From an uncultured Myxococcales bacterium (GTDB lineage: Bacteria > Myxococcota_A > Polyangia > Polyangiales > Polyangiaceae), in assembly GCA_937902985.1 (NCBI GenBank), contig CALFNG010000224.1, forward strand, positions 1-52,450: 52,450 bases of DNA, read 5' to 3'. Below, in pieces: positions 1 through 52,450 of the stretch; position 1 is the first letter of the stretch; the number at the start of each line of letters is the position of its first letter. A model generated the notes under the pieces. That model had not been told where the DNA came from. It ran no database searches and saw nothing but the letters and a program-made list of their open reading frames with translations. Both the position numbers and the translations under genes were made by a program.

Positions 1-42
1 CCGAGATCTACACTCTTTCCCTACACGACGCTCTTCCGATCT
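1..42. other. Illumina sequencing adapter (not genomic)
   Basis: These 42 bases match the 3' part of the Illumina TruSeq universal (P5) adapter exactly, ending in the ligation end GCTCTTCCGATCT. Their base composition is unlike the GC-rich DNA that follows. The reading frame of the first gene stays open up to base 43 and only meets foreign sequence there, so the true chromosome continues beyond a contig end. Recognition is from memory of the adapter sequence. Confidence 0.97.
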
Positions 43-1419
43 GGTGATGGTGTCGTCGATGTCTTGCATCCGCTCTTTCGTCTTCTTCACCGCGCCGTCG
101 TACTCATTTTTGCCCGACGCCTTCTCGAGGAAAGTCTGGAAGACGCCCTTGGCCTGGTTGTAGACGGCCACGGCCTTGTCGGTGCCGCCCGCACCCTTCG
201 CTTTGTATTCCTGGGTGAGGATCCCCTCGTTGAAGTACGAGTCGGGCCGCGCCGCATCAAGCTTCTTGCAGGCCTCGAGCTCGCTCTGGACGGCGGCGAC
301 CTGCTTGTCGTAGTTCGAGTCGTCGATCTGACCGCGAAGCGCGAGCGCCAAGCCGAGGTGCGCGTCGTAGTCGTTCGGATGCATCTCGAGCGCCTTGCGG
401 TAGGCCGCCTCGGCCTTGTCGTACCCGCGGAAGCTCAAGTTGATCGCCGCGAGGTTCATCTGCGCTTCGAAGAAGTGCGGATCGAGCTGGGCCGCCGATG
501 AGAACTCCTTGACGGCCGTATTGACCTGCCCGAGCTCGTTCAAGATGAGGCCCGACGTGTTGTGGATCGGCGCGTAAGACTTGCTCTTGCGAACGGCTTG
601 CGAGCAAACCAGCGCGGCGAGTTCGAGCTGCTGCACGTCGCCTCGCTTTCCGAGCGCCGCGTTCGTGGCGATGGTGCGCCCGAACTTCTTGCCACTGCCG
701 GCCTTCTTCTTGGCGCTGCCGAAGTAATAGAGGGCGAGCTGGTTGAACGCCGGCATGTAGCCGTCGTCGATGGCGAGCGCGCGCTGCAGATTCAGCTTCG
801 CGCAGTCGAAGTCCTGGAGGTCCACGTCTCGGCCGCCTGCCTTCGAGTGGCAGTTGGCGCCGACGGTGTCGGAGTCGCGCTGCATCTGGAACATCGCGAG
901 GTCGACGAGCGCCGGGACGTTCTGGAAGTTCGCGTCGTTGACCGCCTGCTCGAGGGAGCTGATCGCGGCGTCGACGTTGCCGTCGGCCTTGAACTGATAG
1001 AGAGCGAGCTGCGCGCGCGCGAAGTGGAACTTGGGGTCGTCGGAGAGCGCCTGCTGGAAGTGCGCCTTCGCGTCCTTGTCGTCTCCGCAGCGCTGATAGG
1101 CGAGACCGGCGTCGTACGTCGCCTCGGGGAACTTGCCGTTGGCGGACGCCGCGGCTTCGAAGGCCTTCGCCGTATCCGCGCACGCCTGGTCGTTCCAGTC
1201 GTTGGCCTTGTCGTGCCCGTTCAGCGTGTCGAGGGCGACGCCGAACTGCTTCTGCGCGCCGGAGTCGACGTGGGTGGTGACGCCGTTGGTCGTCGGGCTC
1301 GAGGTGCCGCCTGTGCTGGCGCCTCCCGATTCCTTCGCCCCGCCGCCGCAACCGAGGCCGGTTGCTACGACGAGCAGGCCGGGACCGAGGACGCCCAAAA
1401 CGCTTCCGATGTTCTTCAT
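43..1419 (-). CDS. TPR-repeat lipoprotein, 3' end missing (possibly GltE/AglT-like)
   Basis: The frame is open from ATG at 1419 to the adapter at 42, giving 459 codons without a stop, so the C-terminus is lost at the contig edge. The N-terminus has a short hydrophobic segment followed by Gly-Leu-Gly-Cys and a Gly/Ser/Thr-rich linker, the pattern of a myxobacterial lipoprotein. The rest is helical TPR-like repeats, for example units around PAFNQLALYYF and EAQMNLAAINLSF. A GAGG lies 8 bases before the ATG, and the gap from the upstream gene's stop is 14 bases, so it belongs to the operon starting at 7123. Small TPR lipoproteins next to a giant TPR protein resemble the GltE (AglT)/GltD (AgmU) pair of Myxococcus gliding motility. 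That is an inference from architecture only. Confidence 0.85.
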
Positions 1420-1433
1420 GATGTGGGCCTCGG

Positions 1434-4400
1434 CTACTTCTTCTTCTTCGGCGGCTTCTTGGCGTCGTCGGAGCCGGTGTTGCTGCCGCCGCCCGAGCCA
1501 CCGCCGGCGATCTCGACCTTCTCGGTCACCGCCGTCGTATCGACGGGGTGCCAGAGCAGACCGCCGATGATGAGCGGCGGGGGATGGTCGTCGAGGCCGC
1601 TGTTCGACAGCGTCGGTGCTCCGCGGAGCTCGTCGACCACGTGGTATTCGGTTTTGTAGTTCTTCGCGAGCCACTTCTCGCAGTCGCGCGAGTACTCGTC
1701 GAAGTACTGGTACTTCACCGAGTCATCGAGGCAGCGCTTGAGCGCGGGCTTCGCGCGGTCGCGCTTGATCGGCTCCGAGGCCTCGTCGAGGTGCTCGAGG
1801 TAGTCGGCGCGAACGTCGGCCCACGACAGCGTGTCGCCGGTGCCCGGGACGAAGCCCTTCTTGTCCCAGTCCTTGGGGTAAGGAGCCTTGCGGAAGTCGT
1901 CCACGAAGTTACCCCACATGAGCCCCGCGCGAGACGCCGCGGCGATGACCCAGCGAGGCGGCGGCACCGGCTGGAGCTCGGTGATCGTCTGGTACTCCTT
2001 GTCGACGTCCTCGATGGCGGCGCGCTTCTTCTGCACCCAGGGCATCAGCGTCTTGTCGGTGTACTTCTTGATGTCGTCCTTCGTGCCCGGACCCTTGTAA
2101 ACGGGGAACGGGATCGAATCGACCTTCTCTTTTTTCTTGTCTTCGGAGGCGAAGAACGACGCCTCGCCGACCGCGTCGAGCGCCTTGCCGATGCGGTGGG
2201 CGCGCTGGTCGTCGCCCTCGGTCTTGTACGCGTCGTTGATCTTGGACTGCGCCGCGCTGCCGTCGCCCCAGAGCCTGGAGACCTTGGCGTACTCGTTCTT
2301 CGCGTCGCGATCCGACTTGAGGTGCATGAGCGAGCGCGCGAGCGCCGCGTGGGCCTGCACCTGGATGTCCGGCGGAGCCTTGTCGAGCGTCCCCATGGCC
2401 CCCGAGAGCGCCTTCTTCGCGTCGTCCCACGACTCCTTGTCCGCGTAGTGAGCGCCGATGGCGAAGGCGATCTGGGCCGTCTCGTTCGCGTTCGAGCTGC
2501 CGTAGTCCTTCTTGTACAGTGTGACGTCGGCAACGGCGATGTCTTCCTGGCCGAGACCCAGGCGAAGGACGATGGCGTCGGAGAGGGCCTTGTCGGCGTC
2601 CTTACGGTGCGGGTTCTCCTTGGCGTACCGCTCGTACCAGTCCGAGGCCTGGTCGTAGACGGCGATCGCCTGCCAGTTGCCTCCGATCTTGAACATCGCG
2701 TCCTTCGCGAGCTCGGTCTTCTCCATCCGGTACGTCGGGTTGAGGAGGACCATGCGCGCGCGGATGGCGCTCGCGACGAGGTGGCCGGCCTGGAAGGCGC
2801 GCGCGGAGTTCTCGACGATCTCGTCGAGCTTCTCGCACTGCGGCTGCTGGTTCGCGCGGAGCTGAGTCGCGCCGTACTTGTCCCAGAGGTCGAAGTACGC
2901 CTTGCCGCCCTTCTCGAAGAGCTCGAGCGCGTTGTTGCCGCCCTTGTCCGCTTCTTCGACGATGTGCTGCGCCCGCAAGCGCTGGATGTCGCACTGCACC
3001 TTGGTGAGGAGCGTGCACGTATCCTCGTTCTTCTGCATCTTGTCGCCGGTGCAGAACATGTCGATGAACTTGGGCACGTCGGCGATCATGTCGTCGAGGC
3101 ACGTGCTCCGGTTCGGCGAACCGTGGAACGTGAGCACGTTGATGCTCTCGAGATAGAGTTGCGACGCGTAGACCGCCGAGTCGTTGTCGGGGTGGTCGTA
3201 GGCCACCTGCTTGAAGCAGGTCGCGGCCTCTTCCCAGTGCTGCGCCTCGAAGTAGAGGCGGCAGCGCGCGTACTGGACCTCGACGAGCTGCTTCTGCCCG
3301 TCGGCGTCGTTCTTCTCGGGGTGGATGTAGCAAACGTATCGGTTGAAGGACTGGACCATCGACTTCTGCGAGTCGGTCATCTCCTTCGCCCGGTACTTGT
3401 CGTCCGTGTCGTTCTTGATGTCCTTGCCGACGCCGGGGAGGTTGCCGCTCCCTCGCTTGTCGGAGCCCTTGGCGTGCTGCGCCAGGTAGATGTTCTGGTA
3501 GCAGAGCACCGCGGCGTATGCGGACTCGGCCGCCTCGGGGGCCTTCGGGTCTTCCTGCACGACGGCGTCGAACGCCGGCCCGCACTCTGCCCACTTCTCG
3601 CGGAAGTAGAGGAGGTCGGCCATGTTGTATTTGATCTTGTAGATCGTGGGCCAGTCGTCCTTGACCAGGCGCGGGAACTCGAACTTCGAGAAGTCGTCCG
3701 CCTTCCAGGTCTCGGCGACCTTCTTGTAGAGGGCCGCGGCGAAGTCCATGGTCTTGGGGTCGCCCGTGCCGCGCTGCCCCTCGGAGCCGACGGCCTCGAG
3801 GTGCCACGCCATCGCGGTCTCGGTTGCGAGGGCTCCGGTGCGGCTCGCGCACTTCTGCTTCGCGTCGGCCGCGTGGTTGTCGGCGTTGAACGCGTTGTAC
3901 TTCTTGAACTGGCTAAGGAGCTCCATGACGATGGCGTTCTTGTCGCCCGACTTCATCGCCATCGTCGCTTCGGTGATGTGCGACTGGTATTCGCACTGCT
4001 TGTCGCTCCCGGAGTCGCGAACCATCAGGTCTTTGTAGAGCGAGATGGCTTCGGGATAGTGACCGGTGTCCAGGTAGTTCTGGCCCAGGTCGTCCATCAT
4101 CTTGAAGGTCTTGTCGGTCGAGCCGGCGGCGTCGCCGCTCAGGTTCTTGAAGAAGTTGTACGAGTCGGTCGGGTTGCCCGCGAGGGCGTACACCGGGATG
4201 AGATCCTTCCGGGCGCTCTCCGCGAGCTTCTTCGCGTTCGGGAGCTGGGCGAAGTTGGTCCCGAAGTCGATCGTCTTCTTGAACGCGTCGAGCGCGTGCG
4301 GCAGATCGCCCTGGTTCCAGAAGACGTACGCGAGCTTGTACCAGGCGTAGCCGTAGACCTTGTTGTCGGGCGGCGGCTTGGTGATGACCTTCTGGTACGC

Positions 4401-5339
4401 CTGCTTCGCCGGCTCCCACTTCGACGGGTCACCCTGGGCCTCGTTGAAGAAGAGCTCCCCGAACGCGAGGTACGCGTTCGAGATGTACTTGGAGTTCGGC
4501 GTCTTCGTGATGAGGTCGAGGTAGACGCGGCGCGCGTTGGCCGTGTCGCCCGACTGCTCGTACTCGTACGCGAGGTAGTAGTAGACCTCGTCGAGGACCG
4601 GGTACGCCGGCGGCGGGTTCTGCGGGAACGTGGTCGACGGCTGACCGGAGTAGTCGTCGACGAGGAGCGAGTAGTAGCGAATCGCGGCTTTGCGCGACCG
4701 CTCCATCGTGGTCTTGCGCGAGGTCGCGATCGACTGCTGCGCCTGGGCCTGGCGCGGGTTCGACGTCTTGAACCCGTCGCGCTTGACCTCGGCTTCGGTC
4801 TTCTCGCGGAAGGCCGCGTTCTCGAGCTCGACATAGTCTTCCGCGAGGCGGCGGAGGAGCTTCGGCCGGTCGTTCGAGGTGTTCTCGGTCGCCTTCAAGA
4901 GCGACTCGAGCTGCTGGATCTCGGTCACGAGGAGCGCCAGCGCCCGCTGCTTGAGCGCGCTCTGACGGGCGTCGCGGACGCCGATCATGCTGATGTCGGC
5001 GGTGCCGATGCCGTTGGTCTTGTCGCCCTTCTTGATGTCTTCCACCTTTGAGTGGAACGACATCGCGGGTGCCTTGCCGTGCGGCACCGACTGGATGGCC
5101 GGACCTTCGGGGCAGATGTCGAGGGTCTTCTTCGCCTGGTCCGAGATGCATTGCGATCCGGAAGAGGCCGACGAGCCCGAAGAGGTCGACGACGGCGAGG
5201 CCGACGAGGAGCCGCCCAGGCCGTCTGGACCCGTCGAGTTCGTGGCCGCCGACGCGAGCCGCGAGCCACCCAACGTGAGACCGAGGACGAGGGCGGGAAA
5301 CCCGGCTCGCTTTATCCACGCCAATAAAACTCGATTCAT
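1434..5339 (-). CDS. Very large exported TPR protein (possibly GltD/AgmU-like)
   Basis: A 1301-residue protein. The ATG at 5339 is chosen because it is preceded by GGAGGT at proper spacing and opens a clear signal peptide (MNRVLLAWIKRAGFPALVLG, cleavage near RLASA). A longer frame starting 15 bases upstream would read into the previous gene. After a Ser/Gly-rich linker the whole protein is made of degenerate TPR-like helical pairs such as VYGYAWYKLAYVFWNQGDL and ATCFKQVAYDHPDND, ending in a lysine tail. The start lies 2 bases after the upstream stop, so translation is probably coupled. It is likely a periplasmic scaffold of an envelope machine. Size and neighbours recall AgmU/GltD of the Myxococcus gliding complex, but no diagnostic motif proves it. 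Confidence 0.9.
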   Translation of the reverse strand: MNRVLLAWIKRAGFPALVLGLTLGGSRLASAATNSTGPDGLGGSSSASPSSTSSGSSASSGSQCISDQAKKTLDICPEGPAIQSVPHGKAPAMSFHSKVEDIKKGDKTNGIGTADISMIGVRDARQSALKQRALALLVTEIQQLESLLKATENTSNDRPKLLRRLAEDYVELENAAFREKTEAEVKRDGFKTSNPRQAQAQQSIATSRKTTMERSRKAAIRYYSLLVDDYSGQPSTTFPQNPPPAYPVLDEVYYYLAYEYEQSGDTANARRVYLDLITKTPNSKYISNAYLAFGELFFNEAQGDPSKWEPAKQAYQKVITKPPPDNKVYGYAWYKLAYVFWNQGDLPHALDAFKKTIDFGTNFAQLPNAKKLAESARKDLIPVYALAGNPTDSYNFFKNLSGDAAGSTDKTFKMMDDLGQNYLDTGHYPEAISLYKDLMVRDSGSDKQCEYQSHITEATMAMKSGDKNAIVMELLSQFKKYNAFNADNHAADAKQKCASRTGALATETAMAWHLEAVGSEGQRGTGDPKTMDFAAALYKKVAETWKADDFSKFEFPRLVKDDWPTIYKIKYNMADLLYFREKWAECGPAFDAVVQEDPKAPEAAESAYAAVLCYQNIYLAQHAKGSDKRGSGNLPGVGKDIKNDTDDKYRAKEMTDSQKSMVQSFNRYVCYIHPEKNDADGQKQLVEVQYARCRLYFEAQHWEEAATCFKQVAYDHPDNDSAVYASQLYLESINVLTFHGSPNRSTCLDDMIADVPKFIDMFCTGDKMQKNEDTCTLLTKVQCDIQRLRAQHIVEEADKGGNNALELFEKGGKAYFDLWDKYGATQLRANQQPQCEKLDEIVENSARAFQAGHLVASAIRARMVLLNPTYRMEKTELAKDAMFKIGGNWQAIAVYDQASDWYERYAKENPHRKDADKALSDAIVLRLGLGQEDIAVADVTLYKKDYGSSNANETAQIAFAIGAHYADKESWDDAKKALSGAMGTLDKAPPDIQVQAHAALARSLMHLKSDRDAKNEYAKVSRLWGDGSAAQSKINDAYKTEGDDQRAHRIGKALDAVGEASFFASEDKKKEKVDSIPFPVYKGPGTKDDIKKYTDKTLMPWVQKKRAAIEDVDKEYQTITELQPVPPPRWVIAAASRAGLMWGNFVDDFRKAPYPKDWDKKGFVPGTGDTLSWADVRADYLEHLDEASEPIKRDRAKPALKRCLDDSVKYQYFDEYSRDCEKWLAKNYKTEYHVVDELRGAPTLSNSGLDDHPPPLIIGGLLWHPVDTTAVTEKVEIAGGGSGGGSNTGSDDAKKPPKKKK

Positions 5340-5341
5340 CG

Positions 5342-7123
5342 CTACCTCCCGCACTTCGACGTGATCGTCTGGCGGTAAAACCCAAGCTCATCGCGCCAAT
5401 ATTCGCCCTGGAACGGCCAGATGACGTGCTCCTCGTCGGGGCGCACGATGTTGGCCTTCGACTCCTCGACGGTCATCTGGCTGCCCTGCATGGCCTGATC
5501 GAGCTCATTTCGCTTGGCGGCCGTGATGTCGATCAGGATCTTCTGCCCGTTGCGGAGCTGCTCGTTCAAGTCCTGCAGATTGCGCTGGTACCGCCCGCGG
5601 GCAAGGTTGCCCGCGTTACGGACGGCGAGCTCGCGCGCGTCGTGCACGGAGTCCTTCACCAGGTCCGCGACCTTCGCATCCTTGAAGCTGTTGGGCGCCT
5701 TCTTGAATCGCGCGTCCTCCTCGTCGAGGAGACGCACGTACTCGAGGTTGCGGAGCAGCTGCCGGTCCGACAGCGACGTCTTCACGATCGGCGCGACCTT
5801 GGGATCGAGCTGCGCCTTGTCGTCTCGGACGTCCTTCAAGAACTTGAAGAACTCGTTCTCCTGGTTCTCGCCCTTGAACTTGTCGAGGATCTTGGTGAGC
5901 TCGTCGCGAATCGGCTGGTAGCGGCCCTGGAACTTCGCGACGATCGTGAGGGCGTCGTCGTACTGGCAGTTCGAGAAGTAGATGACGGCCTTGAGGACGT
6001 CGGCCTCCGGGTAATAGGAGTGCGGGAAGTACGGCGCCTCGAGCGTGTGGATGTTGCCGAGGGCGTGGCTGTAGTCGCCCGCCATGAAATACGCCCACGA
6101 CTCTTCGAAGAGCGCGTCGAGCCAGTACTCGCTACCCTGGTCGACCTTGTTCCAGTACTTGACCGCCGCGCTCAGACGCGTCTGGTCGACGGTCGGCGCG
6201 TTCGTGTTCTCGTCGACCTTGACGCTCGCCGAGTAGAAGGTGCGGGCCATCGAGAGGTAGGCGAGGTCGCGCATGCGCGCCTCGTCTTCGACCTCGACGT
6301 CTCCCTCTTCGATGGCTCCGAGGATGCGCTGGAACGCCTCGACCGCGGGCTTGCTCTGGCGCATCTGAACGTTGCTGACGCCGCCGAAGAACTGCGCCTG
6401 CACGTAGTACTTGCTGCGGCGATCGACCTTTTCGAGGAGCGCGAGACCCTCGGGGTACTGGCCGTTGCGGTACCGGTAGCGACCGAGCAGGTAGTTGAGC
6501 TGCCAGAAGATCTCTTGCTGCTCTTTGTTGTTGAACTTGGCGACGTGCTCTTCGTTGTACTTGCCGACGCGCTCGATGATGTCGGCGGGCTCGGGGAGGT
6601 CGGTCGCGAGCTTCGCCAGCCAGAGCAGCGTCTCGTTGTATTTGAGGTGGTTGGGCTTGTCGGCGATCTCGCTGAAGATCGAGTAGGCGCCCTGGTAAAA
6701 CTTGAGCTTGTAGAGCGACTTCGCCAGGTTGAACTGGGCGATCTGCTTGTTGCCCTCGTCGTCGCCGGTCTCGCCGATCGAAACGCGATAGAGCGCCTTC
6801 GCGGCGTCCCACCACTTCTCGCCGTCGTAGAGTCGCTTCGCCTGCGCCGCGGCCTCCGTGGGCTGCCCGGCCGTGGCCGGCGGCGAATTATCGACGACCT
6901 TCGGCGCCTTCTTGCCTGCGGGCGCGGCGACTGGCGCGTCGGCCGATGCCGGAGCCGGAGAGTCGGCGTCGAGATCGACGGGCGCCGGCTTCGCCGGTTG
7001 GGCGGCGGCGGGCTTCTTCTTGTGCTGCTGGGCGTGCGCCGAAGCGCCCGTCAAGCCGATGGCCGTGGCCAGCGCCGCAACCCACACACCTCGCGAAGGC
7101 GCGCTTGTCAAAAACCTACGCAT
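5342..7123 (-). CDS. Exported TPR protein, first gene of operon
   Basis: A 593-residue protein beginning MRRFLTSAPSRGVWVAALAT with a signal peptide cleaved near ASAHA|QQ, then a Lys/Pro/Ala-rich low-complexity linker to about residue 75. The body is TPR-like: repeats such as AQFNLAKSLYKLKFYQGAYS, YLLGRYRYRNGQYPEGLALL and YWLDALFEESWAYFMAGDYS. The C-terminal 150 residues are predicted helical and charged and probably coiled. It probably acts in the periplasm. It overlaps nothing upstream, and the stop sits 2 bases before the next start, with the next gene's ribosome site inside its own last codons. Specific function not recognised; the three consecutive exported TPR proteins suggest one multiprotein assembly. 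Confidence 0.9.
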   Translation of the reverse strand: MRRFLTSAPSRGVWVAALATAIGLTGASAHAQQHKKKPAAAQPAKPAPVDLDADSPAPASADAPVAAPAGKKAPKVVDNSPPATAGQPTEAAAQAKRLYDGEKWWDAAKALYRVSIGETGDDEGNKQIAQFNLAKSLYKLKFYQGAYSIFSEIADKPNHLKYNETLLWLAKLATDLPEPADIIERVGKYNEEHVAKFNNKEQQEIFWQLNYLLGRYRYRNGQYPEGLALLEKVDRRSKYYVQAQFFGGVSNVQMRQSKPAVEAFQRILGAIEEGDVEVEDEARMRDLAYLSMARTFYSASVKVDENTNAPTVDQTRLSAAVKYWNKVDQGSEYWLDALFEESWAYFMAGDYSHALGNIHTLEAPYFPHSYYPEADVLKAVIYFSNCQYDDALTIVAKFQGRYQPIRDELTKILDKFKGENQENEFFKFLKDVRDDKAQLDPKVAPIVKTSLSDRQLLRNLEYVRLLDEEDARFKKAPNSFKDAKVADLVKDSVHDARELAVRNAGNLARGRYQRNLQDLNEQLRNGQKILIDITAAKRNELDQAMQGSQMTVEESKANIVRPDEEHVIWPFQGEYWRDELGFYRQTITSKCGR

Positions 7124-7886
7124 CGTCGTGCTCCTCGTCGAATCGAACGACCCCGTGCCGCATTCTCAATTCTCAAGCGTTCTCACGTTCGCAACGCCGT
7201 CTCTCGCGATCATGCCCAACCGAGCCTCGATTGGCCGATTGGCCGATTGCGCCCGTCGTGGCACCGGCCGCTAGCACGACACTCACATCGAATCGCTTTC
7301 GGGATGCTCGAAGCCAGCATTCTATAAGGTTGGGAGGTCGGCTCGCGTGCGGGTCTTGCTGAGGCCTTAGTTAAGTGCGAGCGCTTGCCGGCGGCGAAAT
7401 ACCCAACGATGTTCAAGAGATAGTCTCGCCGAGCGCGGTGATGGTACGGAGCGCGATTCACGATTGTCAAGGTCAAAAAGTCCCACGCACCGCGTCGAGG
7501 GGCGGCGTGGAAACTCGAATCCACTCACAGCGCAGTAACTCACGCACGATGTACGACACCTCTCGAGATCAATGGAGCGCGCAAGCGAGCAGGGGCCAGA
7601 TCTGGCAGACGAAGCGACCGAGAAGACAACGGGAACGAAACGCTCAAGCAGGCGCGACTCCGGGGCAACTCGAGCTGAGTGTGCGATGACGTGGCCCTGA
7701 GAAGCCCACGAGAACGACGGTTCGTGAGGCCCCCGGCCATCGGTGAGGGCAAGGCAGTCGCGCGCAGCCACCTTTTGACAACAGCTGCGCGCGCCGCGCG
7801 AGTGAGAAAGACAGCCGAGAGACGAAGGAGACGGGGGCAACGAGAGCAAACGGAGCGCAAACAGAGGCAGAGAGCACGGTAACGGC
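7124..7886. other. Long intergenic stretch without a supported gene
   Basis: About 760 bases with lower GC than the flanks. Short open frames occur on both strands, but none shows the strong third-position G/C bias of real genes here, a ribosome site or a recognisable product. A short tandem GATTGGCC run lies near 7228-7250. The minus-strand operon at 7123 must have its promoter in this stretch; AT-rich hexamers occur near 7320, but no convincing -35 partner was found. The remainder is purine-rich on the plus strand (7600-7870) and could be an untranslated leader, but nothing specific supports an RNA gene. Confidence 0.5.
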
Positions 7887-7916
7887 TTGACGCGTTTCAT
7901 TGCGCTCGACTAGGTT
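7887..7916 (+). promoter_or_regulatory. Putative sigma-70 type promoter
   Basis: TTGACG at 7887-7892 and TAGGTT at 7911-7916 are separated by 18 bases, a reasonable housekeeping arrangement upstream of the lipoprotein gene at 8009. Transcription would begin near 7923 and the leader would contain the 18-bp palindrome at 7944. The -10 box is a weak match, so this is a candidate only. Confidence 0.4.
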
Positions 7917-7943
7917 TCGCACTCGTTGCCAGCCCCGCGAGCA

Positions 7944-7961
7944 CAGACGATGCATCGTCTG
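7944..7961. promoter_or_regulatory. 18-bp perfect palindrome in leader (operator or hairpin)
   Basis: CAGACGATGCATCGTCTG is perfectly self-complementary over 18 bases. It lies about 20 bases after the expected transcription start and about 48 bases before the lipoprotein start codon. It could bind a dimeric repressor or form a 5'-UTR hairpin, although with no loop bases the DNA-operator reading is more natural. Confidence 0.45.
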
Positions 7962-8008
7962 GCCGAAAGCTGCGCCTCTCGCTCCACGCCAACGGAGAGC
8001 CGACTCTG

Positions 8009-8686
8009 ATGACCCGAACGATCCTGGCAGGACTGGCTGTCGCTGTCTCCGCGGTGGCCTTCGTGGGCACCGGTTGCCAGTCGACCGGCATTGGCGATCC
8101 ATGCACTCCGGAGCAGGAGTACGACCCGACGTTCTCCGGGTTCGATGAGCACGAGGTCAGCACGGAGAGCGAGAGCTTTCAGTGTCAGACCCGCCTATGT
8201 CTCGTGAACCACTTCCAAGGCCGCGTGTCGTGCCCGTACGGGCAGGGCTGGGACAAAAAGGCCCTGAAGGTGACGATCAACTCGCCGGCCACCGCCGCCT
8301 GCTCCACGCCCGGCATCGGCACGCCGGTCACGGGCCCGCTCGACAAGACCGGGGCGCCGGTCGATCCGAAGAACGCCGGCGAGGGCGTCAAACCGCAGTG
8401 CACGGATCGCACGGCCGACAAGACGGTGTACTGCTCGTGCCGCTGCGCCGACATCAGCGGCACGCAGAACGGCGGGAACTTCTGCAACTGCCCCGACGGG
8501 TTCGCCTGCACGCAGCTCGTCAGCTCGCTGAGCGCCGGGTCGGATCAGGGCCTCACGGGCGCGTACTGCATCAAGTCGGGCACGGCGTTCGGCGCGTCCG
8601 CAAGCAGCGCGATCGCCACCACGTGCGACCCATGCGGCTCCGGGGGCCTCAAGTGCGGTAACGCGAGCAACAACGGCGGGTCGTGA
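8009..8686 (+). CDS. Cys-rich exported lipoprotein
   Basis: A 225-residue protein with a signal sequence (MTRTILAGLAVAVSAVAFVG) and candidate lipidated Cys in TGCQS at about residue 23. The mature part is unusually rich in cysteine, for example QCQTRLCLVNHFQ, YCSCRCAD and NFCNCPDGFAC, suggesting several disulfides in a periplasmic or surface domain with a hint of EGF-like spacing. The ATG at 8009 follows GGAGAG by about 11 bases. Its stop codon overlaps the GTG start of the YraN gene by 4 bases, so the two are translationally coupled. No enzymatic motif is visible. It looks like a conserved myxobacterial lipoprotein of unknown function. Confidence 0.85.
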   Translation: MTRTILAGLAVAVSAVAFVGTGCQSTGIGDPCTPEQEYDPTFSGFDEHEVSTESESFQCQTRLCLVNHFQGRVSCPYGQGWDKKALKVTINSPATAACSTPGIGTPVTGPLDKTGAPVDPKNAGEGVKPQCTDRTADKTVYCSCRCADISGTQNGGNFCNCPDGFACTQLVSSLSAGSDQGLTGAYCIKSGTAFGASASSAIATTCDPCGSGGLKCGNASNNGGS

Positions 8687-9051
8687 CCCCGGCCGAGCTT
8701 GGCCAGCGCGCCGAGCTCGCCGTGGCGGACTTTCTGTTCGTCCTCGGGTTCGATGTCGTCGCCCGGAACCTCCGTCTCGGGCGGCTCGAGCTCGACGTCA
8801 TCGCGCGTCGCGACGCGTTGCTCGTGATGACCGAAGTGCGCACGAGGGGTCCAGGCTCTTACATCGGCCCGTTCGGCAGCGTGACGCGAACGAAGCGCGC
8901 GCGCCTGATCAAGGCAGCCCAGCGCCTCTGGCGCGCTCGCTCCGAGTACGGGTGGATGCGCGGCGTGGGACGGGTGCGCATCGACGTCGCGGCGGTGTCG
9001 TTCAACGGCCGCGAAACCAGCGTCGAATACGCCCCCGGCGCTCTCAGCTAG
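8683..9051 (+). CDS. YraN family (UPF0102) nuclease-fold protein
   Basis: A 122-residue protein, the usual size for YraN. The pattern matches the family: an N-terminal helix with GQRAELAVADFL, then VVARNLR, then LELDVIARRDALLVMTEVRT, corresponding to the family's G-E-I-D-L-I ... V-F-V-E-V-K core. The fold is restriction-endonuclease-like and the family is implicated in DNA processing or Holliday-junction-type substrates, but its activity is not settled. In this copy the Lys expected after Glu-Val is Arg (TEVRTR), and the usual G-E of the first motif is R-L-E. It starts with GTG overlapping the preceding stop (GTGA). It ends 1 base before the convergent gene's stop. Confidence 0.85.
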   Translation: MTPAELGQRAELAVADFLFVLGFDVVARNLRLGRLELDVIARRDALLVMTEVRTRGPGSYIGPFGSVTRTKRARLIKAAQRLWRARSEYGWMRGVGRVRIDVAAVSFNGRETSVEYAPGALS

Positions 9052-9052
9052 T

Positions 9053-9754
9053 CTAGACGCGTTCGAGCATCTGCTTCATGGCGTTTCGCACGCGCGACAG
9101 CGCGGCGATCGTCTCTTCTTTCGTTCCGCCTTCGAGCGCCTTGAACGTGGCCTCGACGTCTTCGAGCTGCTTCATCTCCATCTGACGGAGGCCCTGCACC
9201 ATCTGCGTGAAGGTCTCGAAGAAGTCGACGAGCTCGTCGCCGCGCCGGAGGCGCGCATCGACGTGAAGGTGACCGTCACCGACCTGCTTCAAGAGGCGCT
9301 TCATCTTGAAGACCGGCCCGGCCACCTTGTGGGTGAAATAGATGCCGAGCATCCCGATCAAGACGACCATGAGCGCGAGGCCGCCCACCATCGACTCGAT
9401 CATGAGCTGCTGCCGGTGAATGAGCCGCATCTGCTGGTCGCCGAGCGCCTTGTCGTGGGCGTCGGCCTCGCGGTTGAACTCGGTGAGCAGCTCGGGGCTG
9501 TCCGACGCGAGGTCACGGATGTTCATCCGGCTCACCTCGGAGACCTTCTTGCTCTCTTCGACGAGGGCCGAGCTCTCACCGACGACGGCCTGCGTTGTCT
9601 CGTAGAGGACGGCGCCCATCACCCCGCTGATGACCACGGCGACGAACACCAGAAAGCCCGTGTATTTGAGCTGGAAGTGCGAGTCGAGCAGGTAATTTCG
9701 CATGCTGCGCTTGTAGGCCCCCGGACGCTCGGGCGATGTCGCTGCGGTGGTCAT
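9053..9754 (-). CDS. Two-TM HAMP-domain membrane protein without output domain
   Basis: A 233-residue protein. It has a cytoplasmic N-terminus, TM1 at about residues 31-52 (YTGFLVFVAVVISGVMGAVL), a roughly 70-residue periplasmic helical segment, and TM2 at about 122-142. A HAMP-like linker follows (KVAGPVFKMKRLLKQVGDG), then a short coiled-coil tail. There is no kinase, chemoreceptor or cyclase domain, so it may transmit a signal only through partner proteins. The motif RNYLLDSHFQLKYTGFL recurs in deltaproteobacterial orphan HAMP proteins as I remember them. The ATG has GAGG about 10 bases upstream. It lies 43 bases after the HEAT gene and may be in its operon. Confidence 0.85.
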   Translation of the reverse strand: MTTAATSPERPGAYKRSMRNYLLDSHFQLKYTGFLVFVAVVISGVMGAVLYETTQAVVGESSALVEESKKVSEVSRMNIRDLASDSPELLTEFNREADAHDKALGDQQMRLIHRQQLMIESMVGGLALMVVLIGMLGIYFTHKVAGPVFKMKRLLKQVGDGHLHVDARLRRGDELVDFFETFTQMVQGLRQMEMKQLEDVEATFKALEGGTKEETIAALSRVRNAMKQMLERV

Positions 9755-9797
9755 CGGATTGCCTCTGTCTCGCTAGAAGCTCGCACGAGCTCGTCGT

Positions 9798-10691
9798 TCA
9801 CTTGAAGTTTTGCGCGAAAAGCTCGGCCGCTCGGGCGGCGACGACGCTCATCAGCTGCTCCTCGGCCCCCGAGTCGCCGGGCCGTGCCCCGGGGAGCGTC
9901 GCCCCGGCCGGAACCTCGCCTCGCAAGTCCCGGTCGGGATAGGAGAATACCGCGATCTTCACGCGGACGTGCAGGCTGCCGTCGGAGTAGTCGAGCTTGT
10001 CGACGCTGACGCCAAGGTAGTAGCCCTTCATCTTTCGCTTGGTCAGGGCGGCCTTCGCGGCGGAGTTACTCTCGCCCTGGGGCGCGAGCTGGTACTCGCC
10101 GATGTCGGCCAGCTTCGAAGCAATGGCCCCTCCGACGATGCGCTCGACGTCCGCGGCCGCGCGGGTGGTGTGGTTCGTGACCTTCGAGACGGACACGTAG
10201 TACTTGGCGTTGGCTATGGTGGCCGTCGACGGCTCCCGGCCCTGCCCGCCGGCCGGCGCCGCGGCGGCGTCGAGGGCGTCGAGCGCCCGCTTGACCTGCG
10301 CCTTCACCGGGGCGTTCGTCTCGACGGCGACGCGCCGCTGCAAGCAGTCGTGAGCCGATGCCCGACCGAGGCGCTTCAGCGCCACGGCGACTGCTTGACG
10401 AACCACCTCGCTGGGATCGTCGAGACCGGTGCAGAGCGGCGCGATCGCGTCCTCGTCGTCGGTGGCGCCCAGGGCGAGGGCCGCGTTGGTGCGCACGCGA
10501 AAGTCGTCGGCCTTACCCGAACCGGGTGGATACTTGAGGCGCTCGGAGAGAAACGCCACGCGGCCCTCGGCTCGCGTCGGAGCCACCGTGAGAAGGAACG
10601 TCGCGAGCACCGCCAGCCACGCCAGCACCCGATGCGGAGCTCGGCACCTTCGCAACGCGAGCGTCGGCATCGCCCAAGCCGGCACAGTCAT
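9798..10691 (-). CDS. Exported HEAT-repeat protein
   Basis: About 297 residues from ATG 10691 (MTVPAWAMPTL). This start gives a basic n-region and a hydrophobic segment (VLAWLAVLATFLLTVAP) ending at TRA|EG, a good signal peptide. A longer frame to 10739 would run under the divergent gene. Residues about 45-150 hold two HEAT-like units (FRVRTNAALALGA, EVVRQAVAVALKRLG). The C-terminal half is a domain of unknown type (VERIVGGAIASKLADIGEY, GYYLGVSVDKLDYSDGS) with alternating strands. Function is unknown; probably a periplasmic interaction module. The start is only 18 bases from the divergent start at 10710. Confidence 0.8.
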   Translation of the reverse strand: MTVPAWAMPTLALRRCRAPHRVLAWLAVLATFLLTVAPTRAEGRVAFLSERLKYPPGSGKADDFRVRTNAALALGATDDEDAIAPLCTGLDDPSEVVRQAVAVALKRLGRASAHDCLQRRVAVETNAPVKAQVKRALDALDAAAAPAGGQGREPSTATIANAKYYVSVSKVTNHTTRAAADVERIVGGAIASKLADIGEYQLAPQGESNSAAKAALTKRKMKGYYLGVSVDKLDYSDGSLHVRVKIAVFSYPDRDLRGEVPAGATLPGARPGDSGAEEQLMSVVAARAAELFAQNFK

Positions 10692-10709
10692 GCAATTGTT
10701 CAGGGTAAC

Positions 10710-12746
10710 ATGATGGACGGACGCGCTGCATCGATGCATCCAGCGGCGTCAGTGAGTTTTATTTTTTTCGCGGCGGTTGTCGCACTGGCACCGTCACCGC
10801 GCGCGGCGGGGTCTCAGTCACGTGCACGTGAATCGGCAACGCCTGCGGTTAGGCCTTTGCCCGCGCCCGCGCCCGCGCCCGCGCCGAACCTCACCCCCGC
10901 CGCCTCTCGGTTTCGCATTCACTTGCGCGGAGTCGCGCGCATCGACGCACACGTCGCGCGCTCGCAGGGCAAGCTCGTCGTCAGCGGAACGGTCACCGAC
11001 GATCTCGGCAACGGGACGCCCGGGACGCGTGTCGCTGTGGAGATCGCGAGCGCTGCGACCGACGTGACCGGCGCGCCGGCCCACGGCGCGACAGGCTCGC
11101 GTTTGCCCGCGGCAGCGGGAGCACGCCTCGATCTCGCGGCCTCGGCGCCCGAGATGTGCACCGACGTAACGCAAGCGCCCGTGCTCGAAGGTGCCGATCG
11201 CATGCTCGTTCCCACGGCGATCGGATCGCCGACGTCGACGGCCCCTGCCGGCCGCGCCGCCCGCTTCTGCTTGCGGCTCGTCGTGCCCCTGGGGCGCTAC
11301 GTCGTGCACCTCGAGTCGCGTCCCGCGGGGCTCGTCGACGCCGCACGTCTCGATCTCCCCGTGGATCTCGCCCTCGAGGCCGTGACGCTTCGCTTTAATC
11401 CGGACGCCCCCGTGCGCAGCCTCGACGACGCGGAAGTTCCCGTCGACGTGGCGGCGTCGACCGAAGACGACGGCGTGACGCACGCGGCCGCTGGGCTCGC
11501 GCTCAGGTTGTCGAACGAATCGGGCAACCCGCTCGGGAGCATGGTGACGGACGCGGCTGGCGACGCTCGCGTCCTGGTCGCCGGCGCGCTCCTCGGGCCG
11601 GCGGGGCGTGGCGAGCTTCGCGTCTCGTTCGCAGGCAACGCGACCACCGGCGCGAGCACACACGCTTCGGTCGTCGAACGGCAGACGCACGTGGCGCTCG
11701 AATTTCCCGACGCGATCGGCGGTCGCCTGCCGCCCGGAGCTCCGGCGTCCGGACTCGGGCTGCGCGTCGTGGCCAGGGCGACGTGTGCGCCTCGCGGATG
11801 CAAGGGCTGGCCCACGGGCATCGTCGAGGTCCGACTCGCCTCGGGCGACCCGAGCGGCGGACCCGGCGACGGCGTCATCGGCGCCGCGTCGCTTCACGAC
11901 GGCGAAGCGCGCGTCGTCACGACGTACGGAGCGGCCTTCGATCGCGGCGGCGAAGCCGAGCTCCGTGTGCGCTATCGGCCTGACGCGCCGTGGTTCCTAC
12001 CGATGGACCCGTCGCCGCTCATCCAACCTCTCCGGCCGCCGAGCGCGTGGCGAGAGTTCGGGCTCGCGGGCGCGGGACTCTTCGTCGTCGCGTGGCTCGC
12101 CGGGAGCCGCCTTTCGCTGCGCCCCCGACCCGTTCGACGCGCGGGGCGCACGGAGCTCGAGGAGCGGATCGGGCGCATCGAGATCGTGACCACCGCGGTC
12201 TCCCCCGGAGTGTGTGGCGGGCGCGTCGTCGATGCCCACGAAGGGGCGGCCGTCGCCGGCGCACGGCTGGCGATCGAGCGCCCCGGCTTCGAGATCGCGA
12301 CTGTCGTCGCAGAGACGGTCTCGGACGCGGCGGGCGTTTTCGCTCTCCCTGTTGCCGACGTCCACCCTGGAGACCAGCTCGTTGCCGAGGGGGCCTGGCA
12401 CGGGCGGGTCCGTTTGCCCATACCTGCGGGTGGCGAGCTCCTCGTGACGCTCGTCGCGAGACGGCGAGCGCTCCTCGACCGGCTCGTGGCCTGGGCGCGA
12501 CGTCGCGGCCCCCCTTTCGATGCCATCCCCGAACCAACGCCCGAACATGTAAGGAGGGCCGCTCGCTCGAGCTCGCCGCTCGACGCCCCGTCCGGCGGCG
12601 GCGCAAACGCGGGGATCCAGGCCTGGGCGGGCGCGGTCGAACGCGCCGCCTACGGGGGCGAAGCCGTCGATAGCGAACGCGAGGCCGCGGTCAACGAGCT
12701 CGCGCCGCCGGATGCCGCGGCGAACCCGGGTTCGAGACGTCGTTGA
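10710..12746 (+). CDS. Membrane protein with Ig-like and carboxypeptidase-regulatory-like domains
   Basis: About 678 residues from ATG 10710 (in-frame ATGs also at 10713 and 10734; the last gives the most compact signal peptide, SVSFIFFAAVVALAPSPRA). A Pro/Ala run follows the signal. The exported part, residues about 50-430, consists of beta-sandwich repeats (GKLVVSGTVTDDLGNGTPG, GLALRLSNESGNPLG) of Ig/invasin-like type. A single TM segment occurs near residue 455 (LAGAGLFVVAWLAGS). After it comes a carboxypeptidase-regulatory-like domain (GGRVVDAHEGAAVAGARLA) and an unstructured C-tail. Probably a cell-envelope structural protein. The apparent open frame upstream of 10710 is antisense to the HEAT gene and not used. 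Confidence 0.75.
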   Translation: MMDGRAASMHPAASVSFIFFAAVVALAPSPRAAGSQSRARESATPAVRPLPAPAPAPAPNLTPAASRFRIHLRGVARIDAHVARSQGKLVVSGTVTDDLGNGTPGTRVAVEIASAATDVTGAPAHGATGSRLPAAAGARLDLAASAPEMCTDVTQAPVLEGADRMLVPTAIGSPTSTAPAGRAARFCLRLVVPLGRYVVHLESRPAGLVDAARLDLPVDLALEAVTLRFNPDAPVRSLDDAEVPVDVAASTEDDGVTHAAAGLALRLSNESGNPLGSMVTDAAGDARVLVAGALLGPAGRGELRVSFAGNATTGASTHASVVERQTHVALEFPDAIGGRLPPGAPASGLGLRVVARATCAPRGCKGWPTGIVEVRLASGDPSGGPGDGVIGAASLHDGEARVVTTYGAAFDRGGEAELRVRYRPDAPWFLPMDPSPLIQPLRPPSAWREFGLAGAGLFVVAWLAGSRLSLRPRPVRRAGRTELEERIGRIEIVTTAVSPGVCGGRVVDAHEGAAVAGARLAIERPGFEIATVVAETVSDAAGVFALPVADVHPGDQLVAEGAWHGRVRLPIPAGGELLVTLVARRRALLDRLVAWARRRGPPFDAIPEPTPEHVRRAARSSSPLDAPSGGGANAGIQAWAGAVERAAYGGEAVDSEREAAVNELAPPDAAANPGSRRR

Positions 12747-12772
12747 CTGCGCTCTCCCACGATCCCTATAGT
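12743..12772 (+). promoter_or_regulatory. Putative sigma-70 promoter of ftsY
   Basis: TTGACT (12743-12748), an 18-base spacer and TATAGT (12767-12772) precede ftsY at 12805. The -35 box overlaps the TGA stop of the upstream gene, so ftsY can be transcribed on its own. Start of transcription would be near 12779, leaving a leader of about 26 bases. Confidence 0.6.
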
Positions 12773-12804
12773 CCCCAGCCGCCAAGACCAGGCGGACGCC
12801 GCAC

Positions 12805-14064
12805 ATGACCACGTCTATCGTCATCGTCATCGCGCTCGTCGTAGTCGCCATCGGCGTGTTTGCCGCTCTCGCGCGCGGCAAGGGCGGCCGCCAGCTCCAG
12901 GCGCCGCCTTCGTCGCGTGCGGTGCCCGGCCCTCCTTCGCAACCACCGCCCAAGCGCACGTCCGAGCGGCCCGCGGTGCCGCCCCGCAACGAACGGTTGC
13001 CGTCGACGGCTCCCGCGCCCCAAGGCGAAGCACGCACCGGCGCCACCGCTCGTTCCCCCTCCACCCCCGCGGCCACCGAGCCGACAAAGCCGCTCACCAC
13101 GCCTCCGGGCCCGTCGGTTCCTCCGTCGAAACGCGACGTCGCAGGGCTTCGCAAAGGCCTCGCGGCCTCCCGAGGCGGCTTCGTCGCGCGTCTGAGCGCG
13201 CTGTTTCAGGGCAAGAAAGAGATCGACCCGGCCATCTTGGAGCAGGTGGAAGAAGTGATGCTCACGAGCGACGTCGGTCCGAAGACGACGCAAGCCATCC
13301 TGGCCCGGCTCCGAGGTTCGCTCGAGCGGAACGAGCTGCGCGACGCCGACGCCGTCTGGGCGGCGCTCCGGGCCGAGGCGAGCCGCATCCTCCAGATCGG
13401 GGGTGGCGCGGTCCGTCTGTCGGCAAAGCCCACCGTCGTGCTGATGGTCGGCGTCAACGGCGTCGGCAAGACGACGACGATCGGAAAGCTCGCGACACGT
13501 TACAACGCGGCGGGCAAGACGGTCATGCTCGCAGCAGGCGACACCTTCCGAGCCGCCGCCGTTCAGCAGCTCGAAGTCTGGGGCAAGCGAGTCGGGTCCG
13601 AAGTCGTCCGGGGCAAAGAGGGTGCCGACCCGGCGGCCGTGGCCTTCGACGCGACCAACCGCGCAAAAGAGAACGGGATCGATCTCCTGTTCATCGATAC
13701 GGCGGGCCGCCTCCACACCAAGGCTCCGCTCATGGACGAGATCAAGAAAGTACGAAAGACGATCGCCAAGGCGATGGATGGCGCTCCTCACGAGACCTTC
13801 CTCGTTCTCGACGCGACCACCGGACAGAACGCGTTGCAGCAGGCCGCGCTGTTCAAAGACGCACTCGATCTCACGGGCATCGTGTTGACGAAGCTCGACG
13901 GCACGGCAAAGGGCGGTATCGTCCTCGGCATCTGCGACGAGCTGGGCGTCCCGGTGCGATATGTCGGGCTCGGCGAGCGAGCCGAAGACCTGAGAGAGTT
14001 CCACGCGGACGAGTTCGTCGAAGCCCTGTTTGGTAAGGGCGAAGACGAAGTCGCCGCAGCTTGA
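12805..14064 (+). CDS. ftsY: FtsY, signal recognition particle receptor
   Basis: A 419-residue protein: the SRP receptor GTPase that docks Ffh-ribosome complexes at the membrane. It starts with an N-terminal membrane anchor (SIVIVIALVVVAIGVFAAL), unlike E. coli FtsY, which uses an acidic amphipathic A domain; a Pro-rich linker follows to about residue 105. The NG domain follows: helical N domain (ILEQVEEVMLTSDVGPKTTQ), then GTPase motifs GVNGVGKTT at about 215, DTFRAAA at about 246, DTAGR at about 298, TKLDGTAKGG at about 362 and the closing loop VGLGE. All nucleotide-binding residues are present. It is preceded by its own promoter and followed by a promoter for the outer-membrane genes, so it is probably monocistronic. 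Confidence 0.97.
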   Translation: MTTSIVIVIALVVVAIGVFAALARGKGGRQLQAPPSSRAVPGPPSQPPPKRTSERPAVPPRNERLPSTAPAPQGEARTGATARSPSTPAATEPTKPLTTPPGPSVPPSKRDVAGLRKGLAASRGGFVARLSALFQGKKEIDPAILEQVEEVMLTSDVGPKTTQAILARLRGSLERNELRDADAVWAALRAEASRILQIGGGAVRLSAKPTVVLMVGVNGVGKTTTIGKLATRYNAAGKTVMLAAGDTFRAAAVQQLEVWGKRVGSEVVRGKEGADPAAVAFDATNRAKENGIDLLFIDTAGRLHTKAPLMDEIKKVRKTIAKAMDGAPHETFLVLDATTGQNALQQAALFKDALDLTGIVLTKLDGTAKGGIVLGICDELGVPVRYVGLGERAEDLREFHADEFVEALFGKGEDEVAAA

Positions 14065-14089
14065 GACGCGAAAGATCTAAAGAAAGTCC

Positions 14090-14119
14090 TTTGCTCGGCC
14101 GAAATGGCGCTGATATAGT
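14090..14119 (+). promoter_or_regulatory. Putative sigma-70 promoter of the outer-membrane protein pair
   Basis: TTTGCT (14090-14095) and TATAGT (14114-14119) are separated by 18 bases, the same geometry and -10 box as the ftsY promoter. The transcript would start near 14126, giving a leader of about 130 bases before the start codon at 14257. Confidence 0.55.
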
Positions 14120-14256
14120 CGCGCTCACTTTTGCTGTCAGCCTGATTCCCCAGCAGTTCTCAGAGTTTAGGCACGACGCGTCGAAATTAAATGCGAAGGC
14201 CGCTCCCACGGGGATCTTCGGCCGACAATGCCTCGAAGGATGCGGAAGGGGTAGCA

Positions 14257-15291
14257 ATGAAGCAGGCTCGCAGGTGGCTTCTACTCGCGGCAGCCTTGGT
14301 GCTGCTGCCGCAGGCGGCGTACGCCCAGAAGAAGAAGCCCAAGGGTGGTAATTCTGGAGCGACTGCCACGCCTGCTGCGGCTCCCGCGGCGGACACGGGT
14401 GCGCAAGCAGCTCCCGCCGACATGGACGCAGATCAACCGGCCCCCGCGCCGGGAGCACCGGCGACGCCGGCTGGCGGTGATCAAGGAACTCCTGCTGCCG
14501 GAGGCGACACGGGCGCCGGCGGCGATATGGACATCTGCCAGATCACGCCTGACGCTCCCCAGTGTATGGCCACCAAAGAGATCAACCTCGGCCTCGAGGC
14601 GAAGAAGGCCGTTCGCGCCGAAGTCTACGCGGTGCAGCAGCAGTACGTCATCAAGGCGCAGCGCTTCGAGATTCAGCCGTATTTCGCGATCACGCTGAAC
14701 GACCAGTTCGTCAGCCACGACGCGCCAGGCCTCTCGCTGAATTACTACATCACGCAGGTGCTCGCGGTCGGCCTAAACGGAAATTGGTACGGGTCCCTCA
14801 ACCAGGACTCGGACTTCAACTTTCAAAACCGTCGCGCGGCGCGAATTGCAGTTCCGCTGAATGATTATCAGGCTAGCGGCGATCTGAACTTCACATACGT
14901 CCCGATGTACGGGAAGTTCGCCGGGTTCGGAGACTTCATCTTCCACTACGACGCCTACATCGATGGCGGCGTGGGTGTGATTCGAACGAAGCCGATCCCG
15001 GTCATCGATCCCGACAACCGATCGTTCGACTGGAACACACTCGTCAACTTCGACGTGGGGATCGGCCTTCGGATCTTCTTCAACCGCTGGCTCGCAGCCG
15101 TCCTCGAGGTGCGCGACATCATGTTCTTCGACAAGATCGAGAACACGAAGATTCAACCCGGACTGGCTGCCGCGGACCCGGTCAAGGGCGTGTGGTACGA
15201 CCCGAACTCGCACTTCACCAACGACGTCCAGTTGCAGGTCGGCCTCTCGCTGTTTCTGCCGACTTCCTTCGACTACACGTTGCCGAAATGA
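14257..15291 (+). CDS. Outer-membrane beta-barrel protein (myxobacterial OMP type)
   Basis: 344 residues from ATG 14257, chosen because it has AGGGG just upstream and opens a signal peptide (RRWLLLAAALVLLPQAAYA|Q). The mature N-terminus is a Lys then Ala/Pro/Gly-rich disordered linker to about residue 90, with two cysteines (DICQITPDAPQC). The rest is a beta-barrel of alternating strands (FEIQPYFAITLNDQFVSHDA, LSLNYYITQVLAVGLNGNWY, LVNFDVGIGLRIFFNRWLAA). It shares its layout with the next gene and with the outer-membrane beta-barrel proteins of myxobacterial gliding clusters (GltA/GltB-like), which is an inference. Its stop overlaps an in-frame ATG of the next gene (ATGA). Confidence 0.85.
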   Translation: MKQARRWLLLAAALVLLPQAAYAQKKKPKGGNSGATATPAAAPAADTGAQAAPADMDADQPAPAPGAPATPAGGDQGTPAAGGDTGAGGDMDICQITPDAPQCMATKEINLGLEAKKAVRAEVYAVQQQYVIKAQRFEIQPYFAITLNDQFVSHDAPGLSLNYYITQVLAVGLNGNWYGSLNQDSDFNFQNRRAARIAVPLNDYQASGDLNFTYVPMYGKFAGFGDFIFHYDAYIDGGVGVIRTKPIPVIDPDNRSFDWNTLVNFDVGIGLRIFFNRWLAAVLEVRDIMFFDKIENTKIQPGLAAADPVKGVWYDPNSHFTNDVQLQVGLSLFLPTSFDYTLPK

Positions 15292-15311
15292 GAACAGAGA
15301 CGAGGACGGCG

Positions 15312-16184
15312 ATGACGCGGCGTTTCGTCAAGACGGTTCTGGCATCGCTCGCCGTAGTGTGCGCGGTGTCGGCGGCGGGTGCGGCCAACGCCCAGGAACT
15401 GCAGCTCACGGGCCCGCTCAAGGGCGCGCCCGCCGTTCGGCACCTCAGGCTCTATCGGCAGGGCCGCTTCGAGATCGCGCCGACGGTCTCGTTCTCCCTG
15501 CTCGACGAGTATCGGCGAACGATCCTCGCCGGCGCGACGCTGAGCTACAACATCACCGACTGGCTCGCGCTCGGCATCTGGGGCGGTGCGGGCGTCGCCA
15601 GCTTGACGACGGACCTGACGGACAAGATCGACGGGTTGGGGGGGGCCCCCCGCGATCAGCTCACGGCGATCAACGTGGCGCACTCGAAGAGCCCGTTCGG
15701 GCAGAATCCGAACAGCCCCGCGTCGTTCGCCGACCAGACCGCGAAGATGTCGTATCTGGTCTCGCCGCAGGTGACGTTCACCCCGTTCCGCGGCAAGCTC
15801 GCCATCTTCAACAAGATCTTCGTCGACACCGACCTCTACGTTGCAGGCGGCGTGGCGATCGTCGGGATCCAGGAGCGCGCAGACTGTGTCGCCTCGAAGT
15901 GCAATGCGCCGAGCTCGTTCGACTTGCAGTCGCTGACCAAAGTGGCGCCCACGTTCGGGGTCGGGCTCGACTTCTACCCGAGCAACTTCGTTTCCTTCGG
16001 GGCCGAATACCGCGCCCTTCCCTTCTCGTGGAACCGCTCCGGGTTCGATTCGCGTGGCGCTGGCCCGAACGGGAACTTTCCCGATCAGCAGGTCAACAGC
16101 AGCGACGAGACCTTCAAGTTCAATATGCTCGTCTCCATCCACATTGGCTTCTCGTTCCCGACGGCGCCGAAGATCAGCGAGTAG
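15312..16184 (+). CDS. Outer-membrane beta-barrel protein, second of pair
   Basis: 290 residues from ATG 15312, which gives the signal peptide TRRFVKTVLASLAVVCAVSA cleaved near ANA|QE and has GAGG about 9 bases upstream. An in-frame ATG at 15288 overlapping the previous stop is an alternative. Barrel strands are evident (FEIAPTVSFSLLDEYRRTIL, TLSYNITDWLALGIWGGAG, LVSPQVTFTPFRGKLAIF), and the protein ends in a strand (LVSIHIGFSF). The motif RLYRQGRFEIAPTVSFSL parallels QRFEIQPYFAITL of the upstream gene, so the two are probably paralogous partners in the outer membrane. A run of 8 G followed by 6 C inside the gene (15638-15651) is a possible slippage or sequencing-error site. Confidence 0.85.
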   Translation: MTRRFVKTVLASLAVVCAVSAAGAANAQELQLTGPLKGAPAVRHLRLYRQGRFEIAPTVSFSLLDEYRRTILAGATLSYNITDWLALGIWGGAGVASLTTDLTDKIDGLGGAPRDQLTAINVAHSKSPFGQNPNSPASFADQTAKMSYLVSPQVTFTPFRGKLAIFNKIFVDTDLYVAGGVAIVGIQERADCVASKCNAPSSFDLQSLTKVAPTFGVGLDFYPSNFVSFGAEYRALPFSWNRSGFDSRGAGPNGNFPDQQVNSSDETFKFNMLVSIHIGFSFPTAPKISE

Positions 16185-16222
16185 TCACGGCGCGGCCTCG
16201 GGTCGAGCGAGTCTCTTCAGAC

Positions 16223-16337
16223 GAGATTGGCCGCAGAGGCGCGGAGAACGCAGAGTTCTGGGGTTCGGGAAAGAGCCGTCCGCACGGACGCCGCCGGCCA
16301 AGATCTCTGCGCCCTCTGCGCCTCTGCGGCCCATCTC
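16223..16337. repeat. Large imperfect inverted repeat of the CGCAGAGGCGCAGAG family
   Basis: The arms 16223-16255 and 16305-16337 are complementary at 29 of 33 positions around a 49-base loop. They contain the iterated motif GCCGCAGAGGCGC. It sits exactly between two convergent genes, so it could act as a bidirectional terminator. Closely similar CGCAGAG-type hairpins recur between genes in many unrelated bacteria in my recollection, suggesting a dispersed REP-like element rather than a gene-specific terminator. Confidence 0.75.
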
Positions 16338-16365
16338 GCTCTCCCGCGCACCGGCCGCGTGCCGA

Positions 16366-17106
16366 TCAACGCTTGGTGACGCGGCCGGCGGAGTCTAGCG
16401 AGTAGGCCGGGGGCAGCACGTTGCGAATGCCTGCGCGATCGGCTTCGGCGATCGGCCACGCGCGGGTGACCAGACCTTCGGCCACGCGCGACCGGACGCG
16501 GACGCTCTCCTCGTCGAGGAGCAGCTTGACGAGGGCGGGGAGGACCGCAGCGTCGTCTTGCGCGATCAGCGTGGAGGCCGCGTGAAAGCGTGCTGGCTCG
16601 TTCACGTCTTCCAGGAAGCGCTCGACCTCTTCGCGGATGCGCGGGTGGCGATGGTCTTCGAGCGCCGTGAGGACCTGGACCTTGGGCTCGACGAACTTCG
16701 AGTACTCGGTGTCCCACTTCGCCAGCCACTGGAGGAGCTCGTCGACGAATTCGTTCTCGTCGACCAGCGCTTTGACGATCTTCATCGGCCAAGCCAGGCT
16801 CTCGGCTCGGGCCGCGAACGCGCGCACGGGCTCGATCGCCTCGCGGCCTGCCCGGAGCACGCCGCGGAAGGCGGCGTCTTTCTCTTCTTGGTCCGTGATC
16901 GACGGATCCATATGAAAGGTGAAGCGCCGCAGCAAGACGGTGACTGCCTCGCCGCTTTCCATGTCGGAGAGCGCCTGGATGGCCTCTTGGCGATCGTAGT
17001 TCTGGGCCCGCTTCTCCATGCGATCGGCCCATTTCGCGGCCGTGCCCTTCGGGCGTGGCTTTCCTTCCGCCTTTGGGGCGCTCTTGAACCGATCGAACAG
17101 ACCCAT
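16366..17106 (-). CDS. HEAT-repeat protein, cytoplasmic
   Basis: 246 residues from ATG 17106 with a good AGGAGA ribosome site. It has a basic N-terminus (MGLFDRFKSAPKAEGKPRPK) and no signal peptide or membrane segment. The body is HEAT-like helix pairs: QEAIQALSDMESGEAVTVLL, KVQVLTALEDHRHPRIREEV, PARFHAASTLIAQDDAAVLP, SVRVRSRVAEGLVTRAWP. Such small soluble HEAT proteins are protein-interaction adaptors; no partner can be named. It is separated from the upstream sensor-like gene by a hairpin and a duplication, so it probably has its own promoter. Confidence 0.85.
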   Translation of the reverse strand: MGLFDRFKSAPKAEGKPRPKGTAAKWADRMEKRAQNYDRQEAIQALSDMESGEAVTVLLRRFTFHMDPSITDQEEKDAAFRGVLRAGREAIEPVRAFAARAESLAWPMKIVKALVDENEFVDELLQWLAKWDTEYSKFVEPKVQVLTALEDHRHPRIREEVERFLEDVNEPARFHAASTLIAQDDAAVLPALVKLLLDEESVRVRSRVAEGLVTRAWPIAEADRAGIRNVLPPAYSLDSAGRVTKR

Positions 17107-17190
17107 GCTTCTCCTGCCGCTGCCCCGACGGGGCGGCGCAGTCTAGAACGCATCCCATAGTCGCGCGATGCCGGCGCGATCCGGCGGTGG

Positions 17191-17208
17191 GGGGAGCACC
17201 GGCTCCCC
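17191..17208 (-). terminator. Hairpin downstream of the sensor-like gene
   Basis: GGGGAGC, loop ACCG, GCTCCCC form a 7-bp perfect stem about 40 bases beyond the stop of the gene at 17249-18700 on the minus strand. There is no U-tract after it, so it would be a weak or Rho-assisted terminator, or simply a 3'-end stabiliser. Confidence 0.4.
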
Positions 17209-17213
17209 TCGAT

Positions 17214-17267
17214 CCGCGATCAGAGCGGGTACCGCTAGCGACCCGCGATCAGAGCGGGACCGCTAGC
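17214..17267. repeat. Tandem duplication of a gene's 3' end
   Basis: Two nearly identical copies, 17214-17239 and 17243-17267, share CCGCGATCAGAGCGGG followed by ACCGCTAGC (one base differs by insertion). The second copy holds the last codons and stop of the minus-strand gene ending at 17249, and the first lies just after the stop. This is a recent short tandem duplication, probably by replication slippage. Confidence 0.8.
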
Positions 17268-18700
17268 AAAACGACTTCCTTGTTCCTCGCGTGGACCTGG
17301 TAGCGCACGGGGCGACCGTACTTCTGGGTCGCGTCGTGTTCCATGCTCTGGATGCGGGCCGAAAAGGCCTGCTCGCTGATGTGATCCGTCGGCTCGCCGA
17401 TCGCGCGCTTGGCCGCGATGTACTCGCGGTAGATCCGCGCATAATACTGCGGCTGCGGCTCCGCCGCGAGACGCTGGACGGCGTCGGGATCCACGGAGCC
17501 GTCGGTCTGCTGAGTCATTCGCTTGTCGTCGACTTCGAGCGAATCGGTGAAATTGGCAGCGACGCTGGGCGACCGCGAGACGCGGCCCTCGTCGTCGGTC
17601 GTGTCTTCTTCCACCCCCATGAGCTGGTTCAGGAGCTGATCGATCCGGAACGCGAGACCGCCGAGCTCGGCGTGATCGAGCTCGAAGCGCTTGTCGGCCT
17701 GCCCGTTGAGGATCGCGAGGAGCCCTTCTTCGAGCATGTTGATGGGCCGGGTGATGTAGTTGCCCAGGAGCCAGCCGCCGACGATGACCAGCACGAGTCC
17801 GAGACCCAGCGCTCCGAGCGTGGGCAAGAGGGCCAGAGTGGTCGGATCCGCGATGAGCGCGGCGGGCGACGCGGCGACGAGGAGCGCGCGCTTGCCGTCT
17901 TCGAACGCGGGCAGCGGCGCAGCCGCGATGAGGTCGTCACCGGCGCGAACGACATCGGTCTGCTGGTGCGAGAGCGAGTTCGTGAGCGTCACCTTCGCTG
18001 CGCCGTTGACGCTTTCGTCGAGCTCCGGCGACTGCTCCGCCGAGTGGCCCACGACCTGGAATCCGTCGCCCTTCGGCGCCACGAGCACGAGGGGGCGGCC
18101 CGCGGTCGCTTCGCTGACGCGCGAGAGCGTGTCGTCGAGGGGGCGGCCGATGACGAGGGCGCCGATGATCCTCGCCTGCTCGTCGCGCACGACGACGTAC
18201 GAGGCGAGGTAGCGGTCGTGCTCGTACCAGACGTCGGACCCCGAGTGTCCGGTCGCGAGCGACGACTTCAGCCCGGCGTACATGCCCGCGAGGTCGTCGC
18301 CGCGGCTCAGGTTCGAATTGTTGCGGCCCGCGATGCGACCGCTCGAATCGACGAGCGCAACGAGGGTCGGGACGTTCTTCTCGAAGAGCGCGGCGTTTTT
18401 CGTCCGGCTCACGAGGTCGTCACACACCTTGGTCGCGGCGTCGCCCCGGGCGCTGGCGGTCGCTTTCGAGAGAGCGTCGATCGTGGCTGGTTCGCTGGCA
18501 ACCGCCGCGAGCCATCGCTCGGCGCGGAGGCCGTTGAGCTGCACCCACCCTGCCGCACCATTCACATCGCCCTGGGCGCCGGCCGTCAGCTGGTCTTTGT
18601 TGCTCGTCGCGGCGCCTACTGCCGAGCGGACGAGCAAGAACGACAGCAGACCGACCACGGCCACGATCAGAGCGTTGACCGCGATGATCTTTATTCGCAT
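17249..18700 (-). CDS. Sensor-like membrane protein with HAMP and MXAN_5187-type C-terminal domain
   Basis: 483 residues from ATG 18700, preceded by GGGAGG. TM1 is at about residues 4-24 (IIAVNALIVAVVGLLSFLLV), followed by a periplasmic domain of about 270 residues resembling a CACHE-type sensor (LVALVDSSGRIAGRNNSNLS, YLASYVVVRDEQARIIGALV). TM2 is near 310-330 (LGALGLGLVLVIVGGWLLG) and is followed by a HAMP-like region. The C-terminus (QYYARIYREYIAAKRAIGE ... RYQVHARNKEVVLLAVPL) matches, from memory, the domain named after Myxococcus MXAN_5187, whose function is unknown. No kinase or methyl-accepting domain is present. Likely a one-protein signal receiver using an unfamiliar output. Confidence 0.8.
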   Translation of the reverse strand: MRIKIIAVNALIVAVVGLLSFLLVRSAVGAATSNKDQLTAGAQGDVNGAAGWVQLNGLRAERWLAAVASEPATIDALSKATASARGDAATKVCDDLVSRTKNAALFEKNVPTLVALVDSSGRIAGRNNSNLSRGDDLAGMYAGLKSSLATGHSGSDVWYEHDRYLASYVVVRDEQARIIGALVIGRPLDDTLSRVSEATAGRPLVLVAPKGDGFQVVGHSAEQSPELDESVNGAAKVTLTNSLSHQQTDVVRAGDDLIAAAPLPAFEDGKRALLVAASPAALIADPTTLALLPTLGALGLGLVLVIVGGWLLGNYITRPINMLEEGLLAILNGQADKRFELDHAELGGLAFRIDQLLNQLMGVEEDTTDDEGRVSRSPSVAANFTDSLEVDDKRMTQQTDGSVDPDAVQRLAAEPQPQYYARIYREYIAAKRAIGEPTDHISEQAFSARIQSMEHDATQKYGRPVRYQVHARNKEVVLLAVPL

Positions 18701-18861
18701 TGGCCCTGAGATCCTCCCTGCTTCCGGCGACCTGAACGTCCGCGCGCGGCCTTGGAGAGGGCGAGCGTCTATCAGCCAAACCACGGCTCGTCTGTCGACC
18801 GGCTCTCAAAACGCTACCATTCGCGCAGAGAGCGCGGCAACATGCACGTGGGATATCGCAC

Positions 18862-19938
18862 GTGGATCGCCCCCCTCGGCCGGTCTCGCCTCGTCAGCCT
18901 CGAGAAAGCGGGCCGCGCGCGCTCGTCGTCGACGACCCGGCGTTCGATCGCCATGCTCCGGTCGGACATCACCCGGAGCGCCCAGAAAGGTTGACCGCGG
19001 CACGCGGTGCGGTCGCTCGCCAAGCGGCGGCGGGCACGCGCTTCGATCGGGTCGGATCCCGGCTCGCCACGGACGAAGAGCTCGTTCGCGTTCACGACCC
19101 GCGCTTCGTCGAGGCTCTCGCGAAGCTGCGCGGAGAGACCGGCTACCTGGACCCTGACACCTACGTGTCGGCAGAGAGCGTCGAGGTCGCGCGGCGGGCA
19201 GCCGGATCGCTAGTCGCGATGGTCGACGCGATGATCGACGGACCGGTGTCGAAGGGCGTCGCCCTCTTGCGACCGCCTGGCCACCACGCCCGCCCGGCGC
19301 GCGCGATGGGCTTCTGCCTCCTCAATAACGTCGCCATCGCGGCCGCCCACGCCCGCGCGCGAGGCGTCGAGCGCATCGCGATCGTCGACTGGGACGTGCA
19401 TCACGGCAACGGGACCCAGGAGATTTTCTGGGCCGATCCTCACGTGCTCTACGTCTCCACCCACCAGTCCCCTTTCTACCCCGGGACGGGAGAGGTCCAC
19501 GAAGCCGGCCGCGGCGACGGCGACGGCTACACGGTGAACGTGCCGCTCGCCGCCGGAGGGGGCGACGCCGTCTACGCGAGCGCCTTCGAGCGCGTGGTGC
19601 TCCCTGTGGTCGAGACGTTCGCGCCGGAGCTCGTTCTCGTCAGCGCGGGCTTCGACGCGTCGGCACGCGACCCCCTTGCGCAGATGGAGCTCTCGCCAAA
19701 CGCGTTCGGGTGGATGGCGCGTGAGCTCGCTCACCTCGCCAGTCTCTCGGCCAAAGGCCGCATGGCCCTCGTGCTCGAGGGGGGCTATGACCTCGTGGCA
19801 CTCGAGGCCGGGCTCGGCGCCGCGATCGAGGGCATGCTCTCGCAGCGAGCCGACGACATCGAGGGTGCGCCCGACGCCGACGACGGCGTCCGGAGAGCCG
19901 CCGCCCAGGCTGGCCGTCTCTGGACGGGCGTCACCTAG
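18862..19938 (+). CDS. Histone deacetylase family hydrolase (class II / acetylpolyamine amidohydrolase type)
   Basis: 358 residues, start GTG 18862. The start is uncertain because conserved sequence begins about 20 residues later at ALVVDDPAFDRHAPVG, and the ATG at 18842 is in another frame. The catalytic set is complete: the charge-relay pair in PPGHHARPARAMGF (about residue 140), zinc ligands Asp and His in DWDVHHGNGTQ (about 176), the third ligand Asp in SAGFDASARDPL (about 263), and VLEGGYDL near the end. The family removes acetyl groups from lysines, polyamines or small amides; the substrate cannot be read from sequence. It ends in a large hairpin shared with the convergent sulfate operon. 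Confidence 0.92.
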   Translation: MDRPPRPVSPRQPRESGPRALVVDDPAFDRHAPVGHHPERPERLTAARGAVARQAAAGTRFDRVGSRLATDEELVRVHDPRFVEALAKLRGETGYLDPDTYVSAESVEVARRAAGSLVAMVDAMIDGPVSKGVALLRPPGHHARPARAMGFCLLNNVAIAAAHARARGVERIAIVDWDVHHGNGTQEIFWADPHVLYVSTHQSPFYPGTGEVHEAGRGDGDGYTVNVPLAAGGGDAVYASAFERVVLPVVETFAPELVLVSAGFDASARDPLAQMELSPNAFGWMARELAHLASLSAKGRMALVLEGGYDLVALEAGLGAAIEGMLSQRADDIEGAPDADDGVRRAAAQAGRLWTGVT

Positions 19939-19980
19939 AGCGAGCGCCGGCGTCGTGGAACGGGCCGACGCTCGCTCTAG
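19935..19980. terminator. Bidirectional hairpin between convergent genes
   Basis: CTAGAGCGAGCG and CGCTCGCTCTAG form a perfect 12-bp stem around a 22-base partly structured loop. The left arm includes the stop codon of the deacetylase-family gene, and the structure lies 33 bases beyond the stop of the convergent cysA. No U-run follows on either side, as is common in very GC-rich genomes. Confidence 0.6.
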
Positions 19981-20012
19981 CCTAGCCCGGCGCACGCGCA
20001 GTTCGCGCTGCT

Positions 20013-21008
20013 TCAGGCGTGGCGATCGAAGACGCGAACCCGGCGCGGCAAGAGAAAGACGTCGTCGCCGGCGCTGAGCTTGAGCGACTGGAAGGTGCGC
20101 TCGTCGAGCTCCGCGACCAGCGGGGCCGACGCTGCGTCGGCCTCGAACTCGATCCGAACCGACGCCCCCGCGGAGTGCACGCGTCGGATCTTGGCCGCCA
20201 GCGATGCCACGTCGGTTCCCGAGCGCGACAGTTCGATCTCGTGGGGACGCACGTAGCCGACGACGCTCGACCCGCGCTCGCTGCGGACGGGAAACTCGTT
20301 CACGTCGCCGAGGAATCGCATCACCCAGGCGCTCGCCGGGTCGTGGAAGACGTCGACCGGCTTGCCCACCTGCTCGAGACGACCCGCGTTCATCACGGCG
20401 ACGCGGTCGGCGACCTCGAAGGCGTCTTCCCGATCGTGCGTCACGAGGACCGTGGTTACGCCCGCGTCGGCGTGGAGGCGGCGAAGCCAGACGCGGAGCT
20501 CTTGCCGGACACGCGCGTCGAGGGCGCCGAAGGGTTCGTCGAGGAGGAGCACCCTGGGCTCCGCGGCGAGGGCGCGCGCGAGGGCTATGCGCTGGCGCTG
20601 GCCGCCCGAGAGCTGTGAGGGCAAGCGGCTGGCGAACCCTTCGAGGCGCACGTGCGCCAGGAGTTCGCGCACACGCTCGGCGACGCGCGCCTTGGACGCT
20701 CCGCGGACGCGGAGCCCGAAGGCGACGTTCTCGAAGACGGTCATGTGCTCGAAGAGCGCATAGTGCTGGAACACGAGCCCGACGTTGCGCGATGCGGGAG
20801 GCGTTCGTGTGACGTCGACGCCGTCGAACAAGACGGTCCCCGAGTCCGCCGTCTCCAGGCCCGCGAGCACCCGCAGGAGCGTGGTCTTCCCGCAGCCCGA
20901 GGGGCCGAGCAGCGCGACCAGCTCGCCCTTCGCGACGCGCAACGAGACGCCGTCGAGCGCGACGTAGCTCCCGAATCGTTTCTCGAGTCCGTGAACTTCG
21001 AAGCTCAT
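20013..21008 (-). CDS. cysA: CysA, sulfate/thiosulfate importer ATPase
   Basis: 331 residues, start ATG 21008 overlapping the cysW stop by 4 bases (ATGA). It has a complete ABC ATPase: Walker [16 protein letters not shown]-loop [13 protein letters not shown], signature [15 protein letters not shown], Walker [14 protein letters not shown] and switch His in LVTHDRE. A C-terminal regulatory domain with the family's DVNEFPV and [11 protein letters not shown] motifs identifies the CysA branch rather than other MalK-like ATPases. It powers uptake through CysT-CysW of sulfate bound by the periplasmic protein. Last gene of the operon. Confidence 0.95.
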
Positions 21009-21913
21009 GATTGCACCTTGCCCTTTGCTCGAGTCTTCGCCTCGAGCGAGACCTTCGCCACGAGAGTGACTACCGCCAGCCCCACGAGCAGCGACGAGAC
21101 CGCGAACGCGGCCGAGAAGCGATAGTCCTCGTAGAGCGCCTCGACGTGCAGGGGCAGCGTATTGGTCTGTCCCCTGACGTGACCCGAAACCACCGAGACC
21201 GCGCCGAACTCGCCCATCGCGCGCGCGTTGCAGAGGATGACGCCGTAGAGCAGGCCCCAGCGAACGCTCGGCAACGTCACGTGCCAGAACGTTTGCCATC
21301 CGCTCGCCCCGAGGACGACGGCCGCCTCTTCCTTGTCGCGGCCAGTCGATTCCATGACCGTAATCACCTCGCGCGCCACGTACGCGAAAGTGACGAACGC
21401 CGTGACGAGCGCGATGCCGGGCCACGCGAAGATGACCCGGACGCCATGCTCGCGGAGCCAGCCGCCGAGCGCGGAGCGGGGACCGATCGCGAGCACGAAG
21501 ATCAGCCCCGAGATGACGGGCGACACGGCGAACGGGAGCTCGATGAGCGACGTGAGGAGCGTCTTGCCTCGAAAGTCGAACTTGCCGATCGCCCACCCCG
21601 CCGCCAGACCGAACACGACGTTCACGGGGACGACGAGCGCCGCGGTGCCGATCGTGAGGCGGAGGGCCGCGAGCGTGTCCGGCTCGGCGATGGCACGAAA
21701 GTACGCGGGGACACCGTCGCTGAAGGCCTCGACGAGAACGGCGGCGATCGGCAAGACGACCACGACGCCCAGGAACCCGACCCCGACGGCGATGAGCGCG
21801 ACCCTCACGATGTCCTCGGAGCGGCCGACGGCGCGCGAGCGCGCCGCGGTCTCCGGCGTGGTCCGACCGTCGAGCACGCCGCTCATCTCCGGAGAGATCT
21901 CAGGCGAGTGCAC
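21005..21913 (-). CDS. cysW: CysW, sulfate/thiosulfate permease subunit
   Basis: 302 residues if it starts at GTG 21913, which overlaps the cysT stop by 14 bases; an ATG at 21886 is an alternative. There are six predicted TM helices ([20 protein letters not shown] is the first). The ABC permease EAA-type loop is visible ([20 protein letters not shown]). [19 protein letters not shown] and [20 protein letters not shown] are characteristic of CysW. It pairs with CysT in the inner membrane. Gene order binding protein-T-W-A is the classical one. Confidence 0.95.
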
Positions 21914-22730
21914 GTAGCTTCTCGCTTGAAGTGCGCGACGCGTGGATGACGACGAGCACGACCAGCGAGAGCGCCAGCATCACGACGCCGATGCTCGCCG
22001 CGCCCGCGTAGTCGTACTGATCGAGCTTCGTCATGATGAGGAGGGAGCTGATCTCGGTCTTCATCGGCATGTTGCCGGCGATGAAGACGACCGACCCGTA
22101 TTCGCCGAGGGCGCGGGCGAGCGCGGCGGCGAAGCCGGCTCTCAGCGCCGGCGCAAGTGCCGGGAGAACGACGCGCGCGAACGCCTGAGCACGCGAAGCG
22201 CCGAGGGTGATCGCCGCCTCTTCCACAGCGGGGTCGAGCTCTTCGATCACCGGCTGGACCGTGCGTACGAGGAACGGGAGACCGACGAACACGAGCGCGA
22301 TGACCACTCCGGGCCAGGCGAACGCCAGGTGAATCCCCAGCGGCGCGAGGCGCGAACCCACCCACCCGTTGTCGCTGTAGACCGTGGCGAGCGCGACCCC
22401 CGCCACCGCGGTCGGAAGGGCCAGCGGCAAGTCGACGATGGCATCGACGATGCGCTTGCCGGGAAAGCGATAGCGCGCGAGCACCCACGCGAGCACGAAG
22501 CCGAAGACCACGTTGATCAGCGCCGCGGCGACCGACGTGAGCACCGTGAACCGGAGCGAGGCCAGCGCGCGCGGAGACGTCACCGCTCTCCAGAACGCTC
22601 CCCAGCCGCCGCTCGCGGACTTCGCGACCAGGAGCGCCAGGGGGAACAGCACGAGGAGCCCCAGATAGAACAGCGTGAACCCCAGCGTGAGCCGGAATCC
22701 CGGAATCGGAGAGCGACGCTTCGTGGCCAT
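21900..22730 (-). CDS. cysT: CysT (CysU), sulfate/thiosulfate permease subunit
   Basis: 276 residues, ATG 22730 overlapping the last base of the upstream stop (TGATG). Predicted TM helices begin with LTLGFTLFYLGLLVLFPLAL. Family marks are LPLALPTAVAGVALATVYSD, the coupling loop EEAAITLGASRAQAFARVVL, and ALGEYGSVVFIAGNMPMKTE, all typical of CysT. It forms the translocation channel with CysW. The tight overlaps on both sides indicate one polycistronic message with coupled translation. Confidence 0.95.
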   Translation of the reverse strand: MATKRRSPIPGFRLTLGFTLFYLGLLVLFPLALLVAKSASGGWGAFWRAVTSPRALASLRFTVLTSVAAALINVVFGFVLAWVLARYRFPGKRIVDAIVDLPLALPTAVAGVALATVYSDNGWVGSRLAPLGIHLAFAWPGVVIALVFVGLPFLVRTVQPVIEELDPAVEEAAITLGASRAQAFARVVLPALAPALRAGFAAALARALGEYGSVVFIAGNMPMKTEISSLLIMTKLDQYDYAGAASIGVVMLALSLVVLVVIHASRTSSEKLRALA

Positions 22731-23818
22731 CAGTTGCCGGGCTTGTAGATCTGGTCGAAGGTCGCGCCGTCTGCGAAGTGCGCGGCCTGGGCCTTGTCCC
22801 AACCGCCGAACTCGTCCTCGATCGTGAAGAGGGCGACCCTGGCGAACGGCGGATCGGCGGGGGCCGGTTCGACGGTACGGTAAAACTCCTTGGCCGCGAT
22901 CGCCTGCGCCTCCGGCGTGAAGAGGAACTGGACGTATGCGTCGGCGACCGCGCGCGTCCCCCGCTTGTCGGCGACCTTGTCGACCACGGACACGGGGGTC
23001 GCGGCGACGATGCTCGTGGACGGAACGACGACGTCGAATTTCTCGCCGCCGGGCCGGCTCTTCGCCAGGAGAGCCTCGCTCTCCCAGGCAATGAGCACGT
23101 CGCCGAGGCCGCGCTCGACGAACGTCGTCGTGGCCCCGCGCGCCCCCGAGTCGAGCACCGGTACGTTCTTGTAGAGGCGAGCCACGAAATCGCGCGCGTG
23201 CGCGTCGTCCCCGCCGGCCTTGCGCTTCGCGTAACCCCAGGCCGCGAGGTAGTTCCACCGGGCTCCGCCGGACGTCTTCGGGTTCGGGGTGATCACCGCC
23301 ACCCCCGGCTTCACGAGATCGTCCCAGTCGCGAATCGTCTTCGGATTGCCGCGGCGCACGAGGAACACGACCGTCGACGTGAAAGGTGTCGAACGGTTGG
23401 GCAACCTCGAGGCCCAGTCCGGAGCGATGAGGCCCGCGCGAGCGACCGCGTCGACGTCGTAGGCGAGGCCGAGCGTGACGACGTCTGCTTCCAGCCCGTC
23501 GATCACGGCCCGCGCCTGCTTGCCGGAGCCGCCGTGCGATTGCCGAACCGTGACCTTTACGCCGGTCTTCTCGGCGTAGCTCTTGGCGAACGACGCGTCG
23601 ATCGCCTCGTAGAGCTCGCGGGTGGGATCGTAGGAGACGTTGAGGATCTCCACCTCCACGGGCGCCACGGTCGCGGCCGCGCCGCTGCCGGACGACGCGT
23701 TCGCATCGTTCGCCTCTTTCTTGCTGCATGACACGACCAGCACGGCCGAAGCCAGAAGCCACGCCAACGCTGGGTAACGCACCCTCCGGCTTGTGACTCG
23801 TCGGTCCACGTTCGTCAA
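22730..23818 (-). CDS. Sulfate/thiosulfate-binding lipoprotein (Sbp/CysP family)
   Basis: Up to 362 residues. The first usable start is TTG 23818, with GTG at 23809 also plausible; no clear ribosome site decides. A lipobox is present ([10 protein letters not shown]), so the protein is anchored in the inner membrane instead of free in the periplasm. Family motifs for sulfate binding are seen: [55 protein letters not shown] and [11 protein letters not shown]. It delivers sulfate or thiosulfate to CysT-CysW-CysA encoded downstream. Whether sulfate or thiosulfate is preferred cannot be told from sequence. Confidence 0.93.
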
Positions 23819-23833
23819 GATGGAACATGGTCT

Positions 23834-23842
23834 GTCATAACA
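23834..23842 (-). promoter_or_regulatory. Possible extended -10 for the sulfate importer operon
   Basis: On the minus strand, TG-T-TATGAC is an extended -10 element 15-20 bases upstream of the first start codons of the sulfate-binding protein gene. No good -35 hexamer is visible, which would fit activator-dependent transcription. Confidence 0.35.
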
Positions 23843-23903
23843 AACACGTCTTCGACGGCGGCCGCTGGCCGGACGCGCCTCCGGAGCCGCTCCCGGCGCG
23901 TCG

Positions 23904-23923
23904 CCCGATCCCCCTTGATCGGG
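23904..23923. promoter_or_regulatory. Inverted repeat in the divergent regulatory region
   Basis: CCCGATC and GATCGGG are perfect complements separated by 6 bases and overlap the -35 box of the regulator gene. Its place between a regulator and the operon it faces makes it a candidate binding site for the XRE-cupin protein itself (autoregulation). Confidence 0.4.
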
Positions 23924-23942
23924 AGCCTCCGTCTACTATATT
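23915..23942 (+). promoter_or_regulatory. Putative promoter of the XRE-cupin regulator
   Basis: TTGATC (23915-23920) and TATATT (23937-23942) with a 16-base spacer lie in the only AT-rich spot of the divergent intergenic region. Transcription would start near 23949, about 26 bases before the ATG at 23975. Confidence 0.5.
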
Positions 23943-23974
23943 GGAATTCAACTCACCTCGCAGGGACAGCGCCG

Positions 23975-24634
23975 ATGCACGAGAAGCTAGACGCCCTCCC
24001 GGTCTCCACTGCGGAAGCGCTCGCGATCGGTGACCCTTCGCCGAGCGTCCCGGTCGACCTCGTCCGTGTGGTGGGCGAGAACCTGCGGCGCCTCCGCACC
24101 AAGCGCGGCCTATCGCTCCAGAGGCTCTCGCGGGCTTCGGGGGTCAGCCGGGCGATGCTCGGCCAGATCGAGCTCGGGCGTAGCTCTCCCACGGTCAATG
24201 TGGTCTGGAAGATCGCTCAGGCGCTGGCCGTCTCCGTGGGCGCGCTCCTGACCGACGGGCGAGAATCGCGGTGGACCATCCTCCGAGCCGCGGCCGCGAA
24301 GCTTCTCACGTCGCACGACGGAGCCTTCTCGTCCCGAGCGCTCTGTCCGCTCGACAGCGCCTCGAACGTCGAGTTCTGCGAGGTTCGGCTCGCCCCGGCC
24401 TCCACGGAGAATGCCGACCCCTACCCTCCGGGCACGAAGGAGAGCCTCGTCGTCGCCGACGGAACGCTGCGCATCGTCATCGCGGGCAAGGCCCATCGTC
24501 TCGACACGGGCGACGCGATCGTCTTCGACGCGGACGCCCCGCACGCCTACTGCAACGAGGGCATCGAGACTCTTCGGCTGTACGTCGTCATCACGTACGA
24601 GCAGGGCGCCGCTCACGCCGCTCGACACCGCTGA
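23975..24634 (+). CDS. XRE-cupin transcription regulator, probable sulfur-uptake regulator
   Basis: 219 residues from ATG 23975 (MHEKLDALPVSTAEALAIGD); a longer frame to 23915 would start inside its promoter. Residues about 32-90 form a Cro/C1-type helix-turn-helix (NLRRLRTKRGLSLQRLSRAS, MLGQIELGRSSPTVNVVWKI). Residues about 140-210 form a small cupin (YPPGTKESLVVADGTLRIVI, LDTGDAIVFDADAPHAYCNE) that probably senses a ligand. It is divergent from the sulfate importer operon. In Escherichia coli the XRE-cupin protein SutR controls sulfur-utilisation genes, so a similar role is likely here; the ligand is unknown. Confidence 0.85.
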   Translation: MHEKLDALPVSTAEALAIGDPSPSVPVDLVRVVGENLRRLRTKRGLSLQRLSRASGVSRAMLGQIELGRSSPTVNVVWKIAQALAVSVGALLTDGRESRWTILRAAAAKLLTSHDGAFSSRALCPLDSASNVEFCEVRLAPASTENADPYPPGTKESLVVADGTLRIVIAGKAHRLDTGDAIVFDADAPHAYCNEGIETLRLYVVITYEQGAAHAARHR

Positions 24635-24687
24635 AGAGCGCAAGGCCATTCTCGAGAGTATCGCATCCCGAAGGTGGCTTGCCGCGC

Positions 24688-24716
24688 TTGAATTCGGTAC
24701 CGCGCGGTACCATAAC
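24688..24716 (+). promoter_or_regulatory. Promoter of the SDR gene, probably leaderless
   Basis: TTGAAT (24688-24693), a 17-base spacer and CATAAC (24711-24716) are well placed. The start of transcription would fall at about 24723, one base before the ATG at 24724, so the mRNA would have essentially no leader. No ribosome site is seen before the ATG, consistent with leaderless translation. Confidence 0.55.
24696..24711. promoter_or_regulatory. 16-bp perfect palindrome inside promoter spacer (operator)
   Basis: GGTACCGCGCGGTACC is perfectly self-complementary and occupies nearly the whole spacer between the -35 and -10 boxes of the SDR promoter. A dimeric repressor bound here (for example of TetR type, whose sites often look like TACCG-n-CGGTA) would block RNA polymerase. 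No TetR gene is adjacent. Confidence 0.6.
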
Positions 24717-24723
24717 GCGTCGG

Positions 24724-25602
24724 ATGAAATCTTTTGGAGGGAAGGTCGCCGCGATCACCGGGGCAAGCTCGGGAATGGGCCGCACTCTGGCGCTCTCGCT
24801 CGCCCGACGCGGCTGTCACCTTGCGGTTAGCGACGTGAACGAGCTCGGCCTCGCCGAGACCGCGAAGCTCGCGGCGACGCAAGGCGTCAAGGTCACGTCG
24901 AAGAAGGTCGACGTCTCCAAGCGCGAAGAGGTCTACGCGTGGGCCGACGACGTCGTCCGCGACCACGGCCGGTGCAACCTCATCTTCAACAACGCCGGCG
25001 TGGCTCACAGCGCCACGATCGAGGGCATCGAGTACGCCGATTTCGAGTGGATCGTCGGCATCAACTTCTGGGGCGTCGTGTACGGCACCAAGGCGTTCTT
25101 GCCGCACCTGAGAGCCTCGGGCGAGGGCCACGTCGTCAACACCTCGAGCCTCTTCGGGCTCGTCAGCGTCCCGGGGCAGTCGACGTACAACGCGACCAAG
25201 TTCGCCGTCCGCGGCTTCACCGAATCCCTCCGTGAAGAGCTCGAGGTCACGAACGCGCCCGTGAGCGCGACCTGCGTGCACCCGGGCGGCATCAAGACGA
25301 ACATCGCCAGGAGCGCGCGCATGGACCCGAGCCTGAAGGATCTTGGCGTCAAGGACCTCGAGGCCAGCCGCCGGCAGTTCGAGAAGATGTTCAAAGTCAC
25401 GGCGGAAGACGCCGCCGAGATCATTCTGTCGGGGGTAGAGCGAAACGCTCGCCGCGTGCTCGTCGGGAGAGACGCCCAGGCGCTCGACGCACTGCAGCGC
25501 TTGCTCCCCGCCTCTTATCAGCGCGTCGTGGTGGCCGCGGCGAAGCGCCAGCTCTCCAAGGTGGCGCAGCGCGCCGAGAAGGCCGCGAAGCCCAGCTCCT
25601 GA
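24724..25602 (+). CDS. Short-chain dehydrogenase/reductase (classical SDR)
   Basis: 292 residues. The NAD(P) Rossmann motif TGASSGMG is at residues 12-19, NNAG is at about 89, the catalytic Ser is in NTSSLFG near 139, and YNATK supplies Tyr and Lys near 156-160. A C-terminal extension of about 50 residues beyond the core (QALDALQRLLPASYQRVVVA) ends basic and helical and may touch membranes. The sequence type is that of SDRs oxidising or reducing acyl or alcohol substrates; the actual substrate is not evident. The gene stands alone under a palindrome-containing promoter, which suggests induction by a small molecule. Confidence 0.9.
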   Translation: MKSFGGKVAAITGASSGMGRTLALSLARRGCHLAVSDVNELGLAETAKLAATQGVKVTSKKVDVSKREEVYAWADDVVRDHGRCNLIFNNAGVAHSATIEGIEYADFEWIVGINFWGVVYGTKAFLPHLRASGEGHVVNTSSLFGLVSVPGQSTYNATKFAVRGFTESLREELEVTNAPVSATCVHPGGIKTNIARSARMDPSLKDLGVKDLEASRRQFEKMFKVTAEDAAEIILSGVERNARRVLVGRDAQALDALQRLLPASYQRVVVAAAKRQLSKVAQRAEKAAKPSS

Positions 25603-25708
25603 CGGAAAGACCTCCCCTCGCCTTTTTTCCCGCGCGCCCCCCTCAATCGTGGCACGGTCCGCCCGCGACGGCGCGCCGGGCACGGGAGGCAGGGGACCCT
25701 GGGTGCGC

Positions 25709-25717
25709 TGATATACG
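25709..25717 (+). promoter_or_regulatory. Extended -10 element upstream of hppA
   Basis: TG-A-TATACG is an extended -10 hexamer 20 bases upstream of the first in-frame start (25737). No -35 match at normal distance is visible; extended -10 promoters can do without one. Confidence 0.35.
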
Positions 25718-25736
25718 TGACCATACAGTTTCGGCC

Positions 25737-27857
25737 TTGACCGCGAGGCGAGAGATCGCGATGTACGCATCCCCCGTTTCTCGACGCTTAGGAGTCCACG
25801 TGGAAGTTCTCTCCATCCAAGCCGCTGGTACCGGCGCATTTGCGTTGTTGCTCGCGCTTGGTTTCTACGTCCGTGTGAAGAGCGCGCCCGAAGGCAACTC
25901 GGCGATGGCGCGCATCGCCCGGTACATCCGCGAAGGGGCGATGGCCTTCCTTTCGCGCGAATACAAGGTGCTCGCCGGATACGCCGCGGTCGTCTTTTGC
26001 CTCCTGGCCTGGCGCCTTGGACTCGCGGCGGGCCTGTCCTTCGTCGCGGGCGCGTTCCTCTCGCTGCTCGCAGGCTTCTTCGGCATGAAGGCAGCCACGT
26101 ACGCGAACGTCCGCACCGCCGAGGCCGCGCGCGGCAAAGGCAAGGCAGCGGCGCTCGTCACGGCGCTCGACGGCGGGGCGGTCATGGGGCTTTGCGTCGC
26201 GGGCCTCGGCCTCATCGGTATGGCCTTCCTCTTCGGTTACTTTCCTCACGACGAGGCCTTCGGCCCGATCATCCACGCGTTCGCGGTCGGGGCCAGCTCG
26301 ATCGCGCTCTTCGCGCGAATCGGAGGCGGCATTTACACGAAGGCGGCCGACGTCGGCGCCGACATCGTAGGCAAGATCGAAGCGAACATCCCGGAAGACG
26401 ACCCCCGCAACCCGGGGGTCATCGCCGACAACGTCGGCGACAACGTGGGTGACATCGCCGGCATGGGCGCCGACATCTACGAGAGCTACGTCGCCGCGGT
26501 CGTCGCCGCGATGGCCCTGGGGATGACGCTGCCGGCCCACGACCTCGCCGCCCTCGCACCCGGCGTGACGTCAGACGTGACCCTGCGCATCCTGGCCCTC
26601 CAGCTGCCGCTCTTGCTCGCGACGCTGGGACTCGGCGTCTCGATCGTGGCCATCTTCATGATGCGCGCGATGAAGAACCTGCCCCCCGGTACGGTGCTTC
26701 GGGTTGCGCTGCTCTTGCCGCCCTTCATGGTCGTCGGCGTATCCGCCGTCGTCCTTCCGATGATGCAGATCGGCTGGTCGGCCGTGATCACGCTGACCGC
26801 TGGCGCCATCGGCGGCGCCGTCGTCGGTCTCGTCACCGACTATTACACCTCGATGACGCCGGTTCGGCGCGTCGCCGAGAGCGCCCTCACGGGGCCCGGG
26901 ACCAACGTGATCCGTGGCCTCGCCGTCGGCCTCGAGAGCGTCGCCATCCCGCTCTTCACGCTTTGCGTCGTCGGCGGCATCGCCAATCACGAGCTCGGCC
27001 TCTACGGCATCGCAATCGCCGCCGTCGGCATGCTGACCGGCACCGCCATCGTCATGACGGTCGACGCCTACGGACCGATCGCAGACAACGGGGGCGGCAT
27101 CTCGGAGATGGCGGGTCTCGGGAAGGACGTGCGCGCGATCACCGACGAGCTCGACGCCGTCGGCAACACGACGGCCGCCGTCGGCAAGGGCTTCGCGATC
27201 GGGTCCGCGGTCTTGACGGTCGTCGCCCTCTTCGCGGCGTTCGACATGGCCGTGAACGCCGAGCGGCGCCTGCATGGCGGCCCCGAGCTCGTGCTCCTGC
27301 TGACCGATTCGCGCGTCCTCATGGGTCTCCTCTTCGGCGCCGTTCTGCCCTGCCTCGTGGGCGCGCTGACGATGACCGCGGTCGGCCGGGCCGCCGGAGC
27401 GATCGTCGAGGAGATCCGCCGGCAGTTCCGGGAGATTCCCGGCCTGCTCGAGGGCCGCCCCGGCGTGGAGCCCGAGCCGAAGCGCATCGTCGACCTGGCC
27501 ACTTCCGCCGCGATCAAGGAGATGATCGCCCCAGGGGCCATCGCGGTACTCGCCCCACCGATCCTCGGGTTCGCCTTCGGTCCCGAAGTGCTGGCCGGAG
27601 CGCTCGCGGGAGCCCTGGCCGTGGGCGCCACGATGTCGCTGATGATGGCGAACGGAGGCGGCGCCTGGGACAACGCCAAGAAGTTCATCGAGAAGGGCGG
27701 CCTCCCCGGTCACGCCAAAGGCTCCGACGCCCACAAGGCGGCGGTCGTCGGCGACACCGTCGGCGACCCTTTCAAGGATACGGCCGGCCCTGGCATCTCG
27801 ATCTTGATTAAGGTCATGGGCGTCGTATCGCTGCTCATCGCGCCGCTCATCGCGTAG
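25737..27857 (+). CDS. hppA: Membrane-bound ion-pumping pyrophosphatase
   Basis: Up to 706 residues; the real start may be ATG 25761 or GTG 25800, since the family homology begins at about [12 protein letters not shown]. The protein hydrolyses cytoplasmic pyrophosphate and pumps H+ or Na+ through about 16 TM helices. Catalytic motifs are intact: [20 protein letters not shown] near residue 205, [20 protein letters not shown], and the C-terminal [19 protein letters not shown]. The segment [16 protein letters not shown] has Ala and Gly at the two positions that are Lys and Thr in the K+-independent group, which predicts the K+-dependent subfamily. The pumped ion cannot be settled from these residues. 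Confidence 0.95.
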
Positions 27858-27977
27858 CGAGAGAGCCCAGCGCGTCTCACGGCCTTCCCGCGCGTCTCCC
27901 TCGCCACATCCGGGCGTCATCTCGATGGGGACGGGCATCTCCCGCGCCTCATGGTCGAGCCGCGGCCGCGGGGACGC

Positions 27978-29345
27978 TCAGTATTGAGGTACGGCCGCCA
28001 GGAGCGCGTCGAGGAGGGCAGCTTGCTCCGCCGCGGCCGGGTCATGCATGTCGCGAGCGAGGAGCGCGAGCGAACGGGCGTGCATCCGTGCGACACTCCG
28101 GAGGCCCGCTGCGCTTCCGCCTCCGACGAACGCCGCGTCGAGGCGCGAGAGGGTCGCAAGCGCCGACGCGTAGGCGATGACGTCGCCGTGGCGCGACCCC
28201 GCGAGGCGCTCGACGTTGTCGTCGTAGGTGCAGCGAAGCTCGGCGCCCATGGTGCGCCGGGTACCGCCGTTGCCCAGGTCGTCGAAGCTCGCGGTGACGT
28301 GGAGCGTGAACGCCTCGCCGGCCGTCCATGCGGGAATCGTGACGCGGACGACCTCGGCTCGTTCTTCGCCCGCTCGGACGTCTCCGAGAGCGAGCTCGCC
28401 TCCCTCGATCTGCCAGCGCGTGTCGCCTCCAGACGCTTCGAGCACGTGCGAAGGCGCAGGAGTCCCGTCGAACGAGAGCACCAGGTTGCCGAACTCCGTC
28501 GCCCCCGAGGGGGGCACGAAGTCACGAACCTCTCTCGCGCTCGCGTCGAGATCGCCGTCGTCGGGCGCCACGACGGCGATGGGAACGGCTCCGTCCCCGA
28601 GGCCGGCGATCCATTCGTCCGTGGCTTTCGCAGCCTGCGGACCGCGAACCTCGCTCAGCACGAGCACGCGCCGGCGCGTCGCCCGCGAGACCCCGTCGAG
28701 GGCGACCTGGAGAGCATGGGCGCGGTCGCTCTTGCGCGAGGCCGGAGACGCCAGCGTGCGCTCGATCGCCGCCATCACGAGCGACCGATGCGACGCGGGC
28801 ATCGCCGGGACGACGACGCTAGCGCCTGTCGCGCAGGCGGCGTCGACGACCTCGATCCGGTCACGACCTCCGAGCTGGTCGACGGCCGCTTCGGCGAGCG
28901 CGCGGAGCTCGTCTCGGCGCCCGTCGATGACGACCGCCACGTCTTCACCCCAGCGTGCGGCGCCCTCGGCCGCGGGTGCCAGCACGTCGACGCGAACGAG
29001 CATCTCGCCGCCCCACGCCGGAACGCGGCTGTCGCTGGGGCGCAGCGACACGGCGAGTCCGCGCGTCGCGACGAGCGTGGGCACGCTCGTCTTCGTGAAC
29101 CGACCGTTCGCCGGGATGAGGAAGCCGAGCGGCGCGCGCCAGGCCTCGTACGGATCGCGAACGACGAGGCGACCGGGCACGTCAGCCGAGTCGTGGAACT
29201 CGAGCCCGTTCGCCGTCACGACAGAGGCGCCGTGCCCGCCCTTCTCGGGAAAGACGAGCGTGCCGTCGCGCGCCAGAAAAGGGCGCGAGCAGGCGCAGAG
29301 ACCGAGAGCCACCAGGCCGGCTCCGCACGCTCGCATGGCCGGCAT
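27978..29345 (-). CDS. Lipoprotein with von Willebrand A-like domain
   Basis: 455 residues (start ATG 29345, or 29336 giving a tighter signal). The lipobox is LGLCAC. Residues about 130-270 look like a VWA-type Rossmann domain (DVAVVIDGRRDELRALAEAA, RRRVLVLSEVRG, AVPIAVVAPDDGD), but the metal-binding DxSxS is replaced by D-G-R-R-D, so metal binding may be lost. An N-terminal beta domain and a C-terminal helical part (YASALATLSRLDAAFVGGGS) flank it. Probably an envelope protein mediating protein contacts; function unknown. It is followed by the convergent hppA about 120 bases away. Confidence 0.75.
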   Translation of the reverse strand: MPAMRACGAGLVALGLCACSRPFLARDGTLVFPEKGGHGASVVTANGLEFHDSADVPGRLVVRDPYEAWRAPLGFLIPANGRFTKTSVPTLVATRGLAVSLRPSDSRVPAWGGEMLVRVDVLAPAAEGAARWGEDVAVVIDGRRDELRALAEAAVDQLGGRDRIEVVDAACATGASVVVPAMPASHRSLVMAAIERTLASPASRKSDRAHALQVALDGVSRATRRRVLVLSEVRGPQAAKATDEWIAGLGDGAVPIAVVAPDDGDLDASAREVRDFVPPSGATEFGNLVLSFDGTPAPSHVLEASGGDTRWQIEGGELALGDVRAGEERAEVVRVTIPAWTAGEAFTLHVTASFDDLGNGGTRRTMGAELRCTYDDNVERLAGSRHGDVIAYASALATLSRLDAAFVGGGSAAGLRSVARMHARSLALLARDMHDPAAAEQAALLDALLAAVPQY

Positions 29346-29361
29346 GATCCAGTGTAGCGCT

Positions 29362-29384
29362 CGAACGGGCCGTAGACCCGTTCG
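29362..29384 (-). terminator. Hairpin after the alcohol dehydrogenase operon (distal)
   Basis: CGAACGGG, loop CCGTAGA, CCCGTTCG form a perfect 8-bp stem in the gap between the minus-strand alcohol dehydrogenase and the following lipoprotein gene. No U-run is present, so termination strength is uncertain. Confidence 0.4.
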
Positions 29385-29412
29385 GGTTCCGTGGGCGTCG
29401 CGCTCCGGCTTC

Positions 29413-29435
29413 CGCGAGCTCGCTTCGGGCTCGCG
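29413..29435 (-). terminator. Hairpin directly after the alcohol dehydrogenase stop
   Basis: CGCGAGC, loop TCGCTTCGG, GCTCGCG form a perfect 7-bp stem 4 bases downstream of the stop at 29439 (minus strand). Together with the hairpin at 29362-29384 it makes a double stem-loop at the operon end. Confidence 0.4.
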
Positions 29436-29438
29436 CGC

Positions 29439-30449
29439 CTACAGCTCGCCGGACCGCAGCACCGCGGCGCCGTTGATTTCGCCGCGCTTCAAGCGGGCCA
29501 AAGCTTCGTTGGCCTCTTCGAGGGGGAAGACGTCCGTGGCCGTGCGAACGGGAATCTCGGCGGCCAGCGCGAGGAACTCGCGCGCGTCGTCTCGCGTGTA
29601 GTTGGCCACGCTGACCAGGTTGCGTTCGAGCCAGAGCAGGTCGTACGAAAACGATGGGATGCGGTCGAGATGAATGGCGTTGATGGCCACGGTGCCCCCA
29701 CGCGCCGTCGCGCGCAGCGCCGAGACGACGACGTCGCCGCTGGGCGCAAACGTGATCGACGCGTCGAGCGGAGCGGGCGGGGCCTCGTCGTATCCTCCCG
29801 CCCACGCCGCTCCGAGCGCCAGGGCCCGAGCGCGCTCGGACGCGGAGCGCGTACTGACGAAGACGCGGCAGCCCCAGTGAAGAGCCACCTGGATCGTGAG
29901 GAGCGCCGAGGCGCCGAAGCCGTAGAGGCCGAGGACGCCCCCGGGCCGGATACCCGAGCGCTTGAGGGACCGATAGCCGATGATCCCTCCGCAGAGCAGC
30001 GGGGCGACAGCCAGGTCGTCGAAGCCGTCGGGAAGGTGAAACGCGAAGTCGCCCCGCACCACGGCGTGCGTGGCGTACCCACCGTCCCGGTCCCAGCCGG
30101 TGAACCGCGCCTGCGGGCAGAGGTTCTCGCGCCCGCCGAGGCAGAAGGCGCATGCGCCGCACGTGCTCGCCAGCCACCCGATGCCCGCTCGCTGGCCGAC
30201 CTTCCACCCGTCGGCGCCGGGGCCTATGGCCTCTAAGTGACCGACGATCTGGTGACCGGGCACGATCGGCAGCGTGCGCGCTTCGATGTCCCCTTCGCAG
30301 ATCTGCAGGTCGGTCCGGCACACGCCGCAGGCAGCCACGCGGAGCAAGAGCTCGCCTTCGCCCGGCGACGGCACGCTCCGGGTCTCGAGCGCGAGAGGCG
30401 ACGCCGTGAGGGGCGCCGGTCGCGAAAGGGTCATGCTCCGCGTCGTCAT
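29439..30449 (-). CDS. Zinc-dependent alcohol dehydrogenase (MDR family, AdhA-like)
   Basis: 336 residues, ATG 30449 overlapping the upstream stop (ATGA). Catalytic zinc ligands are Cys44 (GVCRTDL) and His66 (PGHQIVG). The structural zinc site is Cys97, Cys100, Cys103 and Cys111 (STCGACAFCLGGRENLC). The NAD(P) fold has GLYGFGASALLTIQVALHWG. GHQ instead of the common GHE is typical of the AdhA-like subgroup of zinc-binding alcohol dehydrogenases. It would oxidise alcohols or reduce aldehydes; substrate unknown. The coupled upstream gene is a winged-helix protein, but no shared pathway is apparent. Confidence 0.92.
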   Translation of the reverse strand: MTTRSMTLSRPAPLTASPLALETRSVPSPGEGELLLRVAACGVCRTDLQICEGDIEARTLPIVPGHQIVGHLEAIGPGADGWKVGQRAGIGWLASTCGACAFCLGGRENLCPQARFTGWDRDGGYATHAVVRGDFAFHLPDGFDDLAVAPLLCGGIIGYRSLKRSGIRPGGVLGLYGFGASALLTIQVALHWGCRVFVSTRSASERARALALGAAWAGGYDEAPPAPLDASITFAPSGDVVVSALRATARGGTVAINAIHLDRIPSFSYDLLWLERNLVSVANYTRDDAREFLALAAEIPVRTATDVFPLEEANEALARLKRGEINGAAVLRSGEL

Positions 30450-31564
30450 CGCCGCACGGTCCGGGGGCGCGTTCGCACCCTGATCGAGGCCGTCTTTCCC
30501 AGAAACTCCCCGTAGTCGTTGACGACGCCCGGTAGCGCCTTCGAGTCGACGGCCTTGAGCGGCTCGAAGGGCGCGAGCGCGACGGTGACCGCGGCCCCCC
30601 TGAGTTCGCGGCCCCACGTCCCGGCCACGCTACCGTTGACCAGCACCGTAGGCGACAAGAGACCCCAGCCGTTGTTGACGCTCTGGTTGGCGGCGAGGAC
30701 CGCGCGGCGATCGCGGTAGCCGACGAGGTACTCGTCGAACGCGGGCAACAGATGCACGCGCGACACCTTCGGGGACCGCCCCGCCACCGCCGCTCCGTGT
30801 CGCGAGTACCAGTAGGTCCCGTCTCCGACGACCTCGCGTTCGAGGCGCGCCCTGACCGACTCGAGCCCCTCTCGGGCCTTGCCCACGGGCAGCCCCGACC
30901 ACCAAGTGAAGTCGGCGAGCGTCGCCGGACCATGACCGCCGAAATAGCGCTCGGCGATCGCGGCGAGCGCTTCGTCGGGCTGAAGGGCCGGCGCAGGCGG
31001 CACCCACTCGTCGAGGAGCACGAAGGTGGGCTGCTTACCGTCGCGCGCACCGAAGCAGACGAGCCCTTCCTGGGCGAGGCGCCACAAGACGTGAATGCCG
31101 CGCTGGCCGGCCGTGGAGACCTTCGCCGCCTCGAGCACCTCGTAAACGTTCTTCCGTGTTCGCTGGCGACCTCCCTGGAGGGCTCGCACGAGCGCCTTCC
31201 GGCTCCTTCGCAGGTCGGCCTCGCCGATGTCGAGCTCGGCGAGGCGGCGCGCGCCCCGGGCGACGATGGCAGGCGTCAGGAGCGCGAGCATCCAGCGGAC
31301 GTCGGCCGCCGCGACGATGTGGAGCGTGCCGCGCATCGGCCACGTGCGAACGATGCTCTTGTCGGAGAGTGCCCGCTCGATGTCGGCCTCGCGCGATCCC
31401 GGCAGGCGCAGCCCGATCGCCCAGAGGGACCCGAGGTAGTCTTGCGCCTGAACCGCGCCGAACGATTGGACGACGTCGCTCGGCGTCTCGAAGGCTCGTA
31501 GCGACCGGTGGCCGAGGTGCTGGCCGAGGCGCTGGCGCACGAGGTCGAGTCGGCCGCGGCTCAC
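30446..31564 (-). CDS. Winged-helix DNA-binding domain protein (HTH_42 / YcaQ-AlkX-like family)
   Basis: 372 residues, GTG 31564, which overlaps the stop of the thioesterase remnant (GTGA). Features of the family are visible: VVQSFGAVQAQDYLGSLWAI near the N-terminus, RTWPMRGTLHIVAAADVRWM, RYFGGHGPATLADFTWWSGL in the middle, and HLLPAFDEYLVGYRDR near residue 285. Members include glycosylases that unhook interstrand crosslinks (YcaQ/AlkX) as well as poorly studied paralogs. The QxQ-type catalytic motif of AlkX is not clear here (QAQD is the nearest candidate), so glycosylase activity is not asserted. It is coupled to the alcohol dehydrogenase downstream. Confidence 0.85.
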   Translation of the reverse strand: MSRGRLDLVRQRLGQHLGHRSLRAFETPSDVVQSFGAVQAQDYLGSLWAIGLRLPGSREADIERALSDKSIVRTWPMRGTLHIVAAADVRWMLALLTPAIVARGARRLAELDIGEADLRRSRKALVRALQGGRQRTRKNVYEVLEAAKVSTAGQRGIHVLWRLAQEGLVCFGARDGKQPTFVLLDEWVPPAPALQPDEALAAIAERYFGGHGPATLADFTWWSGLPVGKAREGLESVRARLEREVVGDGTYWYSRHGAAVAGRSPKVSRVHLLPAFDEYLVGYRDRRAVLAANQSVNNGWGLLSPTVLVNGSVAGTWGRELRGAAVTVALAPFEPLKAVDSKALPGVVNDYGEFLGKTASIRVRTRPRTVRR

Positions 31565-31881
31565 GGGTCGAGCGGCTTCACGAGGAAGATGGCGTTGGCG
31601 CGCGCGATCGGGCGCGAGCGGTCGTCCTGCCACGCCTCGACGCTCATGTTCACGATGCGACTCCCCTGCCTCGTAAAGACGCCCTTCGCGAAGGTGTCGA
31701 GCGGGCGGCCGGACCGCAAGAAGTCGATGGTGATAGTCACGATCTTCGGCAGCATCAGCGTCTCCGATTCCCACACCGTGGCGAGGCGCGGCACGCCGAA
31801 GTTCGAAGTGCTCGCGTAACAGGGGACGAGCGCGCCGTTGATGTACGGCGCGTCGGTGGCGTTGCCGATGATCTCGCCGCC
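31561..31881 (-). pseudogene. 5'-truncated PaaI-type hotdog thioesterase
   Basis: The open frame runs from an in-frame TGA (31882-31884) to the stop at 31561, 106 residues without an ATG; GTG 31794 would give only 77. The sequence is clearly the C-terminal part of a hotdog thioesterase: strands VTITIDFLRSGRPLDTFAKG and MSVEAWQDDRSRPIARANAI. The first third of the fold is missing. Just upstream, another frame reads APDREGALHRLL, which could be joined by a one-base shift near 31882, and only about 45 bases separate this from the preceding gene's stop. It is either a recent pseudogene or a sequencing frameshift on a truncated gene. It would hydrolyse acyl-CoA if intact. Confidence 0.65.
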
Positions 31882-31925
31882 TCAAGAGCCGGTGGAGCGC
31901 GCCCTCGCGGTCCGGCGCGGCGAGG

Positions 31926-32327
31926 TCACTTCTTCTTGGCCTTCTTAGCGGCCTTCTTGGCCGCCGGCTTCGCCTTCGACCAGACGCCGAGCGTGGCGCC
32001 GCCGGGGTCGACGAAGATGCCGATGATTCCGTTCTTTCCGATGTCCATCATCGGCAAGATGACCTTCGCTCCGCCCTTCTCGGCTTTCGCGAGGGACTTC
32101 TTGACGTCATCGACCTCGACGTACGGGAGCCACGTGATCGGCGCCTCCGGCATGGGCTGGGCCTGCATGCCGCCGCCAGGCCCCTTGCCCGGCGCAATCA
32201 TCGTGTAAACGCCGCTGGAACCCATCGACATATCGGTGAGCTTCCAGTCGAACAGCTTCTTGTAGAACTTCTTCGCCTTGGCGAGATCGCCGGTCGTCAG
32301 TTCGATGTGGGCAAAAGGATTGGCCAT
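31926..32327 (-). CDS. VOC (glyoxalase/bleomycin-resistance-like) domain protein
   Basis: 133 residues from ATG 32327 with GGAGAGA in front. Two beta-alpha-beta-beta modules of the vicinal oxygen chelate fold are visible: HIELTTGDLAKAKKFYKKLF with YTMIAPGKGPGGGMQ, and WLPYVEVDDVKKSLAKAEKG with GIIGIFVDPGGATLGVWS. The first-module His and C-terminal acidic position are in keeping with small VOC enzymes or ligand-binding proteins; no substrate can be assigned. A Lys/Ala-rich C-tail (PAAKKAAKKAKKK) is an unusual extension that may bind nucleic acid or polyanions. First gene of the minus-strand cluster running to 29439. Confidence 0.88.
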   Translation of the reverse strand: MANPFAHIELTTGDLAKAKKFYKKLFDWKLTDMSMGSSGVYTMIAPGKGPGGGMQAQPMPEAPITWLPYVEVDDVKKSLAKAEKGGAKVILPMMDIGKNGIIGIFVDPGGATLGVWSKAKPAAKKAAKKAKKK

Positions 32328-32611
32328 GGTCTCTCTCCGGTGGTTGCTCGCGCGCGAGCGCTCACCAAGAGACCACGTTTTCGTCTCGATCGGCGCGGCG
32401 AAGATCGGTCCGAGCACATCAGGATCGCCGCCGGCGCCGTGCCGGGCGCGGGCCCGTGGAGGGCAAATGGTTGCCGCCCCGAACGGTCGCGGCGCCCCAC
32501 GCGCGCCTACGCGGGACCGGGGGGGGCCCCCGACATCGCGGAAGATCCTCTCGTCGGTGCCGGACGAGCCTACCTAGAACACGGCCTCTTGCGCCGGCCT
32601 CTCCGAGCGCA

Positions 32612-33388
32612 TCACGCGCGGCGACCGCGTGGAAGCAGGATCAAGACCCCGGCGACCATCGACGCGGAGAAGAACCACACGTTCGTGACGAACGCACCGA
32701 AGGCGTGAATGCCCAGGACCAGCGCGGCCGCGAGCCAGTACGGCCGCCTCGCGAAGAGCACGACGCCGAGGGCGATCTCGCTCGCCGCGCCGGCTTGCGA
32801 CAGCCGCGCATCGACGGCGACCGACGAGAGTGCCCTCTCGACGATCGCCGGGTACGGCCAGTTCTGCCCGTTCCAGAGGTACTGACTGCGGACGAAGAGC
32901 TGACCGCCGTCGAGCCAGTCGGGGTTCAGTTTGAGGAGCCCCGTCGCCACGTAGATCCACCCGAGCTCGGCGAGGAGGACGTGACGCACCCACGTGGGTC
33001 GCGTGCCGCGCTGGAAGGGCCCGCCGTCCGAGTGCGCGAGGATCAGATAGAAGACCGACGCGAAGAAGAAATCGTTCAGCGCAAAGAACTCGAAGGCTTC
33101 GACGCCACGCGCCAGCGCCGCGATCATCCCGAAGATCCAGACGAACCTCCCGACCACGAGCATCACGCCGCTGACGACGAGCACCGCCTGCAGCACGAGA
33201 AGCTCGACGCTTCGGTCGTGGGGGAACCAGATGCGGGAGCGCTCGGTCATTCCCCATGCGAGATCCACGACGTCGTAAACCACCCAGATCGCCGCGAGCA
33301 CGCGGCGAAAGGTGACCAGCGCGTTGCCGGTGTCCTGGGCGTCGAGCCACTGCGGGGCCCGATCAAGGGCAGTCGAAGCTGAGCTCAT
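32612..33388 (-). CDS. HTTM-domain membrane protein (gamma-carboxylase TM-domain-like)
   Basis: 258 residues, ATG 33388 overlapping the upstream gene by 26 bases. There are about six TM helices (LLVLQAVLVVSGVMLVVG, VFYLILAHSD, ASEIALGVVLFARRPYWLAA). The segment LAELGWIYVATGLLKLNPDW followed by LDGGQLFVRSQYLW is the hallmark of the HTTM domain shared with vitamin K-dependent gamma-carboxylase. Unlike the animal enzyme, no soluble beta domain is fused; a separate 131-residue protein is encoded in the overlapping gene before it. Activity is unknown; bacterial HTTM proteins may be quinone-linked carboxylases or oxidoreductases. Confidence 0.82.
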   Translation of the reverse strand: MSSASTALDRAPQWLDAQDTGNALVTFRRVLAAIWVVYDVVDLAWGMTERSRIWFPHDRSVELLVLQAVLVVSGVMLVVGRFVWIFGMIAALARGVEAFEFFALNDFFFASVFYLILAHSDGGPFQRGTRPTWVRHVLLAELGWIYVATGLLKLNPDWLDGGQLFVRSQYLWNGQNWPYPAIVERALSSVAVDARLSQAGAASEIALGVVLFARRPYWLAAALVLGIHAFGAFVTNVWFFSASMVAGVLILLPRGRRA

Positions 33389-33758
33389 GGACCCCGCCGT
33401 CGCTGCTGAAACACATCAGGCTCGCGAGCGTCCTGGCTTCGGTGCGGTAGGTGCATCCCCTCTCGGCGCTCGCCTTGTACCAGTCGGCATCGTTGAAGAC
33501 CGTGTCGAATTCGATGGCAGGTTCGCGATCGTGCCACCGTGCCACGCGCGCGCCTTCGACCTCGAGCGGCGGGTCCCAGCCGACCACGCAGCGGTCCAGG
33601 CGAATCGCGAACATGTCCCATGAATACGGCACCCGCGTCGGCGGATGCGACAGCGGGCGGTACCCCGCGTCGAGCTGCGCGAACTGGGCGTGGACCTGCA
33701 CCACCACGAGGACCGTGAGCAGGGTCACGAAGTAGATGGCGCGAGCGCGAGGCTGCAT
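33363..33758 (-). CDS. Membrane-anchored small protein paired with the HTTM protein
   Basis: 131 residues from ATG 33758. It has an N-terminal signal anchor (AIYFVTLLTVLVVVQVHAQF) and an exported domain of about 100 residues with four cysteines in C-x-n-C arrangement (RLDRCVVGWDPP, GCTYRTEART, LMCFSSDGGVHELSFDC). It overlaps the HTTM gene by 26 bases in another frame, which argues for co-translation and a physical complex. PYSWDMFAIRLDRC resembles the lead-in to the luminal domain of HTTM proteins as I recall it, so it may be the soluble domain split off as a separate chain. Not otherwise recognised. Confidence 0.75.
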   Translation of the reverse strand: MQPRARAIYFVTLLTVLVVVQVHAQFAQLDAGYRPLSHPPTRVPYSWDMFAIRLDRCVVGWDPPLEVEGARVARWHDREPAIEFDTVFNDADWYKASAERGCTYRTEARTLASLMCFSSDGGVHELSFDCP

Positions 33759-33838
33759 GGGCGTCGACGTGGAGGATAGCGTTTCGCGCTCCCCCGACGA
33801 AGCCGCGTCGTCTACTGTAGCGCGGCTAGAGCCCGCCG

Positions 33839-35593
33839 ATGCTCGTTCAGGTCGTCATCGAATCCAAAGGCCGCGCCGAGCGGCGGCTCATCGACGTGAC
33901 GACGGGGATCCTCACGATCGGGCGCGCCCCGACGTGCACCTTGCCGATCGAGAGCGCCCTCATCTCGCGAACCCACGTCAGCGTCGACATGAACGGCCAT
34001 CGGATGCGGGTCACGGATTCGTCCACCAACGGGACGCTCGCCGGCGACCGCTTCGTCCGTGGCTCGTCGACCGACGTCCCCTTCGGCGTGCCGATCGTGC
34101 TGGGTGATCACACCGTGTGGCTCGAGACCTCCGATCCGAGCATCGCCAAGACGGTGGAGAGCGCCTCCGAGAAGGCACTGAAGCCCACGATGCCCGCGCC
34201 GATGCCCGTGAACTCGAGGGGCCTCACGCTCCAGGGGTCTCGACCGGCTGGCGAGGCGCTCGCCCGGCCCAACGGCGCGGATCCGTCGAACGAACGGGCC
34301 GCGGAGCGATCCGAAGAGAGGACGAGGCACGAGAACGTCGAACTCCGGCGCGAGATCCACAAGCTCCTCGTCGACCACCTCGAGCTCGCGACGGTCGAGG
34401 CGTCGAAGATCGAAGACCCCTCGCTCCGTCCGAAGGTCGTGAACGCGCTCCGTCGGATCGTTCGCTCCCTCGACGGCCGCATCCCGGAGGGTACGAACCG
34501 CGACGCCCTGGTGGGCGAGCTGGCCGACGAGGCGCTCGGCCTGGGCCCTCTCGAGCGTTTCCTCGCCGATCCCAGCATCAACGTGATCATGGTCGTGGAT
34601 CCCGACACGATCTACATCGAGCAAGGGGGAAAGCTCTTCCGGACAGACGCGCGCTTCACCGACGACGAGCGGGTTCGCGCGGTCATCGAGCGGATCCTCA
34701 CGCCGCTCGGGCGGCGAATCGACGAGTCGTCGCCGCTCGTCGACGCGCGGCTCAGCGACGGATCGCGCGTCAACGCGATCATCCGGCCGCTCGCCCTCCG
34801 CGGGTCCTCCATCACCATCCGCAAGTTCTCGCGATCGCCCCTCACGCTCGAGAAGCTCATCGAGTTCGGCGCGCTGACACCCCAGATCGGCACGTTCCTC
34901 ACGCGGAGCGTCATCGCGAAGAAGAGCATCGTCATCGCCGGCGGAACGGGCAGCGGCAAGACCACGCTCCTCAACGTGCTCTCGGCCGCGATCCCCTCCG
35001 ACGAGAGCATCGTGACCATCGAGGACGCGGCCGAGCTGCAGCTCCAGCAGCCCCACGTGGTGTCGCTCGAGACGCGGCCCGCCAACATGGAAGGCTCGGG
35101 CGAATACACGACCCGCGACCTCGTGAGGAACGCGCTGCGCATGCGGCTCGACCGCATCGTGGTCGGCGAATGCCGTGGGGGCGAGGCGCTCGACATGCTG
35201 CAGGCCATGAGCACGGGCCACGACGGATCGCTCACGACCACGCACGCCAACAGCCCTCGCGAAGCCGTCTCTCGGCTCGAGACGCTGGTCCTCATGGCGG
35301 GCATCGAGCTCCCGGTCCGCGCCATTCGAGAGCTGATCGCCCGGAGTGTCCACGTGCTCGTTCAGCAGTCCCGGCTGTCGGACGGGAGCCGAAAGATCAC
35401 CGCGATCTCGGAGATCGTCGGCATCGACGACTCGGGCGAGATCGAGATCGTGCCCATCTTCGAGTTCCACCGCACGGGCACGGGCCCCGAGGGCAAGGTC
35501 CTCGGCGTGTTCCGCGCCACCGGCTTCTTGCCGACCTTCCTCGACGACTTCATCGTGATGGGCCTGGTCGGTCCCGGCGAGGCTTACCTGTGA
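33839..35593 (+). CDS. FHA-domain fused CpaF/TadA-type secretion ATPase
   Basis: 584 residues. The N-terminal FHA domain (about 1-95) has IGRAPTC, SRTHVSV and STNGT, the residues that bind phosphothreonine. A Pro-rich linker leads to a TadA/CpaF-family hexameric ATPase. This has an N-terminal helical domain (HKLLVDHLELATVEASKIED), NVIMVVDPDTIYIEQGGK, Walker A GGTGSGKTTLLN near residue 367, the Asp box IEDAAELQLQQPHVVSLETR, VVGECRGGEALDMLQAMSTG and the His box DGSLTTTHANSP. Such ATPases drive Tad/Flp pilus assembly or type II-like secretion. The FHA fusion implies control by Ser/Thr kinases, abundant in myxobacteria. No other Tad gene is nearby. Confidence 0.93.
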   Translation: MLVQVVIESKGRAERRLIDVTTGILTIGRAPTCTLPIESALISRTHVSVDMNGHRMRVTDSSTNGTLAGDRFVRGSSTDVPFGVPIVLGDHTVWLETSDPSIAKTVESASEKALKPTMPAPMPVNSRGLTLQGSRPAGEALARPNGADPSNERAAERSEERTRHENVELRREIHKLLVDHLELATVEASKIEDPSLRPKVVNALRRIVRSLDGRIPEGTNRDALVGELADEALGLGPLERFLADPSINVIMVVDPDTIYIEQGGKLFRTDARFTDDERVRAVIERILTPLGRRIDESSPLVDARLSDGSRVNAIIRPLALRGSSITIRKFSRSPLTLEKLIEFGALTPQIGTFLTRSVIAKKSIVIAGGTGSGKTTLLNVLSAAIPSDESIVTIEDAAELQLQQPHVVSLETRPANMEGSGEYTTRDLVRNALRMRLDRIVVGECRGGEALDMLQAMSTGHDGSLTTTHANSPREAVSRLETLVLMAGIELPVRAIRELIARSVHVLVQQSRLSDGSRKITAISEIVGIDDSGEIEIVPIFEFHRTGTGPEGKVLGVFRATGFLPTFLDDFIVMGLVGPGEAYL

Positions 35594-35694
35594 AGCTCGA
35601 CGCCGACCGCCAGCCTCGCGAAAACATCCGGCCTGGCCGCGAGGACGAGCATGCGGAGGCGGCCCGCACATCGCTGCTCGAGAGTGTCCCATGA
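35590..35694 (+). CDS. 34-residue coupled micro-ORF between two ATPases
   Basis: GTG at 35590 overlaps the upstream ATPase stop (GTGA) and its own TGA overlaps the next ATPase start (ATGA), so it bridges both genes exactly with 4-bp overlaps on each side. The product is 34 residues, highly charged (KLDADRQPRENIRPGREDEH) and ends in LLESVP. About 79% of third positions are G or C, close to coding level. It may be a real small subunit or a coupling peptide whose translation delivers ribosomes to the second gene. Not seen in any family I know. Confidence 0.5.
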   Translation: MKLDADRQPRENIRPGREDEHAEAARTSLLESVP

Positions 35695-36800
35695 TCCCCA
35701 AGAACGTCTTCGAAGAAACGCTGCTCCAGTTCCTCGCTCCCGTCCGTCCCTATCTCGACGACCCGTCGGTGAGCGAGATCATGATCAACGGGCCCGACCA
35801 GATCTACATCGAGCGAGGGGGCATCCTCGAGCGCGTGCCCGCGAGCTTCGCGAGCCGGGAGGCGCTGCTCGCGGCGCTCCGGAACCTCTCGCAGTACGTC
35901 GGCAAATACGTCGACGAAGCGCACCCGATCCTCGAGGGTCGGCTCCCCGACGGCTCGCGCGTCGAGGCTCTCCTGCCTCCCATCGCGCCCGATGGACCGC
36001 ACGTCGCGATCCGTCGCTTCTTCAAGGAGGCGCTCACCGTGGAGCGCCTCGTGCAGTTCGGGTCGCTCACCGGCGTGGCCGCGGCGGCGCTCCAGGTGAT
36101 GGTGATGTCGAAGCTCAACATCATGGTCGCCGGCGGCACCGGCAGCGGCAAGACGTCGATGCTGAACGCGCTGTCGGGCTTCATTCCCGACGGCGATCGC
36201 GTCGTCGTCATCGAGGATTCGCGCGAGGTGCAGTTCCAGAAACCGCACGTCGTACAGCTCGAGGCGCGGCCGGCCGACGCCAAGGGCCAGGGGGCCGTCA
36301 GCATTCGCGATCTCTTCCGGGCAACGCTCCGCATGCGCCCCGACCGCGTCGTCGTCGGAGAGATCCGGGGCGGAGAGGCGCTCGACATCGTACAGGCCAT
36401 GACGAGCGGTCACGGCGGATGCATGGGGACGCTGCACGCGACGCACCCGCGCGACACCCTCACGCGCCTGGAGACGATGTGCATGATGAGCGACATCGAC
36501 ATGCCCTTGCAGGCGATGCGCCAGCAGATTGGCTCCGGCGTGCAGCTCGTCGTGCAGGTGTCGCGTCTGCGAGACGGGTCCCGCAAAGTGACGCACGTCA
36601 CCGAAGTGAAAGGCTACGATCTCGAGTCCCAGCGCTACGGGGTCCAGGATCTATTCGTCCGCGAATACCGCGGAATGGACGAGAACAACCGCGTCGTCAG
36701 CGACCTCGTCCCGACCTGCGTCGAACCCGGATTCCTGCCGCAGCTCCAGGAGCACGGGCTCGAGTTGCCCGACGCGATGAAAGGGCCCCCGCGGTCGTAG
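35691..36800 (+). CDS. Second CpaF/TadA-type secretion ATPase
   Basis: 369 residues, ATG 35691. Same family as the gene before it but without the FHA domain and N-terminal extension: SEIMINGPDQIYIERGGILE, HPILEGRLPDGSRVEALLPP, Walker A GGTGSGKTSMLN near residue 147, IEDSREVQFQKPHVVQLEAR, VVGEIRGGEALDIVQAMTSG, and His box GGCMGTLHATHPRDTLTR. All catalytic boxes are intact. Two divergent paralogs in a row suggest a hetero-oligomeric ATPase or paired assembly and retraction motors. The 34-residue ORF in between is coupled to it. Membrane platform genes (TadB/TadC) are not found in this window. Confidence 0.93.
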   Translation: MIPKNVFEETLLQFLAPVRPYLDDPSVSEIMINGPDQIYIERGGILERVPASFASREALLAALRNLSQYVGKYVDEAHPILEGRLPDGSRVEALLPPIAPDGPHVAIRRFFKEALTVERLVQFGSLTGVAAAALQVMVMSKLNIMVAGGTGSGKTSMLNALSGFIPDGDRVVVIEDSREVQFQKPHVVQLEARPADAKGQGAVSIRDLFRATLRMRPDRVVVGEIRGGEALDIVQAMTSGHGGCMGTLHATHPRDTLTRLETMCMMSDIDMPLQAMRQQIGSGVQLVVQVSRLRDGSRKVTHVTEVKGYDLESQRYGVQDLFVREYRGMDENNRVVSDLVPTCVEPGFLPQLQEHGLELPDAMKGPPRS

Positions 36801-36901
36801 TCGCAGCATCTCTCCGCGTCGCCCGTTGTCTTCACGCCCGAAGGAGAAAAGAGATCCGCCCCCAGCCGGCGAGTCTTGACGCCCGGAGGAGGACTGTTCA
36901 T

Positions 36902-37117
36902 GTGTTCCGTATGAACCTCATGGTCCGGGCTCTCATGCATCAGATCGAAGAGCTGGCTCATGCCCGCGGCTTCGAGCGGGTTCGGGTGCTTTCCAAGGTG
37001 AATCATCATGGCGAGCTCGTGATCGGCCTGCTCATTCCGCCTCGAACGCTCGACGAATGGGGCGAACCCCCCAAGCTCACCCGCGACGAGAAGCGGGCCA
37101 GCCGCGAGAAGCGCTGA
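36902..37117 (+). CDS. Small basic protein downstream of the ATPases
   Basis: 71 residues from GTG 36902, which lies 8 bases after GGAGGAGGA; the ATG at 36911 has poorer spacing. The product starts MFRMNLMVRALMHQIEELAH, is helical then strand-rich (RVRVLSKVNHHGELVIGLLI) and ends in a basic charged tail (LTRDEKRASREKR). High third-position GC and a strong ribosome site make it a real gene. It lies about 100 bases after the second CpaF ATPase on the same strand and could be in its operon. Not recognised. Confidence 0.65.
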   Translation: MFRMNLMVRALMHQIEELAHARGFERVRVLSKVNHHGELVIGLLIPPRTLDEWGEPPKLTRDEKRASREKR

Positions 37118-37142
37118 CCGCCGTGCTAAGCAGCCGCGCGCA

Positions 37143-37706
37143 ATGACCGCGCCGATTCCGTACCAGCTCGAGGCGTTGAAGACCACGAGCGCCAGGCGCG
37201 CGACGGTCGTCATTCTCGGGGCAAGCGCTGCGGCGTTGTTGCTCCTCGTCGGCGTCATCTACGGGCACGGCCGCGCGGTCGAAGTCCCCGTCTGGGTCTC
37301 GTGGCTGCCCGCCCTCAACGCCCTGCTGAACGGAACGAGCGCGGTGTTCCTCGTGCTCGCCTACCGCGCCATTCGCCGCCGCGACATTGCGACCCACGCC
37401 AAGCGCATGCTCGTGTCGGTGGGCGCCTCGGCGCTCTTTCTCGTCTCGTACATCGTCTACCACGCGGTCCACGGCGACACGAAGTTCGGCGGCCACGGCG
37501 CGGTGCGCCCCGTTTACTTCTTCATCCTGGTCTCGCACGTCTTGCTGTCGGCGGTTGCACTGCCGCTCGTCTTCTTCAGCCTCTTCTTCTCGCTGTCGGC
37601 GCGCTTCCCCCGCCACAAGGCCGTCTCGAAATACACCTTCCCGATCTGGCTCTACGTCTCCGTCACCGGCGTGCTCGTCTTCGCCCTCTTGCGTCTTTAC
37701 TCCTAG
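37143..37706 (+). CDS. DUF420 membrane protein (CtaM-like)
   Basis: 187 residues, five predicted TM helices (VVILGASAAALLLLVGVIYG, WLPALNALLNGTSAVFLVLA, MLVSVGASALFLVSYIVYHA, VYFFILVSHVLLSAVALPLV, IWLYVSVTGVLVFALLRLY). Conserved family residues include LPALNALLNGTSA, the His in YIVYHAVHGDTKFGGHG, ILVSHVLLS and FPRHKAVSKYTFPIWLYVSV. DUF420 includes CtaM/YozB, needed for maturation of heme A-containing cytochrome oxidase in Firmicutes. No oxidase genes are in this window. Start ATG 37143 is 25 bases after the preceding gene. Confidence 0.9.
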   Translation: MTAPIPYQLEALKTTSARRATVVILGASAAALLLLVGVIYGHGRAVEVPVWVSWLPALNALLNGTSAVFLVLAYRAIRRRDIATHAKRMLVSVGASALFLVSYIVYHAVHGDTKFGGHGAVRPVYFFILVSHVLLSAVALPLVFFSLFFSLSARFPRHKAVSKYTFPIWLYVSVTGVLVFALLRLYS

Positions 37707-37717
37707 CGGTTTCTCCC

Positions 37718-38938
37718 TCAGTCGAGGATGGCGCCGTAGACGATCGATTTGAGCTCGCTGCGAACGGTGAGCGCACTCGAGGGGACCAGCTGCGTCATGA
37801 AGACGACGGTGAGGTCCTCGGCAGGGTCGACCCAGAACGCGGTGCTGGCCATGCCTCCCCACCCGTACTCGCCCACCGAGCCGGGGACCTGGGCTCGCAC
37901 GGGATCTATGCTGACGTGGAAGCCGAGGCCGAAGCCCACGCCTTCGTAACGCACTTCGCTGAACGACGACTCGGTGGCGATCGCCGCGAGATCGGCGCCG
38001 CCGGGCAGGTGGTTGGCGGTCATGTGGCGGACCGTTCGCGGGCCCAGGATCCTCGCGCCGTCGAGCTCTCCGCCGCGACGGAGCATCTCCGCGAACCGCA
38101 GGTAGTCAACCGCCGTCGACACGAGGCCGGAAGTGCCCAACAGGAGCGTCTTCGGTCGCGCGTACTTGCTGTCGACCGCGTCGTCGAAGAGCGTCATGCC
38201 CCCGTCGGGCGATCGCACGTAGTTCGAGGCGAAGCGCGGCACCTTGTCGGCGGCTACGGTGAAGCCGGTGTCGACCATACCCAGCGGCTGGAAGATATGG
38301 TTGAAGAGGTAGTCGTCGAATCGCTCGCCGCTCAAGATCTCGACGAGGCGCGCGACCACGTCGGTTGCGACCGAGTAGCCCCACCGTGCGCCGGGCGAGA
38401 AAGCGAGCGGCAGCTGCGACAGCTTCGCCATCATGTCGGCGAGCGTCCCCGGCCCGTCGCCGATGGAGAGCTTCCGGTACGCGGCGTCGAGGTGCGTCCG
38501 CTCCATGATGCCGTAAGAGAGACCGGACGTGTGCGTCAGCAAGTCTCGTACGGTCATCGCGCGGTCGGCCGCGACAGTGACGAAGTTCGGATGTTGCCCG
38601 TACTTGTAGACGCGCAGGTGCTCCCAGGCCGGCAGCCACTTGTGCACGGGATCGCCGAGCTGAAAGGCCCCGCGCTCGTGCAGCATCATGAGCGCGACCG
38701 ACGCCACCGGCTTGGTCATCGAATAGATGCGAAAGATCGTGTCGGCTCGCATCGGCTTCGAGCGCTCGCGGTCCATCTGCCCGACGGGCGAGAGGAACGC
38801 GACCTTCCCCCGCCGGGCCACGAGCGTCAGCGCCCCCGCGATCCGCCCCGCGTCGACGTAGCGCGCGCGCAGGTGGTCATCGATGCGTGCGAGTCCGGCG
38901 CTCGAGAGCCCCACGGCTTCCGGAGAGACCCGATCCAT
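37718..38938 (-). CDS. Beta-lactamase-fold serine hydrolase (EstB/class C-like)
   Basis: 406 residues, no signal peptide, so probably cytoplasmic. The nucleophile motif SMTK is at residues 73-76 (FRIYSMTKPVASVALMML), the Tyr of the second motif is in RWGYSVATDVV, HTSG is in RDLLTHTSGLSYGIM, and the third motif region is GEYGWGGMASTAFW. This set is typical of EstB-like esterases and transpeptidase-like hydrolases; the KTG box of true beta-lactamases is replaced by the GWGG sequence. It would act on esters or beta-lactone/peptide-like substrates. It lies 85 bases downstream of the Liv-type importer on the same strand and may be read through with it. Confidence 0.9.
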   Translation of the reverse strand: MDRVSPEAVGLSSAGLARIDDHLRARYVDAGRIAGALTLVARRGKVAFLSPVGQMDRERSKPMRADTIFRIYSMTKPVASVALMMLHERGAFQLGDPVHKWLPAWEHLRVYKYGQHPNFVTVAADRAMTVRDLLTHTSGLSYGIMERTHLDAAYRKLSIGDGPGTLADMMAKLSQLPLAFSPGARWGYSVATDVVARLVEILSGERFDDYLFNHIFQPLGMVDTGFTVAADKVPRFASNYVRSPDGGMTLFDDAVDSKYARPKTLLLGTSGLVSTAVDYLRFAEMLRRGGELDGARILGPRTVRHMTANHLPGGADLAAIATESSFSEVRYEGVGFGLGFHVSIDPVRAQVPGSVGEYGWGGMASTAFWVDPAEDLTVVFMTQLVPSSALTVRSELKSIVYGAILD

Positions 38939-39023
38939 GCGGCGCAGTTTCGCAGCGTTCGCGCGTCTTGGCTAGCTGGGCACGCCTTCCCGGACGGGCC
39001 CACCCGCACGCGACTCCGAACGC

Positions 39024-40283
39024 CTACTTCGACACAACCGCCGCGTCGGCCACCGGCACGAACGTGGTCCCGTTGAACCGCACGAGCAGCAGCCGCTCGA
39101 ACAAGGAGAAGTCGTTCGGGCCGGTGTCGAGCGCGATCCCCGGCAAGAGGAGCGGCGGCGCGAACCCCTTGAGGCTCGCGGCCTGCTTCATCACGTTCGC
39201 TCGCGACAGGTCGTCGCCGCACTGCTTGAGCACCTGGATCATCGTCTGCGCCGCGATGTACCCGTACGTGTTGTTCTGATCGGACGTGCTGAGCTCGGGC
39301 AGCGACTCCTTCATGAAGGCCCGCCATTCCTTCATGGCCGGATCGTCGTCCCACTGCTTGTCGGTCGGGTCTTTGAAGTAACCGACGGTGTTGATTCCGA
39401 CGGCCTTCTCGAGGCCCGCCGGCGTCAACACGGAACCGACCGAGCCCGACACGCTGCTCAGGTACTGCTTCGGCTTCCAGCCGATGTCGTACGCCTTGCG
39501 GATCGCTTGCGCCGCGAACTTGGGGGTCGTGACGTTCACGAACGTGTCGGCGCCGGACGCTTTCAGGGTCGCGACCTGCGAGTCGACCGTGGGGTCCGAG
39601 ACCTCGTAGGTGGCCTCCGCGATGACGCTCTTCGCCTGGTCCCCCAGGCCCGCCTTGAGGCCCTTGAGCAGGTCCTTGCCGTAGTCGTCGTTCTGGTAGA
39701 GGACGGCGATCTTCGCGCCCGGCTGGTGGGTCGCGATGTACCTGCCGTAGGTGCTCCCCTCGAGCTCGTAGCTCGGGTTGAACCCGATGGTCCACGGAAA
39801 GTGCTCCGGGTCGTTCCATCGCGTGGCGCCGGTGGCCACGAAGAGCTGCGGCACTTTGTTGGTGTTGAGATACGGCTGAATCGCGACGTTCGAGGGCGTT
39901 CCCAGCGACTGGAAGATGAACGAGACCTGGTCTTGCTCGACCAGCTTGCGCACCTGCTCGATGGCCTTCGCGGGGTTGTACCCGTCGTCGACGCTCACGA
40001 GGTTGATCGAGTGCCCGTTGACGCCACCTTCCTTGTTGACCTTCTGGAAGTACGCGGCCTCCACCTTGCCGATCGTTCCGTAGGCCGACGCCGGCCCGCT
40101 GTAGGGCATCGTCTGGCCGATCTTGATCTCGGCGGGCGCCGCGGCGGCGGCCTTGTCGCCGGGCTTTTCGCTCGAGTCGCCGTGCTTGCAGCCGACCGCG
40201 ACGAAGCCGAGCAACGCGCCACACGCGAGCAGCACCGATCGTGACACGGTCTGTGACGTGGATGGTGACGGAGCGAGCATCAT
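39024..40283 (-). CDS. Branched-chain amino acid-type substrate-binding lipoprotein (LivK-like)
   Basis: 419 residues, ATG 40283 overlapping the LivM stop (ATGA). Lipobox region LGFVAVGC|KHG. Periplasmic-binding type I fold: IKIGQTMPYSGPASAYGTIG, VNGHSINLVSVDDGYNPAKA, FIFQSLGTPSNVAIQPYLNT, VPQLFVATGATRW, KIAVLYQNDDYGKDLLKGLK and YGYIAAQTMIQVLKQCGDD. This is the leucine/urea/amide group of binding proteins. The ligand might be an amino acid or another amide; it is not decided by sequence. It is the last gene of the operon, unlike the more usual first position. Confidence 0.92.
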   Translation of the reverse strand: MMLAPSPSTSQTVSRSVLLACGALLGFVAVGCKHGDSSEKPGDKAAAAAPAEIKIGQTMPYSGPASAYGTIGKVEAAYFQKVNKEGGVNGHSINLVSVDDGYNPAKAIEQVRKLVEQDQVSFIFQSLGTPSNVAIQPYLNTNKVPQLFVATGATRWNDPEHFPWTIGFNPSYELEGSTYGRYIATHQPGAKIAVLYQNDDYGKDLLKGLKAGLGDQAKSVIAEATYEVSDPTVDSQVATLKASGADTFVNVTTPKFAAQAIRKAYDIGWKPKQYLSSVSGSVGSVLTPAGLEKAVGINTVGYFKDPTDKQWDDDPAMKEWRAFMKESLPELSTSDQNNTYGYIAAQTMIQVLKQCGDDLSRANVMKQAASLKGFAPPLLLPGIALDTGPNDFSLFERLLLVRFNGTTFVPVADAAVVSK

Positions 40284-41344
40284 GACCCCTGCTTGGTTGG
40301 CTTGGTTGGCTGTGACGTGACCGATCTGGAGTGGCGCGCGTCGATCCAGGCAAAGGCTCGCGCCTTTGCCTTGCGGAGAAGGCCGGAGACGCCGTAGGGC
40401 ATCAGGTAGACGCTCACGATGAGGACGACGCCGTACACCGCCGACGGCGCGGCCTTGGATACGTCATCGGCGAGGTTGGGAACGAACTGGATGAAGAGCG
40501 CGCCGAAGACGGCGCCGGAGATCGAGGCGAGACCGCCCACGACGATTCCCACGAGGAGCGAGATCGAGAGGAAGATCGTGAAGCTGTCGGGCCCGACGAA
40601 CTGCACGACGAGCGCGCTCAGCGCGCCCGCGATGCCCGTGAGCATCGCGCTGACGCCGAAGGTGGCGGCCTTGGTGAGCGCGGTGTCGATCCCGACCGAC
40701 GATGCGGCGACGGGGCTATCGCGAACGCCCACGATCACGCGCCCCGTGGCCCCTCGCATCACATTGCGTGCGAGCGCGAACAGACCGGCGGCCACGGCGA
40801 GCGCGACGCAATAGAGCCACTGATCGGGCGAGAGCGGCAGGCCGAAGGGCACCGCGGGCTTCTCGAGCGAGATGCCTTGCACGCCGCCCGTCCACGCCTC
40901 GATGCCCTTGTACTTGAGGACCTGCGGCAAGACCACGCCGAGCGCGAACGTGGCGAGAGCGAGGTGAAGCCCGTCGAGGCGCACCGCCGGAAGACCGAAG
41001 ACGAAGCCGAGCGCGAGGCACACGAGGCCGGCGCAAGGGAGCGTGAGGAGGTAGGGGACGTTCCAGCTGTGAATGAGGACGGCCGTCGTGTACGCGCCGA
41101 CCCCGAAGAACGCGCCATGCCCGAGCGAGATCTGCCCCCCGTAGCCGGTGAGGAGGTTCAGCCCGAGGAGCGCGATCGCGTCGATGACCACGAGCGTCAT
41201 CTGGAACACCTGATACGGGCTGCCCCAGAGCGGGATCGCGCAAGCCGCGACGATCGCCACCACCGTGGCGACCGACAATGCCCTGCGAGCGACGCCGTCA
41301 CGCTGCGCCCCGGCGATGCCCCGATCGAAGGCGCCGGCCACCAT
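40280..41344 (-). CDS. livM: LivM-type permease
   Basis: 354 residues, ATG 41344 sharing one base with the livH stop (TGATG). About ten TM segments; family marks include LNLLTGYGGQISLGHGAFFG, LALATFALGVVLPQVLKYKG, GRVIVGVRDSPVAASSVGID and GLASISGAVFGALFIQFVPN. It forms the importer channel with LivH. Near its end a duplicated 9-base unit encodes TKPTKQ. A longer upstream open frame is antisense noise. Confidence 0.93.
   Translation of the reverse strand: MVAGAFDRGIAGAQRDGVARRALSVATVVAIVAACAIPLWGSPYQVFQMTLVVIDAIALLGLNLLTGYGGQISLGHGAFFGVGAYTTAVLIHSWNVPYLLTLPCAGLVCLALGFVFGLPAVRLDGLHLALATFALGVVLPQVLKYKGIEAWTGGVQGISLEKPAVPFGLPLSPDQWLYCVALAVAAGLFALARNVMRGATGRVIVGVRDSPVAASSVGIDTALTKAATFGVSAMLTGIAGALSALVVQFVGPDSFTIFLSISLLVGIVVGGLASISGAVFGALFIQFVPNLADDVSKAAPSAVYGVVLIVSVYLMPYGVSGLLRKAKARAFAWIDARHSRSVTSQPTKPTKQGS
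40292..40311. repeat. Short 9-bp tandem repeat at livM 3' end
   Basis: CTTGGTTGG is present twice head-to-tail (40292-40300, 40301-40309) plus two bases of a third copy, in frame near the end of livM, just before its overlap with the binding-protein gene. Being a multiple of three it only lengthens the protein tail when it varies. Confidence 0.7.
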
Positions 41345-42216
41345 CAAACCCTCGCCGCCACAGGTTGACCGAAGAGACCCGAGGGCTTGACGACGAGCAC
41401 GACGACGATGAGCACGAGCGCGACCGTCAACTTCAGCTCCGTACCGATGACGTAGGCGCCCATCAGGTTCTCGAGGACGCCCACGATGAAGCCGCCCACC
41501 ACGGCGCCGATGGGGCTGTCGATTCCGCCGAGCAGAGCCGCGGCGAAGGCGTAGAGCATGACCCCGGACATCATCGACGGGTCGAGGAACACGATCGGCG
41601 CGATCATGATCCCGGCGACCGCGCCTATCGCTGCCGCCAGGCCCCAGCCGAGCCCGAGCATCCGCTCGACGCGAATGCCCACGAGCCGGCTCGACTCTGC
41701 GTTGTCGGCCACGGCTCGCAAGACCAGCCCGAGCGTCGTGAAGCGAAAGAACACGTAGAGGAGGCCGAGCATGCCGAGGGTCACGGCGATGACGCCGAGC
41801 TCGTGCGACCCGATGTAGTGATTGCCGAACGGCGGCTCCGCGGGGAACGGACTCGGGAACGAGAGGGTCGAGTACCCGAAGATCCACCCGGCCACGCTGT
41901 TGAGCGCCACCATCAGCCCGATAAAGACGATGACCACCGAGAGCGCCGGCGCACGCGAGGCCGGCCGGATGACGACCCGCTCGATGACGACGCCCATCGC
42001 GAACGACAGGGCGACCGTGACGACGAACGCCACCCAGTAGCTGGCACCCGCCTCGATCAGGGCCCAGGCCGAATACGTGGAGCAGAGCGCGAGCTCGCCC
42101 TGAGCGAAATTGACGAAATGGGTGACGCGATAAATCATGACCAGCGCCAGGGCGAGGCTGGCGTAGATGGCGCCGTTGGCGAGGCCGGCGAACACCTGAT
42201 GCAGCAGTCCTTCCAC
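41344..42216 (-). CDS. livH: LivH-type permease
   Basis: 290 residues from GTG 42216, 7 bases after the livF stop. Motifs of the LivH family: GLANGAIYASLALALVMIYR, THFVNFAQGELALCSTYSAW, GLVLRAVADNAESSRLVGIR with the following EAA-like loop, and GVMLYAFAAALLGGIDSPIG. About eight TM helices. It pairs with LivM in the inner membrane. Confidence 0.93.
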   Translation of the reverse strand: MEGLLHQVFAGLANGAIYASLALALVMIYRVTHFVNFAQGELALCSTYSAWALIEAGASYWVAFVVTVALSFAMGVVIERVVIRPASRAPALSVVIVFIGLMVALNSVAGWIFGYSTLSFPSPFPAEPPFGNHYIGSHELGVIAVTLGMLGLLYVFFRFTTLGLVLRAVADNAESSRLVGIRVERMLGLGWGLAAAIGAVAGIMIAPIVFLDPSMMSGVMLYAFAAALLGGIDSPIGAVVGGFIVGVLENLMGAYVIGTELKLTVALVLIVVVLVVKPSGLFGQPVAARV

Positions 42217-42223
42217 GTCGGCC

Positions 42224-42943
42224 TCAATACCCGAGATAGACGCGACGGAGTGCCTCGTCGCCGCGGAGGTCTTTGGGCGGGCCCGCCATGACCACCCGAC
42301 CGGTCTCGAAGAGATACACCTGATCGGCCAGGTCGAGGGCGATGGCCGCGTTCTGCTCGACGAGCAAGATGCCGACGTGCTCGTCGGCGTTGATGTCGCG
42401 CATGATCCGGTAGAGCTCTTCGACCACGAGCGGCGCGAGTCCGAACGAGGGCTCGTCGAGGAGCATCAGCTTGGGACTCGACATGAGCGCTCGCCCCAGG
42501 GCGAGCATTTGCTGCTCGCCGCCCGACAGAGTACCCGCTTGCTGGCGGCGGCGCTGCGCGAGCTTCGGAAAGTACTGGTAGACGCGCTCGAAGAGCGAGG
42601 CGATCGCCCGCCGATCGCGCGGACCGCGACGGCTGCAAGCGCCGAGGCGCAGGTTCTCCTCCGTGGAGAGATTGGGGAACGTGCCGCGACCCTCGGGCAC
42701 GTGAGCGATGCCGAGGCGCGCGACATCGGGCGTGGCCATGCGATCGATGCGCGCCCCATCGAACTCGACCGTGCCTTCGCGCGCGATCATGCCGCAGACG
42801 GCGCGGAGGAGCGTCGTCTTCCCCGCGCCGTTGGCCCCCAGCACGACGCTGACGCCGGCGGCCGCGACGTCGAGCGAGATTCCGTGCAGCACCGGACCGC
42901 AACCGTAGTGAGCACTCAGGCCGGCGAGCGCGAGCAGACTCAC
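42224..42943 (-). CDS. livF: LivF-type ABC ATPase
   Basis: 239 residues, start GTG 42943, overlapping the livG stop by 4 bases (GTGA). Walker A GANGAGKTTLL, Q-loop VPEGRGTFPNLSTEENLRLG, signature LSGGEQQMLALGRALMSSP, Walker B LMLLDEPSFGLAP and LVEQNAAIAL with the LivF-typical Glu-Gln in place of the switch His. One of the two unequal ATPases of the importer. Confidence 0.95.
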   Translation of the reverse strand: MSLLALAGLSAHYGCGPVLHGISLDVAAAGVSVVLGANGAGKTTLLRAVCGMIAREGTVEFDGARIDRMATPDVARLGIAHVPEGRGTFPNLSTEENLRLGACSRRGPRDRRAIASLFERVYQYFPKLAQRRRQQAGTLSGGEQQMLALGRALMSSPKLMLLDEPSFGLAPLVVEELYRIMRDINADEHVGILLVEQNAAIALDLADQVYLFETGRVVMAGPPKDLRGDEALRRVYLGY

Positions 42944-43710
42944 GACGCGGTTCCCAGGTACGCGCGGATCACCTCGGGGTCGTTCTTCACCGCCGCCGGA
43001 GGCCCGTCGGCGATGCGTCGACCGAAATCGAGGACGACGACCTTATCGGAGACTCCCATCACCATGTTCATGTGGTGCTCGACCAGCAGCACCGTCAGCC
43101 CGCGGCGGCCTTTCAAGCCACGAATGAAGCCCGTGAGCTCGTCGATCTCGGCATGGTTGAGCCCGGCGACCGGCTCGTCGAGCATGAGGAGGCGCGGCCT
43201 GGCGGCGAGCGCGCGTGCGAGCTCGATGCGCTTTCGGGTACCGAAGGGCAGGTCGCGCGCGGTCCGCTGGGCGACGCTCTCGAGTCCGAGCTCCGCCATG
43301 AGCTCCGCGGCCTCGTCCGCGAGCGCACGCTCGGCGCGCAGGGCAGACGCGAGACGGAACGCCTCTCCGAAGAACCGGCGCTTTGCGTGCGCGTGTGCGT
43401 GCCCGTGCGCGCCGAGGATCACGTTGTCGGCGACGGTCAGCGTGTCGAAGAGCGCGACGTTCTGGAACGTGCGCGAGATGCCGAGGGTCGCGATCCGATG
43501 CGGTGGCTCGGCGAGGAGCGAACGCCCCTCGAAGAGGATGTCGCCCCCGTGAACCGGATAAAGCCGGCTGATGCAGTTGAACATCGTGGTCTTGCCGGCG
43601 CCGTTCGGGCCGATGAGCCCTACAATCTCGCCTTTGGCCACGTCGAACGTGACGCCGTCGAGGGCTGTGATCCCGCCGAACTGGACGCGCACGTTCTGGC
43701 AACTCAACAT
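42940..43710 (-). CDS. livG: LivG-type ABC ATPase, first gene of importer operon
   Basis: 256 residues from ATG 43710 (MLSCQNVRVQFGGITALDGV). A longer frame to 43812 would run through a basic low-complexity stretch made of 9-bp repeats and is unlikely. Walker A GPNGAGKTTMFNCIS, ISRTFQNVALFDTLTVADNV, a signature variant in place of LSGGQ (ARDLPFGTRKRIELARAL), Walker B LLMLDEPVAGLNHAE and switch region LLVEHHMNMV. The degenerate signature (P-F-G-T) is common in LivG proteins. It heads the five-gene operon G-F-H-M-K. Confidence 0.94.
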   Translation of the reverse strand: MLSCQNVRVQFGGITALDGVTFDVAKGEIVGLIGPNGAGKTTMFNCISRLYPVHGGDILFEGRSLLAEPPHRIATLGISRTFQNVALFDTLTVADNVILGAHGHAHAHAKRRFFGEAFRLASALRAERALADEAAELMAELGLESVAQRTARDLPFGTRKRIELARALAARPRLLMLDEPVAGLNHAEIDELTGFIRGLKGRRGLTVLLVEHHMNMVMGVSDKVVVLDFGRRIADGPPAAVKNDPEVIRAYLGTAS

Positions 43711-43731
43711 CGGCCGGCCGATCCGCCGCAG

Positions 43732-43785
43732 GGTTCGTCGCGATTGCCGCGATCGTCGCGCTTTTCGCGGCTTTCGCGGTCGGCG
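43732..43785. repeat. Degenerate 9-bp tandem repeat before livG
   Basis: Six consecutive 9-base units of the kind CGATTGCCG, CGATCGTCG, CGCTTTTCG, CGGCTTTCG lie 22-75 bases upstream of the livG start codon. They occupy the place of the leader or promoter, so their number could tune expression. Confidence 0.55.
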
Positions 43786-43829
43786 GCGCGTTTCACGCGG
43801 GCACCGTATCAAAAGTCGTGGGCGCCCGA

Positions 43830-43995
43830 TCAGAAGAAGAGGGCATGGGTGATGCGAGCCCCGATGAATCGGTCGACGACGGGTAAGAGCATGTCGAACG
43901 GCACGAAGGCCAGGTTCCCGAACTTGAGAACGTACGTGGAGCGAAAGACCCCCTGGCTCTGGCTGTAACTTTGCGTGTCCGAGGTGGACACCTAC
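43830..43995 (-). pseudogene. C-terminal gene fragment (unknown protein)
   Basis: From a GTG next to an in-frame stop near 43995 to the stop at 43830 the frame reads about 54 residues (RSTYVLKFGNLAFVPFDMLL, VVDRFIGARITHALFF) with high third-position GC and hydrophobic strands or helices typical of a real protein end. No start with a ribosome site exists and the piece is too short for a domain. It is probably the tail of a gene cut at about 43970, where a second fragment begins on the other strand. Family not recognised. Confidence 0.5.
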
Positions 43996-44166
43996 GGGCG
44001 CGCGTTTGCGGCGGCCATCCTGCGGTTCGAGGCGCCGTTCAACGGGTTCGTGTTCGACCGGGAGCTGCGCCGGTACCAGACACTCGACAAGCAGATCACC
44101 ACGGGAAACGGCCTCGAGAAGGCGCCCTGCGCGTTCTGGGACACGGTGTCGCTCGTGGCGCCCTGA
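43969..44166 (+). pseudogene. Gene fragment or small ORF (unknown protein)
   Basis: After an in-frame TAA at 43966 the plus frame reads about 65 residues (EVDTYGRAFAAAILRFEAPF, RRYQTLDKQITTGNGLEKAP) to the stop at 44166. More than 90% of third positions are G or C, so it is or was coding. The only start is GTG 43975 without a ribosome site. It overlaps the opposite fragment by a few codons, and a proper terminator follows at 44245. Likely the 3' end of a gene whose front was deleted; an intact small gene is possible. Family not recognised. Confidence 0.5.
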
Positions 44167-44244
44167 ATTCGTGGGTGCGCGCGGAATAGGCGGCCCCTTC
44201 GAGCGTTGCTACCACGCCGAGAGGGATCCTAGGTTTCTCGGTAC

Positions 44245-44291
44245 CGCCCCTGTCCGTGCCTTCGAGGCGTGCGCAGGGGCGTCCCTTTTTT
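44245..44291 (+). terminator. Intrinsic terminator with T-tract
   Basis: CGCCCCTG pairs with CAGGGGCG (8 bp, perfect); inside it GCCT-TCG-AGGC forms a second stem. The structure is followed, after TCCC, by six T (44286-44291). This is the only classical hairpin-plus-T terminator noted in the window and it ends transcription from the fragment at 43969-44166. Bases 44292-44427 after it hold nothing recognisable. Confidence 0.75.
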
Positions 44292-44427
44292 GAGCTCCCA
44301 TCCGCCGCCGGCCTGCCGCTGGCCGATGTTCGGGGCGGAGCTCGCTGCGCGCGTCGGCGCTCAGGAGCTCGCACGGGTCGAACCCAGTGCTCCGTCTCGG
44401 CTCGCGCGAGGATCGGCGGGAGCAGGC

Positions 44428-45036
44428 TCATTCGAGGACGATCCCGAAGCCTTTCAGCAGGTTCACGGCCTCGGGAAGCGAGAAGCGAGCCTTCTCGACG
44501 CGGTTCTCCAAGGGGCTCAACGCGTAGTCGGTGGCGCCGCGAAAGTCGGCGCCGCGAAGATCGCAATTCACGAACTCGGCCATTGACAGGTTCGAGCCAC
44601 GGAAGCTCGCCTTCGCCAGGTTCGCATCGCGAAAGGTCGTGCCACGCGCAACGCAGTCGGTGAAGGCGCATCCGTCGAGCCGGAGGCCGAGAAAGCTCCC
44701 GTCGTTCAGCTGGGAGCTGTCGAAGGAGACAGCCTCTAGCTTACGAGACTGCGACCAGTTGATCCCCCCCAGGCGGCATCCTCGAAAGCGAACCCGCAAG
44801 AAAACGCAGTCGATCACCCTCGCCACGACCAGGTCACACGTATCGAACGCGCAGTCGACGAACTTGGCACCGTTCAGTTCGCGGCCCCGTAGATCGCCGT
44901 GGTCGAACTTGCAATCTTCGAACTGCGCGCCTCCAAAGTCGAGAGCAGCGCACTCCTTGGCGCCGAACCGAGCATCGCTGGTGACCGCCGACGCCTTCCG
45001 TGTGGCCATCACGCCATCTAAGCCACGTCGGTCCAT
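44428..45036 (-). CDS. Pentapeptide-repeat protein (Qnr/McbG-like architecture)
   Basis: 202 residues from ATG 45036, which has GGAAG close by; ATG 45009 or TTG 45069 are alternatives. Successive A(D/N)LXX-type pentapeptides make a right-handed quadrilateral beta-helix: ALDFGGAQFEDCKFDHGDLR, LNGAKFVDCAFDTCDL, TTFRDANLAKASFRGSNLSM, CDLRGADFRGATDYALSPLE. The C-terminal capping segment ENRVEKARFSLPEAVNLLKG closely follows Qnr-type proteins. Qnr and MfpA mimic DNA and protect gyrase from inhibitors, but many such proteins have other roles, so drug resistance is not asserted. Cysteine-rich faces are unusual. Confidence 0.88.
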   Translation of the reverse strand: MDRRGLDGVMATRKASAVTSDARFGAKECAALDFGGAQFEDCKFDHGDLRGRELNGAKFVDCAFDTCDLVVARVIDCVFLRVRFRGCRLGGINWSQSRKLEAVSFDSSQLNDGSFLGLRLDGCAFTDCVARGTTFRDANLAKASFRGSNLSMAEFVNCDLRGADFRGATDYALSPLENRVEKARFSLPEAVNLLKGFGIVLE

Positions 45037-45257
45037 TTCTTCCACGTTCTTGGATCCATTCGCAAGCAACGCCGCCTGGCACGCGCTGGCCGGACGCTTG
45101 CCGCAGCCCGGAGCACGTGATCGGCATCGCGGAAAACGCTCGACGCGCCGCCATGCAGTGCGACTCGCACGGCGTGGCGGAGCCCCGCAAACGCCGAGTG
45201 GGAAGTTCGGGATAGCGTCACCCGGCGCGACGTGCTGACGTGAAGGGAGACCGTCGC

Positions 45258-46166
45258 ATGCGTGTCCCGCGATCGTTTCGAATCGGGGTCATGGCTACCG
45301 CGCTTGGCGCCGCGTGGCCGGCCGCGGCGCGGGCTCAAACGTCCCCCGCCGATGCCCCGGCAACGACCGCGGTCGACCTCGATACGCTCTATCTCCGCGA
45401 CGGTCGGGTACTCCGTGGAACGATCGTAGCGGTCGTTCCCGACGTCGAGGTGCGGATCCGGCTTCCGGCGGGAGACGTCATCGCGGTGCCCCGACGCGAC
45501 GTCATGAATTTCATCTACGGGCAGAGCGAGCAGAGCGAGAGACCGTCCCCTCCGACGCCGGCCCCCTCCCCGCCGATCTTCTGGCCGAGTCAGCTGCCGA
45601 CGACGTACCTGCAACTGCACGGCTCGGGTGCGGCCGAGCTGCAGTACGCGACGCCCGAAGGCGCCTGGGCCACGGTCTGCTCGACACCGTGCGAGCGCAA
45701 CGTTCCCGCGGAGGGGCGCTACCGCATCGCGGGCCCCGGGGTGAAGCCCTCGGCACCGTTTTCGCTACAGGCCCGGGCTGGCGACCACGTATCCCTCGAC
45801 GTGCATGCAGCGACGAAGAACGGATTCGTGTCCGGGGTCGTGGTCCTCGCGGCCGGTCCGCCGATCGCGTTCCTGGGCACCATCGCGACGGCCTCGGCAT
45901 TGAACCCTCCGATCAATGGCGGGGGCCATGGAAGCCCCGTCGGGAATGCCGTGGTCGCCGCCGGGGTCGTGGGTATCGTCGCCTCGATCGCGCTTGGCGT
46001 CGGACTCATGATCGCCAACGGGAGCACCACGGTCGACCAGGGCTTTTCTCCCGGGTCCGCTGTGGCGCCGGTGACCACGCCGCCCTTCGATCACCACGAG
46101 CCCCCGCTTGCCGGAGCCATTCCGCCGGCCGTGTTCGGGCTCCCGATCGCGACGGTCAGGTTCTGA
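45258..46166 (+). CDS. Exported protein with two C-terminal hydrophobic segments
   Basis: 302 residues from ATG 45258 with GGGAG about 9 bases upstream. Signal peptide: FRIGVMATALGAAWPAAARA|Q. The first mature module (LYLRDGRVLRGTIVAVVPDV, VIAVPRRDVMNFIYG) is a small beta-barrel-like unit common at the N-terminus of myxobacterial secreted proteins. After a Pro-rich linker there is a PEGA-like beta domain (TTYLQLHGSGAAELQYATPE, CSTPCERNVPAEGRYRI). Two hydrophobic segments follow (GVVVLAAGPPIAFLGTIATA, AVVAAGVVGIVASIALGVGL), which may anchor it. Function unknown. Confidence 0.78.
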   Translation: MRVPRSFRIGVMATALGAAWPAAARAQTSPADAPATTAVDLDTLYLRDGRVLRGTIVAVVPDVEVRIRLPAGDVIAVPRRDVMNFIYGQSEQSERPSPPTPAPSPPIFWPSQLPTTYLQLHGSGAAELQYATPEGAWATVCSTPCERNVPAEGRYRIAGPGVKPSAPFSLQARAGDHVSLDVHAATKNGFVSGVVVLAAGPPIAFLGTIATASALNPPINGGGHGSPVGNAVVAAGVVGIVASIALGVGLMIANGSTTVDQGFSPGSAVAPVTTPPFDHHEPPLAGAIPPAVFGLPIATVRF

Positions 46167-46298
46167 CAGCCCAGCGGACCGCACGCTCAACTTCTGGCCA
46201 CGGTGGCCAATGAGATCCTCGGAATGACCGAGCTCGTGCTCGACTCGCCCCTGACCGAGGGCCAGCGTCGTATCCGTAGCGGAGCCCCCTGGGGAAGA

Positions 46299-47915
46299 TC
46301 ACGTGGCCGACAGCATCGGTTCGCGCTCGCCGACCGGCGGGGGCGCGCCGACGACCGGCAGCGACACCCGGCGCAGCGGCAATACCGCGGCCGACGGCTC
46401 GGCTTCGACCTGGCGGAGAGCCTCCGCGAGCCGCGGGAGGACCACCTCTTCGGTGTATCGGATCATGTGCTCGCCGCGCACGGCGCACGCGATCGCCACC
46501 CGCACGGCGTGCTGTCCGCGCGGCAGAGCGCGCACGAGCAGCCGCCAGAAGAGCGCTCGCCTCGCGCCGCGAATCCCGAGACGATAGATGGAGCGAACCG
46601 CGACTTGCACGTCTTCGAAGAGCGGCGTCGTGGGGTGGGCCGGCGCGCCGATGCGGTCGACGAGCACCGCGCTCCGCCGGAAATACGCGTCGGCCTGGTA
46701 GAGTCGGGACAGGAGCGCCGCGTAGCCCTCGACGAGCTCGCGCTCGGGCATGGTGGGTCGAAAATTCGGCCGCGAGAAAGCATCGCCATCGGAGTGATCG
46801 CGCAGCCGCCCCTCGCGCTCGAGCCTGCGCCACAGGGCCGTGGCGGGGAGAGCGATCAAGAGGCCCGTCATCGCGAGCGGCAGCGGCGCGTCGCGAAGCA
46901 GCTCCTCTTGTGCCTCGAAGCTCTCGTGTCCGTCGCCGTCGAAGCCGACGATGAACCCCGCCATCACCTCGATCCCGGCGGCCGTGAGCCGGTCGAGCGC
47001 CGCAGGGACGTCGATGCCGATGTTCTGGCGCTTGCCGGTCTTCTTCAAGGCCACGGCGTCGGTCGTCTCGATCCCGATGAACACCGACGTGAAGCTCGCC
47101 TCGCGCATCGCTTCGATGAGCTTCTCGTCGGTGGCCAGGTTCAGGCTCGCTTCGGTGTAGAACGTGAACGGGTACCCGGCCTGCGCTTGCCAGCGAGCGA
47201 GCTCGCCGAGTGTCGCCCGGACCGCCTTCTTGTTGCCGATGAAGTTGTCGTCGACGATGAAGATTTCGCCCCGGTAGCCCAGCGCGCGCAGCGCCTCGAG
47301 CTCGGCGATCGCCTGGTCAGGCTTCTTCAGCCGCGGCACGCGCCCGAAGATCTCGATGATATCGCAGAACTCGCACATGAAGGGACAGCCGCGCGACGTC
47401 TGGATGCACATCGAGCGGTAGCTCCCGATGTCGAGCAGGTCGAACCGAGGAACCGGCACCTCGTGAAGCGACGGACGCGCCGCCGGAGCCTCGAGGATGC
47501 GCGGCGTGCCGGGCCGCGCCTCGATCGCCGCGACGAGCGCTTCGACCCGACCCTCGGCTTCGCCGAGGAACAAGCAGTCCGCGTCGTCGAATCGCTCCGG
47601 CGAGGTCGTGCACGCCGGTCCCCCGACCACCGTCCGCCGGCCGAGCCGCCGTGCGAGCGCCAGGACCTCGTGCAGCGACGGCTCCTGCACGAGCATGCCG
47701 CCCGTCAGCACGACATCGGACCAGCGCACGTCGTCGGCCTCCAGCGGCCGAACGTTCATGTCCACGAGCCGGATGTCCCAATCGGGCGGCAACAGCGCCG
47801 CCACCGAGATCAACCCGAGCGGCGGCAACGTGGCTCGCTTGCCGATCAGGTCCAGGCTGTGTTGGAAGCCCCAGTACGTGGTTGGAAACTCGGGATGGAC
47901 GAGCAGCGCGCGCAT
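46299..47915 (-). CDS. B12-binding radical SAM enzyme with DUF4070 C-terminus
   Basis: 538 residues from ATG 47915. The N-terminal Rossmann cobalamin-binding domain has LLVHPEFPTTYWGFQHSL, PPLGLISVAALLPPDWDIRL and VVGGPACTTSPERF. The radical SAM core has the CxxxCxxC iron-sulfur motif in TSRGCPFMCEFCDI near residue 176, then FIVDDNFIGNKKAV and VFIGIETTDAVALKKTGKRQ. The C-terminal DUF4070 region ends SIYRLGIRGARRALFWRLLV. This layout occurs in class B methylases such as HpnP (hopanoid C-2 methylation) and in related unassigned enzymes. Substrate unknown; a methyl transfer to an unactivated carbon is the best guess. The longer frame upstream of 47915 is not coding. Confidence 0.92.
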   Translation of the reverse strand: MRALLVHPEFPTTYWGFQHSLDLIGKRATLPPLGLISVAALLPPDWDIRLVDMNVRPLEADDVRWSDVVLTGGMLVQEPSLHEVLALARRLGRRTVVGGPACTTSPERFDDADCLFLGEAEGRVEALVAAIEARPGTPRILEAPAARPSLHEVPVPRFDLLDIGSYRSMCIQTSRGCPFMCEFCDIIEIFGRVPRLKKPDQAIAELEALRALGYRGEIFIVDDNFIGNKKAVRATLGELARWQAQAGYPFTFYTEASLNLATDEKLIEAMREASFTSVFIGIETTDAVALKKTGKRQNIGIDVPAALDRLTAAGIEVMAGFIVGFDGDGHESFEAQEELLRDAPLPLAMTGLLIALPATALWRRLEREGRLRDHSDGDAFSRPNFRPTMPERELVEGYAALLSRLYQADAYFRRSAVLVDRIGAPAHPTTPLFEDVQVAVRSIYRLGIRGARRALFWRLLVRALPRGQHAVRVAIACAVRGEHMIRYTEEVVLPRLAEALRQVEAEPSAAVLPLRRVSLPVVGAPPPVGEREPMLSAT

Positions 47916-48179
47916 CGCGCACGCTGTTGCAGGGCGGATGCCAATCGTGTCGGCCGCTTGCGAAACACGCCCGAGCGCGCGAGGCGCTCGAAGCGCGGCC
48001 ACGCCAGGCGAGCCGAATGCGCGGCCTGTGCGGATCCGACCTCGCCGTCGAGGCCGCTGTGTCCGCCGCTCGGCCAGCGCGCTCGAGGCTGCACCGCCGC
48101 GCCTCTTGCAGCTTGCGAACCTCTTTTTGCTCGATGCGAACGCGCCTGGCTGGATTCGAGTCTGTCCACGCTCGCAGGG

Positions 48180-48419
48180 ATGCAGTCGCTCGCCGAGTCC
48201 AGCGTGGCGGGGGGCAGCGCGGTATACGGGCCTGGGGCGTGCGACTCGTGGTTCACGGGCGCAGACTTCCGGTCGACGCCGACCTGCATCGCGTCCATAT
48301 CGGTGGCCGTGAGGAGCGACTCGACGCCAGCCGACAAGGGCAAGGACGGCCATGCCGTGACGTTCAGCGGCTCGGTGCAGCTGCCGGACGCACCACCTGC
48401 GCCCAGACCTGCCAAATGA
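48180..48419 (+). CDS. Small unrecognised ORF, coupled to the following remnant
   Basis: ATG 48180 to the stop at 48419, 79 residues, about 85% G/C at third positions. The stop overlaps the ATG of the next frame (ATGA), the arrangement used by most true gene pairs in this window. The product (SVAGGSAVYGPGACDSWFTG, GHAVTFSGSVQLPDAPPAPR) has two Cys and a Pro-rich end and no signal peptide. It could be the C-terminal end of a truncated exported protein, since nothing upstream (47916-48179) is coding. Low certainty. Confidence 0.35.
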   Translation: MQSLAESSVAGGSAVYGPGACDSWFTGADFRSTPTCIASISVAVRSDSTPADKGKDGHAVTFSGSVQLPDAPPAPRPAK

Positions 48420-48705
48420 ACCTCGAAGAACGCCTCCTCGACTACCAGCGCCGGGTGCGGCCCATCGAGAAAGATCTCCGGGCCTTCGAGGGCGTGCGTC
48501 GCGTCGACGTCGGCTACCGCTACGTCGATGGCGAGCGAACGAACCGCGTCGCCGTCCGCCTCTTCGTCGCGGGTCCCAAGGCGGCAAGCGCAGCCAGGTC
48601 GCGGAACCTCGCGCCGAAGACCATGGCCGGTCTCCCGCTCGACGTCATGCCGTTCGCGTCGGCGAGGACCGTCGCGCCCGTCGATCTGGTGACGACGGAG
48701 CCGGG
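48416..48705 (+). pseudogene. 5' fragment of a family with N-terminal protease-like propeptide (truncated)
   Basis: ATG 48416 starts NLEERLLDYQRRVRPIEKDL, then VRRVDVGYRYVDGERTNRVA followed by VRLFVAGPK and AGLPLDVMPFA. This succession resembles the N-terminus of bacterial trypsin-like or unknown proteins that begin VVGVGVGYKYVDG...VVLVEKK...GVPVDV (from memory). Coding bias stops at about 48705. The frame drifts on to 49066 across the 3' end of the convergent RND gene with poor codon use. The catalytic part is therefore missing: the gene was probably truncated when the neighbouring gene arrived. Confidence 0.5.
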
Positions 48706-48777
48706 CCGATTGACGCGGCGCCGATGGACACCGCGGGGCCCTGGCCCTCGCGACGTCTGGTCGACCCGTCGCGAAGC

Positions 48778-51279
48778 TCATCCCCGTGTCGCTTCGATGC
48801 TCGCCCGCGCGTCCACGCGCCGCGAACGCGTCAGCACCAGCCAGGCCGGCAGCGCGACGACGGCGGCCGTCAAGCACGCGATCTCTCCGAGAACCGCGAG
48901 CAATCCGAAAAGAAACAGAGCGCGGTTCCTGGCGAGAAGCAGCGACGAGTATCCGATGATCGTCGTCAGCGAACAAAGCGCCACCGCGCTGCCCGTCGAC
49001 CTCACGGCGCCTTGCACGTCGCGCTCTCCGTCTTGCACGTATCGCGTCATCACGTTCACGGCATAGTCGACGCCGATGCCAAGCGTGATCGGGAACGCGA
49101 TGAAGTTCGAGAAGTTGATCTTGATCCCCAGCGCCATCGTCGCGCCACCCAGCCAGAGGACGCCGAGCAACAGCGCTCCGATCACGTAGAAGGCCGCCCT
49201 TCGAGCTCGGAGCACGACGAGGACGACCACGACGACGCCTAGAAACGAGACGAGGCTCGCGATCGGGGCGTCGCGTCCGATGGACGAGAGAATGTCGCTC
49301 GACAACGGGATCGAGCCCGCGACCCGGCCAGCCGTCCCGTCCGGACCGGCCGCGGCGCCCGCCAGGTCGCGCAGTGTGCGGACGAAGAGATGCATCGACG
49401 ACGCCTTCCAGAGCGCGTCGGACGGTCGCGGATAGACGAGAACGGTGCGCCCGATCGAACCGTCGCGCTCCCGGAGCCCCATCGTGAACGAGTGGGGGAG
49501 ATCGCTCGTCGCGATGGGCACGAGGTTCGAGTCGCCGAGGAGGCGGTCAATCTGCTCGCGCTTGTCGGGCTCGAGCAGCGAACGAATTTTCGGCGTGAGC
49601 GCTTCGCGAATCGCTCGCGCCTCTGCGATCTTGGGCTCCTGCTCCGTCGGGAGCACGTCATCGGCGCCCACCACGCGAGCGACCATCGGCTCGAGCGTGC
49701 CGTGGTCTGCCGCATCGCGAACGAGCCTCTCGACGACCCGCGCTTGCTCGGGCGTGTCGCACAGAACGACCGTGGGCGTCAGGTAGTGTCCAAGGATCGC
49801 GTCCATCTTGCGACCCCAGTACCCTTCGCCGTTGATCCATGTGTCGGTCCGCCGCAACTTGTTGAAATCGTGCTCTAGAAACGACGAATCGAACCTCGCG
49901 ACGAGCACCACCGACGACGCGGCCAGAACGGCGGCGACGGCGACGATGGGGCCCGCGCGCCGCTCGACGAAGTTCACGAGGCGCCCGCCGCGCTCGGGCT
50001 GCTGCCTCGCGGCGATGGGCTTGCCGTCGTCGAGCCACTTGATGAGGGGCGGCACGAGTAGGAACGCAGTCGCCCACGACGCGAGCATCCCGATGCCACC
50101 AATGCACCCGAACTGCCGGAAACCACGAAACTCGGTGACCACGAGCGAGGCATACGAGACGCCGGCCGCGGCCGCGGCCGCGACCGTTCCGAGGCGCGCT
50201 CCCCAGACGCCAACGACGAGCGCGTCGTCGACGGAGGCGCCGCGTCTGCGCTCCTCCCGGTACCGAGCGAGCAAGATGAGCCCGACGTTGATGCCGTTGC
50301 CGACGATGATTGACCCGAGGAACGCCGTGTTCGAATTGAGCTCAGTGACCCCGAAGACGGGTAAGGATGCGATCGAAAACGCGTAGACCGTCGCGAGAAG
50401 GAGCGGCGGAAAGAGGACCAGAACGCTCTTCCACCATCGATAATAAAAGACGATGGCCGACATGACGGCGACTACGACGAGCACCGAGGAGACGGAGAGG
50501 TCCGCCTCGAGCGCGTCGAGTTCCTCGACGTTGATCGCAACGTCCGACGCGTACCCCACCCGGAGGCCCGCGGCATAGCGGGCGGGATCGAGGGCCGACA
50601 CGTCGGCCTTCACCCGGCGCAGGAGCTCGCGGTCTTGTGAGACACCGGTCGTGAACGCTCCTGCCTCGACGGTGAGCATCGCCGCCTTCAGGTCGCGGCT
50701 TTCGAGGTGGTCCGCCTGGTCGCGCGACAGCTTCGCGTCGTATTTTTTTTCGATGTCCGAAGCGTCGAGCGACGGGGGCGGGTCCTCCTCCTCGAGGAGC
50801 GCTCCCTGCGCCTTCGAGACCTCGTAGTCACGTCGCGCTTCGATGCGTCTCAGGATCTCCTTGAGGTCGGCGAGATCCGCGTAAAGCGGCGCGTTCCGTT
50901 CGAGGAAGGCCTTCTCCGCGGCGTTGCTCGATCGCACGTCCTGCACCAGTTCGACGGGGTAAGTGCGGATACGAGCCGCGAGGTCGTCGAGGAACCGCTC
51001 TGCCGCCGGTAGGTCCGAGAGATCGGAAACCTGGGCCACGACGCCCAGGAATTCCAGGCCGGGGTTCCGCGCGCGCATTTCGTCGAGCGCGCGCACGCTC
51101 GGCGCTTGCTGCGGAAGCAGCTGCTCGATCTCGCTCCGCAGGTGCACATAGAGATGGACCGTTCGAGCCGTCGCAGGGATCGCAAGGGCGAGCGCAACGA
51201 TCCAGAGAACGAGGCCGTTACGTAGCGACCACTCGACGTAGGCGCGCACCGCGCGCGAGGGGGTACCAGGCGGATTCAT
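48778..51279 (-). CDS. MMPL/RND-superfamily exporter (HpnN-like size)
   Basis: 833 residues from ATG 51279. Two repeated halves of six TM helices: TM1 LVLWIVALALAIPATARTVH, a large periplasmic loop (about 45-250), then VSSVLVVVAVMSAIVFYYRW, TELNSNTAFLGSIIVGNGIN and ASWATAFLLVPPLIKWLD. The second half has its own loop and IASLVSFLGVVVVVLVVLRA, NFSNFIAFPITLGIGVDYAV and SLTTIIGYSSLLLARNRALF. The motif GIGVDYAVNVMTRY carries the Asp of proton-coupled MMPL proteins. Family members export lipids, hopanoids (HpnN) or siderophores. Same strand as the radical SAM gene but separated by debris on the other strand, so an operon is doubtful. Confidence 0.9.
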   Translation of the reverse strand: MNPPGTPSRAVRAYVEWSLRNGLVLWIVALALAIPATARTVHLYVHLRSEIEQLLPQQAPSVRALDEMRARNPGLEFLGVVAQVSDLSDLPAAERFLDDLAARIRTYPVELVQDVRSSNAAEKAFLERNAPLYADLADLKEILRRIEARRDYEVSKAQGALLEEEDPPPSLDASDIEKKYDAKLSRDQADHLESRDLKAAMLTVEAGAFTTGVSQDRELLRRVKADVSALDPARYAAGLRVGYASDVAINVEELDALEADLSVSSVLVVVAVMSAIVFYYRWWKSVLVLFPPLLLATVYAFSIASLPVFGVTELNSNTAFLGSIIVGNGINVGLILLARYREERRRGASVDDALVVGVWGARLGTVAAAAAAGVSYASLVVTEFRGFRQFGCIGGIGMLASWATAFLLVPPLIKWLDDGKPIAARQQPERGGRLVNFVERRAGPIVAVAAVLAASSVVLVARFDSSFLEHDFNKLRRTDTWINGEGYWGRKMDAILGHYLTPTVVLCDTPEQARVVERLVRDAADHGTLEPMVARVVGADDVLPTEQEPKIAEARAIREALTPKIRSLLEPDKREQIDRLLGDSNLVPIATSDLPHSFTMGLRERDGSIGRTVLVYPRPSDALWKASSMHLFVRTLRDLAGAAAGPDGTAGRVAGSIPLSSDILSSIGRDAPIASLVSFLGVVVVVLVVLRARRAAFYVIGALLLGVLWLGGATMALGIKINFSNFIAFPITLGIGVDYAVNVMTRYVQDGERDVQGAVRSTGSAVALCSLTTIIGYSSLLLARNRALFLFGLLAVLGEIACLTAAVVALPAWLVLTRSRRVDARASIEATRG

Positions 51280-51396
51280 GAGCGGGCCTGACTGGGCTCC
51301 GCAGGCGGAGAACGTACCCTCGACGACTGAGCGGCGACGGTGCGGGGCGAAGTCGAAACGAGCTGCACCCGCGCACCATACGAAAGGTCTCCCCTC
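51280..51396. other. Short gap upstream of the RND exporter
   Basis: Between the exporter start (51279, minus) and the hydrolase debris nothing gene-like is visible. It should hold the exporter's promoter; no clear hexamer pair was recognised. Confidence 0.4.
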
Positions 51397-51739
51397 CTAG
51401 CGAGTCAGGTACGCGATGGGCAACGCTGAGGACGCCCCAAATTGCGTGCTCGAGCGTGTCGCAGGGACGGTGTCGAGACTCACGATTCCTGCGTCTCTGG
51501 CCGGGTCCTGGCGGGCAGCCGCCTTGCGCGGCCATACTGAGCCCGGTGGTTGCCTCGGAGCCGTTTGTTCCGGTGCCGTGCCAGTAAATGATGATCGGGC
51601 CGCCCGATCCCGACGTCGACTTGGTCCCCACCCACAGTGCCCAGGTCATTGCCGTGCCGTTCACGTGATGCTCGGCCGCGAACACCGGCGGCGACAACGT
51701 GGAGACCAACAGGCCGAGGGCAAGGGCTGTCGTCTTCAT
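51397..51739 (-). pseudogene. Remnant of a secreted alpha/beta hydrolase (PHB-depolymerase-like)
   Basis: ATG 51739, with AAAGGAT just upstream, opens a signal peptide (KTTALALGLLVSTLSPPVFA|AEHH) and the start of an esterase: AMTWALWVGTKSTSGSGGPI followed by IIYWHGTGTNGSEATTGL, where YWHGTG is the oxyanion-hole motif of secreted PHB-depolymerase/feruloyl-esterase types. After about residue 60 coding bias is lost. A frameshifted end (GIVSLDTVPATRSSTQFGAS) closes at TAG 51397. The nucleophile GxSxG and the rest of the fold are absent, so the gene is internally deleted and frameshifted. Its promoter region lies against the 44-bp repeat array. Confidence 0.6.
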
Positions 51740-51789
51740 TGCGGGATCCTTTCGGATGGCGAGGCCCGCCCCGATTCGCTGCCGCTTGA

Positions 51790-52450
51790 GCGCAGGTCTC
51801 CCATAACTCGCGACATGACTCGCCATCGCTCGAGAGCCAGGTGCCCGTCTCTCGCGACATGAGTCGTCATCGCTCGAGAGCCAGGTTCCCGTCTCTCGCG
51901 ACATGACTCGTCATCGCTCGAGAGCCAGGTTCCCGTCTCTCGCGACATGACTCGTCGTCGCTCGAGAGCAAGGCTCCCGTCTCTCGCAACATGACTCGTC
52001 GTCGCTCGAGAGCAAGGCTCCCGTCTCTCGCGACATGACTCGTCGTCGCTCGAGAGCAAGGCACGTTCCGCTCGCGAGATGACTCGTCGTCGCTAGAGAG
52101 CACGTTTCCCGTCTCTCGCGACATGAGTCGTTGTCACTCGAAAGCCAGGTTCCCGTCGGTAGCTAGATGAGTCGTCGTCGTTCGAGAGGATGTTTCCCGT
52201 CTCTCGCGACATGAGTCGTCATCGCTCGAGAGCCAGGTTCCCGTCATTCGCGAGATGACTCGCCGTCGCTCGAGAGCCAGGTTCCGATCGCTCGCGAGAT
52301 GACTCGTCGTCGCTCGAGAGCACGTTTCCCGTCGCTCGCGACCTGACTCGTCGTCGCTAGACACCAAGGTTCCCGTCGCTCTTATCATGACTAGTCATCA
52401 CTCGAGAGCAAGGTCTCCGTCGCTCGCGTCATGACTCGTCATCGGTCGCG
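51790..52450. repeat. 44-bp tandem array of self-complementary units (at least 15 copies)
   Basis: The hallmark ATGACTCG-type core recurs at 51815, 51859, 51903 and every 44 bases to 52431: 15 copies with no insertion or deletion, running off the window end. A degenerate half-unit is seen near 51776-51800. Within a unit (for example 51893-51924), CTCTC-GCG-ac-ATGAC-tc-GTCAT-CGC-tc-GAGAG forms a 13-bp stem with two small bulges. The 12-13 base linker (CCAGGTTCCC, CAAGGCTCCC or CACGTTTCCC) varies more. The period is not a multiple of three, so it does not encode a simple peptide repeat, and there are no unique spacers, so it is not CRISPR. Confidence 0.92.

Follow-up and report, generated by a model that had tools for sequence, protein, structure and literature searches.

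Introduction

Subirana and Messeguer described bacterial satellites in which the length of the repeat is constant while its sequence varies, and their founding paper (2020, J Bacteriol) reportedly gave sizes of 22/44 and 52 nt. In Bacillus such tandem repeats measure 20-21 or 52 nt; single species from many bacterial groups have repeats of 20-23 nt (PMC8161180). They are species-specific, occur as several families per genome that have short motifs in common, and have been assigned no function (PMC8161180). Non-coding satellite families that were transposed around one genome have also been described in Leptospira interrogans and Methanocella conradii (PMC6749651).

Here we analyse a stretch of 52,450 nucleotides (the window) from an uncultured Myxococcales bacterium. 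The window is the entire contig C224 of an 8.3-Mb genome in 563 contigs with an estimated contamination of 3.4%, and it ends in a tandem array that we compare with these satellites.

Results

A 44-bp satellite array at the end of the window

The final 646 bases of the window (51805..52450, no strand assigned) form a 44-bp satellite array of 14 full units and a partial one, joined head-to-tail without spacers and running to the contig end. TRF reported the array at 51807-52448 with a period of 44, 14.6 copies, 83% match, a score of 790 and 1% indels, confirming the tandem array that an earlier sequence-only reading had described. That reading had placed the start at 51790 and counted fifteen copies without an indel. 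When the sequence is set out from 51805 with 44 bases to a row, the net register is indeed unbroken across 14.6 units. However, it begins only at about 51805, and is preceded by a degenerate partial outermost unit and the array edge (51761..51804, no strand assigned), which show homology to the edge of the array on another contig, C47. In addition to the indels reported by TRF, the unit at 52025-52068 has a scrambled linker, with AAGGCACGTTC in place of AAGGCTCCCGT at unchanged length, which looks like compensating changes. The array consensus, CTCTCGCGACATGACTCGTCGTCGCTCGAGAGCAAGGTTCCCGT, consists of two 22-bp half-repeats with GTC(G/T)CTCG in common.

Since the window is the whole of C224, its array is truncated by the assembly. 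Contig C356 terminates in an array oriented correctly for the far side of the C224 array and may be its other side. Arrays of 22/44 bp break assemblies, and several of them finish at contig edges.

Short minus-strand open frames cross the window array, as they might if the repeats lay inside a protein-coding gene. These frames are broken and span 84-107 aa, one that was examined had no Pfam match, and, 44 not being divisible by three, the reading frame shifts from unit to unit. Predicted genes cover none of the arrays (GC-frame heuristic), with a short 22-bp array on C219 being scored possibly coding. Frame changes, broken frames and intergenic position refute coding repeats as far as sequence allows, and we assign this explanation a negligible probability. 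A CRISPR array was rejected as well, the units being contiguous and unique spacers absent. The earlier view that CRISPR, integron attC and coding repeats all fail to fit was borne out.

Downstream of the array, and on the same strand, is a probable secreted-protein gene remnant (51218..51739, minus strand). It encodes a signal peptide, MKTTALALGLLVSTLSPPVFA, followed by about 50 plausible residues, and gave no Pfam match. The nearest intact gene encodes an MMPL-family (RND-type) membrane protein (48778..51279, minus strand), and beyond it Pfam identified a B12-binding radical SAM protein with DUF4070 (46302-48587, minus strand). C224 and C47 have a leader in common (51671..51804, minus strand), comprising the array edge, a CTCAAGCGGCAGCGAATC block, a ribosome-binding region and a signal-peptide start, that is 97% identical over the 95 bp adjoining the gene. 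The phosphoesterase gene on C47 (L041:1-520) and the window remnant (51671-51739) thus have a common leader and signal-peptide start with different bodies, and both of these secreted-protein genes adjoin an array.

A 22-bp half-register rather than a hairpin organises the unit

The sequence-only reading had proposed a 13-bp stem in every unit, with G-U-type changes that keep pairing and linkers that vary while the stem is kept. The proposed stem, which amounts to 5+3+5 pairs with two 2-nt bulges, does pair in 85.8% of cells. The symmetry is nevertheless marginal, as 26 of the 44 positions of the window consensus agreed with its reverse complement (20.9 in shuffles, p = 0.04). Shifted by 22 bp, the consensus matched itself at 22 of 44 positions (10.8 in shuffles, p = 0.005). 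Linker columns were more variable than stem columns, though weakly (p = 0.036), and 6 of the 44 possible rotations equalled this excess. The covariation analysis which that reading had called for was run with two structures and two alignments. No covariation was found among the window units, where 95-427 of 500 shuffles attained the observed measures, or after related arrays were added (454-497 of 500). G-U-type changes are therefore present, but the compensatory, pairing-preserving changes expected of a structured RNA hairpin array did not rise above shuffles.

Across the consensus units, inverted repeats with 9-bp arms and loops of up to 6 were not above chance overall (Fisher p ~0.5), and a dyad per unit is thus not a general rule. 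The 22-bp internal repeat was detected at p <= 0.004 in the C356, B (C142/C446), D (C258), C7, C541 and C16 arrays and at p = 0.012 in C101, and was unclear in C479, C377 and C213. Taken together, the half-repeat, covariation and substitution tests indicate that the symmetry of the unit arises largely because its two 22-bp halves are similar. The organising principle is the 22-bp half-register and not a symmetric hairpin unit.

These results bear on the proposal that the array is transcribed into RNA hairpins, one per 44-nt unit, which would act as a structured or sponge RNA. The extent of stem pairing is in keeping with this, both array strands fold better than 20 shuffles (z ~ -2.4 and -2.7), and in Bacillus coagulans satellites of 52 nt are transcribed (PMC8625621). 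However, besides the lack of compensatory changes, Rfam returned chance-level matches only and no family, and the array-wide fold differs from the proposed per-unit hairpin. The orientation of the arrays relative to genes is also inconsistent, since flanking genes are convergent at C101, divergent at C479, C169, C205 and C216, and co-directional at C541 and C504. We therefore consider an RNA role improbable, and the structured-RNA array of the sequence-only reading is not upheld. At C101, the array (L163:6998-11276) has a methyltransferase gene on one side and, on the other, a convergently oriented gene for an SNF2-family helicase.

Arrays in the 22/44 register across the genome

Profile and motif searches, together with TRF runs on retrieved contigs, located intergenic arrays with a 44- or 22-bp period on about 30 contigs of this genome, in at least seven different sequences. 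Two contig ends may belong to one and the same array, and the census is incomplete; the number of loci is for this reason given as 25-30 and is not exact. BLAST placed the window family also at the ends of contigs C356 and C47, and a cousin on C142 and C65. Searching with a single unit as profile contributed C446 and C280, while an 88-bp profile added C377, C258, C89, C7, C169, C541 and C213, all with a TRF period of 44, and C256 with a period of 66. The C479 array, internal to its contig (L140:3321-3940), was recognised by inspecting a weak match; it is a 44-bp array with 64% unit identity and higher-order repeats of 88, 132 and 220 bp. These higher-order repeats resemble those of eukaryotic satellites. 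Period 44 is thus kept despite differing sequence on C224, C356, C142, C65, C446, C479 and the seven period-44 contigs added by the 88-bp profile. On C446 (L082:1-510), a CTCGAGTGATG family array and a degenerate GCGACAT/ATGTCGC array stand back to back and precede a DUF2330 gene. Another 22-bp array, GTCGCTCGGTGCAAGC(A/G)CCCTC at C468:13793-13866, is known from a pattern match alone.

Since the profile-derived arrays had been found by similarity, we also surveyed with TRF a sample of contigs chosen regardless of content. This comprised up to 20 kb each from 80 contigs, 0.91 Mb in total (C1-C21 without C7, C101-C120, C201-C221 without C213, and C501-C520). Six of the seven intergenic arrays whose period was not divisible by 3 were 22/44-bp arrays (C15, C16, C101, C205, C216 and C504), and the seventh had a period of 23. 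Against a uniform choice among such periods from 16 to 100, this excess has p ~1.6e-7. Extrapolation of six arrays per 0.91 Mb would give about 55 in this fragmented genome. The register is not absolute, since the C16 array (L157:1-372, GCGATGG family) alternates 43- and 44-bp units in an 87-bp period, the C207 array contains one one-base slip, and the same sample held two or three intergenic 21/42-bp arrays (two of 42 bp and one of 21/42). GCGATGG pairs show the 22-bp spacing within known arrays, against a high chance background. No hidden 22/44 periodicity was found genome-wide outside the arrays. These data show that the window array is one of some 25-30 dispersed intergenic satellites with several unrelated units, nearly all in the 22/44 register. 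The expanding satellite suggested earlier is supported to the extent that the array is a member of this genome-wide set.

A short motif and its register are conserved in at least one family

In the C101 array, the 44-bp unit consists of ATGTCGCTC, 13 variable bases, nGnGCGACATG and further variable bases. When ATGTCGCTC N4-30 GAGCGACAT was searched across the taxonomic family, matches were obtained in this genome only, and always with an interval of 14 bases. The pattern ATGTCGC N4-34 GCGACAT occurred at 26 sites in 8 loci of the genome, 25 of them at exactly N18, and the reversed motif pair gave zero matches. Pairs on one contig recur at approximately multiples of 44 (44, 88 and 132, with 89 on C207). 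On C207, spacer identity is 31%, close to the value predicted from base composition, while the motif and the alternating 22-bp register are kept. Considering C207 and C101 together, spacer identity is 31-49% while the short motif and the register survive. For GTCGCTCG, a half-site of the window family, 22 bp was the commonest spacing between pairs (8 of 23). Taken together, these results show that, in at least one family, the conserved quantity is a short motif with its 22-bp register and not the repeat itself.

Species-specific sequences and shared array ends

Among 184 genomes of the order, the window family was matched at chance level only, and a three-motif pattern was present in one of 379 genomes of the phylum, namely this one. 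None of the repeat families of this genome was found in the relatives searched. The exact core pattern had no match in GTDB contigs or IMG/VR. Relatives carry intergenic 21/42-bp arrays of their own (L209:21-310, L205:14536-14829, L216:17750-18016 and L199:9022-9248, with L209 scored possibly coding elsewhere). Arrays of 21 or 42 bp outside genes predicted by the heuristic were thus seen on C520 (L262:1893-2286) and in four relatives.

End segments are common to C446, C207 and C365, to C224 and C47 (together with the gene leader), and to C142 and C65. Since these segments recur on different contigs, it seems that the edges travel along when an array moves or is duplicated; no transposase was found.

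These observations would suit a selfish or neutral satellite without cellular function, in which copying (slippage, rolling-circle or a helical-phase constraint) sets the 22/44 period and dispersal proceeds via the end-sharing segments. The sequences are species-specific and missing from relatives, higher-order repeats show rapid turnover, and the shared ends are themselves in agreement with such spread. A constant period could come from an amplification process instead of from binding, and, as the way the arrays are copied may likewise determine the period, we regard this reading as a plausible minority view. However, a pure copying artefact should lose motif and register together, while a single spacing is found in 25 of the 26 motif pairs and, on C207 and C101, motif and register persist as spacers fall to 31-49% identity. 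The data from these two contigs argue against a selfish satellite as the whole story.

Discussion

A span of 22 bp is slightly above two turns of relaxed B-DNA. Short motifs and 22-bp spacing are kept while the intervening DNA diverges, and protein binding is for this reason the best supported reading. We give about even credence to the view that the arrays are sets of binding sites, phased at two helical turns, to which a putative oligomerising DNA-binding protein would attach. The clustered protein-binding site of the sequence-only reading is thus retained as the candidate function best supported by sequence, organised by the 22-bp half-register and not by a symmetric unit. Counting against the binding model, the window array taken alone separates core from linker weakly (p = 0.036). 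The exceptions to the register (C16, C207 and the 21/42-bp arrays) and the lack of hidden 22/44 periodicity outside the arrays weigh on the same side.

According to the binding model, each 22-bp half-unit would carry a short recognition site for the putative protein, which would occupy successive sites, all turned to one face of the helix, and oligomerise along the DNA. Nucleoid structuring or silencing would be a compatible role. Recombination or slippage would grow, shrink and homogenise the arrays, giving rise to higher-order repeats and new families. The arrays would spread with their conserved end segments, and selection would act on site and spacing only.

More tentatively, the arrays may serve as platforms on which a new protein, nucleoid-associated or silencing, nucleates, a possibility that we hold to be doubtful. 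It is similarly speculative that such a protein would recognise sites of 7-9 bp placed every 22 bp, whether in direct or in alternating orientation, and would tolerate different families of sites provided that the two-turn register is maintained. If the nucleation-platform reading were true, the same principle would explain constant-length bacterial satellites generally. These satellites have so far been assigned no function, and the finding of motif and register makes the question accessible to a binding experiment.

The iterons that cluster at replication origins are directly repeated, about 20 bp long and helically phased. The arrays resemble them in being phased direct repeats of similar length and helical spacing, as would be expected of an iteron cluster or a plasmid or chromosome partition centromere bound by a Rep- or ParB/ParR-type protein. 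However, iteron or partition sites would form one cluster near an origin or par locus, while here there are about 25-30 dispersed loci of different sequence. Pfam revealed no Rep or Par gene among the nearest genes of seven arrays, and searches of phage and plasmid collections gave no match. We judge this explanation very improbable.

The ATGTCGC/GCGACAT family recalls CRISPR in that constant and variable stretches alternate at fixed spacing, and is unlike it in the 7-bp conserved part, the alternating orientation, the 12-/18-bp intervals and the many loci. The satellites of Leptospira interrogans and Methanocella conradii (PMC6749651) are dispersed and non-coding like the arrays described here.

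The closest likeness is to the satellites of Subirana and Messeguer, in which length is not set by codons and several families of the same length occur in one genome. Here, likewise, length is constant across differing families of one genome and falls, at 22 and 44 bp, in the 20-23-nt class or its double rather than the 52-nt class. The arrays are non-coding by GC-frame heuristic prediction (with C219 scored possibly coding), and their sequences are species-specific in searches of the order (184 genomes) and the phylum (379). The literature reached holds no report for this class of half-units, an alternating motif, shared ends or such a host. In the present genome, by comparison, the 44-bp units are each composed of two 22-bp half-units, one family flips a 7-bp motif alternately between nearly random spacers, end segments are common between arrays, and the host is probably myxobacterium-like. 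The arrays fit the constant-length, variable-sequence bacterial satellites as a new case.
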